Of a stretch of 64,000 nt of DNA, positions 1-64,000 are shown piece after piece (position 1 is the stretch's first letter; every line of letters starts with the position of its first letter). The notes under the pieces are model-generated. The model saw only the letters and a list, made by a program, of their open reading frames with translations. It had not been told where the DNA came from and ran no database searches. The translations under genes were made by a program, and so were the position numbers. This DNA is from an uncultured Cyclobacteriaceae bacterium (GTDB lineage Bacteria; Bacteroidota; Bacteroidia; Cytophagales; Cyclobacteriaceae), in assembly GCA_943788235.1 (NCBI GenBank), contig CALSPM010000002.1, forward strand, positions 657,983-721,982, written 5' to 3'.

Positions 1-171
1 TCAGACATCAGCCATATTGTACAAAGAAATGCCTTTGATCACTTAGATGCACCTATTTACAGGGTTGTGAGCAAAGATTTACCATTACCCTATGCGCCTA
101 CTTTGATTGAGGAAATCTTGCCAAATGTCAAAAAAACAATCGCAGCTATCAATGCGGTTATGTATCGATAA
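1..171 (+). CDS. pdhB: Pyruvate dehydrogenase E1 component, beta subunit (3' end only)
   Basis: The window opens inside this gene; 56 codons and a TAA stop are visible. The translated end reads RVVSKDLPLPYAPTLIEEIL, then LPNVKKTIAAINAV and a final MYR. This matches the C-terminal end of the transketolase C-terminal domain of E1-beta subunits (RVxGKDxPxPYAxxLExxxLP). The enzyme is the thiamine-diphosphate E1 of the pyruvate dehydrogenase complex, which feeds acetyl groups to lipoyl-E2 in the cytoplasm. A branched-chain 2-oxoacid E1-beta has a similar tail, so the substrate is less certain than the family. Confidence 0.8.
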   Translation, partial: SDISHIVQRNAFDHLDAPIYRVVSKDLPLPYAPTLIEEILPNVKKTIAAINAVMYR

Positions 172-187
172 AATTCGATGAATGAGG

Positions 188-1507
188 TCACTTCATAAAG
201 TTGGACAATGCTTTGGCTCCGCCCATCTTATTCATGGTTTTCATCATTTTACGCATTTGATCAAACTGCTTAAGTAACTGATTCACTTCTGTCACTGTCG
301 TACCACTTCCTTTCGCTATTCTGATTTTTCTACTCCCATTCATGAGCTCTGGACTGGATCTCTCCTTGGGAGTCATGGATTTAATAATAGCCTCTATAGG
401 CTTTAAGCTATTGTCATCAATATCAACGTCTTTTATTGCCTTACCCATACCAGGTATCATTCCAACAATATCCTTAAGACTTCCCATCTTTTTGATCTGC
501 TCCATCTGAATCAAAAAATCATCAAATCCAAACTGATTTTTTTTGATCTTTTTATTGATTCTCTGCGTCTCTTTTTCGTCAAAATTTTGTTGGGCCCTTT
601 CCACTAAGGTCAGCACATCACCCATTCCCAAAATCCGCTTCGCCATACGATCTGGATAAAACTGATCAATGGCATCCATTTTTTCACCAGTAGAAATAAA
701 TTTAATTGGTTTTTCCACTTGTCTCCTTACAGATAAGGCGGCCCCTCCACGTGTATCACCATCAAGCTTGGTCAACACTACCCCATCAAAATTAAGACGC
801 TCATTAAACGCTTGAGCCGTATGAACGGCATCTTGCCCCGTCATGGCATCAACTACAAATAAAGTCTCGGCAGGTTTTATTTGCTTTTTAAGCCCTGAAA
901 TTTCAGTCATCATTTGTTCATCAACGGCCAATCGACCTGCCGTATCAATGATTACTGATTTTTTTCCATGGGCCTTGGCGTATTTCATGGCATTTTTAGC
1001 AATGGAAATCACATCTTTATTTTCTATTTCAGCAAATACCTCTACGTCTATTTGTGCACCCAGAACTTTAAGTTGGTCTATCGCTGCTGGTCTGTAAACA
1101 TCACAAGCAACCAATAAAACCGAGTGACCTTTCTTCTTGATATAATGGGCTAATTTTCCAGAAAACGTAGTTTTACCAGAGCCCTGGAGACCTGCTATGA
1201 GTATAGTATTTGGATTACCGCCTAAATTAACAGGAACGCTTTCTTGACCCATCAATACAGTCAGCTCTTCGGCCACTATTTTAGTCAATAACTGACCGGG
1301 AGAAACAGAAATCAAGACATCCTGCCCCAGCGCCTTTAATCTGATAGAATCAGTAACGTCTTTTGCTACTTTGTAATTAACATCCGCATCGATCAATGCC
1401 CGTCGGATCTCTTTTACTGTGGCGGCGACATTTAATTCGGTGATCCTACCTTGGCCTTTAATATTTTTAAAAGCACGATCAAGTTTAGCACTTAGATTAT
1501 CAAACAT
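188..1507 (-). CDS. ffh: Signal recognition particle protein Ffh (SRP54)
   Basis: GTPase that binds 4.5S RNA and signal sequences of nascent membrane and secreted proteins and docks to FtsY. The N domain (about residues 1-85) is followed by the G domain with P-loop GLQGSGKTT, the CDVYRPAAIDQL block, DTAGRL and TKLDGDTRGGAALS. A methionine-rich M domain follows, with IPGMGKAI, RIAKGSGTTVTEVN and an MRKMMKTMNKMGG tail. The length of about 439 aa is normal. I start at the ATG giving MFDNLS; two codons upstream there is another ATG, but the family begins with MFxxLS. It stands alone, converging on the end of pdhB, with about 130 bp to the next gene upstream. Confidence 0.97.
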   Translation of the reverse strand: MFDNLSAKLDRAFKNIKGQGRITELNVAATVKEIRRALIDADVNYKVAKDVTDSIRLKALGQDVLISVSPGQLLTKIVAEELTVLMGQESVPVNLGGNPNTILIAGLQGSGKTTFSGKLAHYIKKKGHSVLLVACDVYRPAAIDQLKVLGAQIDVEVFAEIENKDVISIAKNAMKYAKAHGKKSVIIDTAGRLAVDEQMMTEISGLKKQIKPAETLFVVDAMTGQDAVHTAQAFNERLNFDGVVLTKLDGDTRGGAALSVRRQVEKPIKFISTGEKMDAIDQFYPDRMAKRILGMGDVLTLVERAQQNFDEKETQRINKKIKKNQFGFDDFLIQMEQIKKMGSLKDIVGMIPGMGKAIKDVDIDDNSLKPIEAIIKSMTPKERSSPELMNGSRKIRIAKGSGTTVTEVNQLLKQFDQMRKMMKTMNKMGGAKALSNFMK

Positions 1508-1639
1508 ATACAATAAGTTGTCTTTGTTTTAAAATGTAAAAATAACCATAGTAGAATATATTAAAATCAATTTCCACCAATTTTTGAGACCTAGAATAGG
1601 CCCTATAGAAAACCTCTTTTTATGGAGGGTAAAGAAAAA

Positions 1640-2110
1640 CTAACAATTCAAAATAGGGCTCAAATCCGCTGGGTAATATTTTATCGATTTTAACGTCTTG
1701 TCATCTCCCCTTCTAAAGACCAGATATTTACCAGATACCTCTCTATAATAACAATCAGTATCTTTCTTTCCTTTGTAGTGAGCAACCGTTGCATGTGCTT
1801 CCTCTTCACTCTCACAGGCTTTACTCATATTAGATTTTTGCACTTCATTGAAGAGTGCTGGAAATTTCTCGCCTAATCCAAACTCAAGAATGGCACCTGA
1901 AAGCACGTATTGGATATCACATAGCGCATCCGCAATTTCCACCATATCTCTTTCAGCAATGGCCTCTTTAAGCTCTTGTAATTCCTCATCAATTAAGGAC
2001 ACTCTTAGATCGCAACGTTGCTTTGAAGGAATTTCAGGTTCATTTAAAATTGGATGTTGAAAGGTTTGATGAAAACGGGCTACCTGATTAAGCGGGTCTA
2101 TTTTATCCAT
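1640..2110 (-). CDS. MazG-like / PRA-PH-like nucleoside triphosphate pyrophosphohydrolase
   Basis: All-alpha NTP pyrophosphatase family protein of 156 aa. The Mg-binding helices are visible: EELQELKEAI and, some 20 residues later, EIADALCDIQYV, giving the ExxE...ExxD metal pattern. Family members hydrolyse (often non-canonical) NTPs to NMP and pyrophosphate; the substrate cannot be read from sequence. The C-terminal 50 residues (VFRRGDDKTLKS region) lie outside the core fold. Its ATG directly follows the TAA of the 39-aa gene upstream, so it is probably the last gene of the NSS transporter operon. Confidence 0.75.
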   Translation of the reverse strand: MDKIDPLNQVARFHQTFQHPILNEPEIPSKQRCDLRVSLIDEELQELKEAIAERDMVEIADALCDIQYVLSGAILEFGLGEKFPALFNEVQKSNMSKACESEEEAHATVAHYKGKKDTDCYYREVSGKYLVFRRGDDKTLKSIKYYPADLSPILNC

Positions 2111-2230
2111 TTAGAAATTATTATTTGATTTTTTAGATTCATTTTTCATTACTAAAGATAAGAAATAAGCAAATCCTCCCACTACAAATGAGAGGATGAA
2201 AATCATACTGATCAATGCTTGAATACTCAT
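2111..2230 (-). CDS. metS: MetS-like NSS transporter small subunit (39 aa)
   Basis: A 39-aa ORF starting MSIQALISMIFILSFVVGG, with one hydrophobic helix (about residues 5-28) and a short polar tail KNESKKSNNNF. Its ATG overlaps the TGA of the NSS transporter (ATGA), and its TAA abuts the ATG of the next gene. In Corynebacterium glutamicum the NSS transporter MetP needs a small single-helix partner, MetS, encoded directly downstream; size, topology and position match here. The assignment rests on context and topology, since such a short protein offers little sequence signal. Confidence 0.75.
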   Translation of the reverse strand: MSIQALISMIFILSFVVGGFAYFLSLVMKNESKKSNNNF

Positions 2231-3717
2231 CTAATGACAAATTTACGATACAAAAAATTATTAGCGATCAATCCAATGATCAATACGCCTGTCCATTGGG
2301 TAATAATGGACGCATTGCTGAAAACATCTATCACATTCCAATGACCTGAGGCGTCAAACCAGGGATAATCACTGTATCCCCGAGACATCCACCAATAAAT
2401 TAAAAAAACTGCCAAAGGAATATTTAGCGTCATACATATTTTGAAATAAAGAGAAGGGACTTTAAAATCAGAATCTAAGTCTATGAAATTCTTTTTGAAT
2501 TCTGTAAATCCATATTTGGCCACGGCAAATAAAATAAATAGCCCTGACACAATCAATCCCACACCCCAAACCCAATCTTGATTCGAGAAAAAATCTAAAC
2601 TGCGGGCCGAGGGAAATCCAAAAATTAAAAAGAAAAATATAACATTTTTTATCGATTTAGCACGTGAAAAACCTAAATCACTCAAGTTTTTGATAAATAA
2701 TTCTATCATGGCCAACAAAGAACTCACCGCCGCAAAGAAGAGTGCTAAAAAGAAAACACTTGACAGCAAGGCTCCGCCTTGAATATTTGAAAACAAAACG
2801 GGGATGACGGTAAAGGTCAACGCCTGATTCCCGCTCTGAAGATAACTAATGGCAGCTGCTTCTGTTTGCGCCATGGCAAAAACTGCCGGTAAAATAGCCA
2901 TTCCGGCCATTAATGAGGCTAAATTATTTCCGAAGGCACCTACAAAAGTATTGAGCGTGACATCTTCTTTATCACTAGAATAAGAAGATATGGTCATGAT
3001 CAATCCCCACCCTGCGCCGGTCGACCAAGCTGATTGAGTCAAAGCCTCTATCCATATTATCGGATCAGAAAAATGATCGAAATTAATGGCAAACATGTAT
3101 TCCAATCCCATCAATCCTTTTTCCATATTCAAGGCAATAATCGCCACGATGATCAAAAGGATAAAAAGTGAAGGGATCAATATTTTATTGGCTCGCTCCA
3201 ATCCTTTTTGCACACCCGGTGCCAATAACAAAGAACCCAAAATAACAATCGCCATATAAAGCAAAATAGTGATCCAATTACCATTGGATACAGAATTCCA
3301 AAATTGATGAAGATAATCTGGATTTTCAATCAACCGTGATTTTAACGATTGTTCATCAAATATATTTGATACTGAAAAACTAAAATAGCGCAAGGCCCAT
3401 GCCGTAACGACAGAATAATAAAAGGCAATCCCCAAGGTACAAATGGTTATAAAAAAACCCATAAAAGTGAAGGGTTTACCAGCAAGCATCGTAAAAGATC
3501 CGATAACGCCTTTTTTATACTTCTTGCCAATTGAGAATTCGGCCAAGAGCAAAGGAATGGACCAGATAAGTAAAAAGAAAATCCAGAGCAATAAAAAAGC
3601 CCCCCCATATTGGCCTGCGAGTCTTGGGAATCGCCAAAGATTTCCCGCTCCGATAGCCATGCCCAATGAGGCCAAGATAATACCCCATCGATTACTGAAT
3701 TGTTCTACTTGTTTCAC
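2227..3717 (-). CDS. Neurotransmitter:sodium symporter (NSS/SNF) family transporter
   Basis: Sodium-dependent symporter of the LeuT fold in the inner membrane, probably importing an amino acid. Residues 11-45 carry the family signature WGIILASLGMAIGAGNLWRFP followed by the Gly-rich GGAFLLLW. About 12 hydrophobic segments follow, including TM6 around FAINFDHF and the AWSTGAGWG region. Length 496 aa is typical for bacterial NSS proteins with 12 TMs. It is the first gene of an apparent operon with the MetS-like subunit and the pyrophosphohydrolase. The substrate is unknown; a methionine/alanine-type substrate is suggested only by the MetS partner. Confidence 0.92.
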   Translation of the reverse strand: MKQVEQFSNRWGIILASLGMAIGAGNLWRFPRLAGQYGGAFLLLWIFFLLIWSIPLLLAEFSIGKKYKKGVIGSFTMLAGKPFTFMGFFITICTLGIAFYYSVVTAWALRYFSFSVSNIFDEQSLKSRLIENPDYLHQFWNSVSNGNWITILLYMAIVILGSLLLAPGVQKGLERANKILIPSLFILLIIVAIIALNMEKGLMGLEYMFAINFDHFSDPIIWIEALTQSAWSTGAGWGLIMTISSYSSDKEDVTLNTFVGAFGNNLASLMAGMAILPAVFAMAQTEAAAISYLQSGNQALTFTVIPVLFSNIQGGALLSSVFFLALFFAAVSSLLAMIELFIKNLSDLGFSRAKSIKNVIFFFLIFGFPSARSLDFFSNQDWVWGVGLIVSGLFILFAVAKYGFTEFKKNFIDLDSDFKVPSLYFKICMTLNIPLAVFLIYWWMSRGYSDYPWFDASGHWNVIDVFSNASIITQWTGVLIIGLIANNFLYRKFVIR

Positions 3718-3939
3718 TCCTTTTTATTTAGGACTTAGGATAGTGAATTTAATATAAAATTATGAGATAACGCCTTAATTTTTTTAATTATCCAAAATCT
3801 ATAAGGTCTTAATCTACCGATGTTTTTTTTGAATGACTCAATCCCATGAGTACTGAAACAAGTGATCCATAAACATTCAAATTTATCATTATAACATGAA
3901 TGACCGTTGTTAATCCCAAATAGTGTAAGGGAGTTCACT

Positions 3940-3981
3940 TTTAGATTAATTTGGTTGTATACGCAACTAAATTAATCTAAA
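3940..3981. promoter_or_regulatory. Long inverted repeat, probable operator of the MarR/RND operon
   Basis: Two 18-bp arms, TTTAGATTAATTTGGTTG and CAACTAAATTAATCTAAA, are inverted around a 6-bp spacer with one mismatch. An outer pair AGTGTAA (3922-3928) / TTACACT (3982-3988) extends it. It lies 16 bp before the MarR start codon, where an autoregulatory operator would be. The half-site TTAGATTAAT also forms the core of the palindrome before the DtxR-family gene at 40511-40528. Confidence 0.7.
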
Positions 3982-3997
3982 TTACACTCCAATTATA

Positions 3998-4474
3998 ATG
4001 CAAAAAGAAGATTATTTTCCACAATTTGAAAAGCTTTTATTACCATGGCTGGGGCGGGCGATGAAATCCTTCGATTTTCATCTGACCGATGAGCTCTTGA
4101 ATGCTGGAATATCTTTAAGTAAGCACCAGATTATACTTTTACGCATATTGAGCATGGAGGATGGAATTCCACAAAATGATCTGGCCTTCATTACTGACAG
4201 AGACAAAACCTCCTTGACTCGCCTCATTTCAACTATGGAGCGTAAAGGGCTTTTGAAGCGTAAAACTTGTGAAACTGACAAAAGAGTAAATAATGTTTTC
4301 ATTACTCAAAAAGGTTTAGAGGAAACAAAAACAGCATTTCCTCTCATCATCAATGAAATCGATAAAATTCAACATAAAATAGACGCCAAAGAAATCAAGA
4401 CTACCATCAAAGTTTTAAAACAAATAATCACCTTTACAAATCGTAAAGAGCTTCCAATCACTATCCTGAAATAA
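3998..4474 (+). CDS. MarR family transcriptional regulator
   Basis: 158-aa winged-helix protein. The DNA-binding region spans about residues 45-100: SLSKHQIILLRILS, the recognition helix DKTSLTRLISTMERKGLL and the wing KRKTCETDKRVNNVFITQKG, which is the classic MarR RxxxxxDxR wing. It is the first gene of a tight run (next ATG 1 bp after its stop) with an RND efflux system, so it probably represses this operon through the inverted repeat just upstream. The effector is unknown. Confidence 0.92.
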   Translation: MQKEDYFPQFEKLLLPWLGRAMKSFDFHLTDELLNAGISLSKHQIILLRILSMEDGIPQNDLAFITDRDKTSLTRLISTMERKGLLKRKTCETDKRVNNVFITQKGLEETKTAFPLIINEIDKIQHKIDAKEIKTTIKVLKQIITFTNRKELPITILK

Positions 4475-4475
4475 A

Positions 4476-5588
4476 ATGAGACAAATAACTATCGTATTGG
4501 GAATAATCATCTTCGTCGGATCTATCTTCGGAGCTCAAAAGATTATTTCAAGTAAAAAAAGCTATAAATCCAAAGAAAATAAAGCCATCCCTTTTGCTTC
4601 TGTGAGCACAGTTAAAAATAAAACTATCCCAGTCTCCATTAGAGAGCAAGGGAGATTAATTGCTAAAAAAAGGACTAATTTATATGCCGAAGTTCAAGGT
4701 ATCATGAAGGTTAGATCCAAAGAGTTCAAAATAGGTGTAGCTTTTAAAAAAGGTGAGATCATGATTGAGATGGCCAATGATGCCTACTATGCCAACCTCC
4801 AAGCTCAAAAAAGTGTACTTCAAAATCTGATCACCAGCATTTTACCAGATCTAAGACTTGATTACCCCAAAGCATATGAAAAATGGGATAAGTACCTAGA
4901 CGAATTTGAATTAAGCCAACCTTTAAGAAAACTACCTGAAACTTCATCGGATCAAGAAAAATTCTTTATCACAGGGAAAAATATTTTTACCACTTATTAC
5001 AACACTAGAAATTTAGAATTAATCTACCAAAAGCACCTTATTAGAGCTCCATTCGATGGTATCCTAACCTCAGCGGCGGTGGAGGCTGGTACCGTCATTC
5101 GGACCGGTCAATTGCTCGGTGAATTTATTGACCCTTCAGTATATGAAATGCAAGTAGATATCGGGAAAAACATCATTTCAACCATCAATATAGGATCACA
5201 AGTACAGATTTATGCACCTGACCTGAAAAATCAATCCTACACAGGAACGGTCATTCGAGTAAATGGGAAAATTGATCAAGAAACACAAACCGTCAAAGCT
5301 TTCATTCTACTAAAAGAACCTTCTTTAAAGGAAGGCATGTATCTCGAGGCCATCATTCCTGTTCAAAAAATCGATAATGCATTTGAAGTAAATAGATCAC
5401 TTGTGATAAATCAGAACCAACTTTTTATTGTTCAAGACAGTATTTTAACCCTCCTACCCATCAACATACTTCACAAGGGTGAAAAGAATCTTGTTGTTAA
5501 TGGACTGACAAATGGTATGCTCTTTGTAGATCGACCCATTCCCAATGCTTATCAAGGCATGACAGTAGCCCCCCAACGCACTAAATAA
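4476..5588 (+). CDS. RND efflux periplasmic adaptor (membrane fusion protein)
   Basis: 370-aa HlyD/AcrA-type adaptor that couples an RND pump to the outer-membrane channel. One N-terminal membrane helix or uncleaved signal (residues 3-22) is followed by the first lipoyl half with VREQGRL-like start and FKKGEIMIEMAND. A helical hairpin follows, then the second lipoyl half IRAPFDGILTSAAVEAGTVI, a beta-barrel domain and a short membrane-proximal domain. It starts 1 bp after the MarR stop and ends 6 bp before the pump gene. The fairly short hairpin resembles adaptors of the AcrB-like Bacteroidota pumps. Confidence 0.9.
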   Translation: MRQITIVLGIIIFVGSIFGAQKIISSKKSYKSKENKAIPFASVSTVKNKTIPVSIREQGRLIAKKRTNLYAEVQGIMKVRSKEFKIGVAFKKGEIMIEMANDAYYANLQAQKSVLQNLITSILPDLRLDYPKAYEKWDKYLDEFELSQPLRKLPETSSDQEKFFITGKNIFTTYYNTRNLELIYQKHLIRAPFDGILTSAAVEAGTVIRTGQLLGEFIDPSVYEMQVDIGKNIISTINIGSQVQIYAPDLKNQSYTGTVIRVNGKIDQETQTVKAFILLKEPSLKEGMYLEAIIPVQKIDNAFEVNRSLVINQNQLFIVQDSILTLLPINILHKGEKNLVVNGLTNGMLFVDRPIPNAYQGMTVAPQRTK

Positions 5589-5594
5589 ACAAGC

Positions 5595-8500
5595 ATGCGA
5601 AATATCATTAAATATTTTATCAATTATCCTATTGCAGGTTGGTTGATCGTTATTGCCTTTACAGTGTTGGGCTTGGCTGGAGTAAGCAACTTGAAGTCAT
5701 CATTTTTCCCATTGATAGAAAATAGAAATATTTCTATAAATGTAATATATCCAGGTGCCTCACCTCAAGAAATGGAGGAAGGCATCATCTTAAAAATAGA
5801 AGACAACCTCAAAGGAATTGTGGGAATCGACCGTTTTACCTCTACCTCAAAAGAAAACTCAGCAAATATATCAATAGAGATACTTAAAGGATATAATATC
5901 GATGCTACGCTTTCTGATGTAAAAAATGCAGTAAACAAGATTCCCTCGTTTCCTTCGGATATGGAGCCCCCCATTATTGCCAAGCAAATATTCACCTCAG
6001 ATGCCATTTCTATTGTATTAAGTGGTGAAAATATTCCCCTAATGACTTTAAAATCATTTGGAAGAAAGGTAGAAGATGACTTGAGAAGCTTTGAGGGGAT
6101 TTCACAAATAAACGTTTCAGGATATCCCGACGAAGAAATAGAAATTGCTTTGAACGAAGATAAAATGCGAGCCTATCAATTGACCTTTCAAGAGATTGCG
6201 GCAGCGGTAACCTCCACTAATATTTTAGTCACTGGGGGTTCTATTAAAACCTCTCAAGAAGAATACCTCATTCGGGTCAGTAATCGAAAATATTATGGGG
6301 TGGAATTTGACCAAATTGTTTTAAAAAGCAATAAAAATGGGAAACTCATCAGGCTTCAAGATATTGCAGTTATCACTGATAAATGGTCTGAGTCTCCAGA
6401 TAGAGCTTATTTTAACGGTAAACCCTCCGTCCAATTGAATGTGAAGGCTACGATCTCTGAAGATTTGATAGAGGTAGCTGAAAATGTAAAAGCCTATGTA
6501 ACTGATTTTAATAATAAAAATGACAACCTCCAATTGGCCATCATCAGTGATCGATCCGTAGTCGTAGTCGAACGTATCAATTTGCTTTTGAAAAATGCCT
6601 TACAGGGAATTATTCTTGTGCTCATTTTTCTGGCCCTCTTCCTCAAGCCAAGATTGGCTTTTTGGGTCGCTTTTGGTTTGCCTTTTGCCTTTTTAGGGAT
6701 GTTCATATTTGCAGGGTTTTTCAATGTTACCATCAACATCGTTTCTTTGTTTGGTATGATCATTGTCATTGGAATACTCGTTGATGACGGCATCGTTATT
6801 TCAGAAAACATCTATCACCATTATGAAAAAGGTAAAACTCGAATGCAAGCAGCCATCGATGGTACCATGGAGGTTCTACCCGCCATCACCTCTGCCATTC
6901 TTACCACCCTTGTGGCATTCTCATCTTTCTTTTTTTTAGAGGGTCGTATTGGTGAGTTTTTTGGAGAAACGGCTACGATTGTTATTCTCACCCTAGGGCT
7001 CTCTTTAATTGAGGCATTGATCATTCTGCCTTCTCACATATCACACTCCAAGTCGTTGACTAAAGCCCAAAAAACTTATTGGTTCAATGCTTATGCAGAT
7101 CAATTTATGTCGTGGATGCGCGATAATATCTATGCTCCTACGCTGAGCTTTTATTTAAAAAATAAAGTTTTGGGCTTTGGAATCACCTTGGGCCTACTTG
7201 TATTGACATTGGGATCCATGGGTGGGGGCATCATCAAATTTTCTTTTTTTCCACAAATAGCCAGTGATCGACTCCAAATCAGTTTGAAAATGCCTCAAGG
7301 TACTAATGAGGCCGTCGCAGATTCCATCATCGCTCATATTGAAAATCAGGCCTGGAAGGTAAATGATTCACTTTCAAAATTACAAACTGGAAATTTAGCT
7401 GTCATTCAGAATATCATCCGCCGTGTGGGCCCTGGGACATCAGTAGCCTCACTAACTATCAATTTACTGTCTGGAGAAGCGCGTGATGCTCCGGCCTATT
7501 TAGTTTCATCCGCGATCGATAAAAAAGTAGGAAGTGTAGATGGTGCTGAAACATTAATTTATGGTTCTGGAAATTATTTCGGTGGTAAACCCATTTCAGT
7601 ATCTTTATTGAGTAATAATACCCAACAGTTGAAAGAAGCCAAATTATTGGTCAAAAACTATTTAAAAGAAAATAACCTTCTCAAAGATATTGAAGACAAT
7701 GATCCTGCAGGTATTAAAGAGATCAAACTTGAACTCACAGAGAATGGCTATGCCATGGGCTTCCGACTCAATACCCTAATAAGTCAAGTACGATCGGGAT
7801 TCTTTGGATACCAAGCACAACGATTTCAAAGAAGAAGAGACGAGATCAAAGTATGGGTACGTTACGACAAAGAGACCCGCTCCTCTCTAGCCAGTCTAGA
7901 GGAAATGCGCGTAGTGAGTCCTTTGGGAGTACGCGTACCCCTAAGAGAAGTCGCCAATTATCAAATACAAAGAGGTGAGATATCGATCAATCACCTCGAT
8001 GGAGATCGAGAAATAAGAATTGATGCGGATCTTAAAAATCCAAAAACCAGCGCTACGGAAATCATCCAAGAGATCAAAACAGAAGTATTGCCCATCATTA
8101 ATGCACAGTATCCGAGTGTCCGCGCTTCATTTGATGGTCAAAGTAGAGAAGCCAATAAAACAACTTCATCCGCTGCAGCGACCATGCCAATCGTCTTTTT
8201 TATGATTTTTGCCATTATTGCTTTCACTTATCGTTCGATAAGCCAACCGCTGTTGCTGATGATTATGATTCCTTTCAGTCTGATTGGAGTTGCCTGGGGT
8301 CATTGGCTGCATGGTTTTCCTATTAATATTTCCTCTTTTTTAGGCATTATTGCTCTTATTGGAATTGTTGTGAATGACGGTTTAGTTCTGATTGGTAAAT
8401 TTAATAGCAACCTAAGGGCAGGCATGAAGTTCGACGATGCACTATTGGAAGCCGGGAAATCAAGATTTCGTCCCATTTTTTTGACTTCTATCACTACTGT

Positions 8501-8741
8501 CGCTGGTTTGGGGCCTCTTATATTTGAAAAGAGTTTACAAGCGCAATTTCTCATACCCATGGCCGTCTCAATAGCATATGGCATCTTAGTTGCTACCTTA
8601 TTGACACTGGTCTTTTTACCCATGTTACTTGCTTTTGGAAATACTATGAAAGTCTGGACCATTTGGTTGTGGAATGGGACCAAACCAGAAAAAGAATCTG
8701 TCGAAAGGGCTGTAAAAGAATTAAATATCAACCATGAATAA
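5595..8741 (+). CDS. RND efflux permease (AcrB/HAE-1-like family)
   Basis: 1048-aa inner-membrane proton-driven exporter. The N-terminal helix (FINYPIAGWLIVIAFTVLG) is followed by a first porter domain with PGASPQEMEE, the TM2-6 block with GILVDDGIVISENIYHHYEKG (TM4 Asp pair) and a second half with large periplasmic loop and FLGIIALIGIVVNDGLVLIGK. Length and duplicated architecture are typical. It lies between the adaptor and a TolC-type gene, forming a complete tripartite system on paper. Export of drugs, lipids or metals cannot be told from sequence; the double Asp in TM4 (VDDG) fits proton-coupled pumps. Confidence 0.95.
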   Translation: MRNIIKYFINYPIAGWLIVIAFTVLGLAGVSNLKSSFFPLIENRNISINVIYPGASPQEMEEGIILKIEDNLKGIVGIDRFTSTSKENSANISIEILKGYNIDATLSDVKNAVNKIPSFPSDMEPPIIAKQIFTSDAISIVLSGENIPLMTLKSFGRKVEDDLRSFEGISQINVSGYPDEEIEIALNEDKMRAYQLTFQEIAAAVTSTNILVTGGSIKTSQEEYLIRVSNRKYYGVEFDQIVLKSNKNGKLIRLQDIAVITDKWSESPDRAYFNGKPSVQLNVKATISEDLIEVAENVKAYVTDFNNKNDNLQLAIISDRSVVVVERINLLLKNALQGIILVLIFLALFLKPRLAFWVAFGLPFAFLGMFIFAGFFNVTINIVSLFGMIIVIGILVDDGIVISENIYHHYEKGKTRMQAAIDGTMEVLPAITSAILTTLVAFSSFFFLEGRIGEFFGETATIVILTLGLSLIEALIILPSHISHSKSLTKAQKTYWFNAYADQFMSWMRDNIYAPTLSFYLKNKVLGFGITLGLLVLTLGSMGGGIIKFSFFPQIASDRLQISLKMPQGTNEAVADSIIAHIENQAWKVNDSLSKLQTGNLAVIQNIIRRVGPGTSVASLTINLLSGEARDAPAYLVSSAIDKKVGSVDGAETLIYGSGNYFGGKPISVSLLSNNTQQLKEAKLLVKNYLKENNLLKDIEDNDPAGIKEIKLELTENGYAMGFRLNTLISQVRSGFFGYQAQRFQRRRDEIKVWVRYDKETRSSLASLEEMRVVSPLGVRVPLREVANYQIQRGEISINHLDGDREIRIDADLKNPKTSATEIIQEIKTEVLPIINAQYPSVRASFDGQSREANKTTSSAAATMPIVFFMIFAIIAFTYRSISQPLLLMIMIPFSLIGVAWGHWLHGFPINISSFLGIIALIGIVVNDGLVLIGKFNSNLRAGMKFDDALLEAGKSRFRPIFLTSITTVAGLGPLIFEKSLQAQFLIPMAVSIAYGILVATLLTLVFLPMLLAFGNTMKVWTIWLWNGTKPEKESVERAVKELNINHE

Positions 8742-10058
8742 ATTCAAAATACTATGTTTTGTTCCAGTTTATCTGAATCTTTATCTTCAAGGAATCGGAC
8801 AAGAATTACTCACCAAAGACCTCGCAGTGAGAGATTGCCCTCGAAAATAATTTCGAAATTAAAGCAGCGAGTAATCTAACAAAAATCGCTGAAAATAATG
8901 CAGCCTTAACAAACAGTGACTTTCTACCTTCCTTATCAGGAAGTGCCGGCTCGAACTTTTGCCTCGACCAATTCCGAAAATACATTTCAAGATGACAGAC
9001 TTGTAAGCGTTTCAGGGGTTGAGACGGTCGGCTATAACGCTAGTTTGGCCTTAAATTATACCCTCTTCAATGGATTTGGAAGAAAATATAACTATCAGAA
9101 ATTACAAGAAAATTATAATCTGACGGCATTGCAAGCAAGAAAAGTGATGGAGAATACGCTATTTAATATTTTCTTCGCTTACTATGAAATCGCACGACTC
9201 ACTCAAGATCAATTGAATCAGAATAAATCCTTGGCCATATCCAAAGAACGATTGACCAAAGCTATTTTTAGTTTTGAATATGGACAAAGCACCAAACTAG
9301 ATGTGTTGAATGCAGAGGTAGATTTTAATAACGATAGTGTCAATTATCTCAACATCAGCCAATCATTAAAAACTGAAAAAAATAATCTCAACCTTTTATT
9401 AGGAAGAAGCATAACTACTTTTTTTGAAGTAGATACCACCCTTTCTTTTTATGAAAATCTGACCTTTGAAGTTTTATCAGATAAAGCACATTCAAATAAT
9501 GTGGATGTGCTAGAGCAAAACAGTAATCTGCGAAATGCAGAGACAAATATCAAGATTTCATCTGCCGCTATCATTCCAAGCGTAGGACTAAATACCCGCT
9601 ACAATTGGCAGAATAATGACTTTGGACCTGTTGGTTTTCTTGCTGCTCAACAATCCAATGGTCTAAACATAGGGGCCACACTTTCATGGAATCTTTGGGA
9701 TGGAGGGAAGTCCAATACCCTCCGACAAAATACCAGAATAGCTCTAGAAAATGAATCCCTCTCAATGGATCAAACTTTATTAAATCTAGATCGCAATTTG
9801 AATAATGCATGGACCAGTTATCAAACAGCTTTATTTATCATGATGGCTCAAAATAAAAATTTGGAAACCAACCAACGTAATTTTGAACGTACCAAGGAAC
9901 AATACAATCTCGGACAAATTACCTCGATAGCTTTCAGACAAGCCCAGCTTAATTTACTGAATGCACAAGTCAACTATAACGACGCACGTTACAGTGCCAA
10001 AAAATTTGAACTCGGTTTACTTCAGTTGAGTGGTGATCTTTTACAAGCGAATTTTTAA
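8734..10058 (+). pseudogene. TolC-type outer-membrane efflux protein, broken by two +1 frameshifts
   Basis: The reading starts at ATG 8734, overlapping the pump gene's stop, with a signal-like MNKFKILCFVPVYLNLYLQG, then LLTKDLAV. At about 8828-8831 an extra base shifts the frame: the family sequence continues in frame 2 as IALENNFEIKAASN...FLPSLSGSAGSNF. At the TTTT run 8956-8959 a second extra base shifts it to frame 3, which stays open to 10058 (FASTNSENTFQDDR onward, with typical TolC repeats such as YEIARLTQDQL and YNDARYSAKKFELGLLQLSG). A reading from ATG 8916 alone would lack the signal peptide. Either the gene is inactive or the two single-base insertions are sequencing errors; the rest of the coding sequence shows no decay, which favours errors. 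Confidence 0.85.
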
Positions 10059-10062
10059 AAAC

Positions 10063-11985
10063 CTATTTTTTAGCGATTCTTGATACCATTTGATGAAAAT
10101 AAATCAAAATGGTCGTTAAAATCAACAGACCTATTAAACTACCACCCAATGGATCATCGCTGATGGAAAAATTCCACTGAACCGCTGTTAAAACTGCAAT
10201 TAAAATGCCGATCAACGCCTCACCTGTGATGAGTCCTGAAGCCATTAATAAACCTGCATTTTTGGCTTGATCCACAAAGGTGGAATTTTGAGCTTTTTGA
10301 TACCCCTTCTCAAGCAGCCAAGCAATCAGCCCTCCTATAAATATAGACGAGTCAAGTTCAAAAGGTAAATACAAACCCACTGCAACGGCTAAAACAGGCA
10401 TTTTAAAATTACTTTTTTTCCGTTTAAAATATTCGTCTGCTGCGATGATTAAAACGCCAATTACACCACCAATAATGATAATACCCCAAGGTAAATTACC
10501 ACCAAATATGCCAGAGGCAACACTCATCATTAAGGTGGCTTGAGGCGCTGAGAGTGGATGGGGATATAGCAGCGTAGGTACACCTATTCCCTTAGATGCC
10601 AATAATAAATTTAAAATAGGTGCGATGAGTAAGGCCCCTGAAACGACCCCTACCATTTGCATGATTTGCTGATTTCTTGGCGTTGAACCTAGAATATGTC
10701 CTGCCTTCAAATCTTGCATATTATCCCCTGCAATGGCTGCAGCACAACAAACGATAGCTCCCACTAAAATGGCTCCCGCTGCTCCTTTTGCCGGATCACT
10801 GGTGCCCATTAATAATAATAACAATAAAGCGGTAGTCAGTATGGTTGCTATAGTGACTCCTGAAATAGGATTATTTGAAGAACCAACCAGCCCTGCCATA
10901 TAACCCGCAACGGCAGAGAATAAAAACCCTGCGAAGATCATCATCAAGGACATGAATAAGGTGATTGGAACATCTTTTATAAGGGTCAAGTAAATGAAAA
11001 AGATGGGTATGGTCATGACCCCGATACCAACCAATACCCATGACATCGGAGTGTCTAGTTCCGTTCTGGAGGTCGTCAAAAGGGATTTACTTCCTTTTTT
11101 AAAAGCCTCAAGTGCTGCCTCAAGTGCATGTTTTAGTGCGGATCGTAATCCCACTAATGCCCATAAACCTCCTACAATCATCGCACCTACACCTAAATAT
11201 CTAATATTAGAGCTCCATATCTCACTCCCTATTTGAACCGCTGAAAGCTCCTCAGGGGAACCTCTTAATAATATATAGAGGGGGATGCCTACATACCAAC
11301 TGATCACTCCGCCTAAAAAGACTAGAAAAGAAATATTCAACCCCACTATATAGCCCACCGCTACGAGTGCTGGTGACAAGTTTAAGCTGAAATATAGATA
11401 ATAACGCTCTTTGAGAAGTATAGCCTTTTCAAAGAGACCACTCCATAAATTTAACGCCTCAAAACCAAACTTGTAAAGCCCCCCTAATAAACTACCTATA
11501 ATTAAATATTTTATCGAATCTCCACCCTTTTCTCCTGTTTTGAGGACTTCTGCCGTGGCTACACCCTCTGGAAAAGCAAGTTTTTCTTTAACGATGAGTG
11601 CCTTTCGTAAAGGAATAGTAAATAAAACACCCAAAACTCCTCCGCATATCGCAATCAGAGTGGTTTCTAGATAATTAAAGGACTCCCAGTAACCCATAAT
11701 AACCAAAGCAGGTAGGGTAAAAATGATTCCTGCCGCTAAGGACTCTCCAGCTGATGCAGCAGTTTGAATCAAATTATTTTCAAGGATATTGGAATTTTTA
11801 AATGCCTTTAAAACAGCCATAGAGATGACCGCAGCGGGAATTGATGCAGATACCGTCAATCCTGAGAATAGCCCAAAATAAGCATTAGATGCTCCCAAAA
11901 CAACAGACAGTGTAGCCCCAATAATAACAGACTTAAGGGTCAACTCATTAAGCTTAGTCTCTGGTGAAATATAGGGTTTGCTCAT
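10063..11985 (-). CDS. OPT family oligopeptide/metal-chelate transporter
   Basis: 640-aa polytopic inner-membrane protein with about 14-16 hydrophobic segments. Typical OPT blocks include the start PYISPETKLNELTLKSVIIG, SIPAAVISMAVLK, LAFPEGVATAEVLKTGEKGG, the NNPISGVTIATI region and GDNMQDLKAGHILGSTPRNQ. Family members import oligopeptides or iron-siderophore-like chelates with protons; the substrate is not predictable. It ends 4 bp after the convergent TolC gene and is apparently monocistronic. Confidence 0.92.
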   Translation of the reverse strand: MSKPYISPETKLNELTLKSVIIGATLSVVLGASNAYFGLFSGLTVSASIPAAVISMAVLKAFKNSNILENNLIQTAASAGESLAAGIIFTLPALVIMGYWESFNYLETTLIAICGGVLGVLFTIPLRKALIVKEKLAFPEGVATAEVLKTGEKGGDSIKYLIIGSLLGGLYKFGFEALNLWSGLFEKAILLKERYYLYFSLNLSPALVAVGYIVGLNISFLVFLGGVISWYVGIPLYILLRGSPEELSAVQIGSEIWSSNIRYLGVGAMIVGGLWALVGLRSALKHALEAALEAFKKGSKSLLTTSRTELDTPMSWVLVGIGVMTIPIFFIYLTLIKDVPITLFMSLMMIFAGFLFSAVAGYMAGLVGSSNNPISGVTIATILTTALLLLLLMGTSDPAKGAAGAILVGAIVCCAAAIAGDNMQDLKAGHILGSTPRNQQIMQMVGVVSGALLIAPILNLLLASKGIGVPTLLYPHPLSAPQATLMMSVASGIFGGNLPWGIIIIGGVIGVLIIAADEYFKRKKSNFKMPVLAVAVGLYLPFELDSSIFIGGLIAWLLEKGYQKAQNSTFVDQAKNAGLLMASGLITGEALIGILIAVLTAVQWNFSISDDPLGGSLIGLLILTTILIYFHQMVSRIAKK

Positions 11986-12094
11986 GATTTAAATAAAATT
12001 GATAAACAAGAGGACATAAAGACAAAGATGAACTTCGCTTACTATGCTTTCCTATTTAAAATTACGAATTTATGTCAAAATATCATGAAACAAA

Positions 12095-14212
12095 TCAATT
12101 CGGTCTTTTAACCCATTCAGCCATTAATCGGATAGCCTCTTTGAGATAGGGATCTTTACTGATTTTTGCTCTATCTGATTCGGCAAAATAGAGCTCTGTT
12201 TTAACGACTTCTTCATTGATTTTTTTTGATGACTCATTGGCTTCAGCCTCTTTTTGACGCATTGATAAATTTAATGACAAAGACTTATCTTGATTGGCTG
12301 CTCTCTGCTCATTAATATCATTAACCAAATCCTTCAGTTGTTTATCCTCTGCCAAATGCTTTCTAAATTCGTCATAGAGGTCATCGAGAAGTTCAGATGA
12401 AACATCATTAGTAGATGACAATTTGGAGGAGCCGATCTCATCCCATGGTAAAGCTGAATCACTTGAGCTTTCACCTACTTCGTCCGATGTGAAATAAGAA
12501 GGAAAGGCTATATCTGGTCTCACTCCAGTACGCTGCGTACTGCTTCCAGAAGCCCTGTAAAATTTTGCTAGGGTCAATTTGAGCTGCCCAAGGCTAATTT
12601 CTTGGTTTTTAACTTTATCTCTCAGATCTATCAAATCATCATTATTTGAAAATTGATTGACTGCGATCAGCCGGTTGATGTAATTTAGCACAGGCCGCTC
12701 CAAGCTCAGTAAGCTTTGAACTGTCCCTTTTCCAAAGCTGTTTTCACCAAAAATAACTCCTCTTTTATAATCCTGAATGGCTGCTGCAAATATCTCTGAA
12801 GCACTGGCACTGTATCTGTTTTCTAACACAGCCAACGGTCCTTCGTACATAACCTTGGGGTTATCATCTGACAAAACATCTATGCTGTTGTCGGTATTCC
12901 GAACTTGAACCACGGGACCTGAAGGAATAAATAAGCCAGTCAAATCTATTGCTTCATCCAATGACCCTCCTCCATTATACCTCAAATCAATGACCAAAGC
13001 ATCCATCCCTATCTTATTAAGACTGTCTAGTAAAATACTCACATCTCGGGTCGTACTCTTATAATTTTCAACACCTGCACTTCGCTCTTCAAAATCAATA
13101 TAAAAACTAGGTAACGTAATCACACCCACTTGATAGGTCACATCATCTTCAAAATAGTAAATGATTTCTCCTTTGGCTGATTCATCTTCTAATTTTATCT
13201 TTTCCCTGATCATGCGAATCGTATCAGGCAATGCCGCCAAATCACCCTTACTTAACGTCTGCAGCCTAACTACTGTTCCCTTGGGACCTCTGATCTTTTG
13301 AACCACTTCATCTAACCTCCAACCCACTACGTCAACAAATTCACCGTCGTCGCCCTGAGCAACAGCTATAACTTTGTCTTTTTCGAAAATTCGTTTACTC
13401 TTAAACGCAGGACCACCAGGCACGACGGAAACAATTTGTGTATAATCTAGCTGTTGTCCTAATACTGCACCAATACCTTCCAAAGACAGACTCATATTGA
13501 TTTGAAAGTTGTCTGAAGTAATTGGTGAAAAATAACTCGTATGGGGATCATAGGCAGAGGTTAAGGCATTTAAATAAACTTGAAAAATATCTTCACTATT
13601 GTTTTGATACAAAGACTTGATTCGTCGCACATTTCTATCTAATAATATTTTCTTTACCTCATCCCAGTCTTTTTTTGCCAGCAATAAGTTCAAAGCCCGA
13701 CCTTTTAGAATTAGACGCCATCGCTCTTTGAGTTCTTCTCCACTGCCAGCCCAATCTATTTCATCAAGATCTAAATCATAGTATTCTTCCTTTTCATAAT
13801 CAAACCCTTTTTCCAACATTTCAGGGATACGTGCATACTGATCTAACACCCGCGTTTGGTAGAGATTAAATATTTGAAATCCAAAATCTAATTTCTCTGC
13901 TAATAATTCATCATCTAGTTGAAACTTGTACTTTTCAAAATAATCAAGGTCTGACTGTAAGAAAAAAACTTTTGAGGGGTCTAAACCATCAATATAATTG
14001 GAAAAGATTACCGCAGAGAGTGAATCATTTAACTTTAATTTTCGATAATGGTATTTTTCAAGATATGCTAAAGTGATAAATAAAGCTTTTGAATGTTCTG
14101 GTAAGGAGACTAAAGTGATAAGTTCTTCTTGGGCGACAGGCTGCTCTTGAGCATTAATTGTCACTAAAACTAACATTAGACCAACGAAATATATCAATAA
14201 TCTTACCTGCAT
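12095..14212 (-). CDS. prc: Carboxy-terminal processing (tail-specific) protease, S41A family
   Basis: 705-aa periplasmic serine protease. A signal peptide (MQVRLLIYFVGLMLVLVTINAQ) is followed by a long N-terminal domain (about 30-220), a PDZ domain (about 235-330, IGAVLGQQLDYTQIVSVVPG) and the S41 catalytic core (about 350-540). The core shows DLRYNGGGSLDEAIDLTGLF and the nucleophile block ENRYSASASEIFAAAIQDY, with the catalytic Ser in SAS and the Lys in GENSFGKGTVQ. A C-terminal DUF3340-like helical tail closes the protein. Prc-type proteases trim or degrade periplasmic proteins and affect peptidoglycan hydrolase turnover. Start chosen at the ATG that gives the signal peptide. Confidence 0.94.
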   Translation of the reverse strand: MQVRLLIYFVGLMLVLVTINAQEQPVAQEELITLVSLPEHSKALFITLAYLEKYHYRKLKLNDSLSAVIFSNYIDGLDPSKVFFLQSDLDYFEKYKFQLDDELLAEKLDFGFQIFNLYQTRVLDQYARIPEMLEKGFDYEKEEYYDLDLDEIDWAGSGEELKERWRLILKGRALNLLLAKKDWDEVKKILLDRNVRRIKSLYQNNSEDIFQVYLNALTSAYDPHTSYFSPITSDNFQINMSLSLEGIGAVLGQQLDYTQIVSVVPGGPAFKSKRIFEKDKVIAVAQGDDGEFVDVVGWRLDEVVQKIRGPKGTVVRLQTLSKGDLAALPDTIRMIREKIKLEDESAKGEIIYYFEDDVTYQVGVITLPSFYIDFEERSAGVENYKSTTRDVSILLDSLNKIGMDALVIDLRYNGGGSLDEAIDLTGLFIPSGPVVQVRNTDNSIDVLSDDNPKVMYEGPLAVLENRYSASASEIFAAAIQDYKRGVIFGENSFGKGTVQSLLSLERPVLNYINRLIAVNQFSNNDDLIDLRDKVKNQEISLGQLKLTLAKFYRASGSSTQRTGVRPDIAFPSYFTSDEVGESSSDSALPWDEIGSSKLSSTNDVSSELLDDLYDEFRKHLAEDKQLKDLVNDINEQRAANQDKSLSLNLSMRQKEAEANESSKKINEEVVKTELYFAESDRAKISKDPYLKEAIRLMAEWVKRPN

Positions 14213-14247
14213 TCAAAAAATAATTTAAAAATTTCTAATATCAAAAG

Positions 14248-15226
14248 TTAAGGATTCTGCTGATTCCAAACTAGAGCCGCTGCTCCTAAAATTGCTGAAT
14301 TTTTGTCGATCATTCCAGAGGGTAATAACTTTACTTTTCCTTTGTAATAAGGTAAAAGATTGGCTTCAAGATGTCGCTGGGTGGGTTCGAAAATCCATTT
14401 ACCTGATTTGGCCAAACCGCCCAGCAAAAAAATAGCCTCAGGATGCGAAAATGCTACGAAATCCGCCAACTGCTCTCCTAAAATTTTACCCGTCATTTCA
14501 AAAGCAGCACAAGCGATTTCATCGCCATGATCTGCTGCTCTAGTTATATCTTCACCATGTAAGTTATTAAAAGAATAATTTCTAAGCTCACTGTCAGATA
14601 TGGAATCTGAAAGTAATTCGAATATAGTGCGTTTTAATCCTGTTGAAGAAACATAAGCTTCTAGCCCTCCTTTAACACCTAAACCGTCTAATCTACCCTC
14701 CCTATCAATAGAAATATGACCCAATTCACCAGCCATGGCATCATGTCCATAGATCAAAGCTCCCATTAGCGTAAATTCCTGATCCCAAACCTGTACCTAA
14801 TGTGATGACCATAAAATCACGCATCTTTTTAGCATCCCCATAGACTACCTCTCCAATAGCTGCTGCATTGGCATCATTGGTCATATAAATAGGCACATTA
14901 AAATGGGCCTTCACTTTACTCACAAATGGAATGATTCCTTTCCATTCTAAATTAGCAGCATGCTCAATGGTCCCACGATAGTAATTCGCATTAGGAGCAC
15001 CAATACCTAGACCCACCATCTCAAAATCAAAAGAAAGCTGTTTTTCTAAATATTGGATTTTTGATGCTAAAACTGACATATAATCATCAACGTCGGAATA
15101 TCCCTGAGTTGGGAAATCTAAATGAGCATACAATTCACCTTTTGTATCGACAAAGCCCACCTTGGTCAAGGTACCTCCAATATCAATCCCTACTGCTAAT
15201 TTTTTTGACATTTTATCCTTAATCAT
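14248..15226 (-). pseudogene. ROK family glucokinase-like sugar kinase, split by a single-base frameshift
   Basis: Two overlapping frames together encode one ROK kinase of about 325 aa. The first part (from 15226) has the ATP motif AVGIDIGGTLTKVGFVDTKG, NDANAAAIGEVVYG and TLGTGLGSGIYANG, then runs into a stop after SFDLWT. The second part continues exactly where the family would (GALIYGHDAMAGELGHISID) and runs to 14248 with the GGLAKSGKWIF helix. Removing one G from the GGG run at 14762-14764 (read on the minus strand) restores the frame. The usual ROK zinc motif CxCGxxGCxE is replaced by a Cys-free RLDGLGVKGGLEAY. Expected role: phosphorylation of glucose or another hexose. Confidence 0.85.
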
Positions 15227-15507
15227 AATAAATAAGTTGCAATATGGTAATTGTTTAGATAATTAGGAATTGAAAAAAGGCAAATATTTTTTTTTAACAA
15301 AAAATGTGAAAAATCCTTGAAAGAGTTAGAATAGAGATTAAAACCCATCGTTATCGCAAGTTCCTTTTTTTAAAAGCAAAATAGAGCGATTTCTAAACGG
15401 TAGTTTTATCATTAAGCAACTACCTTTAATTAAACATTAAGAAATTACCTGTAATTATATGTTTTTACTTGAGAAAATAAATATATTGTTGGTAAAAACA
15501 AACAATT

Positions 15508-16629
15508 ATGTCCAGTGAATTGCCAAAACATAAATCGAACCGTCTTTCTTCCTTAGATGCCTTACGTGGATTTGATATGTTTTGGATCATGGGTGCTGAG
15601 GAAATTGTTCATTCAATTCATCAAGTAAATCAAAATCCCGTCTGGGAAACCTTAGCTAATCAAATGATCCATCCTGATTGGCACGGATTTGCTTTTTATG
15701 ATTTAATCTTTCCATTATTTCTTTTCATAGCAGGACTCGCTTCACCTTACTCGGTAATAAAAGAACTAGAATTAGGGAAATCCAAAAATCAAATGGCTCT
15801 AAGAATTATCAAAAGAACCATCATCCTCATTTTATTAGGTCTAGTCATCAACCAAGGCATTCATATCATGCCCATTTCAGAAATCAGATTCGGTAGTGTA
15901 CTAGGTAGAATTGGCATCGCTTATATGTTTGCTAATTTCATCTTTATTTACAGTAAAAAAGAATGGATGAACTACCTCTGGTTTACAGGTTTATTGATCG
16001 GGTATTATTTGATACTAAAATTTACCTCAGCCCCAGGTTTCCCGACAGGTGATCTTACGCAAGCAGGAAATTTCGCCTCCTATCTCGATCGCCTAATCAT
16101 GCCCGGTAAATTATATTTAGGCAATCATGATCCCGAGGGATTAGCCTCTTCCCTACCAGCAATTAGTACTGGCCTTTTGGGTATTTTAGTAGGGAATTAC
16201 GTAAAAAATAATGCATCAAATGATATAAAAAAATGTCTTCGACTGGCTATTATTGGCATCATTTTTATTTTGATTAGTCTTATGTGGAACCTTGATTTCC
16301 CCATAAATAAAAATCTATGGAGTAGTTCATTTGTGATGCTCACCGGTGGTATCAGTATTTTGCTATTCACCCTATTCTACTACATCATTGACGTGAAAGG
16401 CTATCGGAAATGGGCCTACTTCTTCAAGGTTATAGGGGTAAATTCTATCCTCATCTACATATCTGGGACTTTTATTGACTGGCAATATACCACACAAGGA
16501 TTGTTTGGATGGATAGGAGAATGGATTGGCAACCCTTTCAGTATTGTCGCTATGTCTGTATTGTATTTGGGAGTAAAATGGGGATTCTTAAATGCCCTTT
16601 ATAAGATGAAAATCTTCCTAAAAGTATAG
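15508..16629 (+). CDS. DUF5009 / heparan-alpha-glucosaminide acetyltransferase-like membrane protein
   Basis: 373-aa integral membrane protein with about 10 hydrophobic segments. It opens with the family signature RLSSLDALRGFDMFWIMGAE, then GFAFYDLIFPLFLFIAGLA, VLGRIGIAYMF and GVNSILIYISG near the end. Related proteins (HGSNAT/NagX type) transfer acyl groups to amino sugars across a membrane; in Bacteroidota DUF5009 genes often accompany glycan degradation. No neighbour confirms that role here, except the ROK kinase 280 bp away on the other strand. Confidence 0.85.
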   Translation: MSSELPKHKSNRLSSLDALRGFDMFWIMGAEEIVHSIHQVNQNPVWETLANQMIHPDWHGFAFYDLIFPLFLFIAGLASPYSVIKELELGKSKNQMALRIIKRTIILILLGLVINQGIHIMPISEIRFGSVLGRIGIAYMFANFIFIYSKKEWMNYLWFTGLLIGYYLILKFTSAPGFPTGDLTQAGNFASYLDRLIMPGKLYLGNHDPEGLASSLPAISTGLLGILVGNYVKNNASNDIKKCLRLAIIGIIFILISLMWNLDFPINKNLWSSSFVMLTGGISILLFTLFYYIIDVKGYRKWAYFFKVIGVNSILIYISGTFIDWQYTTQGLFGWIGEWIGNPFSIVAMSVLYLGVKWGFLNALYKMKIFLKV

Positions 16630-16868
16630 GCCAAAGTACTCATTATCCTTCGTGAGAACAATTTGGAAAAAGGTCATCAAGCTTGCTATTTGCACTGCAA
16701 ATCGAAAACTAATTAAACACAGTCTTCATAAACATACTCTAAAGACTCAAAAAACGGTAGATTCAACGATCATAAAACCGCTTCTTTCCGTTAATACCCT
16801 ACCTTCTTGCTTTTGCAGATAATATGGAATCTGATTAAAGGCCTCAAACTAATTTAGATTGCAATAAA

Positions 16869-17279
16869 TCAAGACAAAGAGGACTCTACAACAATTGAGA
16901 CGTCAAGTAATTTTGAAATTGGACAGTTTAAACGTGCATCTTCTACCAAATCATTAAAGGTTTCTTGATCAATTCCGGGTACCTCCGCTTTGACCACTAA
17001 TCGAGATTCGTTGATCACAAAATCTTCCATTTTTATGGCACATTGAACGTCTAGTTTAGCTGGGGGGAAATCACGCTCTGATAAGTTGAAACTTAACTTC
17101 ATAGAAAAGCAAGCTGCATGGGCCGCAGCAATTAATTCCTCTGGACTTCCACCTGGAGCGCCTTCAAATCTTGATTTTGATGTGTACTTAACATCATTTA
17201 ATAAATCACTCTCTGTTGACATCATACCATGTCCCTCGAGTCCATTTCCATGCCAGCTGGCCTTCGCTTTTTTGATCAT
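16869..17279 (-). CDS. OsmC family peroxiredoxin-like protein
   Basis: 136-aa OsmC/Ohr-fold protein that reduces organic hydroperoxides in the cytoplasm. The start KKAKASWHGNGLEGHG and FEGAPGGSPEELIAAAHAAC are characteristic of the OsmC subgroup. The two reactive cysteines are in AAHAACFSMKL and ARLNCPISKLL. It stands alone with nothing recognisable in the 239 bp downstream. Confidence 0.93.
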   Translation of the reverse strand: MIKKAKASWHGNGLEGHGMMSTESDLLNDVKYTSKSRFEGAPGGSPEELIAAAHAACFSMKLSFNLSERDFPPAKLDVQCAIKMEDFVINESRLVVKAEVPGIDQETFNDLVEDARLNCPISKLLDVSIVVESSLS

Positions 17280-17648
17280 AACTTTTTAAATTAGATGACA
17301 AAATTAACGAATTCAAATTCAATAAATGAAGGAACAGAAAATAAAACTTGATCCCCTATAAACATGAATTTGGTATTTAACCTCTTCCATCTTGTATAAA
17401 AAGATAGAATTTACTCATAATGCACTAAATAATTATATCATTATAATATCTTCAGTTTTTATATGCCATTTATCAGCAAGTGAGTGGAAACATATATATA
17501 GCCGAAAAGAAAAACCTTTCTGAAATTTGTGATTTAATGCTTTTTGTGAATTGCTCATTCCTTTACTTTTTTAGCCTTGATGCATTACAAAAATTAAATT
17601 AACTATCTTTAATCATCTATGAGCATCAAATACTAACTTTTTTGAATT
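17280..17648. other. Intergenic stretch without a recognisable gene
   Basis: AT-rich spacer between the divergent OsmC and esterase-like genes. I see no ORF with family features, no strong hairpin and no TAnnTTTG box with a convincing partner. It presumably holds both promoters. Confidence 0.5.
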
Positions 17649-19385
17649 ATGAAAAGTCAAAAGACCCTCTCCAAACTAATAATAATAGCATTATTAACCG
17701 TATCGTTGGGGTCATGTTCTCAAAACAATGAGATCATGATCGAGGTTACCTATGATCCCGCTCTAGGTATGGAAGGTTTTGACGGAAGGCTCCTGATTAT
17801 GATTACCAAGGATACCATTATCGAACCTCGGTTTCAAATCAATGATACAGATCAAACAGGAATTATAATAGGTAAAGATGTTCAGCAATGGATCCCCAAC
17901 ACATCCATACCTTTCAGTAAGCAGACCCTCGCCTACCCCATAGAAACCCTAGCAGACCTAGAAGCGGGTGACTATTTTGTGCAAGCACTTCTGCATAAAT
18001 ATGAAACCTTTCAATTGGTAAATGGTCATACTGTACAGTTACCCATGGACCAAGGCGAGGGGCAACATTGGAATATTAGTCCAAAAAACATTTACAGCAA
18101 ACCCATTAAAGTCACTATAGGTAAAAAAAACAGTCCCATTCAAATAGTCCTAACCACGGAAATCCCTTCAATAGCGGTTGTGCAGGATTCTGAATATATA
18201 AAACATATTAAAATTAAGAGTGAGCTACTCACTGAATTTTGGGGTAGACCCATGTACTTACAAGCCAATGTTTTGGTACCCAAAGGTTTTTCGAAAAATA
18301 ATACAGACCGCTATCCATTGATGGTTTTTCATGGACACTTTCCAAAAACAATAGGAGGATTTAGAACCGAACCACCCGCCTCCCCAAAACAAGATACCGT
18401 CTATAGCAGTCGATTTGGCATTACCGGTTATCAGTACATTCAAGAAAAAGAGGCTTATGACTTTTATCAGCAATGGGTATCAGAAGAGTTCCCTCGTTTT
18501 TTGGTCCTTGAAATACAGCACCAAAACCCCTACTATGACGATTCATATGCAGTAAATTCGGCCAACTTAGGACCTTACGGCGATGCCATTACTTATGAGC
18601 TGATACCTCATATCGAAGAACTATTTAACGGTGTAGGAGCAGGTTGGGGACGTTTCCTTTATGGAGGTTCTACAGGTGGTTGGGAAGCTTTAGCGGCCCA
18701 AGTATTTTATCCTAAACAATATAATGGATGTTTTGCAGCCTGCCCTGATCCCATTGACTTTAGGGCCTACACTGTGGTAGATATATACAACGATGACAAT
18801 GCCTACTATACAAAGGGTGCATTCAAACAAACCTTAAGGCCAGGTAAGCGTGATGGTAAAGGGCACCTGCAAGCCTATTTAAAGGATATGAACCGTCGTG
18901 AGTACATTTTGGGTAACAAAAGTCGTTCCGGTGACCAGTGGGACATCTGGCAAGCCGTCTATTCACCTGTCGGAGATGATGGTTACCCAAAGCCCATTTG
19001 GAACAAGCTCACTGGTGAAATTGACCGGGAAGTAGCTAATTATTGGAAAGAAAATTATGATTTGCGGTATATTATGGAAAGAGATTGGAATAAAATTGGT
19101 CACGACCTCGAGGGAAAAGTCCATATCTATTGTGGTGATATGGACAACTACTATCTCAATAATGCGGTGGTACTGACCGAAGAATTCTTAGAAAGTACTA
19201 CTGGACCCTATTACGGTGGTGAAGTGGCTTATGGCAACAACCAAGAACACTGCTGGAACGGAGATCAAGAAAACCCGAATTACCTCACTCGACTTCGCTA
19301 CAATACCCTCTATTTAGACAAAATAAAACGTCGATTAAAGGCAACCGCACCGAGAATACATCAGCTCAAAAATTGGGGACTATAG
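17649..19385 (+). CDS. Lipoprotein with C-terminal alpha/beta-hydrolase (esterase-like) domain
   Basis: 578-aa secreted lipoprotein: signal MKSQKTLSKLIIIALLTVSL followed by lipobox GSC at Cys23. Residues 30-180 form a beta-rich N-terminal domain. From about 200 an alpha/beta-hydrolase core follows, with YPLMVFHGHFP and the nucleophile elbow YGGSTGGWEALA (Ser about 341). Late acidic and His residues (DMDNYYLN and NNQEHCWNGD) could complete the triad. This resembles the esterase D-like superfamily, but the protein is larger than usual and I cannot name a substrate. It converges on the ThuA gene. Confidence 0.65.
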   Translation: MKSQKTLSKLIIIALLTVSLGSCSQNNEIMIEVTYDPALGMEGFDGRLLIMITKDTIIEPRFQINDTDQTGIIIGKDVQQWIPNTSIPFSKQTLAYPIETLADLEAGDYFVQALLHKYETFQLVNGHTVQLPMDQGEGQHWNISPKNIYSKPIKVTIGKKNSPIQIVLTTEIPSIAVVQDSEYIKHIKIKSELLTEFWGRPMYLQANVLVPKGFSKNNTDRYPLMVFHGHFPKTIGGFRTEPPASPKQDTVYSSRFGITGYQYIQEKEAYDFYQQWVSEEFPRFLVLEIQHQNPYYDDSYAVNSANLGPYGDAITYELIPHIEELFNGVGAGWGRFLYGGSTGGWEALAAQVFYPKQYNGCFAACPDPIDFRAYTVVDIYNDDNAYYTKGAFKQTLRPGKRDGKGHLQAYLKDMNRREYILGNKSRSGDQWDIWQAVYSPVGDDGYPKPIWNKLTGEIDREVANYWKENYDLRYIMERDWNKIGHDLEGKVHIYCGDMDNYYLNNAVVLTEEFLESTTGPYYGGEVAYGNNQEHCWNGDQENPNYLTRLRYNTLYLDKIKRRLKATAPRIHQLKNWGL

Positions 19386-19453
19386 CAATAAGGTAAAATT
19401 ATCAAAGGGAGACATTATTACTTGCTTATCTTATCAATTTCAGAAAAGATTGA

Positions 19454-20314
19454 TTAAAAATTTCCGGTCCATCGGATCGCATTTGCAAGCAACTGCTGAA
19501 AATTTTGATGCCTAAATGTGATCGGTGAATGCCCCAGTGCAGTATAAAATACCTTGCCCTCTTTTTGCTCGTGATACCAAACAATCGGATGGTCTTGCCC
19601 CATACCCCAATTTTTATCCTTTACTAAAAAACTAATATTACCACTTAAATCATAAGTAGCTTCATCTACAGTGTACAGTACCGAACTCGTTTGGGCTCTC
19701 GGGTTATCATAAAAACAATACCATTCATCGGCCAAATCAAAAGTATCCAGCAAACCATCAGATAACTGATGGTTCACAGCATCCCGGTCTAAATACAACA
19801 TTGCGGTGTCTAAATCTTGACCTATATTGTGATGCGAAAAATGAGCCTGCAGCACCTCATCCTCATACCATGCCCATTGATGAGAATCATCCCCTGCTGC
19901 ATGAACACCGATAAATCCGCCACCGTCCTCGATCCATTGTTTGAAAATAGTCCTTTGGTCATCCGTTAACACTTTTCCACTTGTATTGTTCCAGATTACG
20001 ACTTGAAAATGTGCCAATTGAAGCTCATTAAAAACACCAGCATCTTCTGTCGCAAAAACCTTCCAGCCATTTTCATGACCTATTTGTTCATAGATAGGCA
20101 GAGAAGCCTCAATCGCATCAGAGTGCCTAAATCCATTGGCTTTTGAAAAGACCAAAATTGATTTTTCACCTAGATTCAAGGGCAATTCAATCGGATCCGT
20201 ATGGTAAAAATTTATTCCTCGCTTTGCTTTATAAATGAAGATACCGATAAACAATATGATACATAAAAAAGCTCCGACAAAACCATAAAAAAGATATTTA
20301 AATGTATTTTCCAT
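19454..20314 (-). CDS. ThuA-like domain protein, membrane-anchored
   Basis: 286-aa protein with one N-terminal membrane helix (about residues 6-30, YLFYGFVGAFLCIILFIGIF) and a ThuA/class I glutamine-amidotransferase-like domain. Typical blocks are LVFSKANGFRHSDAIEASLP, VVIWNNTSGKVL, GGFIGVHAAGD, WYCFYDNPRA and FYTALGHSPITF. ThuA-like domains occur in many Bacteroidota surface proteins linked to sugar utilisation; the activity is not established. The anchor suggests a periplasmic location. Confidence 0.88.
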   Translation of the reverse strand: MENTFKYLFYGFVGAFLCIILFIGIFIYKAKRGINFYHTDPIELPLNLGEKSILVFSKANGFRHSDAIEASLPIYEQIGHENGWKVFATEDAGVFNELQLAHFQVVIWNNTSGKVLTDDQRTIFKQWIEDGGGFIGVHAAGDDSHQWAWYEDEVLQAHFSHHNIGQDLDTAMLYLDRDAVNHQLSDGLLDTFDLADEWYCFYDNPRAQTSSVLYTVDEATYDLSGNISFLVKDKNWGMGQDHPIVWYHEQKEGKVFYTALGHSPITFRHQNFQQLLANAIRWTGNF

Positions 20315-20647
20315 TTGAAGCGTCTAGTTAATGACAAAAAAGGCGTAAATGATGTAAAAAGTTTATTTGTCAACGTTCCTCATATACCTAATTAGAAATA
20401 TCCAAACCTACTATTTTGTTTTTTTTACACGAAAAAGATAGTTAATTAAGCCTGGAATTCACCATAAAATTGCAGTATTAAAAAAACTATTTTGAGGATT
20501 ATATACAGTTAAAGTAAGGCCTCATGGCTGATAAGAAATCGCAGAATTCCGTACTAAATAGAATGACTTAGTCATCACATCACACTTTTTCGTAAAAAGA
20601 ATTATCATAAAAAATTATGCAGACTCTCAATCTTCTACTTATAAACA
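20315..20647. other. Intergenic stretch without a recognisable gene
   Basis: 333 bp of AT-rich sequence between the ThuA gene and the end of the GH16 gene. No gene, repeat or protein remnant was found in any frame. Confidence 0.5.
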
Positions 20648-21535
20648 CTAATTTGATTGAAAGACCCGGATATAATCTACCAACATGTATTGTGGAAATA
20701 CAGTTGATATATTAGGACTTCCTGGCCAACTACCTCCTACGGCAATATTTAATATGAACCAAAAGGGCTGATTGAATTCACTCAAATAAGCAGGCGTGAT
20801 ATCTATTGTATTGAAAACTACATCATCGCGCAACCATTTAATTTGAGTTTCATCCCATTCAATTGAAAAGACGTGAAATTCGTCATTGTAGATACCCTCA
20901 CTCAACTTTGACGAAGCTCCATAATCAGCCTTAAAACCATTATCCTGCCAATGTACTGTCCCATGGATGGTGTTATCTCTCCCACTGGGATCTCCTCCTA
21001 CAAGCTCCATAATATCAATTTCACCACATTGAGGCCATCCTACCTCAGCATGATTGCTACCCAACATCCAGAAAGCAGGCCAAAGACCTTGACCATAAGG
21101 TAGATTGGCTCTGATATCAATTCTACCATATTTGAACTCTTGCTTACCCTTTGATATCAATTTAGAAGAGGTATAACCTTTCCCACTGAGTTGTTCTTTT
21201 TTGGCTTCTATCACTAAATAATCATCTTCAAGCATATATGCATTATCCCCAGTATAATATTGCAGTTCGGCATTGCCCCATCCACACTGTGAAGGACATC
21301 CATCTCCATTTTGAAAAGTCCAATTATCGATATTTATAGTCGATTGATCAAATTCATCTTGCCATATCAAAGTCATTCCCTCATAAGTTATAGGCGTTTT
21401 GTAGCCGGTCTCAGGAATAGTCGGTGGTCCAGTAGTTGAATTGTCTACATCATCTAGCGGTGTAGTTGAATCGGAACAACAAGAGATTTGTAGCATTAGG
21501 ACACTTAAGAAAAAAAAGAAAAAAGATCGCATCAT
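20648..21535 (-). CDS. Glycoside hydrolase family 16 beta-glucanase lipoprotein
   Basis: About 295-aa secreted endo-beta-glucanase (laminarinase-like). I start at the ATG giving MMRSFFFFFLSVLML, because it yields a proper signal with a lipobox-like ISCC; an upstream ATG adds 13 unlikely residues. A Thr/Pro linker is followed by the GH16 domain: LIWQDEFDQSTINIDNW, CGWGNAELQYYTGDNAYM, GRIDIRANLPYGQGLWPAFW and the catalytic motif GEIDIMELVG (nucleophile and acid Glu). It ends with FILNIAVGGSWPG and MLVDYIRVFQ. A dead SusC gene lies directly upstream on the same strand, so this was probably part of a polysaccharide utilisation locus for a beta-1,3/1,4-glucan. Confidence 0.92.
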   Translation of the reverse strand: MMRSFFFFFLSVLMLQISCCSDSTTPLDDVDNSTTGPPTIPETGYKTPITYEGMTLIWQDEFDQSTINIDNWTFQNGDGCPSQCGWGNAELQYYTGDNAYMLEDDYLVIEAKKEQLSGKGYTSSKLISKGKQEFKYGRIDIRANLPYGQGLWPAFWMLGSNHAEVGWPQCGEIDIMELVGGDPSGRDNTIHGTVHWQDNGFKADYGASSKLSEGIYNDEFHVFSIEWDETQIKWLRDDVVFNTIDITPAYLSEFNQPFWFILNIAVGGSWPGSPNISTVFPQYMLVDYIRVFQSN

Positions 21536-21610
21536 ATTAAGGTTAAATAAAAGGGTATTAAATTCAATGTGCAAATTTAATTTATTAAAATGAAATTATT
21601 GTATTTATAC

Positions 21611-21930
21611 GGTTGTAACCGAACTACCGCCTTAAAGAGCTCTCCTTTTTTTGGATTCGGTAACCCAGTACTGTAATTTCTTGTAATTCGGTAAAGTCTT
21701 CAGCCAAAATAAAATCTATTATGGATCGCGAGCCGATGATCACCTCCTACGTCTGGAGACCTATGAAAGTATATCCAAATATCCCCCCCTTATTCCGGAA
21801 CACTCAATATAAATTGCCCATCTAAATCATTAATCGTAGCCGTATTTTTGCCTTCTAACATTACGTTAACACTACGAAGTTCACCCCCATCTTCTCTAGA
21901 GACCTTTCCTGAAATCAACTTTTGTCTTAA
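21611..21930 (-). pseudogene. Decayed SusC/RagA-type TonB receptor, N-terminal remnant
   Basis: One minus-strand frame reads QKLISGKVSREDGGELRSVN, then VMLEGKNTATINDLDGQF and ILSVPE followed by a stop. After a second stop it continues IIDFILAEDFTELQEITVLG and YRIQKKESS. This is the carboxypeptidase-regulatory-like domain plus the LxEVVVVGYGxQKK junction that open SusC proteins. The stops (TAA after SVPE, TAG in QT*EV) lie in a single frame, so they are nonsense mutations rather than frameshifts. The plug, barrel and any SusD gene are missing; GH16 starts about 75 bp further on. Confidence 0.85.
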
Positions 21931-22294
21931 TTACATATTACAAAAGAGCAAATACGCTGTTCCAAAGAATATTATTTTTTTATAGTTCTTATCAAAGCTA
22001 AAGATTTATGGGTCATTGGTGAAAAAATCAAATACTTACACCAACGTAAAATGACTTCTTAATATTCTTTTAAGAATTCATTTTATTTGGTAAATAAAAA
22101 ATTACAATCGTTTAAAATAATATTTAAGGTATTAATTCAAATGAACAGCAAATAAAAAAAGAAAAAGCAGAAAATAATAAGCAACTATTCTTTCTCAATT
22201 TGTACCTCTTAATGTTCTGATAACGATGTGGCTTTTTTCAGATACACTTTTTGACTTGACAAGATCCATAATGACGTTCTTTCAGTTTCCTCAT
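21931..22294. other. Intergenic stretch, upstream side of the SusC remnant
   Basis: About 360 bp of very AT-rich DNA. The part next to the remnant (to about 21963) still reads as a signal-like AYLLFCNM before a stop, presumably the former signal peptide. I see nothing else. Confidence 0.4.
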
Positions 22295-22717
22295 TTAATA
22301 CATATCATATTGACTTTGAATGATAGCTCTTTGACGCAATAGGTTTTGCTGAAATTTTTGACTTTCACCTTTGTCTTCTATCAATAATTTCAACCGCCAA
22401 GGCTGACAATAAAGTTGCAAGTAATCTGTCCCTTTAAACATGGAGATGAGCCGGTAAGGAAATGCTAAGATGCTCGGTTCTTGACTTACGCCCAACCAAA
22501 TCAAAAGACCTTTTTTTCGAAGTTCAATTTTACAACTAAATACATCCGATTGTTTGTTTACTATGGCTATGATTTCGTCATCAACATCGATCAAAGTAAA
22601 TCCCTGTATGCTGGGATTGGCTGGACTGATTTTGTCGGGAGATACTAAGGTGCTTCCCACCAAGTCTCTTATTTTCGAAAGCATTGCCGTATCTGGATTT
22701 GAAAGATTGAAAAGCAT
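22295..22717 (-). CDS. Hypothetical protein
   Basis: 140-aa protein without a domain I recognise. It alternates short beta-like strands (GFTLIDVDDEIIAIVNKQ, FSCKIELRKKGLLIWLGV, LQLYCQPWRLKLLIEDKG) and ends in a charged helix. No signal or membrane segment. It is divergent from the 2OG oxygenase gene, 146 bp away, and the intact frame suggests a real gene. Confidence 0.55.
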   Translation of the reverse strand: MLFNLSNPDTAMLSKIRDLVGSTLVSPDKISPANPSIQGFTLIDVDDEIIAIVNKQSDVFSCKIELRKKGLLIWLGVSQEPSILAFPYRLISMFKGTDYLQLYCQPWRLKLLIEDKGESQKFQQNLLRQRAIIQSQYDMY

Positions 22718-22805
22718 ATTATTTTTTTTACAAAAAAAACCTAATCCCCGTAAAACAGAAGAATTAGCCTAAATATCTGAACAAATTAGATTACTTTGAT
22801 TTTTT

Positions 22806-22813
22806 TATATTTG
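22806..22813 (+). promoter_or_regulatory. Bacteroidota-type -7 promoter box
   Basis: TATATTTG matches TAnnTTTG and lies 50 bp before the ATG of the 2OG-Fe(II) oxygenase. A clear -33 TTG at the proper distance was not found. Confidence 0.4.
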
Positions 22814-22863
22814 CAATCTCTGAAAATCTACTAAAAATCTACATTATTATTAGCTTTACTTTC

Positions 22864-23820
22864 ATGACATCAAAAGCACACATTGCTACCGTAAATTACG
22901 AAGACTTGGTCTCTGATGATCCAGCTCGGAAATTAAACTTCATTGAGTATTTAGGAAACTCCTTGTCTGAAATCGGATTTGTATTAGTAAGGAATCATGG
23001 AGTTACAGAAGCTTTACGTAATGAACTTTTCAGTGCTTCTAAAAAATTCTTCGACCTCCCCGACGAGGTCAAATCTAAGTATGAATTTCCAGCGTTGGCT
23101 GGGCAAAGAGGTTACATTGGTAAATTTAAAGAAAGAGCCAAAGGATTTAAAACCCCAGATATGAAAGAGTTTTATCATATTGGTCAAACAATCAAAAATG
23201 CCATTGGACCTGATTATCCTCCTAATATTTGGCCTGAAGAAGTGCCCGAACTTAAAGAGGTTAGCCTACGCATTTATCAAACATTTGAAGAAACTGGGCG
23301 AAAATTACTCCAAGCCATAGCTTTGTATTTAGACCTTTCGGAAAATTTTTTTAATGAAAAAATTTATACCGGCAATTCTATATTAAGATTGCTTCATTAC
23401 TTTCCAGTAAAAGACATTTCAAAACTGCCAGCAGGATCTGTTAGAGCAGCCGCACATGAAGATATCAATTTGATTACCTTGCTCATGGGAGGAAGTGCTG
23501 AAGGATTGCAAGCAAAGACCAAAGCTGGAAAATGGATTGATGTTAATCCTCTGTCTGATCAAATAGTTGTAAATATTGGTGACATGCTTCAGCGACTGAC
23601 CAACGGCCAACTGATTTCGACCAGTCACCGCGTGATCAATAAAAATCTGCTATTAATGAAAAAATCAAGATATTCAACACCTTTTTTCCTACATCCCGTT
23701 CCGAGTATGGACTTGAGTGCTCTACCTAGTACCGTAAACCAGCAGCAACCCAAAAAATTTCAAGATATGACGGCGGGTGAATACTTAAATGAACGTCTCA
23801 AACAACTGGGGCTAAAATAA
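22864..23820 (+). CDS. Isopenicillin N synthase-like 2OG-Fe(II) oxygenase
   Basis: 318-aa non-heme iron oxygenase of the IPNS/2OG family. The N-terminal DIOX_N part contains the SEIGFVLVRNHGV motif. The core carries the iron ligands in AAHEDINLITLL (His198, Asp200) and TSHRVIN (His255), with SRYSTPFFLHP near the 2OG-binding end. The cytoplasmic substrate is unknown. Its stop is 5 bp before the tryptophan 2,3-dioxygenase ATG, so both are probably co-transcribed; a role near tryptophan or kynurenine metabolism is an inference from this pairing. Confidence 0.88.
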   Translation: MTSKAHIATVNYEDLVSDDPARKLNFIEYLGNSLSEIGFVLVRNHGVTEALRNELFSASKKFFDLPDEVKSKYEFPALAGQRGYIGKFKERAKGFKTPDMKEFYHIGQTIKNAIGPDYPPNIWPEEVPELKEVSLRIYQTFEETGRKLLQAIALYLDLSENFFNEKIYTGNSILRLLHYFPVKDISKLPAGSVRAAAHEDINLITLLMGGSAEGLQAKTKAGKWIDVNPLSDQIVVNIGDMLQRLTNGQLISTSHRVINKNLLLMKKSRYSTPFFLHPVPSMDLSALPSTVNQQQPKKFQDMTAGEYLNERLKQLGLK

Positions 23821-23825
23821 AAAAT

Positions 23826-24776
23826 ATGAATCCTAAAACAGTAAGTTTAATTGATTCGCTTCAAAAGAAATACGACGATACTGGAGAGGATCTCAATATT
23901 CATTTAGAAGGGTTATTACATGCAAAACCGATCACCTACTGGGATTACATACAACTTGAATCTCTTCTAGGTACCCAAAATCCAAGAACCAAGCATCCCG
24001 ATGAAATGGTATTCATTGTATACCACCAAACCACTGAGTTAATCTTTAAAATGATTTTATGGGAGATCGATCAAATAGCGATAAAAAAGGATTTAAAGCC
24101 TGCCTTTTTTATTGAAAAATTGACCCGGATCAGTAGATATTTCGATTTACTTTCGAATTCATTTGAAATCATGAATGAAGGTATGCACGTAGATCAATTC
24201 ATGAAATTTCGTACTACATTAACGCCCTCCTCTGGCTTTCAAAGTGCCCAATATAGATTAATTGAATTTTCCTCAACTGAGCTGATCAATTTAATTGATA
24301 TACGTTTTAGAGCGACTATTGATCGAAATACCCCCTTTGAACACGCCTATGACCATCTTTACTGGCAAGCTGCGGGGAAAAATCATGATACCGGTGTCAA
24401 GTCGACGATGCTCATTGAGTTTCAAGAAAAGTATATGGATGATTTCATTACCTTTATGAAATATTACCATCAAACCAATCTCTGGACTCGATTTAAAGAA
24501 CTGCCTAAAGAAATTCAAAATGAGTTTGAATTGCGCAACGCCATGCGCCATTATGACCATACTGTCAATGTCAAATGGGTAATGTTTCACTATAAAACAG
24601 CTGCCAAATACTTGAAAAGTACCACAAACGTGAAGGCTACTGGAGGCAGTAATTGGCAAAAATATATGCATCCAAAATACCAAAAACGCATCTTCTTTCC
24701 TGATTTATGGACTTCTGAAGAGCAAAACCAATGGGGTATAGATAATTTGAAACATTATAATATTTTAGAAAAATAA
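23826..24776 (+). CDS. kynA: Tryptophan 2,3-dioxygenase
   Basis: 316-aa heme enzyme opening the indole ring of L-tryptophan to N-formylkynurenine, the first step of the kynurenine pathway. Family features: ITYWDYIQLESLLGTQNPRT, the substrate region MVFIVYHQTTELIFKMILWE, SSGFQSAQYRLIE, the heme-histidine region MRHYDHTVNVKWVMFHY and the Gly-Ser motif KATGGSNWQKYM. It is somewhat longer than the roughly 280 aa of many bacterial TDOs. No kynureninase or kynurenine monooxygenase is adjacent. Confidence 0.9.
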   Translation: MNPKTVSLIDSLQKKYDDTGEDLNIHLEGLLHAKPITYWDYIQLESLLGTQNPRTKHPDEMVFIVYHQTTELIFKMILWEIDQIAIKKDLKPAFFIEKLTRISRYFDLLSNSFEIMNEGMHVDQFMKFRTTLTPSSGFQSAQYRLIEFSSTELINLIDIRFRATIDRNTPFEHAYDHLYWQAAGKNHDTGVKSTMLIEFQEKYMDDFITFMKYYHQTNLWTRFKELPKEIQNEFELRNAMRHYDHTVNVKWVMFHYKTAAKYLKSTTNVKATGGSNWQKYMHPKYQKRIFFPDLWTSEEQNQWGIDNLKHYNILEK

Positions 24777-24784
24777 ATAATCCT

Positions 24785-27604
24785 TTGACCGAATTTAAAT
24801 TACACCTATCCACCCATAAAATAGGGCTGCGGATCCTTTTTTCAGTACTATTATTACTCTTAGAATTGGGCAAAATAAGCGCGCAAATAATACCCACTTC
24901 ACCGCACGAAAAAGCATGGGTGGATAGTCTTATGACTACCCTAAGTATTCGAAAACAAATAGCCCAATCTTTTATGGCTGCCGCATACACTCACAATGAT
25001 GAACCAAATGCTGAAATTATAGGTTTAATCCAAGATTTAGGAATCGGTGGTATTATTTTCATGCAAGGAAATCCTATCGATCAAGTCAAGATCAATACGA
25101 CCTATCAAAAAGAATCTAAAATACCCCTCTTTATGGCAACTGATGCCGAATGGGGGCTCAGTATGAGATTATCCCAGACATCGGATTTTCCTTTTCAAAT
25201 GGCTCTTGGGGCCCTAGCGGATAATGATCTTATTTATGATATGGGATTTGAAATCGGGCTTCAAATGCGTCAATTAGGTCTGCACATTAATTTTGCCCCA
25301 GTCATTGACATCAATAATAATCCCCTTAATCCAGTCATTAATTATCGTTCTTTTGGAGAAAGTCGCACACGTGTGACCCAAAAATCAATCGCTTACATGA
25401 AGGGCCTGGAAGCGGCCGGTATCATGGCTGTGGCGAAACATTTCCCAGGTCATGGTGATACACAAACAGATTCACATCATAGTTTACCCATCATTGAGCA
25501 CGAAAGAGCACGATTGGACAGCATCGAACTCTATCCTTTTTGGAAACTTATCCAGGAAGATGTTGCGGGTATCATGATGGCACACATAAATGTCCCCGCT
25601 TTAGATACTACACCCAAACAGGCCGCCACCTTATCTAAAAAAATAGTCACTGACCTATTGAAAACGGAAATGGGGTTTAAAGGATTGGTCTTTACCGATG
25701 CTATGAATATGAAAGGAGTTACCTCGGGTTATGATTTGGGTGAACCTGAATTAATGGCATACTTGGCCGGAAATGATATCATTGAATTTTCTTTAAACAT
25801 CAGCGCATCCATTGCGCAAATCGAAGAAGCTCTTAAAACAGGAAGCCTCAGTACCGATCAAGTTAAGCTAAAGTGTAGACGTATTTTACATCAAAAGTAC
25901 AAACTTGGGCTTCACAAAAAGTCCTTTCAAAAATCAGAAAATTTCATTCAAGATATCAACAACCAAACAGCAATAGACTTAAATAATACTTTGGCCAAGG
26001 CTTCCTTAACGGTATTAAAAAGACAATTCTTGGGATTGCCAATGGAGGGTAAAATAGCCACCTTGTCTATCAATACCGATACAATAGCACCGTTCCAAAA
26101 AGAGGCGATCCGATTAGGCTATAAAAACCACTTTTACCTACCCAATAAAGCAAATCAAGAGCAAATCAATGAAATAGAAAGAAAACTAGAAGATTTCGAG
26201 CGCATATATCTCGGTGTTATCCAGTCAGGTCCTCGTCCCTACGGTCAAATGAAAATATCAAATCAAAATTTGACCTTTGTCAACGAACTAGCACAAGACT
26301 CCCGTGTGATGATCGGCTGGTTTGGGAATCCGTATACCTTAAACCAATTTAACACCCTTCACCAAGCATCAGATTTGGTCATAGGCTACCAAAACAATCC
26401 AGCTACTCAAGCTGCTATGACCCAGCTATTTTTAGGAGATGGTGTGGCCTCAGGTACCTTGCCTGTAACGGTCAACTCGTATTTTAAATTGGGTGATGGC
26501 ATGATTATTAATAAAAAGCCAGAAGTAGGTGCCGCACAATTCGATACCTACTTACCCCTTTTGCAGAACAAAAAAGTGGGGCTCGTAGTCAATCAAACTT
26601 CTACCATTGGATCCCGACATTTAGTAGATACTTTATTGAGTTTAGGTATTCAGATAAGGAAAATTTTTGCTCCTGAACATGGATTTAGGGGCGATATGCA
26701 TGATGGTGCCACCATCCATGACAACATAGATCAGTCAACAGGATTGCCTATCATTTCGATTTATGGCAAACAAAAAAAACCAAGTCCTGAGCAATTGAAA
26801 GATCTTGACATCCTTATTTTTGATATTCAAGACGTCGGCGCCCGCTTCTACACGTTTATAAGCACCTTACATTACGTCATGGAGGCGGCAGCAGAAAATA
26901 ACAAAGAAGTGATCGTTCTCGACCGACCTAATCCCAATGGAGACTATGTAGATGGTCCGGTATTAAAACCTAAATTTAAATCCTTCGTAGGCATGCACCC
27001 TCTACCGATTGTGCATGGCCTCACGATCGGTGAACTCGCCAAAATGATCAATAATGAAGGATGGCTGGCAGCGGGCCAAAAATGTGATCTTGAAGTTATC
27101 AAAATAAAAAACTATTCACATGCAATCCCTTGGGCTTTAAAAATCCCACCTTCACCCAATCTCCCCAACGATCGAGCCGTGAGGTGGTATCCGTCACTCT
27201 GCCTTTTTGAAGCTACGGTTGTGAGTATAGGAAGAGGTACTTATGCTCCTTTTCAGCAATTGGGTGCTCCACAAATAAAAACTGATTTTAGTTTCACTCC
27301 CAAGTCTATCAAAGGAATGTCAGTATATCCCAAACATCTCGACATGGTTTGCTATGGAGAAGACCTCGCCGCCACTGAACCCATACCCAAGTTCAACCTT
27401 TCTCTGCTCATTAAGTACTATCATTTAATCAATATGGGACCTGATTTTTTCAATAGGAAAAAAACATTTAATCACCTCGCAGGTAACGATGAATTGATGC
27501 AGCAAATCATTGCAGGTTTGAGCAAAGAAGAAATCCAAGTAAGTTGGGCCGAAGATTTAGCTCAATATAGATTTTTGCGAAAAAAATATTTGCTTTATGA
27601 TTGA
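24785..27604 (+). CDS. Fusion of GH3 beta-N-acetylhexosaminidase (NagZ-type) and NamZ (DUF1343/GH171) exo-muramidase
   Basis: 939-aa exported protein with two glycosidases. A TTG start gives a signal (LRILFSVLLLLLELGKISAQ); no in-frame ATG precedes it. Residues about 30-390 are GH3: MATDAEWGLSMRL, the NagZ-type loop KHFPGHGDTQTDSHHSLP (about 218-235) and the nucleophile FTDAMNMKGV (Asp about 305). A GH3 C-terminal sandwich runs to about 575. Residues about 580-939 are DUF1343: GLVVNQTSTIG, IFAPEHGFRGDMHDG, DIQDVGARFYTFISTLHYVM, VLDRPNPNGDYVDGPVL and PPSPNLPN. NamZ removes terminal MurNAc and NagZ removes terminal GlcNAc from peptidoglycan chains, so one polypeptide could strip both sugars in turn. 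The convergent amidase supplies the third activity. Confidence 0.9.
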   Translation: MTEFKLHLSTHKIGLRILFSVLLLLLELGKISAQIIPTSPHEKAWVDSLMTTLSIRKQIAQSFMAAAYTHNDEPNAEIIGLIQDLGIGGIIFMQGNPIDQVKINTTYQKESKIPLFMATDAEWGLSMRLSQTSDFPFQMALGALADNDLIYDMGFEIGLQMRQLGLHINFAPVIDINNNPLNPVINYRSFGESRTRVTQKSIAYMKGLEAAGIMAVAKHFPGHGDTQTDSHHSLPIIEHERARLDSIELYPFWKLIQEDVAGIMMAHINVPALDTTPKQAATLSKKIVTDLLKTEMGFKGLVFTDAMNMKGVTSGYDLGEPELMAYLAGNDIIEFSLNISASIAQIEEALKTGSLSTDQVKLKCRRILHQKYKLGLHKKSFQKSENFIQDINNQTAIDLNNTLAKASLTVLKRQFLGLPMEGKIATLSINTDTIAPFQKEAIRLGYKNHFYLPNKANQEQINEIERKLEDFERIYLGVIQSGPRPYGQMKISNQNLTFVNELAQDSRVMIGWFGNPYTLNQFNTLHQASDLVIGYQNNPATQAAMTQLFLGDGVASGTLPVTVNSYFKLGDGMIINKKPEVGAAQFDTYLPLLQNKKVGLVVNQTSTIGSRHLVDTLLSLGIQIRKIFAPEHGFRGDMHDGATIHDNIDQSTGLPIISIYGKQKKPSPEQLKDLDILIFDIQDVGARFYTFISTLHYVMEAAAENNKEVIVLDRPNPNGDYVDGPVLKPKFKSFVGMHPLPIVHGLTIGELAKMINNEGWLAAGQKCDLEVIKIKNYSHAIPWALKIPPSPNLPNDRAVRWYPSLCLFEATVVSIGRGTYAPFQQLGAPQIKTDFSFTPKSIKGMSVYPKHLDMVCYGEDLAATEPIPKFNLSLLIKYYHLINMGPDFFNRKKTFNHLAGNDELMQQIIAGLSKEEIQVSWAEDLAQYRFLRKKYLLYD

Positions 27605-27636
27605 TTCAAATCGTAAACTTGAGTACTCTTTTTAAA

Positions 27637-28266
27637 TCAATATATACGCTTCCTCAAATCTTTCATAAATTCAACACCAGGATCAACCTTTTCTGTACGG
27701 TAGCTGGCATCTTTTTCAAGCCATAAGGGATGGTCCACAAAATCTTGATATTCATAATGGCCAATAACGAATTCAATGGGGTACTTTTTCTGAAGATAAG
27801 TAACCAACATCACATTAGCTTCTAACTGAGCTAGAGTGAGTTTTCCATCTGCTCCAGGTCCCACGTTTTCAATCCCTATCGCACAATGATTCAATCCAAT
27901 CACATGACGTGCCATAGTGGTTTCAGGCATTAATCTATAAATAGTCCCGTCGGTATCTACCAAGAATTGGGAGGATACATTCAATGAACCCGCAGATTGA
28001 ATATCCGCTCGAGCATTGGGTAAAGTACTAGGGTTGAACGTATTAAAGGTAGCTTCCATAGTGAGGATAGCAGTCCAGTGGACAACTACCATACGTGGTA
28101 AAATGGTAGGTTTTATTTGTGTTAATCCATAATGTGATGCCAAGTATTCAAGGGTCAACTCAATTCGTTGCTCATCAAAAGATATCGGCCGATCTATAAT
28201 TTTAGGTAAGGATGGATCCTGATAAAAAAGGGATTGCATCAGCAAAAAAGATAAAATTATCGGCAT
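27637..28266 (-). CDS. N-acetylmuramoyl-L-alanine amidase (Amidase_2 family)
   Basis: 209-aa probably exported zinc amidase that cuts the MurNAc-L-Ala bond of peptidoglycan. A short hydrophobic N-terminus (MPIILSFLLMQSLFY) is a likely signal. The Amidase_2 domain shows the zinc ligands in RMVVVHWTA, in RHVIGLNHCAIGIENVG and in KVDPGVEF (with Asp/His at the third position region), plus the HYEYQDFVDHP block. It converges with the NagZ-NamZ fusion at 33 bp, which makes a peptidoglycan-turnover unit. Confidence 0.88.
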   Translation of the reverse strand: MPIILSFLLMQSLFYQDPSLPKIIDRPISFDEQRIELTLEYLASHYGLTQIKPTILPRMVVVHWTAILTMEATFNTFNPSTLPNARADIQSAGSLNVSSQFLVDTDGTIYRLMPETTMARHVIGLNHCAIGIENVGPGADGKLTLAQLEANVMLVTYLQKKYPIEFVIGHYEYQDFVDHPLWLEKDASYRTEKVDPGVEFMKDLRKRIY

Positions 28267-28334
28267 TGGGTCAAAAGTCTAGAATGTCTTTTAATTAAAT
28301 TTACCAAAAAAATTCATTCAGACCGCTTTTTTCC

Positions 28335-30821
28335 TTGAAATTCAATCCTTACTCCACCGACCTTCCCGTTGCCGACATTTTTGATGAAGTAAAGCACCAA
28401 CTTCATGCCAGTAACACCGTGATCGTAAATGCCCCAGCAGGAGCAGGAAAAAGCACCTTACTCCCTTTGGCCCTAATGAATGAAGCATGGTTAGCTGGAA
28501 AAAAGATTCTTATGCTAGAGCCCAGAAGACTGGCTGCACGCTCCATTGCCGAGAGAATGTCTGGTCTATTAGACGAACCCATTGGTCGCACGATCGGCTA
28601 TAGAATTCGTTTTGACACCAAGATAGGTCAACAAACTAAAATCGAGGTGCTTACAGAAGGTATTTTGACGAGAATACTCCACTCAGACAACGAGTTGCGT
28701 GGTGTGGGGTTGATTGTTTTTGATGAATTCCATGAGCGAAGCATCCATGCAGACGTTGCCTTGGCACTTTGTCGAGAGGCGCAGCTAGTCTTGCGGCCAG
28801 ACTTACGAATCATGATCATGTCAGCGACCTTGGACATGCCCTTATTGGCTGACTTATTGAAAGCCCCTGTGGTGATCAGTAAGGGTAGACCCTTTGAGGT
28901 AGAGCGATTTTATACAGGAGATATAGATGAGCGCATGATGCCAGAAATGGCTGCACTTACCATATCCAAAGCCGTAAAAGCACATCCAGGTGATGTATTG
29001 GCTTTTTTTCCTGGCCAAAGAGAAATCCGGAAATGTGAAGAAATATTGAAATCAAAACTGAGCAATTTTGAAATTCATCCTCTTTATGGTCAGCTTCCCA
29101 TTAACGCACAACGAGCCGCCTTATTTCCAGATAAAAATGGACGCCGAAAAATAGTACTAGCTACCTCCATTGCTGAAACCAGTCTCACTATTGAAGGCAT
29201 CAAAATTGTCGTTGATACCGGATTTGGTAGAACTTCGCGATTCGATACAAAATCGGGTCTTTCTCGTTTAGAAACCATCATCATCTCTAAAGATGCAGCT
29301 GATCAACGCTCCGGTCGAGCCGGAAGATTGACTCCGGGTGTTTGCTATAGGATGTGGAGTCTTGCTACGCAGAATCGAATGCAAGCCCATCGAATCCCAG
29401 AAATAGAAGCCTCAGATTTAGCTCCATTGGTTTTGGATTTAGCCGCATGGGGCATCACCGATGCACATCAACTCACCTGGCTAACGCCGCCACCCAAAGG
29501 AAGCCTTGCCCAAGCCAGTGAGCTCTTACATCAGTTAGAGGCGCTGGAGAAGGGTCGCATTACCCCGCTGGGAAAGCGTATTCATCAACTTCCCTGTCAT
29601 CCTCGTATTGCCCATATGCTGTTATTTGCCCAAGCCAACAATACCTTAGCCTTGGCGGCAGATATTGCGGCACTTTTAGAAGAAAGAGACCCCTTGACCC
29701 GAGAAATTGGCATAGATCTCAATTTACGGATTGAGGAGCTTAGGAGGTTTCGATCTCTTAATAATAATGGTCATCGATTTGGACGCATTGACCAAATATC
29801 TAAGTCCTACTTACGACTTTTTGATAAGGATCAAAGTGCTGAGCCCATAGACCCTTATGATACCGGTATCCTTATTGTCCAAGCCTACCCAGAGCGTATT
29901 GCCTGTGCCCGACCTGGCAATAACGCCCAATTTCAGCTCAGTAATGGTAGGTATGCTATGGTAGGACATAAAGATGATTTAGCACATGAGCCTTGGCTGG
30001 CCGTAGCTCACATGGATGCTCGAGAGGGATTAGGTAAAATATTCCTTGCCGCTCCTCTCAACCCTAAAGATTTGGCTCCTCTGGTCAAAGAAAAAAAAAT
30101 CATCACTTGGGATACTGAACACGGGGGATTAATTGCCACTCAGGAACTTCGTATTGGAAACATCGTATTGAAGTCTACCCCATTGCCTGAGCCAGCGGAA
30201 ACCGATCTCGTGGCTGCCATTAGTGATGCCATCAAAAATGAAGGTAAACAACTGCTCAACTTTGATGACGACTTTATACAATGGCAAAATCGAATACTAA
30301 GTATTCGGAGATGGAGACCCGAACTACTTTGGCCAGACACCTCGACAAACACCCTTTTATTAACCAATAATGAATGGCTCGCTCCGTTTCTCATTGGTAT
30401 CAAAAAACCAGCGGAACTCAAAAAATTAAAATTGCATAATATCCTATCCTGTACCCTAACCAAAACACAACAAGACCTGCTTCAGAAACTCGCACCTCCC
30501 AGCATCCTGGTACCGAGTGGTGCTACGGTCAAGTTGGCCTATCTTCCCTCGGGAGCACCTCCCATTCTAGCGGTAAGATTGCAAGAACTTTTTGGATGGA
30601 AAAAAAGTCCAACCATCAATGAAGAATTGGTAAAAGTAGTATTGCATTTGTTATCTCCAGGTTTCAAACCCGTCCAAGTCACTACTGATCTCATGAGTTT
30701 TTGGCAACATACTTATTTTGAAGTTCGTAAAGAGCTCAAAAGGCGCTACCCGAAACACAGTTGGCCCGATGACCCTTTGTCCGAAAAAGCGATAAGAGGT
30801 GCTTTACCTAGAAAAAAATAA
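28335..30821 (+). CDS. hrpB: ATP-dependent RNA helicase HrpB
   Basis: 828-aa DExH/DEAH helicase of the HrpB family. Visible motifs: I (NAPAGAGKSTLLPLAL), Ia (LEPRRLAARSIAERM), II (FDEFHERS), III (MSATLD), V (ATSIAETSLTIEGI) and VI (DQRSGRAGRLTPG). HA2 and the HrpB-specific C-terminal domain follow (GARPGNNAQF-like FQLSNGRYAMV, LLSPGFKPVQVTTDL, RYPKHSWPDDPL). The start is a TTG: no ATG fits, and the family begins close to this point. It ends exactly against the stop of the convergent small gene. The cellular role of HrpB is poorly defined in bacteria. Confidence 0.93.
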   Translation: MKFNPYSTDLPVADIFDEVKHQLHASNTVIVNAPAGAGKSTLLPLALMNEAWLAGKKILMLEPRRLAARSIAERMSGLLDEPIGRTIGYRIRFDTKIGQQTKIEVLTEGILTRILHSDNELRGVGLIVFDEFHERSIHADVALALCREAQLVLRPDLRIMIMSATLDMPLLADLLKAPVVISKGRPFEVERFYTGDIDERMMPEMAALTISKAVKAHPGDVLAFFPGQREIRKCEEILKSKLSNFEIHPLYGQLPINAQRAALFPDKNGRRKIVLATSIAETSLTIEGIKIVVDTGFGRTSRFDTKSGLSRLETIIISKDAADQRSGRAGRLTPGVCYRMWSLATQNRMQAHRIPEIEASDLAPLVLDLAAWGITDAHQLTWLTPPPKGSLAQASELLHQLEALEKGRITPLGKRIHQLPCHPRIAHMLLFAQANNTLALAADIAALLEERDPLTREIGIDLNLRIEELRRFRSLNNNGHRFGRIDQISKSYLRLFDKDQSAEPIDPYDTGILIVQAYPERIACARPGNNAQFQLSNGRYAMVGHKDDLAHEPWLAVAHMDAREGLGKIFLAAPLNPKDLAPLVKEKKIITWDTEHGGLIATQELRIGNIVLKSTPLPEPAETDLVAAISDAIKNEGKQLLNFDDDFIQWQNRILSIRRWRPELLWPDTSTNTLLLTNNEWLAPFLIGIKKPAELKKLKLHNILSCTLTKTQQDLLQKLAPPSILVPSGATVKLAYLPSGAPPILAVRLQELFGWKKSPTINEELVKVVLHLLSPGFKPVQVTTDLMSFWQHTYFEVRKELKRRYPKHSWPDDPLSEKAIRGALPRKK

Positions 30822-31190
30822 TTATTTCTTGTCCTTGGACTTCTTCATCTCTACATGGAGGGCCTTGGCCAGCCTAGGAAACAATTCGAACACTCGTCTC
30901 AAGGCGTGTATGTTTCTTGTTTTTAATTGGAAGGGATCGCCGTCTTCATCTTGCCAAGAAATCGTAATGATGGCATTGCGTACCTCTATGGGATGGTGAT
31001 GAGTGATTTGCTTCACCAACTCATACGAACTTAACAAGGCCTCCTCATAACTACTCGCCTCCTGTGGAATTCCGTTACTTAATTGGAGGTATTTTATTTT
31101 GTTTTGATAAAAAACACGTAAATAATGATACTGATCATCTAGACTTCTACCGCGCAACTTAATCTTATAATAACCAGATTCAATGTTCAT
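30822..31190 (-). CDS. Hypothetical protein
   Basis: 122-aa basic, soluble protein without a family I recognise. The first half is beta-like (GYYKIKLRGRSLDDQYHYLR, KIKYLQLSNG), the middle a helix (SYEEALLSSYELVKQITHHH), the end very Lys-rich. It is tail-to-tail with hrpB. An imperfect inverted repeat (GCTAATTTAAATAG / CTAATTTAATTAGC) begins just upstream of its start and may be its control region. Confidence 0.5.
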   Translation of the reverse strand: MNIESGYYKIKLRGRSLDDQYHYLRVFYQNKIKYLQLSNGIPQEASSYEEALLSSYELVKQITHHHPIEVRNAIITISWQDEDGDPFQLKTRNIHALRRVFELFPRLAKALHVEMKKSKDKK

Positions 31191-31317
31191 TATGCTAATT
31201 TAAATAGTAAATACTAATTTAATTAGCTTTTATTTTTGTATTTTAAAATTTAATGATCATTACCTCAATTCAGTTAACTAATCTCACTGATCCTTATCTC
31301 ATCAAGACCCAAATGCT

Positions 31318-31407
31318 TCAATACACCTGAAGCAATTTTGAAAGACACTCGCCCTTTTCATCTACCAGCGATACTACATATGAACCCCTTGATAATGGGA
31401 GTATTGG
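31318..31407 (-). pseudogene. Type IX secretion sorting-tail remnant behind the amylase stop
   Basis: Directly after the amylase TGA, in the same frame, 29 codons remain open. They read PILPLSRGSYVVSLVDEKG, then ECLSKLLQVY and a stop. This matches the last strands of T9SS type A C-terminal sorting domains (LPxGxYxVxxxDxxGxxxSKKxxV). The upstream half of a complete sorting domain is absent. Readthrough of the TGA or an ancestral longer protein could explain it. Confidence 0.6.
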
Positions 31408-33270
31408 TCAATTTAACTCAATAATCATAGCAGATAAAGGATCCAATTGAAGCGCTCTTGAAAAATCTACCATTTGATTTGAAATAATATCTACGCCTTG
31501 ATCGTCCGCTTGGATCATCTCGCTAAACCTGGAAAACTCTAGACCTTTGGCCGTTTTATTTTTGTTCAAAATAATCATGACCTTATCTTTTTCCGTATAT
31601 CTGAAAAATACATACACTCCTTCTTTTGGATTATAATGCATCAATTCACCTTTATGAACCGCCTCGCTCCCTTTTCTCCAATTCAATATTTTCTTCATAT
31701 ATTCTTGGGCCTTCAACTGCTGAGCCGTCAAACCAGCACCCGTGAATCCATTGACCTGATCTCCCTCCCAGCCTCCTGGGAAATCTGAACGAATCAATCC
31801 ATGATCTTCACTTCCTGGATTACTCATTAAAATTTCTGTCCCATAATAAAACTGTGGAATACCCCTGATGGTAGCATAATAGGCAATCCCTAATTTAAAC
31901 AAATCAAAATTTTCATTGACTTGTGTGAAAAATCGACTCATGTCATGATTATCTGGAAATACAACCAAATTCTCTGGGTCGGGATATATGAAATCCAAAG
32001 CCAGCATGGCATACACGTCTACCCATACATCCCAATCTCTGTCATCATTTAAAGATTTAATAAACGCCGATTGTAAAGGGAAATCCATCAAACTAGGAAG
32101 ACATGAATCATGACCCGTAGCACTTTCCTTACCTTTTTGCCAATGGGCAACTACTGCAGGTTGTTCGTACCATTCTTCTCCTACAATATTGAAATTGGGG
32201 TATTCATTCATCACTCCGCAAGACCATTTGGAGAGATAATCCATGTCGGGATAGGGATAGGTGTCCATTCTGATTCCTTTTAGGTCGGCGTATTCAATCC
32301 ACCAAATTGAATTTTGAAGCAAATAAGTGCTCATAAATTCATTCCTTTGATTCAAATCTGGCATGGTAGGTACAAACCAACCGTCTGAAAATTCCTTTAG
32401 ATCTGTTTTTGACCGATAGGGATCTTGAACGACGGGCTTTCGATGCGTGGTGATGTGATACTCCCCTTTCAAGAACTCAGCTTGATAATTAACCCAATCA
32501 TCCATCGGAAAATCCTTCATCCACCAATGCTCCGAGCCTGAATGATTGATAATCATGTCCATAATCAGTCCAACTCCCTGCTCTTTGGCCTGCGAAGAAA
32601 ATTTTCGAAAGGCTTCATTGCTCCCAAATCTGGCATCTACTTTGTAAAAATCTGTAGTCGAATAGCCATGATAAGAATACCCAGCCATATCATTTTCCAA
32701 TACCGGATTGAGCCAAATACACGTAAATCCCATATCTGCGACATAATCTAAGTGTTCCTGCATTCCTTGAATATCGCCACCATGCCGACCTCCCAGAAAT
32801 GTGCGGTTTGATTTTTCTTTTAAACTAGGTATTTCATCATTGGACGGATCGCCATTTGCATAACGATCAGGGGTAATGAGATACAATACGTCACTGGAAT
32901 TAAATCCTTGTCGAATGGCTGAATTTTCTCTTCTTTCCTTCAATTCATAAGTATAAATTTGCACTATCTTTTTACCCCTCCTAAATTCAATTTCAAAAGT
33001 ACCCGGTACTACCTCCTCAGTCAATTGAAGGTCTATGAATAAATAGTTTGGATTCTTAACCTGAGTGATTTTATTTAAAGATACACCTGAGTAATCAATT
33101 TGTGGGCTTAACTCCGCAATATCTGTCCCGTAAATCATCAACTGAAGATATTGATTGGCCATGCCGGCCCACCAAAAAGGAGGTTCAACCCTACTCAAAT
33201 TTTGAGCAATGATCATTACAGATGATAAAGCAAAAACGGTAAGGAGTAAAATACTTCGTAGATAAGTCAT
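31408..33270 (-). CDS. GH13 alpha-amylase / cyclomaltodextrinase-like enzyme
   Basis: 620-aa exported starch-active hydrolase. Signal peptide MTYLRSILLLTVFALSSVMI ahead of Ala-Gln. An N-terminal cyclomaltodextrinase-type beta domain (about 25-115, VEPPFWWAGMANQYLQLMIY) is followed by the GH13 barrel. Catalytic regions: LIMDMIINHSG, GIRMDTYPYPD (nucleophile Asp), NIVGEEWYEQ (acid Glu) and FPDNHDMSRFF (Asp). A C-terminal beta domain ends LSAMIIELN. It resembles SusA/neopullulanases that cut maltooligosaccharides or cyclodextrins. The divergent LacI regulator 298 bp away probably controls it. Confidence 0.93.
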   Translation of the reverse strand: MTYLRSILLLTVFALSSVMIIAQNLSRVEPPFWWAGMANQYLQLMIYGTDIAELSPQIDYSGVSLNKITQVKNPNYLFIDLQLTEEVVPGTFEIEFRRGKKIVQIYTYELKERRENSAIRQGFNSSDVLYLITPDRYANGDPSNDEIPSLKEKSNRTFLGGRHGGDIQGMQEHLDYVADMGFTCIWLNPVLENDMAGYSYHGYSTTDFYKVDARFGSNEAFRKFSSQAKEQGVGLIMDMIINHSGSEHWWMKDFPMDDWVNYQAEFLKGEYHITTHRKPVVQDPYRSKTDLKEFSDGWFVPTMPDLNQRNEFMSTYLLQNSIWWIEYADLKGIRMDTYPYPDMDYLSKWSCGVMNEYPNFNIVGEEWYEQPAVVAHWQKGKESATGHDSCLPSLMDFPLQSAFIKSLNDDRDWDVWVDVYAMLALDFIYPDPENLVVFPDNHDMSRFFTQVNENFDLFKLGIAYYATIRGIPQFYYGTEILMSNPGSEDHGLIRSDFPGGWEGDQVNGFTGAGLTAQQLKAQEYMKKILNWRKGSEAVHKGELMHYNPKEGVYVFFRYTEKDKVMIILNKNKTAKGLEFSRFSEMIQADDQGVDIISNQMVDFSRALQLDPLSAMIIELN

Positions 33271-33490
33271 ATAAACAAATTAGGTAATGATAAGAGAAAA
33301 GCTAAAGATTCGAATCCTTAATACTTTAAATTTAGAATAAATTCATACATTGATAATCATAGTGATTCACATTTATTATCGTAATCCATTGCATTATCAT
33401 ACTTTTTGGGATGGTCTGGTTAGAAAGTTATTTTTTTATAGAAATCAGTTAATTTAAATTCCTCCAGTATTCCGGATAATTGATATCGAT

Positions 33491-33498
33491 TAACTTTG
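33491..33498 (+). promoter_or_regulatory. Bacteroidota-type -7 promoter box before the LacI gene
   Basis: TAACTTTG matches TAnnTTTG and lies about 70 bp before the LacI-family ATG. No convincing -33 element was seen. Confidence 0.4.
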
Positions 33499-33568
33499 TG
33501 GGGTAATGTACTTAACCTGATATATTATGTGCCTGATGCCTCTTTCAATTATACAACGATAAATCTTA

Positions 33569-34588
33569 ATGAAACAAACCGTCACCTTAAAAGATTTAGC
33601 TCGAGAATTGAACATCGCGATCAGTACGGTTTCACGCGCCCTTAGAGGCAGTCCTGAAATCAGTGCGGTAACCAGGGCTCGCGTACAAAAATTAGCCAAA
33701 GAACTCAATTACGAACCCAATGCCCTAGCCCTAAGTTTAAGACACAGTAAGACCAACACGATTGGCGTGATTTTACCAGAGCTAGTGCATTTTTTCTTTT
33801 CCACAGTCATCAGTGGCATCGAAGAAATTGCTTATTCCAGTGGTTATAATATTATCATTTGCCAATCCAATGAAAATATTGATCGTGAAATACTCGATAC
33901 TAAAGCATTGTTCAATCACAGGGTCGATGGTATTTTAGCCTGTGTATCTAGAAATACCTCTGTCTATAATCATTTTATCGCGATTCAAGACAAAGGCATA
34001 CCTATTATTTTTTTTGATCGTGATGTACCCATTGATTCCAGTAAAATTCTTTCAAACGATTTTAAAGGTGGCTACAATGCAACCAAACATTTAATTGAAT
34101 CAGGAAAAACAAATTTAATCCATCTCTCGGGTCCAGAAGGATTGATATTGAGTAAGCAACGCAAACGTGGATTTATTCAAGCCCATCAAGATTTAGGTAT
34201 TCCTCTGAACAAAGAAAAAATATTACGCTGTGGTGGTGGTGATACTCAAGAGAGCTTCAAAATTATCCAAAATGCCCTGCAAAAAGGCATGAAATTTGAC
34301 GGGATATTTGCCGTCAATGACATCGCTGCAGTAGGGGCTTTGCAAGCCCTACAAGCAGCCCAGATATCTGTACCCCAAGAGGTTGCCATCATCGGTTATT
34401 CTGATTGGCAATTTTCTTCTTTTATTTCCCCTACACTGACCACTATTAGGCAAAATGGAAATGAAATGGGGAGAAAAGCTGCCGAGTTATTATTGGAAGA
34501 AATTCATTCTAAAGATACATTTATAGAGCGGAAGTCTATTACCCTGCCTACCGAAATAATCTTGAGAGGAACCACCTTAAATAAATAA
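33569..34588 (+). CDS. LacI family transcriptional regulator
   Basis: 339-aa regulator. The N-terminal helix-turn-helix and hinge are textbook: VTLKDLARELNIAISTVSRA, RARVQKLAKELNYEPNALA, SLRHSKTNTIGVILPEL. A periplasmic-binding-protein-like effector domain follows (residues about 62-339; IIFFDRDVPID, GIFAVNDIAAVGALQALQ, IIGYSDWQFSSFISPTLTTI). Placement divergent from a GH13 amylase suggests control of starch or maltodextrin use; the effector is inferred only. Confidence 0.94.
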   Translation: MKQTVTLKDLARELNIAISTVSRALRGSPEISAVTRARVQKLAKELNYEPNALALSLRHSKTNTIGVILPELVHFFFSTVISGIEEIAYSSGYNIIICQSNENIDREILDTKALFNHRVDGILACVSRNTSVYNHFIAIQDKGIPIIFFDRDVPIDSSKILSNDFKGGYNATKHLIESGKTNLIHLSGPEGLILSKQRKRGFIQAHQDLGIPLNKEKILRCGGGDTQESFKIIQNALQKGMKFDGIFAVNDIAAVGALQALQAAQISVPQEVAIIGYSDWQFSSFISPTLTTIRQNGNEMGRKAAELLLEEIHSKDTFIERKSITLPTEIILRGTTLNK

Positions 34589-34666
34589 GAAAATAATAAT
34601 GAGTATCACTATTGTTTTTAGACAATAACACCCTTTCAACAACTAAAAACAATCCTCAAACAAATA

Positions 34667-35218
34667 ATGTTTTCTATCTTCGTGAATATGTATTTCCGCT
34701 TACTCATCATTGGATTTTTTTTTGGCTCTTGTAACCCTAGAGTCATACAATATCAAAATGAAAAAGCAGATTTCGCTAATTACCATAGTTTCTTTATTTT
34801 AAATTCTAAATCTGATCACCTCAGTTCTGTTGAATCAGATGAGGTAAACAACCGCATTAAACCCTTTATTATTGATGAAATGAGCCGAAGAGGCTACGTA
34901 GCAGATACAAAAAAACCCGATATAATCCTAAGATTTGAAATTATCTATGGTTCTGAAAAATCTAACAATACGAATCAAGGGAGTTTTAATATGATCTATT
35001 ACCCCAAAATCAATAATGATATTGCAGGAGCCGTACTGATTGAATTAGTGGATAACAATACCAAAAAGTTGATTTGGCAGTCAAGTATCGATGCTAATCA
35101 ATCTATGAAAAAAAGAAAAGAAAAAGATCCACTGAAAAAAATAGTGATCCATCTTTTTAATACCTATTTGTACCAAGCAGGTAATCCAATTCCAGACGAG
35201 CAATTAAAAATCAAATGA
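34667..35218 (+). CDS. DUF4136 domain lipoprotein
   Basis: 183-aa predicted lipoprotein; the second ATG (MYFRLLIIGFFFGSC) gives the better signal, with lipobox FGSC. The DUF4136 pattern is visible: FANYHSFFIL, NRIKPFIIDEMSRRGYVAD, KPDIILRFEI and AVLIELVDNNTKKLIWQSSI. The function of the family is unknown. Its TGA overlaps the ATG of the antiporter gene (ATGA), so the two are translationally coupled. Confidence 0.82.
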   Translation: MFSIFVNMYFRLLIIGFFFGSCNPRVIQYQNEKADFANYHSFFILNSKSDHLSSVESDEVNNRIKPFIIDEMSRRGYVADTKKPDIILRFEIIYGSEKSNNTNQGSFNMIYYPKINNDIAGAVLIELVDNNTKKLIWQSSIDANQSMKKRKEKDPLKKIVIHLFNTYLYQAGNPIPDEQLKIK

Positions 35219-36630
35219 CCGACTACGGATTTTTATCTTTAATTCCCCCCATTCTAGCCATATTTCTGGCGATTAGAACCAAGCAAGTAATTTTTTCCCT
35301 TCTATTGGGTATTACCATTGGCTGGATAATTATCAGTGAAGGCAATCTTTTTTTGGGACTTATTGCTACGGTTGAAGCCATCATTGATGTCTTTCGCAGT
35401 CTAGGGAATACGCGCACGGTTGTATTTACGCTTTTGATTGGGGCCTTGATTCAATTGATCAAATTCTCAGGGGGCGTCGATGGATTTATCGGCCTCATTC
35501 AAAAAAAGCTAGTACAAACTAAAAACCCTAAAAGGAATATTCAACTGGCTGCAGGCCTTACTGGATTTCTCATATTTATTGAATCAAATATTTCAATTTT
35601 AGCGGTGGGTACGGCATTCAAACCCCTTTTTGATAAATATAATATGGCCAAAGAAAAATTGGCCTATTTGGCGGATAGCAGTTCGGCGCCAGCATGTATT
35701 TTATTTCCACTCAATGCGTGGGGTGCCTATATCATGGGCTTACTAATGGCTTATGAACATTTAGATCCATTCAAGATGCTTGTGTATTCTATCCCTTTCA
35801 ATTTTTATCCTATTCTTACCTTATTCTTCTTATTCTATTTGGCATACACAGGAAAATCCTATGGCCCCATGCGATCATTTGAAAGCCACATCAAAGAAGA
35901 TATAACAGAAGAAAAAGCTGTTATTCCATCGGGAAATCCCCATTTAATGATTTGGCCATTAGCTGCAATGGTTCTTTCTATGCCTTTCTTTTTGGTTTAC
36001 ACAGGTTGGAAGAATCCTTTTACAGGTGACTTGAGCGCTGCTATTTGGAACAGTATTGGCAATGGCTCAGGGAGCAGTGCTGTTACTTATGCTATTGTAT
36101 TTGCTTTGTTTATAGCAGCACTTATGATGGGTATGCAAAAAAAAATTACTCTAGCATCCTTTTTTAATGAATCCATAAAAGGCATGAATGATATGTTGGT
36201 TATGGCTATCTTAATGGTTCTGGCCTTTGCCTTAGGGGCCTTATGTAAAGAATTGGGAACTGGAATTTATGTTGCTCAAGTCACCTCCAACTGGCTTTCA
36301 CCAGGTATGGCTCCCTTTGTTCTTTTCATCACAAGCTGTTTCGTTGCCTTTTCAACAGGCACATCTTGGGGTACTTTTGCCATCATGATCAGCATCGTCG
36401 TACCCTTGATTGAAACCATGGGATTACATCCCTATTTAAGCTTAGCTGCTGTTTTGGGTGGAGGTGTTTTTGGAGACCATTGTTCTCCTATATCTGATAC
36501 TACACTCATCGCTTCGGTAGCAACCAAAAGCAACCATATTGATCATATCAAAACGCAGTTGCCCTATGCACTCTTCACAGGGAGTTTAGCAGGCTTTCTG
36601 TACCTTGTTGCAGGCTTTGTGTTTACTTAA
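35215..36630 (+). CDS. NhaC-type Na+/H+ antiporter family transporter
   Basis: 471-aa inner-membrane protein with about 11-12 hydrophobic segments. Blocks typical of the NhaC superfamily: IPPILAIFLAIRTKQVIFSL, YLADSSSAPACILFPLNAWG, FSTGTSWGTFAIM and GGGVFGDHCSPISDTTLIAS. It exchanges cations (or cation/organic acid pairs) against protons. It is the second gene after the DUF4136 lipoprotein and converges on lysA with an 8-bp overlap. Confidence 0.9.
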   Translation: MTDYGFLSLIPPILAIFLAIRTKQVIFSLLLGITIGWIIISEGNLFLGLIATVEAIIDVFRSLGNTRTVVFTLLIGALIQLIKFSGGVDGFIGLIQKKLVQTKNPKRNIQLAAGLTGFLIFIESNISILAVGTAFKPLFDKYNMAKEKLAYLADSSSAPACILFPLNAWGAYIMGLLMAYEHLDPFKMLVYSIPFNFYPILTLFFLFYLAYTGKSYGPMRSFESHIKEDITEEKAVIPSGNPHLMIWPLAAMVLSMPFFLVYTGWKNPFTGDLSAAIWNSIGNGSGSSAVTYAIVFALFIAALMMGMQKKITLASFFNESIKGMNDMLVMAILMVLAFALGALCKELGTGIYVAQVTSNWLSPGMAPFVLFITSCFVAFSTGTSWGTFAIMISIVVPLIETMGLHPYLSLAAVLGGGVFGDHCSPISDTTLIASVATKSNHIDHIKTQLPYALFTGSLAGFLYLVAGFVFT

Positions 36631-37789
36631 AATCGTCACTAAAAATACTTGGGGCTATTTTACGCAAATTGTATTGACTTGCCATTACTTCTCCGTAAGC
36701 ACCTGCCGAACGAATGGCGAGGATATCTCCCCTTTTCGTTTCTGGCAACAAAAGACTCCTCGCAAAAGCATCGGATGTTTCACATATGGGTCCCACAACA
36801 TCATAAACAACTGACCCCTCGTGTGACTCGTGTGAAGAGAGATTTTCAATAAAATGAAAAGAGCGATATAAGGCCGGTCTAATCAACTCAGTCATACCTG
36901 CGTCAAGAATCATAAAACTGGTCTGCTCAGCCGGTTTAATATACAGTACACGAGCAATCAAAGAGCCACATTGAGCGACCAAAGATCTACCCAATTCAAA
37001 ATGCAAGGTTTGGTTTGGCAAGAGGACTAAATTCTTTTTAAAACAGTCAAAATATCCCTTAAAATTAGCAATGGAATTTGCTTCAGGCTGATCATAATCT
37101 ATGCCTAAACCTCCTCCAACATTGATATGAGGCAGTTCAAATGAATAATCAAGCAACAGACGCTGAACTTCATTACACCGATCTACAAGTTCCTTGAATT
37201 TTGAAAGATCCATTATTTGAGAACCTATATGAAAGTGAATCCCTATAAACTTAGCATGCTCCAAAGATTTTATCAAAGGAATGGCCAAATTGAGTTCTTC
37301 TAAGGTGATTCCAAATTTATTGTCGCGCTTACCTGTCGTAATATACTCATGGGTTTCAGCATCCACATTTGGATTAATCCGTAGGGCAAAACGGATTTTT
37401 TTTCCTGTAACACCAGACAACTGCTCCAATACTTTCAACTCTTGTAGAGATTCCACATTAAAAGCAAAAATTTCGTGCTCTAAACCCATCTTAATTTCTT
37501 TGTCCGTCTTACCCACTCCAGCAAATAGGATATGATTAGGATCAAAGCCTGTCTCAATCGCTCTATTTACCTCATTTCCACTGACACAATCCGCTCCCAA
37601 TCCAAAACTCAGCACTTCATTAAGAATACGTCGATTAGAATTGGCCTTGAAGGCATAATGAATCTGGTAGGGGCCTTTACCTAAAGCTTCCTGAGCCCTT
37701 CTGATAGTCTTTTGAAGAAGCGCTACGTCGTAATAATAAAATGGCGTTTCAATAGATCTAAAATGATCTACATTAGTATAAATTGACAT
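36623..37789 (-). CDS. lysA: Diaminopimelate decarboxylase
   Basis: 388-aa fold-III PLP enzyme making L-lysine from meso-diaminopimelate. The PLP lysine is in IHYAFKANSNRRIL; further family blocks are GADCVSGNEVNRAIETGFDP, FIGIHFHIGSQIMD, INVGGGLGIDYD, FELGRSLVAQCGSLIARVLY, VVGPICETSD and RSAGAYGEVMASQYNLR. The length is slightly below the common 400-420 aa but no motif is missing. Its ATG overlaps the stop of the TPR lipoprotein gene (TAATG). Confidence 0.96.
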   Translation of the reverse strand: MSIYTNVDHFRSIETPFYYYDVALLQKTIRRAQEALGKGPYQIHYAFKANSNRRILNEVLSFGLGADCVSGNEVNRAIETGFDPNHILFAGVGKTDKEIKMGLEHEIFAFNVESLQELKVLEQLSGVTGKKIRFALRINPNVDAETHEYITTGKRDNKFGITLEELNLAIPLIKSLEHAKFIGIHFHIGSQIMDLSKFKELVDRCNEVQRLLLDYSFELPHINVGGGLGIDYDQPEANSIANFKGYFDCFKKNLVLLPNQTLHFELGRSLVAQCGSLIARVLYIKPAEQTSFMILDAGMTELIRPALYRSFHFIENLSSHESHEGSVVYDVVGPICETSDAFARSLLLPETKRGDILAIRSAGAYGEVMASQYNLRKIAPSIFSDDFK

Positions 37790-38373
37790 TAGCTACAATA
37801 TTTTTTCTTAGCACTAGATGAACCCTCGACATTGAGGCGATTTGCATTACTGAAGTCTTCGCAGGCCGAATCAATCTTCTCCATAGAGATTTTTAAAGCT
37901 CCACGATAATAAAAGGCATCCCCATAATCAGGATTTAATTTGATAGCCTTTCCATAAGACTTAAGTGCGTCATCAAAATAACCCATTTGATGGGCTCCTT
38001 TGGCAAGCCAAAAATGAGATTGTGCAAAATCAGGACCCCACGCTATGGCCTTTTGCGCGGCCAATACAGATTGCTCAAAATCTCCTGATTCATATTTCAC
38101 CTTAGCTATACTGGTTTGTGCTCTGATATTTTTCTTGTCTAACTCAAGTATTTTTTGAAAATCCATCAAGGCATTTTTATATTGTCCAATTTCTTCAAAG
38201 CTTCTACCCCTATTGTAAAGCACAGCTGTAGTTGGTCCATGTCCAGACAAATAATCAGAATAAGCAACAATCGCCTCCTCATAAGCGCCTTGCTTAAAAA
38301 AATTATCCCCTTCCTTTGGTATCCTCTGACAACTCCAAACAAAAATCATTAAAGAAAAATAAATATATTTCAT
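37789..38373 (-). CDS. TPR-repeat lipoprotein
   Basis: 194-aa protein with a lipoprotein signal (MKYIYFSLMIFVWSC, Cys15) and about four tetratricopeptide repeats from residue 25 to 180 (EAIVAYSDYL, YNRGRSFEEIGQYKNALMDF, FWLAKGAHQMGYFDDALKSY, AFYYRGALKISMEKIDSACE). Probably a periplasmic scaffold. It is coupled to lysA through TAATG, but no functional link is evident. Confidence 0.85.
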   Translation of the reverse strand: MKYIYFSLMIFVWSCQRIPKEGDNFFKQGAYEEAIVAYSDYLSGHGPTTAVLYNRGRSFEEIGQYKNALMDFQKILELDKKNIRAQTSIAKVKYESGDFEQSVLAAQKAIAWGPDFAQSHFWLAKGAHQMGYFDDALKSYGKAIKLNPDYGDAFYYRGALKISMEKIDSACEDFSNANRLNVEGSSSAKKKYCS

Positions 38374-38404
38374 GTCTTAAATCGTACTTATCAAATGTTG
38401 GAAC

Positions 38405-39202
38405 TTACTTATAATCTTTACTAAATTTGATGTTTTTGTAATCCACTAAGGCGCAAGCGGCATGTCCAAAAAACATTTGCGCTTCGAGCTTCAGCGGCAG
38501 TTGATCTTTGTCTGCAGAAATCCATGCTGTAATGGGGGCTTCACCTTTAAAAATATCATTCTGAGGTAAAATGGGTTGCACCTTGTGTGCCATTCGCTTC
38601 CCAACCTTAGATTTTAGTAATTTTTTACCTTTATAGACCAGGCCAAAATCATAAAAAATCTCATCATAGAAGGCCTTAAACCTGATGGTATCGCTTGGAT
38701 TTAATCCATTAAAATCTATATTTCTCAATTTAAGGTATCCACTCATTAAGTCATACATCTCACCTTGATAATCAAAATACTGGGTTGGTTTTTTCTTTTC
38801 TTTTCTAACCTTATCTACCTTAATTCGATGTGCCTTTTTATCAAAATAAACTTCATCTCGACGGGTATACCTACCCTCCTCTATGTCCGAATAAGATGCT
38901 AAAGGCAGTAAATCTGACTTTTCTATGAAAGCTCCCCAAGTATCATTCACTCGGGTAAACAAACTCAGAAAACCTGCCGTTTGGCCTGATACCTCTACCT
39001 GATAACAGTCCTCATCATAAACAACCGTATCTAACACTTGTAGTGAAGCGGATCCTACCATAAACCAACCATAATTCAAATTGAATTTTAATTGCTCTCC
39101 TGAAATAAAATTATGCACAGATGACAATTCTTCAATTGCTGTCTGGGCCATAGTACAAGTACCCATGAGTCCTAAAAAAAAAATAATATGAATTCTCATC
39201 AA
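38405..39202 (-). CDS. DUF3108 domain protein, exported
   Basis: 265-aa protein with a signal peptide (MMRIHIIFFLGLMGTCTMAQ). The mature part matches DUF3108: GEQLKFNLNYGWFMVGSASL, EVSGQTAGFLSLFTRVNDTW, LPLASYSDIEEGRYTRRDEV, and PITAWISADKDQLPLKLEAQ near the end. The family is expected to fold as a beta-barrel-like envelope protein; its function is unknown. It lies 31 bp upstream of the TPR gene and may share its transcript. Confidence 0.82.
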   Translation of the reverse strand: MMRIHIIFFLGLMGTCTMAQTAIEELSSVHNFISGEQLKFNLNYGWFMVGSASLQVLDTVVYDEDCYQVEVSGQTAGFLSLFTRVNDTWGAFIEKSDLLPLASYSDIEEGRYTRRDEVYFDKKAHRIKVDKVRKEKKKPTQYFDYQGEMYDLMSGYLKLRNIDFNGLNPSDTIRFKAFYDEIFYDFGLVYKGKKLLKSKVGKRMAHKVQPILPQNDIFKGEAPITAWISADKDQLPLKLEAQMFFGHAACALVDYKNIKFSKDYK

Positions 39203-39256
39203 CCTAAATAAATATTAACATCCCAATCAAAAACCTATATCTCCTTTAAAGCTAAG

Positions 39257-40069
39257 TTAAACAGCAACGTTATTTTCTCTCAATGCCGCGTTTAGTGATG
39301 TTTTCTTGTTAGTACTCGCTTTTCTTTTACCAATGATCATCGCACAGGGTACGTTAAATTCGCCTGCAGGGAATTTTTTCAGATAAGAACCAGGTATCAC
39401 TACAGAACGCTCAGGTACATAGCCCTTGTGCTCTACAGGCTCACTACCCGTCACATCAATGATCTTGGAGCTAGCGGTCAGCACCACATTGGCGCCAAGC
39501 ACCGCTTCTTTACCTACCCGAATCCCTTCTACCACAATACATCTAGAACCTACAAAGGCATCATCTTCTATGACGACTGGTGCAGCTTGTACAGGCTCTA
39601 AGACCCCACCGATACCTACCCCTCCACTCAGGTGTACATTTTTACCTATTTGAGCACAACTCCCTACTGTCGCCCAGGTATCCACCATGGTACCTTCATC
39701 TAAATAGGCCCCAATATTGACATAAGAAGGCATTAAAATACAACCCTTGCTAATGAATGATCCATATCTAGCCACCGCATGTGGCACGACCCGAACACCC
39801 AGCAAGTCATATCCCGATTTCAATTTTATTTTATCATGAAATTGAAAGGGTCCTACTTCGATGAGTTGCATTTTCATTAAAGGGAAATATAAGATCACAG
39901 CCTTCTTAAGCCATCCATTTACTTGCCATCCCCCGTTCACGGGCTCCGCAATTCTTCGGCGTCCGATATCAAGATCATCCACCACCGTTTTGATGGCAAG
40001 AATAACCTCTTTCTCATTTAGCAACGTCCTATCTACCCAAGCATTCTCTATTAATTTTTCTAAATCCAT
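39257..40069 (-). CDS. dapD: 2,3,4,5-tetrahydropyridine-2,6-dicarboxylate N-succinyltransferase
   Basis: 270-aa left-handed beta-helix acyltransferase of the succinylase route to meso-diaminopimelate. N-terminal helices precede hexapeptide repeats; the diagnostic blocks are VRVVPHAVARYGSFISKGCI, MPSYVNIGAYLDEGTMVDTW, VHLSGGVGIGGVLEPVQAAP and CIVVEGIRVGKEAVLGANVV. With lysA 1.5 kb away it covers two steps of DAP/lysine synthesis. Confidence 0.97.
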   Translation of the reverse strand: MDLEKLIENAWVDRTLLNEKEVILAIKTVVDDLDIGRRRIAEPVNGGWQVNGWLKKAVILYFPLMKMQLIEVGPFQFHDKIKLKSGYDLLGVRVVPHAVARYGSFISKGCILMPSYVNIGAYLDEGTMVDTWATVGSCAQIGKNVHLSGGVGIGGVLEPVQAAPVVIEDDAFVGSRCIVVEGIRVGKEAVLGANVVLTASSKIIDVTGSEPVEHKGYVPERSVVIPGSYLKKFPAGEFNVPCAMIIGKRKASTNKKTSLNAALRENNVAV

Positions 40070-40510
40070 AAACGATAGTATTATTATCTCTTCTTAATGT
40101 TCAAGTCTTTCATCTTAACCTATAAAAAGTTAAAATAACTCTATTGCGAATCTAACCCCCCTTTTTATTTTAGCAATGATTTGATCAATTAATATAGATT
40201 AAATCTATGAAATAGATGATTAATTAAGTTCATTTATTCTGTATTTTGAAAAAATAATCGAATCAAAACTAATCCAAAACCCGTACCAAAATAGGAGCAA
40301 TATTGAATAATTTATGCTTTCTTTGAAGCGCACTTAACCCATTGAACGGCATTCTTTCACGCCTATATTTACTTTCATTACCAGAGTTCCATTCATTTTG
40401 CTATGCTTAAAATACCTCAAAAAAAAGCTAACCAATAACATTAAATATAATTTATAAATCATTGATATATAGTTAACTATGATATTATTTTTATATTTAA
40501 CTAAATTAAT

Positions 40511-40528
40511 TTTTAGATTAATCTAAAA
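40511..40528. promoter_or_regulatory. DtxR/MntR-type operator palindrome
   Basis: TTTTAGATTAATCTAAAA is a perfect 18-bp palindrome. It resembles the DtxR-family consensus TTAGGTTAnCCTAA. It is flanked by TAACTAAA (40498-40505) and TTTAGTTA (40530-40537), and the -7 box TAGCTTTG begins 8 bp downstream. Binding there would block the promoter, as expected for metal-dependent autorepression of dtxR-feo. Confidence 0.75.
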
Positions 40529-40535
40529 GTTTAGT

Positions 40536-40543
40536 TAGCTTTG
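40536..40543 (+). promoter_or_regulatory. -7 promoter box of the dtxR-feo operon
   Basis: TAGCTTTG fits TAnnTTTG. The ATG of the first gene begins only 5 bp after the box, which puts the start codon at or near the transcript's 5' end. Confidence 0.55.
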
Positions 40544-40547
40544 CTTT

Positions 40548-41219
40548 ATGGAAAATTCTCTCAGTCTCACTGAAGAAAACTATATTAAGGCAATTTTTCA
40601 AATAGGAACTACACCAGAGTCTAATGTCTCTACTAATGCTTTGGCCGATAGTTTACAAACGAAGCCTGCCACGGTCAGCGACATGATCAAGAAGCTTTCT
40701 TACAAAAAATTAATTTTTTATGAAAAATATAAAGGAGTTGCGTTGTCGGAATCAGGCTCAAAAGAGGCTTTAAAAATCATAAGGAAACATAGATTATGGG
40801 AAGTTTTTTTGGTTAATCACTTAAATTTTAAATGGGATCAAGTGCATGAAATTGCTGAACAACTGGAACATATTAAGTCTTCCGAACTGGTCAATCGATT
40901 GGATGATTTTCTTGGGAATCCAACGATTGATCCACATGGGGATCCGATACCCGATGCCAAAGGTCGAGTCCAGTTAGGTCCTTCGAAATTGTTATCAGAA
41001 ATGACATCTCATGAAAAAGGGATTATCGTTGGCGTGAAGAATGAGGACCCCCTTCTTTTACAGCATTTAGATAAAATAAATATCCGATTGGGATTACAAA
41101 TTGAAGTAACAGAGGTAAATGATTTTGATCAATCCATGCAAGTGAAGTTGCCCGATTTAGGTATTATTTTTCTTTCCAAAAAAATTACTTCTCAAATATT
41201 AATTACCAAAAATTCATGA
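40548..41219 (+). CDS. Metal-dependent transcriptional regulator, DtxR/MntR family
   Basis: 223-aa repressor that binds DNA when loaded with Fe(II) or Mn(II). Winged helix about 1-65 (LTEENYIKAIFQIG, NALADSLQTKPATVSDMIKK), dimerisation domain about 66-140 with IIRKHRLWEVFLV (His81), EIAEQLEHIKS (Glu104, Glu107, His108) and DPHGDPIPDAKG, then an SH3/FeoA-like C-terminus. The ExxEH set resembles MntR (DtxR has Cys at the first place), but the MntR residues Asp8/Glu11 are Asn11/Lys14 here. It heads a four-gene iron operon; the ATGA overlap couples it to the next gene. Confidence 0.92.
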   Translation: MENSLSLTEENYIKAIFQIGTTPESNVSTNALADSLQTKPATVSDMIKKLSYKKLIFYEKYKGVALSESGSKEALKIIRKHRLWEVFLVNHLNFKWDQVHEIAEQLEHIKSSELVNRLDDFLGNPTIDPHGDPIPDAKGRVQLGPSKLLSEMTSHEKGIIVGVKNEDPLLLQHLDKINIRLGLQIEVTEVNDFDQSMQVKLPDLGIIFLSKKITSQILITKNS

Positions 41220-42295
41220 GCCTGTTTTTAGAAATGAAACAATTATTTGCTGCAATGCCCCCCCTACTTAATATAGGCTATGTGCTCTTGATTTTTTCAA
41301 TACTTTTAGTTGTGTTTATTCTCAAAAAACATCAATATTCACTGCGATGGGTTCTCCCTTTTAAAAACAAAGAAAAATCTATCACGGAAGATTTACTCAA
41401 ACAGCTCTATCACGTCGCCTCAAGTGGAAGGACGACGGACTTCAAGATGCTTTCAGGAGCCTTGAAAATATCCGAACGAAAAATATTGAAAATCGTTGAA
41501 TCAATGACTCAAAATGGGCTGATTAAAATATCTGGCAGTCATGTAACCCTAACAGAAACAGGAAAAAACTATGCCCTGAGCATCATAAGGATTCATAGAT
41601 TATGGGAAAAGTATCTTTCAGAAAAAACCGGTTTTGACAAATCCCTCTGGCATGATCTAGCAGAGACCAAAGAGCATCAATTATCAAATGAAGAAGTTGA
41701 GCAGCTTTATGAAGAGCTAGGGAGGCCTCGATTTGATCCGCATGGCGATCCTATTCCTACTGCTTTAGGTGAAATGATTTCAGAGACGGGTACTTCGATT
41801 GCAGAAATTCCAAAAGATACGATTGCGAAAATCATACATATTGAAGATGAGCCTAGATCGATATATCGCCAGATCATCAAAGAAAAATTACACATCGGTG
41901 CTCATGTGAAAATACTGGCCTCTGAAAATCATCATATTATTTTTGAGTCCGAAGGACACTCTATCCAATTATCCACGGTCGTAGCTAGCAATATTCAAGT
42001 AGTGCTTTTGAAGTCACGAGAAGTATACGAAGAAGGCAAAGTGCGTCTTTCTAGTTTGACCGAAGGGGAACATGCAACAATTTTAGGTATTTCTACCGAA
42101 TGTAGGGGTGCCAACCGACGCAGACTACTAGATCTAGGCTTCATTAAAGGCACTTTGCTCACCTTAGAATATATGGGGCCTAACCAAAACCCAAGAGCTT
42201 ACCGACTCCGAAATACTTTAATTGCCTTGAGAAATGATAAAGCTGATTTCATCCTGATTGAAAAAACCCAATATGACAGAACTGGAAGCTTGTGA
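41216..42295 (+). CDS. Membrane-anchored DtxR-like protein fused to FeoA
   Basis: 359-aa protein with three parts. Residues about 17-38 are a single membrane helix (LLNIGYVLLIFSILLVVFIL). Residues about 55-250 are a DtxR-like module: winged helix (LSGALKISERKILKIVESMT), IIRIHRLWEKYL (His127), LAETKEH (Glu150, Glu153, His154) and DPHGDPIPTALGEM. Residues about 275-350 are FeoA (LTEGEHATILGIS, NRRRLLDLGFIKGTLLTLEY). FeoA-type domains assist FeoB. The anchor would hold the DtxR-like part at the membrane beside FeoB, so it may sense metal or gate FeoB rather than act as a free repressor. Confidence 0.85.
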   Translation: MSLFLEMKQLFAAMPPLLNIGYVLLIFSILLVVFILKKHQYSLRWVLPFKNKEKSITEDLLKQLYHVASSGRTTDFKMLSGALKISERKILKIVESMTQNGLIKISGSHVTLTETGKNYALSIIRIHRLWEKYLSEKTGFDKSLWHDLAETKEHQLSNEEVEQLYEELGRPRFDPHGDPIPTALGEMISETGTSIAEIPKDTIAKIIHIEDEPRSIYRQIIKEKLHIGAHVKILASENHHIIFESEGHSIQLSTVVASNIQVVLLKSREVYEEGKVRLSSLTEGEHATILGISTECRGANRRRLLDLGFIKGTLLTLEYMGPNQNPRAYRLRNTLIALRNDKADFILIEKTQYDRTGSL

Positions 42296-43028
42296 TTCAT
42301 GTGTGCTGAATAATTCAGCCCAACTATTGAAGCTGGGCATTAATGTAGAGAATGCTGACTATGTGATTGCCTTGGCTGGCAACCCCAATACAGGTAAAAG
42401 CACCGTCTTCAATGCCCTTACTGGACTTAAGCAGCATACCGGCAATTGGCCTGGGAAAACCGTTATCCGTGCAGAAGGAGGCTATCGCTATCAGGATCAT
42501 AAAATGAAGTTGATTGATCTGCCAGGAACCTATTCCTTATTATCTACTTCACAAGATGAAGAAATCGCAAGGAATTTCATCCTCTTTGGAAAACCTGATG
42601 TAACCATCATTGTAGTCGATGCTGCCAGAATAGAAAGAAATCTCAATTTAGTTTTACAAATACTCGAAATCACAGATCGCGCCGTACTTTGCCTCAATCT
42701 TATGGATGAGGCGCTCAGGCATCATATTGATATCGATGAACGAACCTTAAGCAAAGAACTGGGTATTCCCGTCATTAAATGCAGTGCCATTAAGAAGCAA
42801 GGTATCTCAGAATTGATCAGTACGGTACATCAAGTGGCCACGCGGCAAATAATCTGTAAACCTCACCGCATCAAAGGGCTCCCAAAATCTGCCCAAAAAA
42901 TGGTAGATAAATTAGATAAAAAAATAAGAAAAAACTATCCCGGGCTACCCAACAGCAGATGGGTTGCCATCCGACTCTTAGATGCAGATGCAGATATTAT
43001 TAAAGCACTTAAAAATGGTGATTTTTAA
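42273..43028 (+). CDS. feoB: FeoB N-terminal GTPase part (split ferrous iron transporter)
   Basis: About 251 aa: the G domain and part of the GDI domain of FeoB. G1 GNPNTGKSTVFNALTG, the G2 region TGNWPGKTV, G3 DLPGTYSL, G4 NLMDEA and G5 SAIKKQGI are intact; the GDI helices end at RLLDADADIIKALKNGDF. I start at ATG 42273 (MTELEACDSC); a TTG five codons upstream is less likely. A TAA stops the frame where FeoB normally continues, and the membrane part resumes in the same frame 9 bp later. Confidence 0.92.
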   Translation: MTELEACDSCVLNNSAQLLKLGINVENADYVIALAGNPNTGKSTVFNALTGLKQHTGNWPGKTVIRAEGGYRYQDHKMKLIDLPGTYSLLSTSQDEEIARNFILFGKPDVTIIVVDAARIERNLNLVLQILEITDRAVLCLNLMDEALRHHIDIDERTLSKELGIPVIKCSAIKKQGISELISTVHQVATRQIICKPHRIKGLPKSAQKMVDKLDKKIRKNYPGLPNSRWVAIRLLDADADIIKALKNGDF

Positions 43029-43037
43029 ATCATTAAC

Positions 43038-44453
43038 ATGAAAAACAAAGATACACAAGACCTCTTGGATCTGGCCTCTGAACTCAGATGGGAAGTTGGG
43101 GAAAACTTTCATGATACTTTGGTCGAAGGTATTTATACTGATGCTGCTCAGATTGCCCAAAAGACAGAAATTAAGATAGGAGAACCCAATCCTTATAGTT
43201 TTGAAAGAAAATTAGATCGAGTACTTACCAGTAAAAAATACGGCTTCCCCATAATGATTCTAATCCTTTCGATCATTTTATGGCTGACGATTCAAGGAGC
43301 AAATTATCCATCTGGCTTATTGGCGAGCTTCTTTTTAGAGTTTCTTCATCCCATACTGAAGACAGGAGCTTTCCAATTAGGTCTTCCTTGGTGGTTGGAT
43401 GGTTTTCTCATCGACGGAGTCTACTTGGCCTTGGGTTGGGTCATCTCGGTGATGCTTCCCCCTATGGCCATCTTCTTTCCCATGTTTACCTTGCTCGAAG
43501 ATTTTGGTTATTTGCCCAGAGTGGCTTTCAATCTCGATTCATTATTCAAAAAGTCTGGTGCACATGGTAAACAAGCCCTCACTATGAGCATGGGATGGGG
43601 TTGTAATGCTGCAGGCGTAGTTGCTACTCGTATCATTGACAGCCCAAGAGAACGACTCATTGCCATTATTACTAATAATTTTTCACTCTGCAATGGCCGA
43701 TGGCCCACCCAAATATTGATCGCTACTATTTTTATCGGCGCCTTGGTACCCGATGGTTTTTCATCTATTGTAGCCAGTATAGCCGTCATTGGTATCGCTC
43801 TTTTAGGTGTCGGGTTTACTTTTTTATCCTCTTGGATATTATCAAAAACCTTATTAAAAGGAGAAGTCTCCACTTTTGCCTTAGAATTACCTCCTTACCG
43901 TCCTCCTAATCTCTGGACCACCCTTTATACTTCATTGATTGATCGAACTTTAATCGTATTATGGCGGGCCATGGTCTTTGCGGGGCCTGCAGGTGCCATC
44001 ATCTGGTTGATTTCCAATATTTATGTGAGTGATTTAAGCTTGGCCAACATTACCATTGATTGGATAGATGATTTTGGGCTATTTTTTGGCTTGAATGGAG
44101 TCATCTTACTGGCCTATGTGGTGGCCATTCCTGCCAATGAAATTGTCATTCCCACTATTTTGATGCTTACCGTTGCCCGCCTAAATCTCATGGGTGCAGG
44201 CGACGGCGTCATGTTTGAGTTAGAATCGACAACAGAAACTGCTACCTTGCTGCACGCGGGAGGTTGGACCCTGCTCACAGGCATTAATTTAATGTTCTTT
44301 AGTCTGCTCCATAATCCATGCAGTACGACTATTTATACCATATACCAGGAAACTAAAAGCTGGAAATGGACAACATTTGCAAGTATCATGCCGGTGATTT
44401 TAGGCTTTTTGGTTACCTTTTTGGTTACACAAATTTGGCAATTATTCCATTGA
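43038..44453 (+). CDS. feoB: FeoB C-terminal membrane part (split ferrous iron transporter)
   Basis: 471-aa continuation of FeoB. It begins with the end of the GDI domain ([20 protein letters not shown]), then FeoB-associated membrane segments: [40 protein letters not shown], the conserved [29 protein letters not shown] and [11 protein letters not shown]. Together with the preceding ORF it makes a full FeoB of about 725 aa. Both parts lie in the same frame separated by one TAA. No typical small Cys-rich protein follows. Confidence 0.93.
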
Positions 44454-44574
44454 ATGATGGTTTTGAAAATAACGAAGTGCCTTTCCCCATTGCTCAAAAT
44501 AAAAAACCATGGCGGCTAATTTGCCTTGACATTGAGCATAAAACCCTACATATCACCTATCTTACAGTCATAAA

Positions 44575-45942
44575 ATGAATATACATCAAGACACTATTGT
44601 TGCCTTGGCCACCGCCCCGGGTATCGGTGCGATCGGTATTATTAGAATTTCTGGTACTGCTGCTTTTCCTATCGTCAACACATTATTTCCAAGTAAGGAC
44701 CTAAATATTCAAAAAACACATACCATACATTACGGGCATTTATTGAAAAAAAATCAAATTCTTGATGAGGTAGTAGTCTCCTTGTTCAAAGGCCCCCAGT
44801 CTTATACCAAGGAAGACGTCATTGAAATCTCATGTCATGGATCTCCTTACTTACTCCAAAAAGTCATTGAAGCACTAATAGATGGAGGGGCTCGATTGGC
44901 CAAACCTGGTGAATTTACCCAAAGGGCCTTCCTCAACGGGCGATTTGATTTGGCTCAGGCAGAGGCAGTGGCAGATCTGATTGCTTCAGAGAATGAAACC
45001 GCACATCAAGCAGCGATCAATCAAATGCGGGGAGGATTTTCCGACGAAATCAAAAAACTAAGAGAAGAATTGATCCATTTTGCCTCCATGATCGAGCTAG
45101 AACTTGATTTTGGTGAAGAAGATGTAGAATTTGTCAATCGCGAAGAACTCAAATCATTGGTTGAGAAAATCCAAGGAGCAATCCAAGGATTGATCGAAAG
45201 CTTCAGCTTAGGAAACGTCATCAAAAAAGGCATACCCACGGTAATCGCCGGTAAACCCAATTCAGGCAAATCTACCCTACTAAATGCCTTGCTCAATGAA
45301 GAAAAAGCCATCGTCTCGGACATCCCAGGTACGACTCGAGATTTTATTGAAGATGAAATTATTTTGGCAGGCATCGCCTTTCGATTTGTAGATACGGCAG
45401 GCATCCGGCCTACCCTAGATCAAGTAGAGGCCATGGGTGTCGCTAGAACACATACCAAAATGCGGGAAGCTTCTATCCTGCTCTATATGGTAGACCTTCA
45501 AAATGACAGCTTATCTGCTTATCAGGAACAATTGTCCTCCTTGGAGCAGCAAGAAGTCCCTTTCATCATCGTAGGTAATAAGCTGGATCAAGCAGACCCA
45601 AATTTAAAAATGCATGTCCAAGCTCATGATCGGGCAGTCTTAATCTCTGCAGCTTCTAAAACCAATCTCGAGGGATTGAAAAACAAACTGATTGATGTCC
45701 TAGATCTGTCTCAATTTAAAAATAGCAATACCATCGTGACCAATGTGCGTCATTATGAGGGGTTGATGCAAACGAAAATAGCCCTTCAAAAAGTATTGCA
45801 AGGTATCGCCGATGGTATTACCCATGATTTTCTGGTAGCCGACATTCGACAATCATTACATGCCTTAGGAGAAATCACTGGCGAAATTACTACAGATGAT
45901 TTACTTGATAATATATTTTCTAAATTCTGTATCGGGAAGTAA
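44575..45942 (+). CDS. mnmE: tRNA modification GTPase MnmE (TrmE/ThdF)
   Basis: 455-aa enzyme that, with MnmG, installs the cmnm5 group on U34 of certain tRNAs. N-terminal folate-binding domain (DTIVALATAPGIGAIGIIRI, PGEFTQRAFLNGRFDLAQAE), helical domain and an inserted G domain (AGKPNSGKSTLLNALL, DIPGTTRDFIED, DTAGIR, GNKLDQAD, SAASKTN). The universal C-terminus FSKFCIGK is intact. The accessory island begins just after its stop. Confidence 0.97.
   Translation: MNIHQDTIVALATAPGIGAIGIIRISGTAAFPIVNTLFPSKDLNIQKTHTIHYGHLLKKNQILDEVVVSLFKGPQSYTKEDVIEISCHGSPYLLQKVIEALIDGGARLAKPGEFTQRAFLNGRFDLAQAEAVADLIASENETAHQAAINQMRGGFSDEIKKLREELIHFASMIELELDFGEEDVEFVNREELKSLVEKIQGAIQGLIESFSLGNVIKKGIPTVIAGKPNSGKSTLLNALLNEEKAIVSDIPGTTRDFIEDEIILAGIAFRFVDTAGIRPTLDQVEAMGVARTHTKMREASILLYMVDLQNDSLSAYQEQLSSLEQQEVPFIIVGNKLDQADPNLKMHVQAHDRAVLISAASKTNLEGLKNKLIDVLDLSQFKNSNTIVTNVRHYEGLMQTKIALQKVLQGIADGITHDFLVADIRQSLHALGEITGEITTDDLLDNIFSKFCIGK
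45921..45942. other. Candidate island attachment site at the mnmE 3' end
   Basis: The end of mnmE (TTCTGTATCGGGAAGTAA, encoding FCIGK and stop) is the same gene position that SGI1-type genomic islands use as attB in other bacteria. Foreign-looking DNA starts right after it. I found no second copy of this sequence in the window, so an attR is not shown. Confidence 0.35.
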
Positions 45943-46035
45943 GTGCTTTTCTTTTAGTAAGCTAAATACTTCTTATTGTGTGTTTTAAGCCATTTATTTT
46001 CTTTTTACTTATCACTAGTTTTCCTTTTATTCCTA

Positions 46036-46087
46036 TATATTTGTTGCTAATTTGTTGCTAATAAAAATAAATTTGTTGCTAGCAACA
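46036..46087. repeat. TTTGTTGCTA repeats and a 14-bp palindrome
   Basis: TTTGTTGCTAA occurs at 46040-46050 and 46051-46061; a third TTTGTTGCTA at 46072-46081 runs into its own inverted copy, forming the perfect palindrome TGTTGCTAGCAACA (46074-46087). A TATATTTG box (46036-46043) overlaps the first copy. This looks like iterated protein-binding sites, for example of the excisionase-like protein encoded next to them or of a recombinase. Confidence 0.6.
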
Positions 46088-46113
46088 GATTTATAGAGTA
46101 AAGGAGAAATTAT

Positions 46114-46158
46114 GCTACATCAGGCTACATCAGGCTACATCAGGCTACATCAAGCTAC
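46114..46158. repeat. 10-bp tandem repeat, unit GCTACATCAG
   Basis: Three exact units, one with a single change (GCTACATCAA) and a partial fifth (GCTACA) run up to the start codon of the Zn-ribbon/HTH gene. The array occupies the leader, so copy number could alter translation or binding. Confidence 0.75.
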
Positions 46159-46160
46159 AA

Positions 46161-46505
46161 ATGAGTAGCAACATCAGAATTGAAAAGACTTGTTTGTATT
46201 GCGCTGAATTCTTCATCGCAAAGACCACTGTAACCAAGTACTGCTCGGACAACTGCGCTAAACGAGCTTACAAGAAACGTAAGCGACAAGAAAAGCTCCA
46301 GACCATTGACACCTCATCCTCTACACCTTCAGTTAAGAGCTCTCAATCAAAAGACTTTCTAAGTATTCAGGACACTTGTAAGCTATTAGGTACAAGTCGT
46401 TGGACAATCTATCGTATGATAGATAGAAATCAATTGACTGCCTGTAAACTTGGCAGACGCACTATAATAAGGAGAACAGAAATCGATAAACTATTTAGGG
46501 CATGA
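46161..46505 (+). CDS. Zn-ribbon plus MerR/excisionase-like helix-turn-helix protein
   Basis: 114-aa protein. N-terminal zinc-ribbon-like part: CLYCAEFF and YCSDNCAKRAYKKRKR (four Cys). After a Ser/Thr linker comes an excisionase-type HTH: DFLSIQDTCKLLGTSRWTIY, RMIDRNQLTACKLGRRTIIR. Proteins like this accompany integrases of mobile elements in Bacteroidota and act as directionality factors or repressors. No integrase is in this window, so the element is incomplete or the integrase is elsewhere. Confidence 0.8.
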   Translation: MSSNIRIEKTCLYCAEFFIAKTTVTKYCSDNCAKRAYKKRKRQEKLQTIDTSSSTPSVKSSQSKDFLSIQDTCKLLGTSRWTIYRMIDRNQLTACKLGRRTIIRRTEIDKLFRA

Positions 46506-46582
46506 AAGTAACATTAAGACAAAGGTGTATGTCGTCAAATAAAAGTGGACTTTTTCAGATATAAATTAAGCGAGTGTTGATA

Positions 46583-47551
46583 CTAATTTAAATAATTAAT
46601 TTGATTCTGCTTTTTTCGTTCAATTAAAGTTTGTTGTTTGATTTTTTCCCTATGCCTAAGTTTTCGTTCTCCAGTTCCATAATAGACCTCAGAAGGAGTA
46701 AGGTTATTGATGGACTCATGGTATCTTTCATAGTTGTAATACTGAACAAATTGCTTCATTTTAGACTCTAGCTGCCCTGGGCTGTAATAATTATCCAGTT
46801 TCACTACATTTTTCATTGATCTGTGATATCGTTCAATTTTACCCTGAGTTTGTGGATGAAGCGGTCGACCTCGTACATGTTTCATGTTTCGATCATTTAA
46901 ATATTCTGCTAATTCAATAGATAGGTAACACGATCCATTATCAGATAGTAACTTTGGAGGAGCATGGGTTTGTGCGACTAATAAAGCCTCATCCAAGGTC
47001 TGTTTTACATCCTCTGCCTTCATAGTGGCACACAACTTCCAGTTGACAATAAAACGACTGTAATCATCCAATATGGTTGATAAGTAATACCATCCCCATC
47101 CAACTATTTTAAAATAGGTGAAGTCTGTTTGCCACATCTGATTTACTGAAGTGGTTTTATCTTGAAAACTATCAGAGGCACTCATAATCCTGAATGAAGG
47201 AGTTGTGATAAGACCATTGAGCTTTAATATCCTATACACACTCGACTCACTGATATAATAACTGTATTTATCTATGATATGCCATGCCAGCTCTCTAGAT
47301 GATAACTCAGGGCGTTCTAAAGCAATCTCAACCACTTTATCTCTGTCAGCTAAGTTGATCTTATTCCAAACTTCTTTCCTATTACCAGACCTTCGAGCCA
47401 AGCCATCATATCCATGCTGTTGGTAGCCATTATACCATTTGTAAAAGGTAGTTTTATTCACTTTTAGTTGCCTGAGAGTTCTGATAACACCAAGATCACT
47501 TTGCTCTACAAGACGGATGATCTCCATCTTTTCGTTTTGACTGTAATGCAT
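46583..47551 (-). CDS. IS3-family transposase OrfB (DDE integrase core)
   Basis: 322-aa transposase. An N-terminal HTH (IRTLRQLKVNKTTFYKWYNG) is followed by an HTH_21-like segment (RPELSSRELAWHIIDKYSYY) and the rve core with the DDE residues in MWQTDFTYFK, LLSDNGSCYLS and TQGKIERYHRSMKN. It ends YYGTGERKLRHREK plus a basic tail. It is probably made mostly as an OrfAB fusion by -1 frameshifting. All catalytic residues are present, so the copy may be active. Confidence 0.95.
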   Translation of the reverse strand: MHYSQNEKMEIIRLVEQSDLGVIRTLRQLKVNKTTFYKWYNGYQQHGYDGLARRSGNRKEVWNKINLADRDKVVEIALERPELSSRELAWHIIDKYSYYISESSVYRILKLNGLITTPSFRIMSASDSFQDKTTSVNQMWQTDFTYFKIVGWGWYYLSTILDDYSRFIVNWKLCATMKAEDVKQTLDEALLVAQTHAPPKLLSDNGSCYLSIELAEYLNDRNMKHVRGRPLHPQTQGKIERYHRSMKNVVKLDNYYSPGQLESKMKQFVQYYNYERYHESINNLTPSEVYYGTGERKLRHREKIKQQTLIERKKQNQINYLN

Positions 47552-47565
47552 GTACTTCTTCCTCT

Positions 47566-47913
47566 TTACTCGGGTGAGCCAATGTTTTTTTTCAAGTCTC
47601 TCACTTCTAGTGAAAGATCTGCCACAAGTTCCTTTAAAGAGGCGTTCTCCCCTTTTAATTCTTGAACCTCTGAGGTATTGGCTTCTCGCATGGTATCACC
47701 ATTTAACCTGTGCTTGCCAGCTTCCATGAAATCCTTACTCCACTTGTAATAGTTTGCTTGATGAATGCCTTCCCTACGACAGAGTTCAGCAATACTCAAC
47801 TCACCTCGAATACCCTCAATTACAATTCTGATCTTTTCTTCTGAATTATATGCCTTGCGTGTCTTCCTTTTTAGTTCACTAATTAATGAACTTGCATTTC
47901 TCTTCTTTCCCAT
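47566..47913 (-). CDS. IS3-family transposase OrfA (HTH protein)
   Basis: 115-aa DNA-binding subunit. HTH about residues 20-60 (YNSEEKIRIVIEGIRGELSI, CRREGIHQANYYKWS) and a C-terminal leucine-zipper-like coil (VQELKGENASLKELVADLSL). Near its end an A8-C run gives the slippery string A-AAA-AAC. The -1 frame is open from there through the OrfB start, so the usual IS3 frameshift would produce OrfAB. Confidence 0.93.
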   Translation of the reverse strand: MGKKRNASSLISELKRKTRKAYNSEEKIRIVIEGIRGELSIAELCRREGIHQANYYKWSKDFMEAGKHRLNGDTMREANTSEVQELKGENASLKELVADLSLEVRDLKKNIGSPE

Positions 47914-47976
47914 TGTAGTTAAATTTAAGTGTTTACTCTGTTTAAAACACTCTCTTATAATTTAACCCTTATTAGT

Positions 47977-48444
47977 TCACTTTTTGCTGACGGTATACAG
48001 GGCTTGTAAGAACTCGTAGAGATCCTTTTGTTTCTCTTCTATGACAGCAGCTTTCTTTTCATCTCCGAGCTCTATAAGGGCTTGCTGCACCTTCTTTAAG
48101 CCACTCAAAGTATCTCTGTATTTTTGAACCAGATACACCAGTTCAGTTAGGTCTATCGATCCATCGCTTTGTGCCTCCTCTGCGAGTTCAAAATAAGCAT
48201 TGAAGATGTTTTGCCCTTGGTTGAAGGTAGCGGTAGCTCCTTTGATAGAGAACTTCTGAAGGTATTCATCTAATTTGTTTTCATAGATCCTTCCACGCTT
48301 GCGAGTAATGTCGGTTTGACCTCCTCGCACCATCCGAACAGGGGTCGAATGAGAATCTCCTAAAAGGTTATTGGAAATGGACTTTCCATAATTTCTTCCA
48401 ATTTCTCTGACAATTGAATTGGTAAAGGTTGAAGCTAATCCCAT
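47977..48444 (-). CDS. Hypothetical island protein, C-terminus replaced by the IS
   Basis: 155-aa soluble protein with no family I recognise. It starts MGLASTFTNSIVREIGRNYG, has a basic middle (RKRGRIYENKLDEYLQKFSI) and long helices (GSIDLTELVYLVQKYRDTLS, KKAAVIEEKQKDLYEFLQ). The IS3 element ends at 47999, so the last codons (LYTVSKK and stop) are read from the IS terminal repeat. Joining the flanks across the IS suggests the original protein ended about ten codons after the insertion point, so it may still work. Confidence 0.6.
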   Translation of the reverse strand: MGLASTFTNSIVREIGRNYGKSISNNLLGDSHSTPVRMVRGGQTDITRKRGRIYENKLDEYLQKFSIKGATATFNQGQNIFNAYFELAEEAQSDGSIDLTELVYLVQKYRDTLSGLKKVQQALIELGDEKKAAVIEEKQKDLYEFLQALYTVSKK

Positions 48445-48573
48445 AAGGCATTGTTTTTAATGAATATGATTGGCTTAGATTATAATCAACAAACAAGATA
48501 TGAAATCTTTAGTGTTTTTAGAAATCTCATGAGCATAAGCCTTCGGGGTTAATTATCATATTAAGTGGTAATG

Positions 48574-48639
48574 GTAAAAGGGAAACCCACTAAATACTAT
48601 GGGGTTGGTCATGAATAGAAAATCAAAATAGGTTTTAAC
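48574..48639. repeat. 66-bp leader element, copy 1
   Basis: Aligns without gaps to 51024-51089 (51 of 66 positions by eye). Both start with GTAAAAGGGAAACC and end with AATCAAAA-A-G-TTTTAAC. Copy 1 lies before the nuclease gene. Probably a shared promoter or regulatory leader of the island. Confidence 0.65.
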
Positions 48640-48680
48640 AAAACAGACTAACCTCACTATATCAGTGCATAGTTATTCAT

Positions 48681-48688
48681 TATATTTG
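48681..48688 (+). promoter_or_regulatory. -7 box ahead of the secreted nuclease
   Basis: TATATTTG fits TAnnTTTG. It overlaps a TTG (48686) that would otherwise be a start candidate. Confidence 0.35.
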
Positions 48689-49482
48689 AAAACAAACAAC
48701 GACTACCCAAAATCAGAACCTACCTCCTCTCCTTTGCCATTATCCTTGTAAGTCTGCTCCCTACTACCCAGGCACAAGTAGTTGACTGCGGAACAAAAAT
48801 CGTTGCTGGCAATGAACAAAAGCTTTATCAAGGAAGTCGAGGGGGATGCTATTACCTCACTGCATCTGGCAATAAATCTTATGTAGATAAAAGTGAATGT
48901 AAATGTGGATCAAGTGGCTCAGTAGACAATAGCGATAAGAGAGACTTACGCTCAACAGTTATTGTAGACAAAGGCATTTACACTGTTTCTTACAATGAGA
49001 TTTATGAGCAGCCCAATTGGCTTACTTACACAGTCAGTAACCGTGCTAAGAATGTAGATCGAGGAAGCATGAACTTCTACAAAGAGGCAGATATCCACAC
49101 CTCAGACAATGCAGATTACACCAAGAATCCTTGGGACAAAGGGCACCTCGCTCCTGCTGCTGCGTTCAGTGACTCGTACACAAATCTAAAGACCACCTTT
49201 TCCTTTTTGAACTGCTCCATGCAACTTGATCGGCTCAATCAAGGAGAATGGGCAGAGCTCGAAGCGCAAGTAAGAAAATGGTCAAAGCAGTATGGTGATA
49301 TTGATGTGAAGATTGAATTGGTCTTTGCTGCTGACCATCAAGTACGAAATACAGGAGTGCATATCCCTACAGGTTTTTGGAAACACCTTACCTTTCCAGA
49401 TGATACCAAAAAATGTTTCTATTTCCCCAATGAGGATGCAATCTACAATTGGGATCGATACGAGCAAAACTGTACCCGATAA
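48686..49482 (+). CDS. Secreted DNA/RNA non-specific endonuclease (start region disturbed)
   Basis: The open frame extends from 48673 to 49482. It encodes a signal peptide (IRTYLLSFAIILVSLLPTTQ before AQVVDC), a Cys-containing segment and the endonuclease domain with DKGHLAPAAAF, a variant of the DRGH motif (catalytic His, Mg ligand Asn in FSFLNCSMQ). No ATG, GTG or TTG precedes the signal in this frame. TTG 48686 is in another frame; one extra A in the AAAA run near 48710 would join it to the signal peptide. From ATG 49069 only 137 aa without a signal would be made. Its TAA overlaps the next gene's ATG. Confidence 0.7.
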
Positions 49483-50975
49483 TGGCTAAGCGTAAATACT
49501 ATCTTTCTAAGAGTACCTTTCTCAAAGGATTACAATGCGAGAAAGCACTTTACTTTCACAAGCATCATTATAATCTTAAAGATGAAATCACAGAGGCTCA
49601 ACAAGCCATCTTTGATCAAGGAAATTTAGTAGGAGAATTAGCACATCAGCTTTTTCCTGGTGGTATCAACTGTCAACCTGAGGTATTTTATGAATACAAT
49701 AAAGCTCTTGCAAGTACCAGACAAGCTTTGGATCATGGTAGACCTGTCATCTATGAGGCTGCTTTTTTCTTCAATGGAGTCTTCGTGTATGCTGATATAC
49801 TGGTTGAAGATGAAGAAGGCTGGAAAGTTTATGAAGTCAAGAGCTCGACAAGCGTGAAAGAGGTTAATATTCAAGATGCTGCCTTACAGAGCTATGTCAT
49901 TGAACAGAATGGCATCAAGCTCAAGGATGTCTGCATTGTTCATCTTGACAACACCTATGAGCGTGATGGAGAGATCGAAGTAGAAGAACTTTTTATCAAA
50001 ACTTCGGTTTTAAGTGAGGTCAAAACATTGTTACCAAGGATTCCTAAGGAAATCGAAAGACTGAAGACCGTTATTGATCGAGAGACCCTTCCTGAGAAAT
50101 CCATAGGAGCGCATTGCTCGAGTCCCTACACTTGTGATTTCATGGGGCAGTGCTGGGGTCATATTCCCGAGGATGCTGTATTTGATGTTGGAAATCTTCG
50201 CACAAAAAAGAAGTTTGAGCTCTACGATCAAGGGATTATACTCATCAAAGACATTCCAGATGAATTCGAATTGAGTGACAAGCAGAGAATGCAGGTAGAA
50301 GGAGTTAAAAACAATACCTCCTATGTTGATTCAATGCGACTCAATCAGTTCCTCGATGAACTGCATGGACCCCTGTATTTCTTAGATTTTGAAACAATGC
50401 GTTCAGGGGTGCCCTTATTTGATCGCACCCGACCTTATCAACAAATTCCATTTCAGTATTCCTTGCATGCAAAAGAAGCTGATCAAATCAAGCACTTTGA
50501 GTTTTTGGCTGAGACAGACGGAATAGATCCTCGGATCAGTTTCATCAAGCAATTGATTTTAGACTGCGGATCAGATGGTGATATATTAGTTTATAACATA
50601 TCCTTTGAACAAAATATAATTGAAGAGCTCATCCAAGCGTTTCCAGGTTACCAGATCCCTTTAGAGGGTATCATAAGAAGACTCAAAGATCTTATGAAGC
50701 CCTTTCAAAAAGGATGGTATTATACTCCTGAAATGAAAGGCTCCTATTCTATCAAGCAAGTCTTACCAGCCCTTGTTCCTGGACTATCTCACCAAGAATT
50801 GGAGATCAGTGAAGGGGGTACCGCAAGTTCTACTTTTGCTGCGATGGCAAATGGGACTTTTGAAGGAGACTATGACCAGACTAGAAAAGATCTTCTCGAA
50901 TATTGTAAGATGGATACCTATGCGATGGTAGAGATCTTGAGAGTTTTGAGGGAACGGATCAAAGAATATTATTGA
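49482..50975 (+). CDS. DUF2779 protein with RecB-like nuclease region
   Basis: 497 aa from ATG 49482 (MAKRKYYLSKSTFLKGLQCE); this ATG overlaps the nuclease stop as TAATG. The N-terminal half has a PD-(D/E)XK-type core (YADILVEDEEGWKVYEVKSS, IQDAALQSYVI) and CxxP-like cysteines (HCSSPYTCDFMGQCW), typical of Fe-S RecB-like nucleases. The C-terminal half is DUF2779, an RNase-H/DnaQ-like exonuclease fold: YFLDFETMRSGVPLFDRTRP, YNISFEQNIIEEL and YCKMDTYAMVEIL. Function unknown; such proteins are frequent on islands. Confidence 0.8.
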   Translation: MAKRKYYLSKSTFLKGLQCEKALYFHKHHYNLKDEITEAQQAIFDQGNLVGELAHQLFPGGINCQPEVFYEYNKALASTRQALDHGRPVIYEAAFFFNGVFVYADILVEDEEGWKVYEVKSSTSVKEVNIQDAALQSYVIEQNGIKLKDVCIVHLDNTYERDGEIEVEELFIKTSVLSEVKTLLPRIPKEIERLKTVIDRETLPEKSIGAHCSSPYTCDFMGQCWGHIPEDAVFDVGNLRTKKKFELYDQGIILIKDIPDEFELSDKQRMQVEGVKNNTSYVDSMRLNQFLDELHGPLYFLDFETMRSGVPLFDRTRPYQQIPFQYSLHAKEADQIKHFEFLAETDGIDPRISFIKQLILDCGSDGDILVYNISFEQNIIEELIQAFPGYQIPLEGIIRRLKDLMKPFQKGWYYTPEMKGSYSIKQVLPALVPGLSHQELEISEGGTASSTFAAMANGTFEGDYDQTRKDLLEYCKMDTYAMVEILRVLRERIKEYY

Positions 50976-51023
50976 TCCTTATTTACGAAACCTCGCAGTT
51001 AAATCTATAAATGGATAAAAATA

Positions 51024-51089
51024 GTAAAAGGGAAACCTGCCATATCGTACAGGGTAGGTAAATAATACAAAATCAAAACAGATTTTAAC
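51024..51089. repeat. 66-bp leader element, copy 2
   Basis: Second copy of the element at 48574-48639, again upstream of an island gene; see copy 1 for the match. Confidence 0.65.
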
Positions 51090-51135
51090 CTCTTACCAAA
51101 TACTTCACAAAACACCCCTTCCCCTACCTTCACTG

Positions 51136-51143
51136 TAACTTTG
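51136..51143 (+). promoter_or_regulatory. -7 promoter box
   Basis: TAACTTTG fits TAnnTTTG and stands 15 bp before the ATG at 51159. Confidence 0.5.
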
Positions 51144-51158
51144 TAAGAAACAAATTAC

Positions 51159-51635
51159 ATGAGATTAGACACGCTTAAATGGAATAACCATACCTTCAAA
51201 CAGCTATCCAAAGAAGCCAAGCTGATCTACTGTTTCCTAGAAGCACATTGTAGTACTGCTGGCTTTCTTCAAGCAGATGAATCAGACATCGCTAATGGCA
51301 TTGGACTGGAGCGGAAATCTGGTCTTAATCCCTTTGGTAGTATGATTATTCTCGCTATGGAAGAACTAGAAGATTCAGGCTTTATCGTGCGAGGAGATTA
51401 TGATTTTATCTTAGTCAAAGGGACACATAAAAAGCGAGCGCATGGAAAGCTGAAAGTAAGTGATAAGGCTAAGGATTATTATAGAGTTGGAATACTGAAA
51501 TCTGGTATGCATACAGCCGTTTTAAAGGAGATTAATAGTACTTGTGAGTGTTTCTCTAAAGAGGTAATATTGGAGGAGTTTGAGGCTTATTTTAAGGTGT
51601 TAGAGATGGGGGTATTTCATGAAGTGTTGAGGTGA
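51159..51635 (+). CDS. Hypothetical winged-helix-like island protein
   Basis: 158-aa soluble protein. The first 90 residues look like a winged helix (FKQLSKEAKLIYCFLEAHCS, LQADESDIANGIGLER, MIILAMEELEDSGFIVRGDY), similar in layout to phage/plasmid replication-type regulators. A basic stretch KGTHKKRAHGKLKVSDKAK follows. I cannot name a family. It has its own -7 box and the duplicated 66-bp leader. Confidence 0.55.
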   Translation: MRLDTLKWNNHTFKQLSKEAKLIYCFLEAHCSTAGFLQADESDIANGIGLERKSGLNPFGSMIILAMEELEDSGFIVRGDYDFILVKGTHKKRAHGKLKVSDKAKDYYRVGILKSGMHTAVLKEINSTCECFSKEVILEEFEAYFKVLEMGVFHEVLR

Positions 51636-51782
51636 GAAATTCTTGATTTTAAATAAGGGCATAAAGGAATGTCCATATTTTTTTCGACAATAAGCTTTGG
51701 TCAAGGACCTATCAATTCGTGTATAAACTCCTGGCGTGTGGTGTGTTGAGAGTTTTTTAACATCATTTAAGAAGCTATTGCT

Positions 51783-52070
51783 TTATAAACCTTCGGACTT
51801 TCTTTCTTTCAACAAAATTTCATCTATTTTCAACTCATCCAATTCACCCATTCCTTCCAAAAAATTCAACGTCCGTTGAGCCTCTTCCTCATCTACCTTG
51901 CTTATAGCAATTCCTACGTGAACTAGTACAAAGTCTCCCACATCAGCTTCAGGAACCAAATCTAAATTGATAATCTTTTTAATCCCGCCAAAGTCCACTT
52001 TCGCCATTTTCATAGCTTCAGGATCATCGGCAACGAAGTAATCGATTTTACCAGGTACAGCTAAACACAT
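51783..52070 (-). CDS. hypC: [NiFe]-hydrogenase assembly chaperone HypC
   Basis: 95-aa HypC/HybG/HupF protein starting MCLAVPGKI, whose Cys2 carries the Fe(CN)2CO unit. The body keeps the OB-like pattern (AKVDFGGIKKIINLDLVPEA, VGDFVLVHVGIAISKVDEEE). With HypD it builds the iron part of the active site. It lies on the opposite strand to the other hyp genes, downstream of the TetR gene. Confidence 0.95.
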   Translation of the reverse strand: MCLAVPGKIDYFVADDPEAMKMAKVDFGGIKKIINLDLVPEADVGDFVLVHVGIAISKVDEEEAQRTLNFLEGMGELDELKIDEILLKERKSEGL

Positions 52071-52101
52071 AATTTTGTAATTCTTTCTAATTTATAATTT
52101 A

Positions 52102-52731
52102 TCATTCTCTTATTAACCCCGGATAAACAATTATCTCAAATTCATTAATCCCTTGATCGGTCATAAACGGCCTGATCTGCTGCCAAATCATGTCTTTAAA
52201 TGCTCCTTCGAAAAATTCTTCTTTCTCCAAAATTTTCTTTTTTGTCATCCAAAATGAACTGATAAACCAAATCATTTCGGCAATTTTTCTGGTTTGTTCA
52301 GATTTTAACTCAAGGATCAGTTCCCTTTTCATATTGCTCTCAAACCACTGCTGCAATTGCAAAATAAAATTGGCAATGTGCTCTTGCTGAATAGCGTGTA
52401 TATAAGGATATAGCCTTTTGATTTCAAGAATATCGAGAAAGTAAAATGAATATGTATCTAGCAAATGGTAAAGTCTGGTCAACTGATTATCAAAGTCAAG
52501 AAGTCCTGGTAGATTTTTCCACAGGCGTAATATCTTATCCATATCAGCCGAAATGAGATTTCCAATTTTCTTTAAAATTTGTTCTTTGTCATGAAAATGG
52601 TAAGCGAGATTACCCACACTGATACTAGCTTCATTAGCAATTTGTTGCAAAGTGACATTTTGTAGACCCTGACCATTAAAAAGCATCAGTGCGGCCTCTG
52701 TTATCTTATTCCTGGTAGTTTGACCACTCAT
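52102..52731 (-). CDS. TetR family transcriptional regulator
   Basis: 209-aa regulator with a clear N-terminal TetR HTH (RNKITEAALMLFNGQGLQNV, LQQIANEASISVGNLAYHFH, DKEQILKKI) and a helical effector domain rich in aromatic residues. It is divergent from hypF with a gap of only about 30 bp, and 31 bp upstream of hypC. It therefore probably controls both hydrogenase transcripts. Confidence 0.92.
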   Translation of the reverse strand: MSGQTTRNKITEAALMLFNGQGLQNVTLQQIANEASISVGNLAYHFHDKEQILKKIGNLISADMDKILRLWKNLPGLLDFDNQLTRLYHLLDTYSFYFLDILEIKRLYPYIHAIQQEHIANFILQLQQWFESNMKRELILELKSEQTRKIAEMIWFISSFWMTKKKILEKEEFFEGAFKDMIWQQIRPFMTDQGINEFEIIVYPGLIRE

Positions 52732-52763
52732 ATTTGATAAATATAAACTATTTTGGTGTACTT

Positions 52764-55070
52764 ATGTCAATGAACGATCAAAAACAATCTACCAAGAGTG
52801 TATTGAAAAGCCAGAAAATAATTATCCATGGCAGAGTTCAGGGCGTGGGATTCCGACCATTTATTTATAATCTGGCTCATCAAAATTCATTGGACGGTTG
52901 GATTAAAAACACACACAACGGAGTAGAAATTCATATTACTGGATTAGATAAAAATCATCAAAAGTTCATCGAATTGATTCAAACAAATGCACCGCAACAT
53001 TCAGTGATAAGAAGTATTGAAGTTGAGGACATTCAGTTAAATACTTTTTTGGACTTTGAGATACTACCTAGCAAAGAGGGAACTGAAAATCAAATAGAAC
53101 TGACACCCGACTTTGGTGTTTGTGATATTTGTGTTGAAGAAATTTTCAACCACTCGAATTCAAGACTTAATTATGCATTTACTACGTGCACACAATGTGG
53201 TCCTCGCTATTCAATTATAGAACAACTTCCCTTCGACAGACATACAACTTCCATGGCATCCTATGACATGTGTCCACGATGTAAAAGTGAATATCAAAAC
53301 TCCTCAGATCGAAGGTTTCATGGCCAGATCAATAGTTGTCCAGATTGCTCAATTCCTATGCGGTTGTATTTTCAAAATCAACTGGATGAGACGAACCCTG
53401 AGAGGATTTGTGAGAAAGTTATAGAAGCTTGGAATAAAGGAATGGTAGTTGCAACAAAGGGCTTAGGAGGCTACTTACTTACCACTGCCGCATCGAATCA
53501 GGAATCAGTCAAACACATCCGAAAAATCAAACACCGGAAAAGTAAGCCATTTGCTGTAATGTGCCCAGATATAAAGTATGTCCACGATAACTTTCATATC
53601 GATCCGAAAGAAGAGGTTTTCCTAAAGAGTTCTGTTGCGCCAATTGTACTTCTTCAGCCAAAAAACGCCTCAACATTCCTAGGCCAAATAGCCCCTGGAT
53701 TGGATAAAATTGGTGTTATGTTACCTTACACGCCACTTTTTCATTTGTTACTCAACAAGTATTCCAAACCAATAATTGCAACGAGTGCAAACAGGACACA
53801 TGACCCGATTATTTATGAAGATAAGGAGGCATTGATTAGATTGTCAGAAGTTGATTTTATTCTTACCTATGACCGTGAAATCAGCTTCCCACAAGACGAT
53901 AGCCTTATCGCTTTTTCTCCTTTCAAAAAGAAACAAATCACACTGCGAAGATCGAGGGGGTTGGCACCTTCTTTTCAACAGTCATTTAGTTTTCCAACTG
54001 ACAAAACTATCCTCGCATTTGGAGCGGACATGAAAGGTGCCTTTGCCTATTGCACCAATACCCAAGTGTATCTCAGTCAATACCTCGGAGACTTGAGCCA
54101 CTTCGATGTACAGCAAAGGACGGAAATTATGATCGAAAGATTTATTGGGCTTTTCAAGACCAAGCCGGATATAGTTCTAGTCGATAAACATCCCGATTAC
54201 TTTTCTACTAGGCTTGGTCAAGATTATTCAGTATCCAATGAGATTCCAGTTTACCATTTCCAGCATCATCGAACACATTTCGGAGCAATTTTAAGCGAAC
54301 ATGATCTTTGGAATAATGAATTTCCAATATTGGGAATTATTTGGGACGGAACCGGGCTTGGGGATGATTCGAATATTTGGGGTGGTGAATTTTTCATTAA
54401 AGAGAATTCACAGATTAGTAGAGTTGGACACTTGAAGTATTCGTCTTATATCGCTGGTGACAAAATGGCCAAAGAACCTAGATTATCAGCTTTGTCTTTT
54501 TCTGAAGAAATCTCAGAAGTTATCGAGCTGCTTAAAGAAAAATTTACAAAACAAGAATGGGAAAACTACCTTTTACTGAGTAAAAAATCTAATTTATTGA
54601 CATCTAGTATGGGGCGATTGTTTGATGCGGTAGCATCTCTCATTGGCCTTTGCGATGTTAACGAATACGAGGGGCAGGCTGCAATTCTTCTTGAGCAAGC
54701 AGCACTGCGATTTGTGAAACATGGATCATTGGATGCTGAACCATTTTCTTTTACAATAGAAGATGGGGTGGTTGACATAAAAAGCATGCTCCGACAGATC
54801 GCCCAACAAAAACCAGAAATAACTTCTGAAGAAATAGCATTTAAATTTCATATTACATTGGTTGAAATTATCAGAAGAATAGCTAAAGAACATAAGGTGA
54901 ATCATTTGGCTTTTAGTGGAGGTGTATTTCAAAATGGTTTGTTGGTTGATTTATTATTCCATAAACTTGAGAATGATTTTAGTCTATATTTTCATCAAGA
55001 ATTAAGTCCAAATGATGAAAATATTGCCTTTGGTCAATTGGCACTCTTCATCAATAGTCATTCATCATGA
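52764..55070 (+). CDS. hypF: Carbamoyltransferase HypF
   Basis: 768 aa from ATG 52764 (MSMNDQKQST); an in-frame TTG at 52734 is less likely as it lies inside the divergent promoter space. Makes the CN ligands of the active-site iron from carbamoyl phosphate. Domains in order: acylphosphatase (HGRVQGVGFRPFIY), two zinc-finger pairs (CDICVEE..CTQCGPRYS, CPRCKSEY..CPDC), YrdC (KHRKSKPFAVM) and Kae1-like (HFQHHRTHFGAIL, WDGTGLGDD, FSGGVFQNGLL). Confidence 0.96.
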   Translation: MSMNDQKQSTKSVLKSQKIIIHGRVQGVGFRPFIYNLAHQNSLDGWIKNTHNGVEIHITGLDKNHQKFIELIQTNAPQHSVIRSIEVEDIQLNTFLDFEILPSKEGTENQIELTPDFGVCDICVEEIFNHSNSRLNYAFTTCTQCGPRYSIIEQLPFDRHTTSMASYDMCPRCKSEYQNSSDRRFHGQINSCPDCSIPMRLYFQNQLDETNPERICEKVIEAWNKGMVVATKGLGGYLLTTAASNQESVKHIRKIKHRKSKPFAVMCPDIKYVHDNFHIDPKEEVFLKSSVAPIVLLQPKNASTFLGQIAPGLDKIGVMLPYTPLFHLLLNKYSKPIIATSANRTHDPIIYEDKEALIRLSEVDFILTYDREISFPQDDSLIAFSPFKKKQITLRRSRGLAPSFQQSFSFPTDKTILAFGADMKGAFAYCTNTQVYLSQYLGDLSHFDVQQRTEIMIERFIGLFKTKPDIVLVDKHPDYFSTRLGQDYSVSNEIPVYHFQHHRTHFGAILSEHDLWNNEFPILGIIWDGTGLGDDSNIWGGEFFIKENSQISRVGHLKYSSYIAGDKMAKEPRLSALSFSEEISEVIELLKEKFTKQEWENYLLLSKKSNLLTSSMGRLFDAVASLIGLCDVNEYEGQAAILLEQAALRFVKHGSLDAEPFSFTIEDGVVDIKSMLRQIAQQKPEITSEEIAFKFHITLVEIIRRIAKEHKVNHLAFSGGVFQNGLLVDLLFHKLENDFSLYFHQELSPNDENIAFGQLALFINSHSS

Positions 55071-55116
55071 TTAAAATTTAGTTAAAAATTAATAGATTAC
55101 TTGAAATCGAAAGAAC

Positions 55117-56217
55117 ATGAAGTACCTAGATGAATTCAGAGACTCTACGCTGCTGAAAGAATATTTGGCGGAAATCAAGTGTACAGTCACTCGCCCCTGG
55201 TCGATTATGGAGGTATGTGGTGGCCAAACTCACAGTCTGGTGAAACACGGAATATTGAGGCTGATACCCGATTACATTAATATGATCCACGGACCAGGAT
55301 GTCCGGTATGCGTTACACCTCTCCATCTTATTGATAAAGCCGTACATCTAGCACTAGATAAAAATGTAATCCTATGCTCGTTCGGAGATATGCTTCGAGT
55401 TCCGGGTTCTGAAAAAAGCCTGTTGGAGGCCAAAGCAGAAGGAGCTGATATTCGGATTCTCTACTCACCGCTAGAAGCGGTCAGACTAGCGGAGAATCAT
55501 CCTGATAGGGAGATTGTTTTTTTTGCTGTTGGTTTTGAGACTACTGCTCCTGCCAACGCCATGTCCGTGCTTCAAGCTGCAAAACTTGGATTAACCAATT
55601 TCTCCATTCTGACCTCACACGTCTTGGTTCCACCAGCCATGGAAGCCGTACTAGACGATCCTGAAACAAAAATTGATGGATTTCTTGCAGCGGGTCATGT
55701 GTGTTCCATAATGGGAATTGATGAATATTATCCTATTGTGGAAAAATTCAAAGTGCCCATTGTTGTTACTGGATTTGAGCCGGTTGACTTACTACATGGC
55801 ATTCTAATGACTGTTCGTCAGCTAGAGCGAGGAGAATATAAATTGGAAAATCAATACAGCAGGATTGTTAAAGACGAAGGAAATGTGAATGCAAAAAAAG
55901 TAATTAATGATGCATTCGAAATACTGGATCGTGAATGGAGAGGAATTGGCACTATCCCAGCAAGTGGATACGAGTTGAGGAAGGACTTTCAAGCTTTTGA
56001 TGCAAATAAAAAATTTAACATTGACCTACCCAAAGTGCGCGAGCATGAAATATGCATTGCAGGCGATATTTTAAAAGGTAAAAAGAAACCTCATCAATGT
56101 GAGGCTTTTGGAAAAACATGTAAACCCGAAACTCCTCTTGGCGCACCGATGGTGTCTTCTGAAGGAGCATGTGCTGCCTACTACCATTACAGTAATCAGG
56201 ATGCAATAACTACTTGA
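55117..56217 (+). CDS. hypD: Hydrogenase maturation factor HypD
   Basis: 366-aa [4Fe-4S] scaffold that, with HypC, assembles Fe(CN)2CO. Hallmarks: MEVCGGQTHSLVKHGILRL, HGPGCPVCVTP, CSFGDMLRVPGS, FFAVGFETTAPANA, and near the C-terminus GDILKGKKKPHQCEAFGKTC and SEGACAAYYHY. Spaced 46 bp after hypF and 7 bp before hypE. Confidence 0.97.
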   Translation: MKYLDEFRDSTLLKEYLAEIKCTVTRPWSIMEVCGGQTHSLVKHGILRLIPDYINMIHGPGCPVCVTPLHLIDKAVHLALDKNVILCSFGDMLRVPGSEKSLLEAKAEGADIRILYSPLEAVRLAENHPDREIVFFAVGFETTAPANAMSVLQAAKLGLTNFSILTSHVLVPPAMEAVLDDPETKIDGFLAAGHVCSIMGIDEYYPIVEKFKVPIVVTGFEPVDLLHGILMTVRQLERGEYKLENQYSRIVKDEGNVNAKKVINDAFEILDREWRGIGTIPASGYELRKDFQAFDANKKFNIDLPKVREHEICIAGDILKGKKKPHQCEAFGKTCKPETPLGAPMVSSEGACAAYYHYSNQDAITT

Positions 56218-56224
56218 TCAGCCT

Positions 56225-57286
56225 ATGAAAGACACTTCTAAAATCAAGATGCAGTTACAATGCCCTCTTCCTAAGCTAGATTTTGAATATATCACCTTAG
56301 GTCATGGAAGTGGCGGTCTACTTACGCACAAATTGCTTGAGTCAGGCGTATTTGATCTACTTTCTAATGAGCACCTTGATAAACAAGATGATGGAGCATT
56401 CCTTACCCTAAAGCATGAAATAGCCATAACAACAGATAGCTTTGTTATCTCACCCATTTTCTTTCCAGGAGGTAATATTGGAGAACTCTCCGTGTTTGGA
56501 ACGGTCAATGATCTGGCGATGTGTGGTGCTGATCCGAAGTACCTGACGCTAAGTTTTATTATTGAGGAAGGGCTACTTTTTAAGGAATTTTGGGAAGTGT
56601 TAGTAGGGATCAAATGGGCAGCAGACAAAGCCAATGTCAAAATTGTAACAGGAGATACCAAGGTTGTAGACAGAGGGAAGGCAGACAAAATTTTTATAAA
56701 TACAACAGGAATAGGAGAAGTTCATTCGAATGCCAAAATAGATATAAACAGGATCAAAGTCGGTGACAAGATTATCTGCAGTGGTAATGTAGCCACTCAT
56801 GGTATGGCCATAATGTCCGTGAGAGAGGGTTTGGAATTTGAATCAACGATAGAGAGTGATACTCAAGAATTGAACCATCTCACTGCTGCATTAATTAAAC
56901 AGTATGGATCTGCCATTAAATTTTTACGTGACCCAACACGAGGAGGACTCGGGACGATACTTGCAGAAATCTCAAAAGACACCAATGTAGGAATTGATGT
57001 ATTACATGACAGTATCCCAATTGATCCATTGGTCTTTAGTGCATGTGAGTTACTTGGTCTAGATCCAATATATGTGGCCAATGAAGGAATTTTCATTTGC
57101 ATAATCGATGGGCAAGTAGCAGAGGATGCTACGGAATTTCTTCAGAAACTTGCCTATGGCGAAAATGCTGCCATTATTGGTGAGATAGTTGAAGATCACC
57201 CCAATAAAACGGTATTGGTAAGTCCAATTGGAGGTAGACGTGTGATCAACCTGCCTGTCGGAGAACAGCTACCCAGAATCTGTTAA
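56225..57286 (+). CDS. hypE: Hydrogenase maturation factor HypE
   Basis: 353-aa PurM-like protein that dehydrates the carbamoyl group on its C-terminal Cys to a thiocyanate. LGHGSGGLLTHKL, AITTDSFVISPIFFPGG, GTVNDLAMCGADP, TGDTKVVDRGK and DPTRGGLGTILAEIS are typical. The chain ends PRIC, providing the essential terminal cysteine. Confidence 0.97.
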   Translation: MKDTSKIKMQLQCPLPKLDFEYITLGHGSGGLLTHKLLESGVFDLLSNEHLDKQDDGAFLTLKHEIAITTDSFVISPIFFPGGNIGELSVFGTVNDLAMCGADPKYLTLSFIIEEGLLFKEFWEVLVGIKWAADKANVKIVTGDTKVVDRGKADKIFINTTGIGEVHSNAKIDINRIKVGDKIICSGNVATHGMAIMSVREGLEFESTIESDTQELNHLTAALIKQYGSAIKFLRDPTRGGLGTILAEISKDTNVGIDVLHDSIPIDPLVFSACELLGLDPIYVANEGIFICIIDGQVAEDATEFLQKLAYGENAAIIGEIVEDHPNKTVLVSPIGGRRVINLPVGEQLPRIC

Positions 57287-57291
57287 ATACC

Positions 57292-57313
57292 AATTAGAAA
57301 ATATTTTCTAATT
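57292..57313. promoter_or_regulatory. 22-bp perfect palindrome before the hydrogenase structural genes
   Basis: Arms AATTAGAAAAT and ATTTTCTAATT meet without spacer. It lies 6 bp after the hypE stop and 96 bp before the small-subunit ATG. It has no GC stem and no T-run, so it is more likely an operator than a terminator. Confidence 0.6.
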
Positions 57314-57408
57314 ACTATTCTACAACACTTAAACCTTATATAAATCTTTTAGTAGCTTGAAGGAGAGTAAAAAATAGATTCTCACAAAATTAAACTAAAA
57401 AGTAGGCT

Positions 57409-58575
57409 ATGGCAAAATTGAATGTTGCTATGCTGGCGCAGACAAGTGCCTTATTACCAGACAATATAGAAGAAGTCCATGCTTTTTGGATAGCTGGAGG
57501 TAGTTGTGATGGTTGCTCAATAGCCGCCGTTGGAGCAACTAGTCCCTCTGTAGAAGATTTAACAAATGGAACAATTCCTGGAGCTCCAAAAGTAATTTTA
57601 CACCATCCTGTTTTAGCCGTAAATGCAGGTGAATCATTTATGGAACCTTTTCGATTAGCGGCCAAGGGTGAATTGGGTGCTCCATTTGTTGTCATTTGTG
57701 AAGGTTCAATTATGGATGAAGGATTAGCAGCTGAAACAGGAGGATATTGGTCTGGAATGGGTTCGGATGAAGATGAAAACGGAGATCCACAACCTATTCC
57801 TTCTTCAAGTTGGGTAACCAGAATGGCCGAACACGCGGCCGCAGTAATTGCTGTTGGCACTTGTGCTACTTGGGGCGGAATACCGGCTGCCGCAGGCAAC
57901 CCCACTAATGCTGCAAGTGTAATGGACTTATTGGGAGAAGACTATCGAAGTTCATTGGGATTACCTGTCGTCAACATTCCCGGATGTGCCCCGCAGGGTG
58001 ACAACATTACAGAAACGATTATTGCCGTTTTACTATTCTTACATGGTATAGGTCCCTTGCCTGAATTTGATGAATTAGGACGACCTGCTTGGTTATTTGG
58101 AGAAACGGTCCATAGGGGATGTACAAGAGCCGGATATTACGAGGAAGGTGAATTTGCAAAACAACATGGTGATAAGGAATGTTTGGTTGAAGTTGGCTGC
58201 TGGGGTCCAGTAGTCCAATGTAATATTAACCAACGAGGTGCTATAAACGGTATGGGTGGTTGTATGAATGTCGGCGCACCATGTATTGGATGTACAATGC
58301 CTGGTTTTCCAGATAGTTTTGCCCCATTTTATCAAACACCTCCTGGTACTGTTGTCTCATCTAATATTTCGAGGGTCACAGGTTCATTAGTAGGTAATCT
58401 CCGTAAGATGACACAAGCTTCTCAAAATCGGACAAGTAAGTGGAACAAAGATGGAAATGTACCTTCAGGATGGGGACATGTAGCCGAGCCCAGTGTTTTG
58501 GAAAAGGTTGCCCATTTTGCCTACGAGAAATTGCAATTTAAGAATAGCCCTAAACCAGGATCAAAAGTCAAATAA
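57409..58575 (+). CDS. [NiFe]-hydrogenase small subunit, group 1h/1l-like
   Basis: 388-aa electron-transfer subunit. There is no Tat signal (starts MAKLNVAMLAQTSALL), unlike periplasmic group 1 enzymes. Proximal cluster ligands lie in GGSCDGC (Cys33, Cys36; Asp34 between), VGTCATWGG (Cys152) and PGCAPQG (Cys193). Distal: His235, Cys238, Cys258, Cys264; medial: Cys271, Cys285, Cys292, Cys295. The actinobacterial-type (group 1h) enzyme of Ralstonia eutropha uses three Cys and one Asp at its proximal cluster, and the CDGC motif with Asp recalls that type. Subgroup 1h versus 1l needs a tree. It heads the structural operon. Confidence 0.93.
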   Translation: MAKLNVAMLAQTSALLPDNIEEVHAFWIAGGSCDGCSIAAVGATSPSVEDLTNGTIPGAPKVILHHPVLAVNAGESFMEPFRLAAKGELGAPFVVICEGSIMDEGLAAETGGYWSGMGSDEDENGDPQPIPSSSWVTRMAEHAAAVIAVGTCATWGGIPAAAGNPTNAASVMDLLGEDYRSSLGLPVVNIPGCAPQGDNITETIIAVLLFLHGIGPLPEFDELGRPAWLFGETVHRGCTRAGYYEEGEFAKQHGDKECLVEVGCWGPVVQCNINQRGAINGMGGCMNVGAPCIGCTMPGFPDSFAPFYQTPPGTVVSSNISRVTGSLVGNLRKMTQASQNRTSKWNKDGNVPSGWGHVAEPSVLEKVAHFAYEKLQFKNSPKPGSKVK

Positions 58576-58577
58576 TT

Positions 58578-58868
58578 ATGGATGAAACAAGCCTATTTAC
58601 GGAATGGTATATCGGTCTTGGCATTGTTACCGTGATCATTATTGCTGCAGCAGTCTTGCTGATTTTGGTTTGGACCGCTGCACGTAGAATATTGCGATTA
58701 GCAACTACTGCTTTGGGATTGGTTGTTCAAATAAAAAACAATACAAAGAGCGTTTGGGGTTTGCAGACAACCAACAAAGTGGCTGGTGATATTCTGGAAG
58801 GAGCGAATGCGATTGAAACTCATGCAGGTATGGTAGCGGAAGCTTTACACGAAACAGATAGTAAATAG
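58578..58868 (+). CDS. Small single-pass membrane protein 1 of the hydrogenase operon
   Basis: 96 aa. Acidic N-terminus (MDETSLFTEW), membrane helix about 11-34 (YIGLGIVTVIIIAAAVLLIL), then Arg-rich AARRILRL, predicting N-out/C-in. The tail is amphipathic: LGLVVQIKNNTKSVWGLQTT, NKVAGDILEGANAIETHAGM. It belongs with proteins 2 and 4: TNKVAGDILEGANAIETHAG compares with protein 2 TNRVVAKIYDSAVNIVGGAK and with protein 4 VASGMLEVAGDIDKHAD. It begins 2 bp after the small-subunit stop. Inferred role: membrane attachment or electron/quinone path for the hydrogenase. Confidence 0.85.
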   Translation: MDETSLFTEWYIGLGIVTVIIIAAAVLLILVWTAARRILRLATTALGLVVQIKNNTKSVWGLQTTNKVAGDILEGANAIETHAGMVAEALHETDSK

Positions 58869-58877
58869 AGAATAATT

Positions 58878-59189
58878 ATGGACGCAATTACAATTGTTTG
58901 GGGAGTTTCGTTGATCATCGGATTGGTGGTGATCGGAGTGGTTGCCATTTTGCTAGGTTTAATTAAAAACACTGCCGCAAAAATAGATGTAGCGGCAGGC
59001 GAAATCTGGACACAGGGGAAACTAACAGCGAACAATACGATTCAGATTCCTTTATTTCTGTCTACAACGAATCGGGTGGTTGCAAAGATTTATGACTCAG
59101 CTGTAAATATTGTTGGTGGAGCCAAGGCGATTCAGCAACATGCGGAAGGATGTCCTGGTTGTCCAAATTGTATTTTACAACACCATTAA
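58878..59189 (+). CDS. Small single-pass membrane protein 2, with C-terminal CxxCxxC
   Basis: 103 aa. Membrane helix about 5-28 (TIVWGVSLIIGLVVIGVVAI), first Lys at 30, so again C-in. The middle part carries the family segment LSTTNRVVAKIYDSAVNIVG. It alone has a cysteine-rich end: EGCPGCPNCILQHH (Cys92, Cys95, Cys98 and two His), which could bind a metal or Fe-S cluster or react with the hydrogenase. Its ATG follows protein 1 by 9 bp in an AATAATTATG context. Confidence 0.85.
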   Translation: MDAITIVWGVSLIIGLVVIGVVAILLGLIKNTAAKIDVAAGEIWTQGKLTANNTIQIPLFLSTTNRVVAKIYDSAVNIVGGAKAIQQHAEGCPGCPNCILQHH

Positions 59190-59198
59190 TAGATTGAT

Positions 59199-59489
59199 AT
59201 GAATATATTATTAATGCTCGCGACTATAATAGCAGTACTACTGCTGGTTTTTGTTTTGGTGAAGTACTTGCGGGCCATCATTAATCTACTGACCAGCACA
59301 GGTGGTGACGGACAAAGCTATCTCGCTAAGTTGAGGTTGGGGTTGAGAGCAATTGAAACAGAAACGGGACACCTACCAGTAGAAGTCACTAAATTAAATG
59401 AAGCACTAACCAAAACAGGAGAAGGTTTGAAAGTAGTAGATAATCATTTGGTAGGTACCATTGACGCAGTTTTAAAACAAAAAAAATAA
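59199..59489 (+). CDS. Small single-pass membrane protein 3 of the hydrogenase operon
   Basis: 96 aa. Membrane helix about 3-22 (ILLMLATIIAVLLLVFVLVK), then KYLRAI, C-in. The tail defines a second family with protein 5: KLNEALTKTGEGLKVVDNHL against protein 5 TINGALTQLHGGLSSVDKHL, both followed by a VGT/IGI and VLK end. The spacing and heptad-like pattern suggest an amphipathic or coiled-coil helix. It starts 9 bp after protein 2. Confidence 0.85.
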   Translation: MNILLMLATIIAVLLLVFVLVKYLRAIINLLTSTGGDGQSYLAKLRLGLRAIETETGHLPVEVTKLNEALTKTGEGLKVVDNHLVGTIDAVLKQKK

Positions 59490-59491
59490 TT

Positions 59492-59773
59492 ATGTCAGTT
59501 GTCGATTTTCTTTGGACTATACTTTTGATAGTGACGGTTTTGTTGCTACCTTATATTATTTACCTTCTTCATACCACATGGAGAGCTGCGAGGAGTATTC
59601 AGCGCTATTTTGCTGAAATGTTGGAAGCAGGGTTGGGTATTGCTGGAAATGTAGATCATGTAAGTGCATTGAATGATACCATTTCGGTGGCTTCTGGAAT
59701 GCTCGAAGTAGCTGGAGATATAGACAAGCATGCGGATACCATAGAAGTTACACTTGCTGAAAAATCTAAATAG
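59492..59773 (+). CDS. Small single-pass membrane protein 4 of the hydrogenase operon
   Basis: 93 aa. Membrane helix about 5-26 (DFLWTILLIVTVLLLPYIIY), then HTTWRAARSIQRYF, predicting C-in. The tail (SALNDTISVASGMLEVAGDI, DKHADTIEVTLAEKSK) aligns with that of protein 1, including the shared AAR after the helix and the polar end with a final K. It starts 2 bp after protein 3. Confidence 0.85.
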   Translation: MSVVDFLWTILLIVTVLLLPYIIYLLHTTWRAARSIQRYFAEMLEAGLGIAGNVDHVSALNDTISVASGMLEVAGDIDKHADTIEVTLAEKSK

Positions 59774-59782
59774 CAGAAAGAC

Positions 59783-60073
59783 ATGGAAGAATTTTTAATG
59801 GACAAATCGATACTATTTTTCGCTACCGTGATTATTGTTTTTTTGGTAGTGGTCGTCTTGGTTATTTACCTTTTTCTAACCATTATAGCACTAAGAAAAG
59901 CTGGGACCAATCTAGAACAACTTGCCGGAGGGCTACAAAAAATAGCTAACGATAGCGAGCCCTTGGCCGAACATCTTGGGACTATTAATGGTGCATTAAC
60001 ACAATTACATGGAGGTTTATCCTCAGTAGATAAACATTTAATAGGAATAGCCAAAGTACTGAAACTGGTGTAG
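59783..60073 (+). CDS. Small single-pass membrane protein 5 of the hydrogenase operon
   Basis: 96 aa (a second ATG at codon 6 is possible). Membrane helix about 9-36 (SILFFATVIIVFLVVVVLVI), then ALRKAG, C-in. The tail (LEQLAGGLQKIANDSEPLAE, LGTINGALTQLHGGL, VDKHLIGIAKVLKLV) is a paralogue of protein 3. It is the last of the five; the large-subunit gene follows 39 bp later. Confidence 0.85.
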   Translation: MEEFLMDKSILFFATVIIVFLVVVVLVIYLFLTIIALRKAGTNLEQLAGGLQKIANDSEPLAEHLGTINGALTQLHGGLSSVDKHLIGIAKVLKLV

Positions 60074-60112
60074 TAGTATAAATAAATTTTTTAGGAACCT
60101 AGATTATTAAAT

Positions 60113-61987
60113 ATGTGTTTTAAAAACTTACCCATTGATTTTGATGAAAACGGTAACGCTTTTTTGAAAGAAGGTATCGAAAATCCATACGAACATAAAG
60201 TGGTCGATTTCGGAGTAGAGCAGGATAAGTTGAAAGACTTGTTGGCGAAAAATGGATTTATCAAGAACGTAGACTATGACCCTGTGACCAGAGTAGCAGG
60301 AGCATTGGCTTTCCATAGTGTGGTTGATTTGAAAGAGAAAAAAGTGTTATCTACAAATTCAATGGCGACACTATTTAGAGGGTATGAAATAATATTAAAG
60401 GGTCGTGATCCACGAGATGCTGCATATATTAGTAGTCGAGCGTGTGGTGTGTGCGGTGGCGTGCATGCTACCTGTTCTGCATTAGCTATCGAAATGGCAC
60501 TGGGCATCAAGCCCCCACCTTTGGGAGTAGTAATGAGAAATTTATTGCTGGCGATAGAATATCTATATGACCACCCACTCCATTTGTTTCTTCTTGCAGG
60601 ACCGGATTATTCCGAGGAATTGGTCAAAAAAACCAACCCTGAACTAATTGATAAAGCCGCCAATACGCCTTGCAAAAACGAAGATGTTCATGGGTATAAG
60701 ACAGTTTTGGACATTATGAAAGACCTCAATCCGCTTAAAGGCAAATTATATCTTGAGGCATTAAGCATGACCCGGGTGGCTAGAGAAGCTTATGTCGTTA
60801 TTGGTGGTAAATACCCTCACCCACAATCGGTAGTGCCAGGTGGAATTTCCGTGACTGTGAGCATTACTACTTTGAATGAAGTGTACAGTCGTTTGGTTAA
60901 ATTCTTTGACTATGGTCAAAAAACAACTGGGATTTGGGATGATGTGTTTGATTTTTTCCTTGAGAGCAATCCGGAATATGCTAAATGCGGAATTCGGCCA
61001 GCAACAATGATCGATACAGGAGTTTGGGACAGACCGGATTCGTATGATGCTACTTTTGAAAATTGTGACAAATGGGGTAATGATAGGTGGTCTACTCCTG
61101 GCGTATTGGTCGATGGTGAAGTAGTTACTACAAACCTAAAAGAAGTTAACGCTGGATTAGAAGAATTTGTGGATCATTCGTACTATGAAAAATGGAAAGG
61201 TCATGAATACAAAAAAGATCCCTCGGGAATGCCGCTAAGCCCTAATCATCCATGGAATAAGGAAACTATTCCTAAACCTGGCAAACAAAGTTGGAGAGAT
61301 CGATACAGCTGGGATACCTGTCCTACTTGGGACAGGATGCCAATGGAGGCAGGCGCCTATACACGTATGTACATGACCGCTAAGGCTAAAAAAGCACCAG
61401 ATAGCCAGTTTCTGGAAAATACAGGTCATAGTATGAAAATAAAAGTCCCCAAGCATCAGTTGCCGGGTAAAACATTAGAATGGAATATTCCCGAACATTG
61501 GAATGCTTTTGAAAGAAATCGTGCCCGAGCGTATTGCATCCCCTACTCTGCTGCCGTAGCTATGGACAACTGGTTATTAGCACAACAACTGATTCGAGAT
61601 GGACACACCGAAGTGAGTACGCCATACGAAATACCAAAAAAAGGAACGCAGATTGGTTTTGGTGCTTGGGGAGCTGGACGTGGTTTTCTGACGCATCACC
61701 TGATTGTTAAAGACGGGGTTATCGACAACTACCAAATTGTTACACCTTCTACACTAAATGCAGCTCCAAGAACTCCATGGGGAGCAATGGGGCCATATGA
61801 AGAAGCCGTGCTGAATACGCCCATTTTGGAAAAATTCGATAATCCAGATAAATTTCAAGGGATTGATATATTGAGAGCTATTAGAAGTTTTGACCCATGC
61901 ATGCCGTGTACCACACACATCATGGACAATGATAGTGACCATATTGTGAAAAGAGAAGTTACTACTTGTGCCTGCGGAATCGAATAG
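60113..61987 (+). CDS. [NiFe]-hydrogenase large subunit, group 1h/1l-like
   Basis: 624-aa catalytic subunit. L1 motif SRACGVCGGVHATCSALAIE (Cys111, Cys114) and L2 motif SFDPCMPCTTH (Cys596, Cys599, His602) supply the four Ni-Fe ligands. YDPVTRVAGAL replaces the usual xxPxTRIEGH. A 22-residue extension after His602 (IMDNDSDHIVKREV then TTCACGIE) should be cut off by the maturation protease. The large insert around DRPDSYDATFENCDKWGNDR is characteristic of the larger high-affinity type subunits. Together with the Tat-less small subunit this suggests oxidation of trace H2 on the cytoplasmic side, which is inference. Confidence 0.93.
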   Translation: MCFKNLPIDFDENGNAFLKEGIENPYEHKVVDFGVEQDKLKDLLAKNGFIKNVDYDPVTRVAGALAFHSVVDLKEKKVLSTNSMATLFRGYEIILKGRDPRDAAYISSRACGVCGGVHATCSALAIEMALGIKPPPLGVVMRNLLLAIEYLYDHPLHLFLLAGPDYSEELVKKTNPELIDKAANTPCKNEDVHGYKTVLDIMKDLNPLKGKLYLEALSMTRVAREAYVVIGGKYPHPQSVVPGGISVTVSITTLNEVYSRLVKFFDYGQKTTGIWDDVFDFFLESNPEYAKCGIRPATMIDTGVWDRPDSYDATFENCDKWGNDRWSTPGVLVDGEVVTTNLKEVNAGLEEFVDHSYYEKWKGHEYKKDPSGMPLSPNHPWNKETIPKPGKQSWRDRYSWDTCPTWDRMPMEAGAYTRMYMTAKAKKAPDSQFLENTGHSMKIKVPKHQLPGKTLEWNIPEHWNAFERNRARAYCIPYSAAVAMDNWLLAQQLIRDGHTEVSTPYEIPKKGTQIGFGAWGAGRGFLTHHLIVKDGVIDNYQIVTPSTLNAAPRTPWGAMGPYEEAVLNTPILEKFDNPDKFQGIDILRAIRSFDPCMPCTTHIMDNDSDHIVKREVTTCACGIE

Positions 61988-62537
61988 AAATATTTTCGTG
62001 GGTACGGTCGGGTATGCTATACTCAGCAATCACTCCATTGGCCCAATTCTGCTACCTCATTTGAAGAAAATGGATTGGCCGAAGGGTGTTTCAGTTGATG
62101 AGCTTAACTGGGGGCCTATTGCCGTAGTTCAACAATTTGAGGCCTTAGAAATTGCCTATGATAGAGTAGTATTGCTTGTAGCAATAGAAAGATCTCATAG
62201 GAAAATCGGCGAAATAAATATTTTCCAATGGAAGGGTGAGCTACCTGATGAAAAACAAATACAAGCTTGTATTGGAGATGCCGCAACTGGTGTAATCTCC
62301 GTTGAAAATTTATTAGTTATTGGAGAATATTTTAAAATATGGCCAAAAGAAGTATTTTTAGTGGACGTAGAGCCAGGTCCTGAGGTGGCGGGGGAAAATC
62401 TTACAACTGAAGTAGCGGAGAATGTTCCGGATATTTTGAAATTGGTGCAACATCTTGCCGTTGAAGGGACTGATGATACTGACCTAGTAGATATATTGAG
62501 AGGAAATGAATTGTTTAATGAAGAACTCAACGCATGA
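61968..62537 (+). CDS. Hydrogenase maturation protease-fold protein lacking metal ligands
   Basis: 189 aa from a GTG start that overlaps the large-subunit gene by 20 bp. The layout follows HybD-type proteases: GTVGYAILSNHSIGPILLPH against GIGNELRQDDAFG, and DRVVLLVAIERSHRKIGEIN against DILIMVDAVDWGNKPGKVEF of the canonical protease at 63388. The nickel-binding Glu, Asp and His of HybD are all absent at these places. It may be a non-catalytic chaperone for the large subunit. Homology is judged by pattern only. Confidence 0.6.
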   Translation: MPAESNRNIFVGTVGYAILSNHSIGPILLPHLKKMDWPKGVSVDELNWGPIAVVQQFEALEIAYDRVVLLVAIERSHRKIGEINIFQWKGELPDEKQIQACIGDAATGVISVENLLVIGEYFKIWPKEVFLVDVEPGPEVAGENLTTEVAENVPDILKLVQHLAVEGTDDTDLVDILRGNELFNEELNA

Positions 62538-62932
62538 AGGCAAGTGATATAGAGAAATCACCTTTACGTACCATGTTCTGGCGAGATGAAATCCTGCAAG
62601 TGATGTATTGGATGGATGGTGAAAATTTCGGCAACTGGATTCCTGCAAAGCAAATACTTACTTTGTTAAACACCAATTCTCACAACTTACTTTATCATCT
62701 GACAAAATTAACAGCAGAAGGGTATTTAGAATTTGAGGGGGAACCATTGGAAGAAACTTCCTTGATATGTCTTTCGGAAATGGGTAAGAAAGAAGCAGGG
62801 GGGCGTTTTTCAGAGGCTTTTCAAGGTTTGCAGAAGGCGGGACATGGAGAATGTGGACCAGATTGTGAATTCTGCTATGGAACTGACGGAGTGAAATTGG
62901 ATAACTGCGTTCACAATTGCGATCATCACTAG
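62534..62932 (+). CDS. Winged-helix-like protein with Cys/His-rich tail
   Basis: 132 aa. Residues about 10-90 look like a winged helix (DEILQVMYWMDGENFGNWIP, AKQILTLLNTNSHNLLYHLT, KLTAEGYLEFEGEPL). The tail GECGPDCEFCYGTDG and DNCVHNCDHH gives five Cys (107, 111, 114, 125, 129) and three His, a probable metal site. Its ATG overlaps the previous stop (ATGA). It could be a metal-responsive regulator or a metal-delivery factor; hypA, the usual Ni-delivery protein with a zinc site, is not seen nearby. Confidence 0.65.
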   Translation: MKASDIEKSPLRTMFWRDEILQVMYWMDGENFGNWIPAKQILTLLNTNSHNLLYHLTKLTAEGYLEFEGEPLEETSLICLSEMGKKEAGGRFSEAFQGLQKAGHGECGPDCEFCYGTDGVKLDNCVHNCDHH

Positions 62933-62933
62933 T

Positions 62934-63293
62934 ATGGAACCAGTCTACTATAGCAATAAAGAATTCATCGAAATATTACAGGATATAGACGACATGATCG
63001 AAGAGGCAGAAAAGTCTCCGTTTCAGCAGTCGAAAGATTTGACCAAATCCATTTTGAAACATTTTGACTTAGTGCACAGAGAGCCACTATCTCGTATGAT
63101 GAAAATGATCGAAAACGATTATCCCGATTTGAGGTCAAAGTTAGAAACAGATTATACAATAAAAACTATGTTCAGATTGTACGACTTGATAGAAGGTGAT
63201 ATTATAAAAAGTCCGGCAGCTGTTCCAAACAACTTTATTCCAGTTGAGGATGTGGGTTATTTTCCTACCATCATCAATCCAAAAAAGAGTTGA
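62934..63293 (+). CDS. Conserved-looking helical protein of the hydrogenase operon
   Basis: 119-aa soluble, mostly helical, acidic protein. FDLVHREPLSRMMKMIENDY and DYTIKTMFRLYDLIEGD recall the helical N-terminal domain of NifU-like proteins found in some hydrogenase clusters, but the NifU cysteine domain is missing. That comparison is tentative. It follows the Cys/His protein by 1 bp and is the last gene before a terminator-like hairpin. Confidence 0.55.
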   Translation: MEPVYYSNKEFIEILQDIDDMIEEAEKSPFQQSKDLTKSILKHFDLVHREPLSRMMKMIENDYPDLRSKLETDYTIKTMFRLYDLIEGDIIKSPAAVPNNFIPVEDVGYFPTIINPKKS

Positions 63294-63310
63294 ATTCGCC
63301 TGATCTTTTC

Positions 63311-63352
63311 ATAGATGTTTTCAAAAACCATCTATAAACTTTTTATTTTTTG
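63311..63352 (+). terminator. Probable hairpin terminator after the hydrogenase operon
   Basis: ATAGATG (63311-63317) pairs with CATCTAT (63329-63335), extended by TTTT/AAAA inside the loop, and a T-rich stretch TTTTTATTTTTT follows. The stem is AT-rich, so its strength is uncertain. Confidence 0.45.
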
Positions 63353-63387
63353 ACAGTTTTTATGAGGAGTTATAATATCAAAGACTT

Positions 63388-63900
63388 ATGAAAAAACCTA
63401 CCGTTCTCATAGCAGGTATTGGTAACGAGCTAAGACAGGACGATGCATTTGGGATGGAGTTTGTCAAGCAATATGCAAATGAGAAAATTCCTGAGTGGGT
63501 AAAAATCATGGAAGTTGGTATTGGCGGAATTCACTTAGTTCAGGAATTACATTCCGGATACGATATACTGATCATGGTAGATGCAGTCGATTGGGGGAAC
63601 AAACCTGGTAAGGTTGAATTTCAGGAAGTTGAATCCATTAGTGACATCACAGAAATGCCTGTTTTTGAAAAACGAACATTTTTGGCTGACATGCATTATA
63701 CAAATCCCACAAGAGCATTGATGCTTGCAAAAGCTTTAAATGTACTGCCAGAAAAAGTATTCATTTTGGGTTGTCAATCTGCCCAGCATGATGATTTTGC
63801 AATCGGAATGAGTAAGCCAGTCATCGCTGCTATCCCTAAAGCAGTTTGCCTGTTACAAAAATGGTTGGCTTCTACTCAGTTAGAAGTAATTAAAAAATAG
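63388..63900 (+). CDS. Hydrogenase maturation protease (HyaD/HybD/HycI family)
   Basis: 170-aa endopeptidase that removes the C-terminal extension of the large subunit after nickel insertion. Signature IAGIGNELRQDDAFGMEFVK (Glu14), VDAVDWGNKPG (Asp65/Asp68) and DMHYTNPTRA (His103) give the HybD-type metal site. It lies behind the terminator-like hairpin with a 94-bp spacer, so it may have its own promoter. Confidence 0.93.
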   Translation: MKKPTVLIAGIGNELRQDDAFGMEFVKQYANEKIPEWVKIMEVGIGGIHLVQELHSGYDILIMVDAVDWGNKPGKVEFQEVESISDITEMPVFEKRTFLADMHYTNPTRALMLAKALNVLPEKVFILGCQSAQHDDFAIGMSKPVIAAIPKAVCLLQKWLASTQLEVIKK

Positions 63901-63926
63901 AATTGCATTTCAGACGACACAGGCAC

Positions 63927-64000
63927 TTAATTCAGTTCAAGTGTTTGAACAAATACCTCCATGGCCTTTACCACTTTAGCATCCTTATCATAATCCATTA
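63927..64000 (-). CDS. Unidentified gene, 3' end only
   Basis: The last 23 codons of a minus-strand frame run in from the window edge: MDYDKDAKVVKAMEVFVQTL, then ELN and TAA. The leading Met may or may not be the start. Too short to identify; it converges on the hydrogenase maturation protease gene. Confidence 0.45.
   Translation of the reverse strand, partial: MDYDKDAKVVKAMEVFVQTLELN

Follow-up and report, generated by a model that had tools for sequence, protein, structure and literature searches.

Two families of small membrane proteins between the subunit genes of a group 1l [NiFe]-hydrogenase, and their candidate role as a membrane stalk

The hydrogenase operon and the five genes within it

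The window, by which we mean the whole stretch of 64,000 nucleotides analysed here, comes from an uncultured Cyclobacteriaceae bacterium and carries on its forward strand a hydrogenase operon in the order hypF, hypD, hypE, S, five small genes, L, d1, d2, d3 and a HycI-type protease gene. The maturation genes upstream are hypF (52734-55070, recognised by Pfam), hypD (55117-56217) and hypE (56225-57286), the latter two assigned by reading of the sequence. S (57409..58575) encodes a [NiFe]-hydrogenase small subunit of 388 aa with Pfam domains PF14720 and PF01058; its best PDB match is the small subunit HofK (5aa5_A, E 3.9e-108), an entry described as group 1h in PMC9561532. No Tat-like motif lies in the first 45 residues of S, in agreement with an earlier note on this DNA, which had described the small subunit as lacking a Tat signal. 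L (60113..61987) encodes a large subunit of 624 aa (PF00374, E 4.5e-75), the one large-subunit gene found with PF00374 in the window's genome. We noticed no gene for cytochrome b next to the operon.

The interval between S and L (58578-60073) contains five forward-strand open reading frames, each with one strong N-terminal hydrophobic segment; the same note had listed five tandem single-pass proteins of 93-103 aa here, and its coordinates and lengths are borne out. The first, p1 (alpha family, 58578..58868, 96 aa), combines a predicted single membrane helix with a cytoplasmic tail; p2 (alpha family, 58878..59189, 103 aa) carries a C-terminal H-x3-C-x2-C-x2-C motif; p3 (beta family, 59199..59489, 96 aa) has a strongly conserved SYLAKLRLGLRAIExET stretch in its tail; p4 (alpha family, 59492..59773) is the shortest, at 93 aa; and p5 (beta family, 59783..60073) has 96 aa as an open reading frame. 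Because most p5 homologues begin around five codons further downstream (giving about 91 aa), the true start of p5 may be 59798. The genes are tightly packed, with successive gaps of 2, 9, 9, 2 and 9 bp from S through to p5, and 39 bp between p5 and L. RNA folding at the start of p1 gave nothing notable (z -0.28).

L is 65% identical over residues 1-624 to its counterpart in the locus of Marinovum algicola FF3 (L028), a strain named as group 1l in PMC10305171, and on account of this likeness, rather than by a classifier, the enzyme is taken as group 1l. It is also 76% identical to the protein of a Hymenobacter roseosalivarius locus; a tree of L sets 1l apart from six comparators, and the window has the group 1l feature of five short transmembrane proteins between S and L. 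The 17 comparator loci, 12 from Chloroflexota (chosen from 11 of the 26 genomes whose L is more distant) and five plasmid-borne, are called group 1h by likeness and with C. necator H16, not by a classifier; L118 and L119 share a genome, and the more distant L121 (S 39%) may fall outside group 1h.

Two further features were compared between 1l loci and these comparators. Firstly, the alignment of S to 5aa5 stops at residue 348, leaving a C-terminal extension of residues 349-388 (58453..58572) with the motifs PSGWGHV and YEKLQ. The S proteins of 1l loci likewise continue beyond the comparators' end: a P[SN]GW(G/A) motif comes first, and a segment like YEKLQ follows later in the chain. We found the motif at 40 of 41 1l loci (39 by pattern, and L023, with PNGW, by eye) vs 0 of 17 comparators. 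In L024 the S frame is broken. Secondly, the genes downstream of L recur. The product of d1 (61968..62537) is weakly maturation-protease-like (TIGR00072, E 7.3e-8, below cut-off) and is matched at 39 of 41 1l loci, L029 and L113 ending before d1, and at one of the 17 comparators (L121). That of d2 (62534..62932), with a Cys-rich C-terminus, gave weak winged-helix matches only, with no family over cut-off, and has counterparts at 36 of 41 1l loci vs 0 of 17 comparators. For d3 (62934..63293), 36% identical over 90 residues to a protein of L022, the corresponding counts are 23 of 41 and 0 of 17, with no match in L033; read by eye, the homologue in L022 appears to continue into a Rieske-like part. 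The last gene (63388..63900) encodes a hydrogenase maturation protease of the HycI family (PF01750, E 1e-17 for its counterpart in L179).

Distribution and history of the alpha and beta families

The earlier note had made its proposal depend on the block being kept with this hydrogenase in other genomes, and it is kept. A single scan of the GTDB genome collection returned a relative of L at 41 loci, 35 of which have the S-L interval on the contig; outside these lie L007, L010 and L012, where contig ends cut before S, and L040-L042, which have no S. Five such genes occupy 32 of the 35 intervals, in Bacteroidota, SAR324, Alphaproteobacteria and Gammaproteobacteria, although these are not wholly independent loci: two pairs, L026/L027 and L008/L009, agree in 99.7-99.8% of their DNA, and S and L of L025 share 99% identity with those of the window. 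One p2 open reading frame, in L024, is without a membrane helix. The remaining intervals hold four genes (L038) or nothing but two small proteins of about 90-140 aa (L029 and L033). The block of five is not a chance arrangement. Chloroflexota genomes fetched later extend this range, with five genes in L108 and L113, four in L109, L110 and L111, four visible in L076, where the contig starts 190 bases ahead of them, and a four-gene set upstream of S in L114, where L is broken. The sets of this phylum are of the types alpha-beta, alpha-beta-alpha-beta, or all five.

Judged by profile comparison, the five genes are duplicated copies of two protein families, alpha (p1, p2 and p4) and beta (p3 and p5), the same division that the earlier note had drawn by eye. 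When tails only were compared with hhalign, the probabilities within alpha were 91.5% (p1-p2), 95.3% (p1-p4) and 93.5% (p2-p4), and that within beta was 95.5% (p3-p5), vs at most 2.1% for all six cross-family pairs and at most 15.5% for reversed-profile controls. Full-length profiles gave 97-98% for within-family pairs; across families they gave 90% for p1-p5, a value ascribed to the membrane helix, 34% for p2-p5, 30% for p2-p3, 14% for p4-p5, 11% for p3-p4 and 4% for p1-p3. The family alignments omit L009 and L027, as near-copies of L008 and L026, and the profiles omit the L024 p2. Alpha proteins share the core xNTxxIxxLxxTNxVAxxILxxA, and beta proteins the pattern GLRAIxxxTxPL...N..L.....GL..VD.HL.

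In trees of the two families (54 rows for alpha and 40 for beta, with support given as bootstrap/SH-aLRT), every position groups with its counterparts across phyla, in so far as such short proteins, with many weak forks, can be placed. Joined with their counterparts in the five-gene Chloroflexota loci L108 and L113, the position groups have support of 100/98 (p1), 100/99 (p2), 98/94 (p4), 93/94 (p3) and 100/98 (p5); without those counterparts, p2 alone has 69/10 and p5 alone 57/88, both weak, and neither p3 nor p4 alone forms a single group. In the alpha tree, the p2 side (87/87) takes in the sole alpha of two-gene sets and the first one of four-gene sets, whose second alpha falls on that of p4 (91/83); p1 has no counterpart in either type of set. 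In the tree of L, rooted with the six comparators and supported by SH-aLRT only, four-gene loci come off first and two-gene loci are sister to the five-gene clade, with L040/L041 inside the alphaproteobacterial five-gene clade. This branching fits an alpha-beta-alpha-beta ancestor, a later gain of p1, and loss in the two-gene line, as well as other possible orders.

The families are closely linked to group 1l. In the window's own genome, the operon accounts for the only true matches (three alpha and two beta, E < 1e-28), beside one stray alpha match at E 0.76. Among 195 relatives, L was matched in 36, in four of them at 80% identity or above, and alpha occurs in exactly those four and in 0 of the 32 with more distant hydrogenases; beta matched in the same four and in G106, where the open reading frame has no membrane helix and was rejected as a family member. 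L was matched (E up to 1e-60) in 34 of 301 Chloroflexota genomes, of which eight were counted as 1l, seven with L at 57-67% identity and G301 with a broken L at 50%. Alpha occurs in ten of the 301, namely these eight, G258 and G435, and beta matches in the same ten, G437 and G467; the G467 match is weak (5.9e-5), and the G437 matches, repetitive open reading frames without a membrane helix, were rejected. In these alpha and beta searches no more than 16 or 17 candidates were scored in each genome, and copies may therefore go unnoticed, as in G330, with one alpha among the matches and two at the locus. Neither family matched in any of the 17 comparator loci, and two genomes that have kept an L-like gene, G202 and G203, lack both S and alpha.

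G258 and G435 carry sets that appear detached from a hydrogenase. The alpha-alpha-beta-alpha-beta set of G258 lies near genes for an FAD-oxidase, an Fe-S protein, malate synthase and lactate permease, and adjoins a 529-aa protein with several hydrophobic segments; a search of 19 kb there revealed no hydrogenase gene. L matches in this genome are on another contig, cut by the contig end, and that L shares about 40% identity with the window's, as the comparators do. In G435, a contig of 14.7 kb without a hydrogenase match holds a five-part set and, after it, four longer copies (192-207 aa); elsewhere in the genome L turned up only as fragments at contig edges, and the kind of its hydrogenase is judged by neighbours only. 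Because neither set has a hydrogenase gene in view beside it, the alpha/beta module may have other partners, or may serve the G258 and G435 hydrogenases from a distance.

A candidate membrane stalk

The topology proposed in the earlier note, with the N-terminus outside and the C-terminus inside, is supported for all five proteins by charge: Lys and Arg are commoner after than before the hydrophobic segment in 31/31 p1, 30/30 p2 (leaving out the truncated p2 of L024), 28/31 p3, 30/31 p4 and 30/31 p5 proteins, the window included. Family-averaged hydrophobicity over the whole tails peaks at periods of 3.40-3.54, values reached by 0-5 of 1000 permutations, and by this measure the tails have coiled-coil periodicity. 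Single-chain AlphaFold2 models of p2 and p3, which are of moderate confidence, each contain two to three long helices, with confident membrane helices. The mean pLDDT is 71.8 for p2, whose tail past residue 50 averages 45-58, and 83.6 for p3, whose tail is better modelled. Foldseek searches of the PDB with these models gave no match, and Pfam and NCBIfam searches of the five proteins gave no family over cut-off; an assignment of p5 to DUF948 (PF06103) was rejected at 18.8 bits vs a gathering cut-off of 37.2. The best PDB matches of the beta profile are designed coiled-coil bundles and barrels. Kinship of beta to designed coiled coils, viral spike helices and others was rejected, the likeness being one of coiled-coil composition.

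The best explanation of the five proteins, and one we consider reasonably likely, is a hetero-oligomeric coiled-coil membrane stalk on which the cytoplasmic group 1l hydrogenase would dock. Since S has no Tat motif, and no cytochrome b gene was noticed, the enzyme must still reach the membrane; with N-out helices, coiled-coil tails, the S extension and tight linkage, an anchor is the simplest reading. Firstly, p1, p2 and p4, together with p3 and p5, would each span the membrane once, N-terminus outside. Secondly, the cytoplasmic tails of the five would pack as a mixed coiled coil. Thirdly, this coiled coil would hold S through its 1l-specific C-terminal extension, which, because it accompanies two-gene, four-gene and five-gene sets alike, is a natural candidate docking site for alpha and beta proteins, through correlation rather than contact. 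Fourthly, S would thereby be brought near the membrane, so that electrons from H2 could reach menaquinone, which we take to be the quinone of the window's organism, without a cytochrome b subunit. Hence the five proteins probably tie the enzyme to the cell membrane, and perhaps also bring quinone to it; we infer a single complex of the five, its binding to S, and a path to quinone through the stalk or alongside it.

Several observations count against this stalk, among them the weak p2 tail, the lack of a Foldseek match and the sets of G258 and G435, which speak against a role with hydrogenases only. When the tails are split into single helices, 6 of 10 segments are not significant for periodicity at 5%, those passing at around that level (4-5 of 10) being the second of p2, the second of p3, the first of p4 and both of p5. 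The single-chain models of p2 and p3 have low pTM, at 0.37 and 0.33. In Chloroflexota L114, the four-gene set stands upstream of S beside a broken L. Finally, H2 consumption was reported not to be substantial in two strains that carry 1l genes (PMC10305171).

A stricter reading is possible, though we would not expect it to hold: the tails would form a hollow helical barrel, alpha2beta2 in four-gene and alpha3beta2 in five-gene sets, with a lumen carrying menaquinone from the membrane to S. The coiled-coil periodicity is consistent with this, as are the bundles and barrels matched by beta, in composition if not in kinship, and a precedent exists in Huc, where a tube formed by tetrameric HucM is proposed to carry menaquinone over 94 A (PMC10017518). 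However, the alpha profile has 42 PDB matches at E up to 10 with no hydrogenase entry among them, and a short membrane-anchored tail may just bring S to the membrane surface. Another reading is a plain membrane tether without a quinone role, electrons leaving via a soluble carrier or a separate quinone reductase. We think this rather unlikely. It suits L029 and L033, with just two small proteins between S and L, and the wording of PMC9561532, which in its passages on the five calls them only short predicted transmembrane proteins; yet a single helix would do for a tether, and five differentiated, position-conserved subunits suggest more.

The Cys motif of p2 raises the further idea of an electron relay, in which His88, Cys92, Cys95 and Cys98 (within residues 88-98, 59139..59171) would bind a metal or Fe-S cluster as candidate ligands and pass electrons on from S. 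H-x(2-5)-CxxCxxC lies near the C-terminal end of 29/31 p2 proteins, and CxxC occurs in 0/31 of each of p1, p3, p4 and p5; the codon for the middle Cys reads TGA in the L113 p2, and the detached sets L161 and L162 have a comparable Cys motif at the end of their second alpha. But the motif is absent in L036 and L037 and was not seen in two-gene and four-gene sets, and therefore it cannot be a universal relay and reads instead as an accessory of the five-part form; it may also be a structural zinc site. Such a relay is improbable in our estimation. Least probable is an assembly platform, on which the five would help to mature or insert the enzyme and be missing from the final complex: maturation genes do flank the operon and detached sets do exist, but in the loci seen the sets lie next to the structural genes or between them rather than within the hyp genes, and S bears the co-occurring extension.

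Returning to the membrane stalk, a bolder version of it would be modular, an alpha-beta device grown or shrunk among two, four and five subunits, forming a mixed helical barrel with a hydrophobic lumen that docks the S tail and hands over menaquinone. It would bear a His/three-Cys metal site in its five-part form and be detached and lengthened in some Chloroflexota, thus being a general device for joining a cytoplasmic enzyme to membrane quinone. We offer this as speculation more likely to fail than to stand.

Relation to known hydrogenase systems

The five membrane proteins of group 1l clusters are named HylTM1-5 in a paper of 2022 (PMC9561532), which places these short predicted transmembrane proteins between S and L and refers to an earlier study. 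This earlier work is reportedly a 2021 PNAS study on group 1l. Hence the arrangement is not unreported, contrary to the earlier note, which had said that a five-part anchor or conduit would be new: the 1l enzyme with HylTM1-5 is related, has S and L split by five proteins, and nothing in the window departs from it as described there. The alpha and beta families, the reduced sets and the S extension do not appear in the parts of PMC9561532 that concern HylTM1-5. In the open-licence literature, preprints aside, we found no report of the position groups, the reduced Chloroflexota sets, the linkage of alpha to 1l, the S extension, the p2 motif or the tail periodicity, nor a structural account of how group 1l meets the respiratory chain. 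With the alpha/beta division, the two- and four-gene versions and the S extension, that link becomes a testable question, and the smallest set, of one alpha and one beta, is attractive for structure work. Group 1l is reported in 18/18 soil metagenomes (PMC9561532) and as the dominant hydrogenase subgroup in subantarctic seawater samples (PMC10305171).

Among related enzymes, the group 1h hydrogenase of C. necator H16 (5aa5; L176) has the closest solved S, which likewise has no Tat motif, and related maturation genes. There, in contrast, S and L are adjacent, there is no alpha or beta match, and S lacks the PSGW extension. Group 1m, by its description, likewise has small single-helix proteins, two of them, of 82-92 aa, but with S and L adjacent, unlike the window (PMC9561532).

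A further comparison is with Huc of Mycobacterium smegmatis, a high-affinity group 2a enzyme that binds and reduces menaquinone directly (PMC10017518). Both operons encode small proteins, a coiled coil in HucM and predicted to be coiled coils in the window. HucM is a single protein, a peripheral tetrameric scaffold encoded directly upstream of hucS (PMC10017518), whereas here five proteins of two families each have a membrane helix. None of the best 60 of the beta profile's 197 PDB matches is a hydrogenase entry; and since HucM is a lone protein encoded upstream of hucS, and alpha's PDB matches are likewise without a hydrogenase, any likeness to HucM is, on these comparisons, probably a likeness of function. 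A stalk that carries quinone would give the HucM tube an apparently unrelated counterpart.

Genes downstream of the large subunit

Two genes downstream of the window's group 1l large subunit (L) recur across the 41 group 1l loci surveyed. The first, d1 (window 61968-62537), was present in 39 of them, and resembles a maturation protease at a level below the cut-off (TIGR00072, E 7.3e-8), while in many of the loci bearing it a proper protease gene lies alongside. Hence d1 is perhaps a second, altered protease. The second, d2 (window 62534-62932), carries a cysteine-rich C-terminal stretch, CGPDCEFC...CVHNCDHH; it was matched in 36/41 loci, and this ending is shared by locus L022.

Altered and detached membrane-protein genes in Chloroflexota

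At one Chloroflexota 1l locus (L114:2765-7519), a set of four genes from the alpha and beta families of small membrane proteins lies upstream of the small subunit gene, and L is split across several frames, which may reflect decay, rearrangement or sequencing error. In the p2 gene of another (L113:1600-1951, minus strand), TGA occupies the middle-cysteine codon of the CPGCPxC motif, followed in frame by PRC; this codon may specify selenocysteine, or it may stem from a nonsense mutation or an error in sequencing.

Other alpha/beta sets are detached from hydrogenase genes. A nine-gene cluster (L161:4507-9215) adjoins a PsbP-family gene, on a contig with zero hydrogenase matches; four of the nine encode long, heptad-patterned tails (192-207 aa). 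A detached alpha-alpha-beta-alpha-beta set (L162:8643-11879) is accompanied by a 529-aa protein, the two halves of which resemble each other, with FAD-oxidase, Fe-S protein, malate synthase and lactate permease genes nearby.

Orphan large-subunit-like proteins

Large-subunit-like proteins were encoded at L040:6920-8770, L041:6743-8707 and L042:1998-3968. All three retain DPCxxC, and have SGIC in place of the N-terminal CGxC pair, with serine replacing the first cysteine. Those of L040 and L041 place inside 1l in the tree, and searches of these two genomes found neither a small subunit nor an alpha match. The genes adjoin hypF/hypD/hypE, and a YcaO protein gene is a further neighbour in L040. 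This SGIC-bearing protein is an orphan hydrogenase-like protein.
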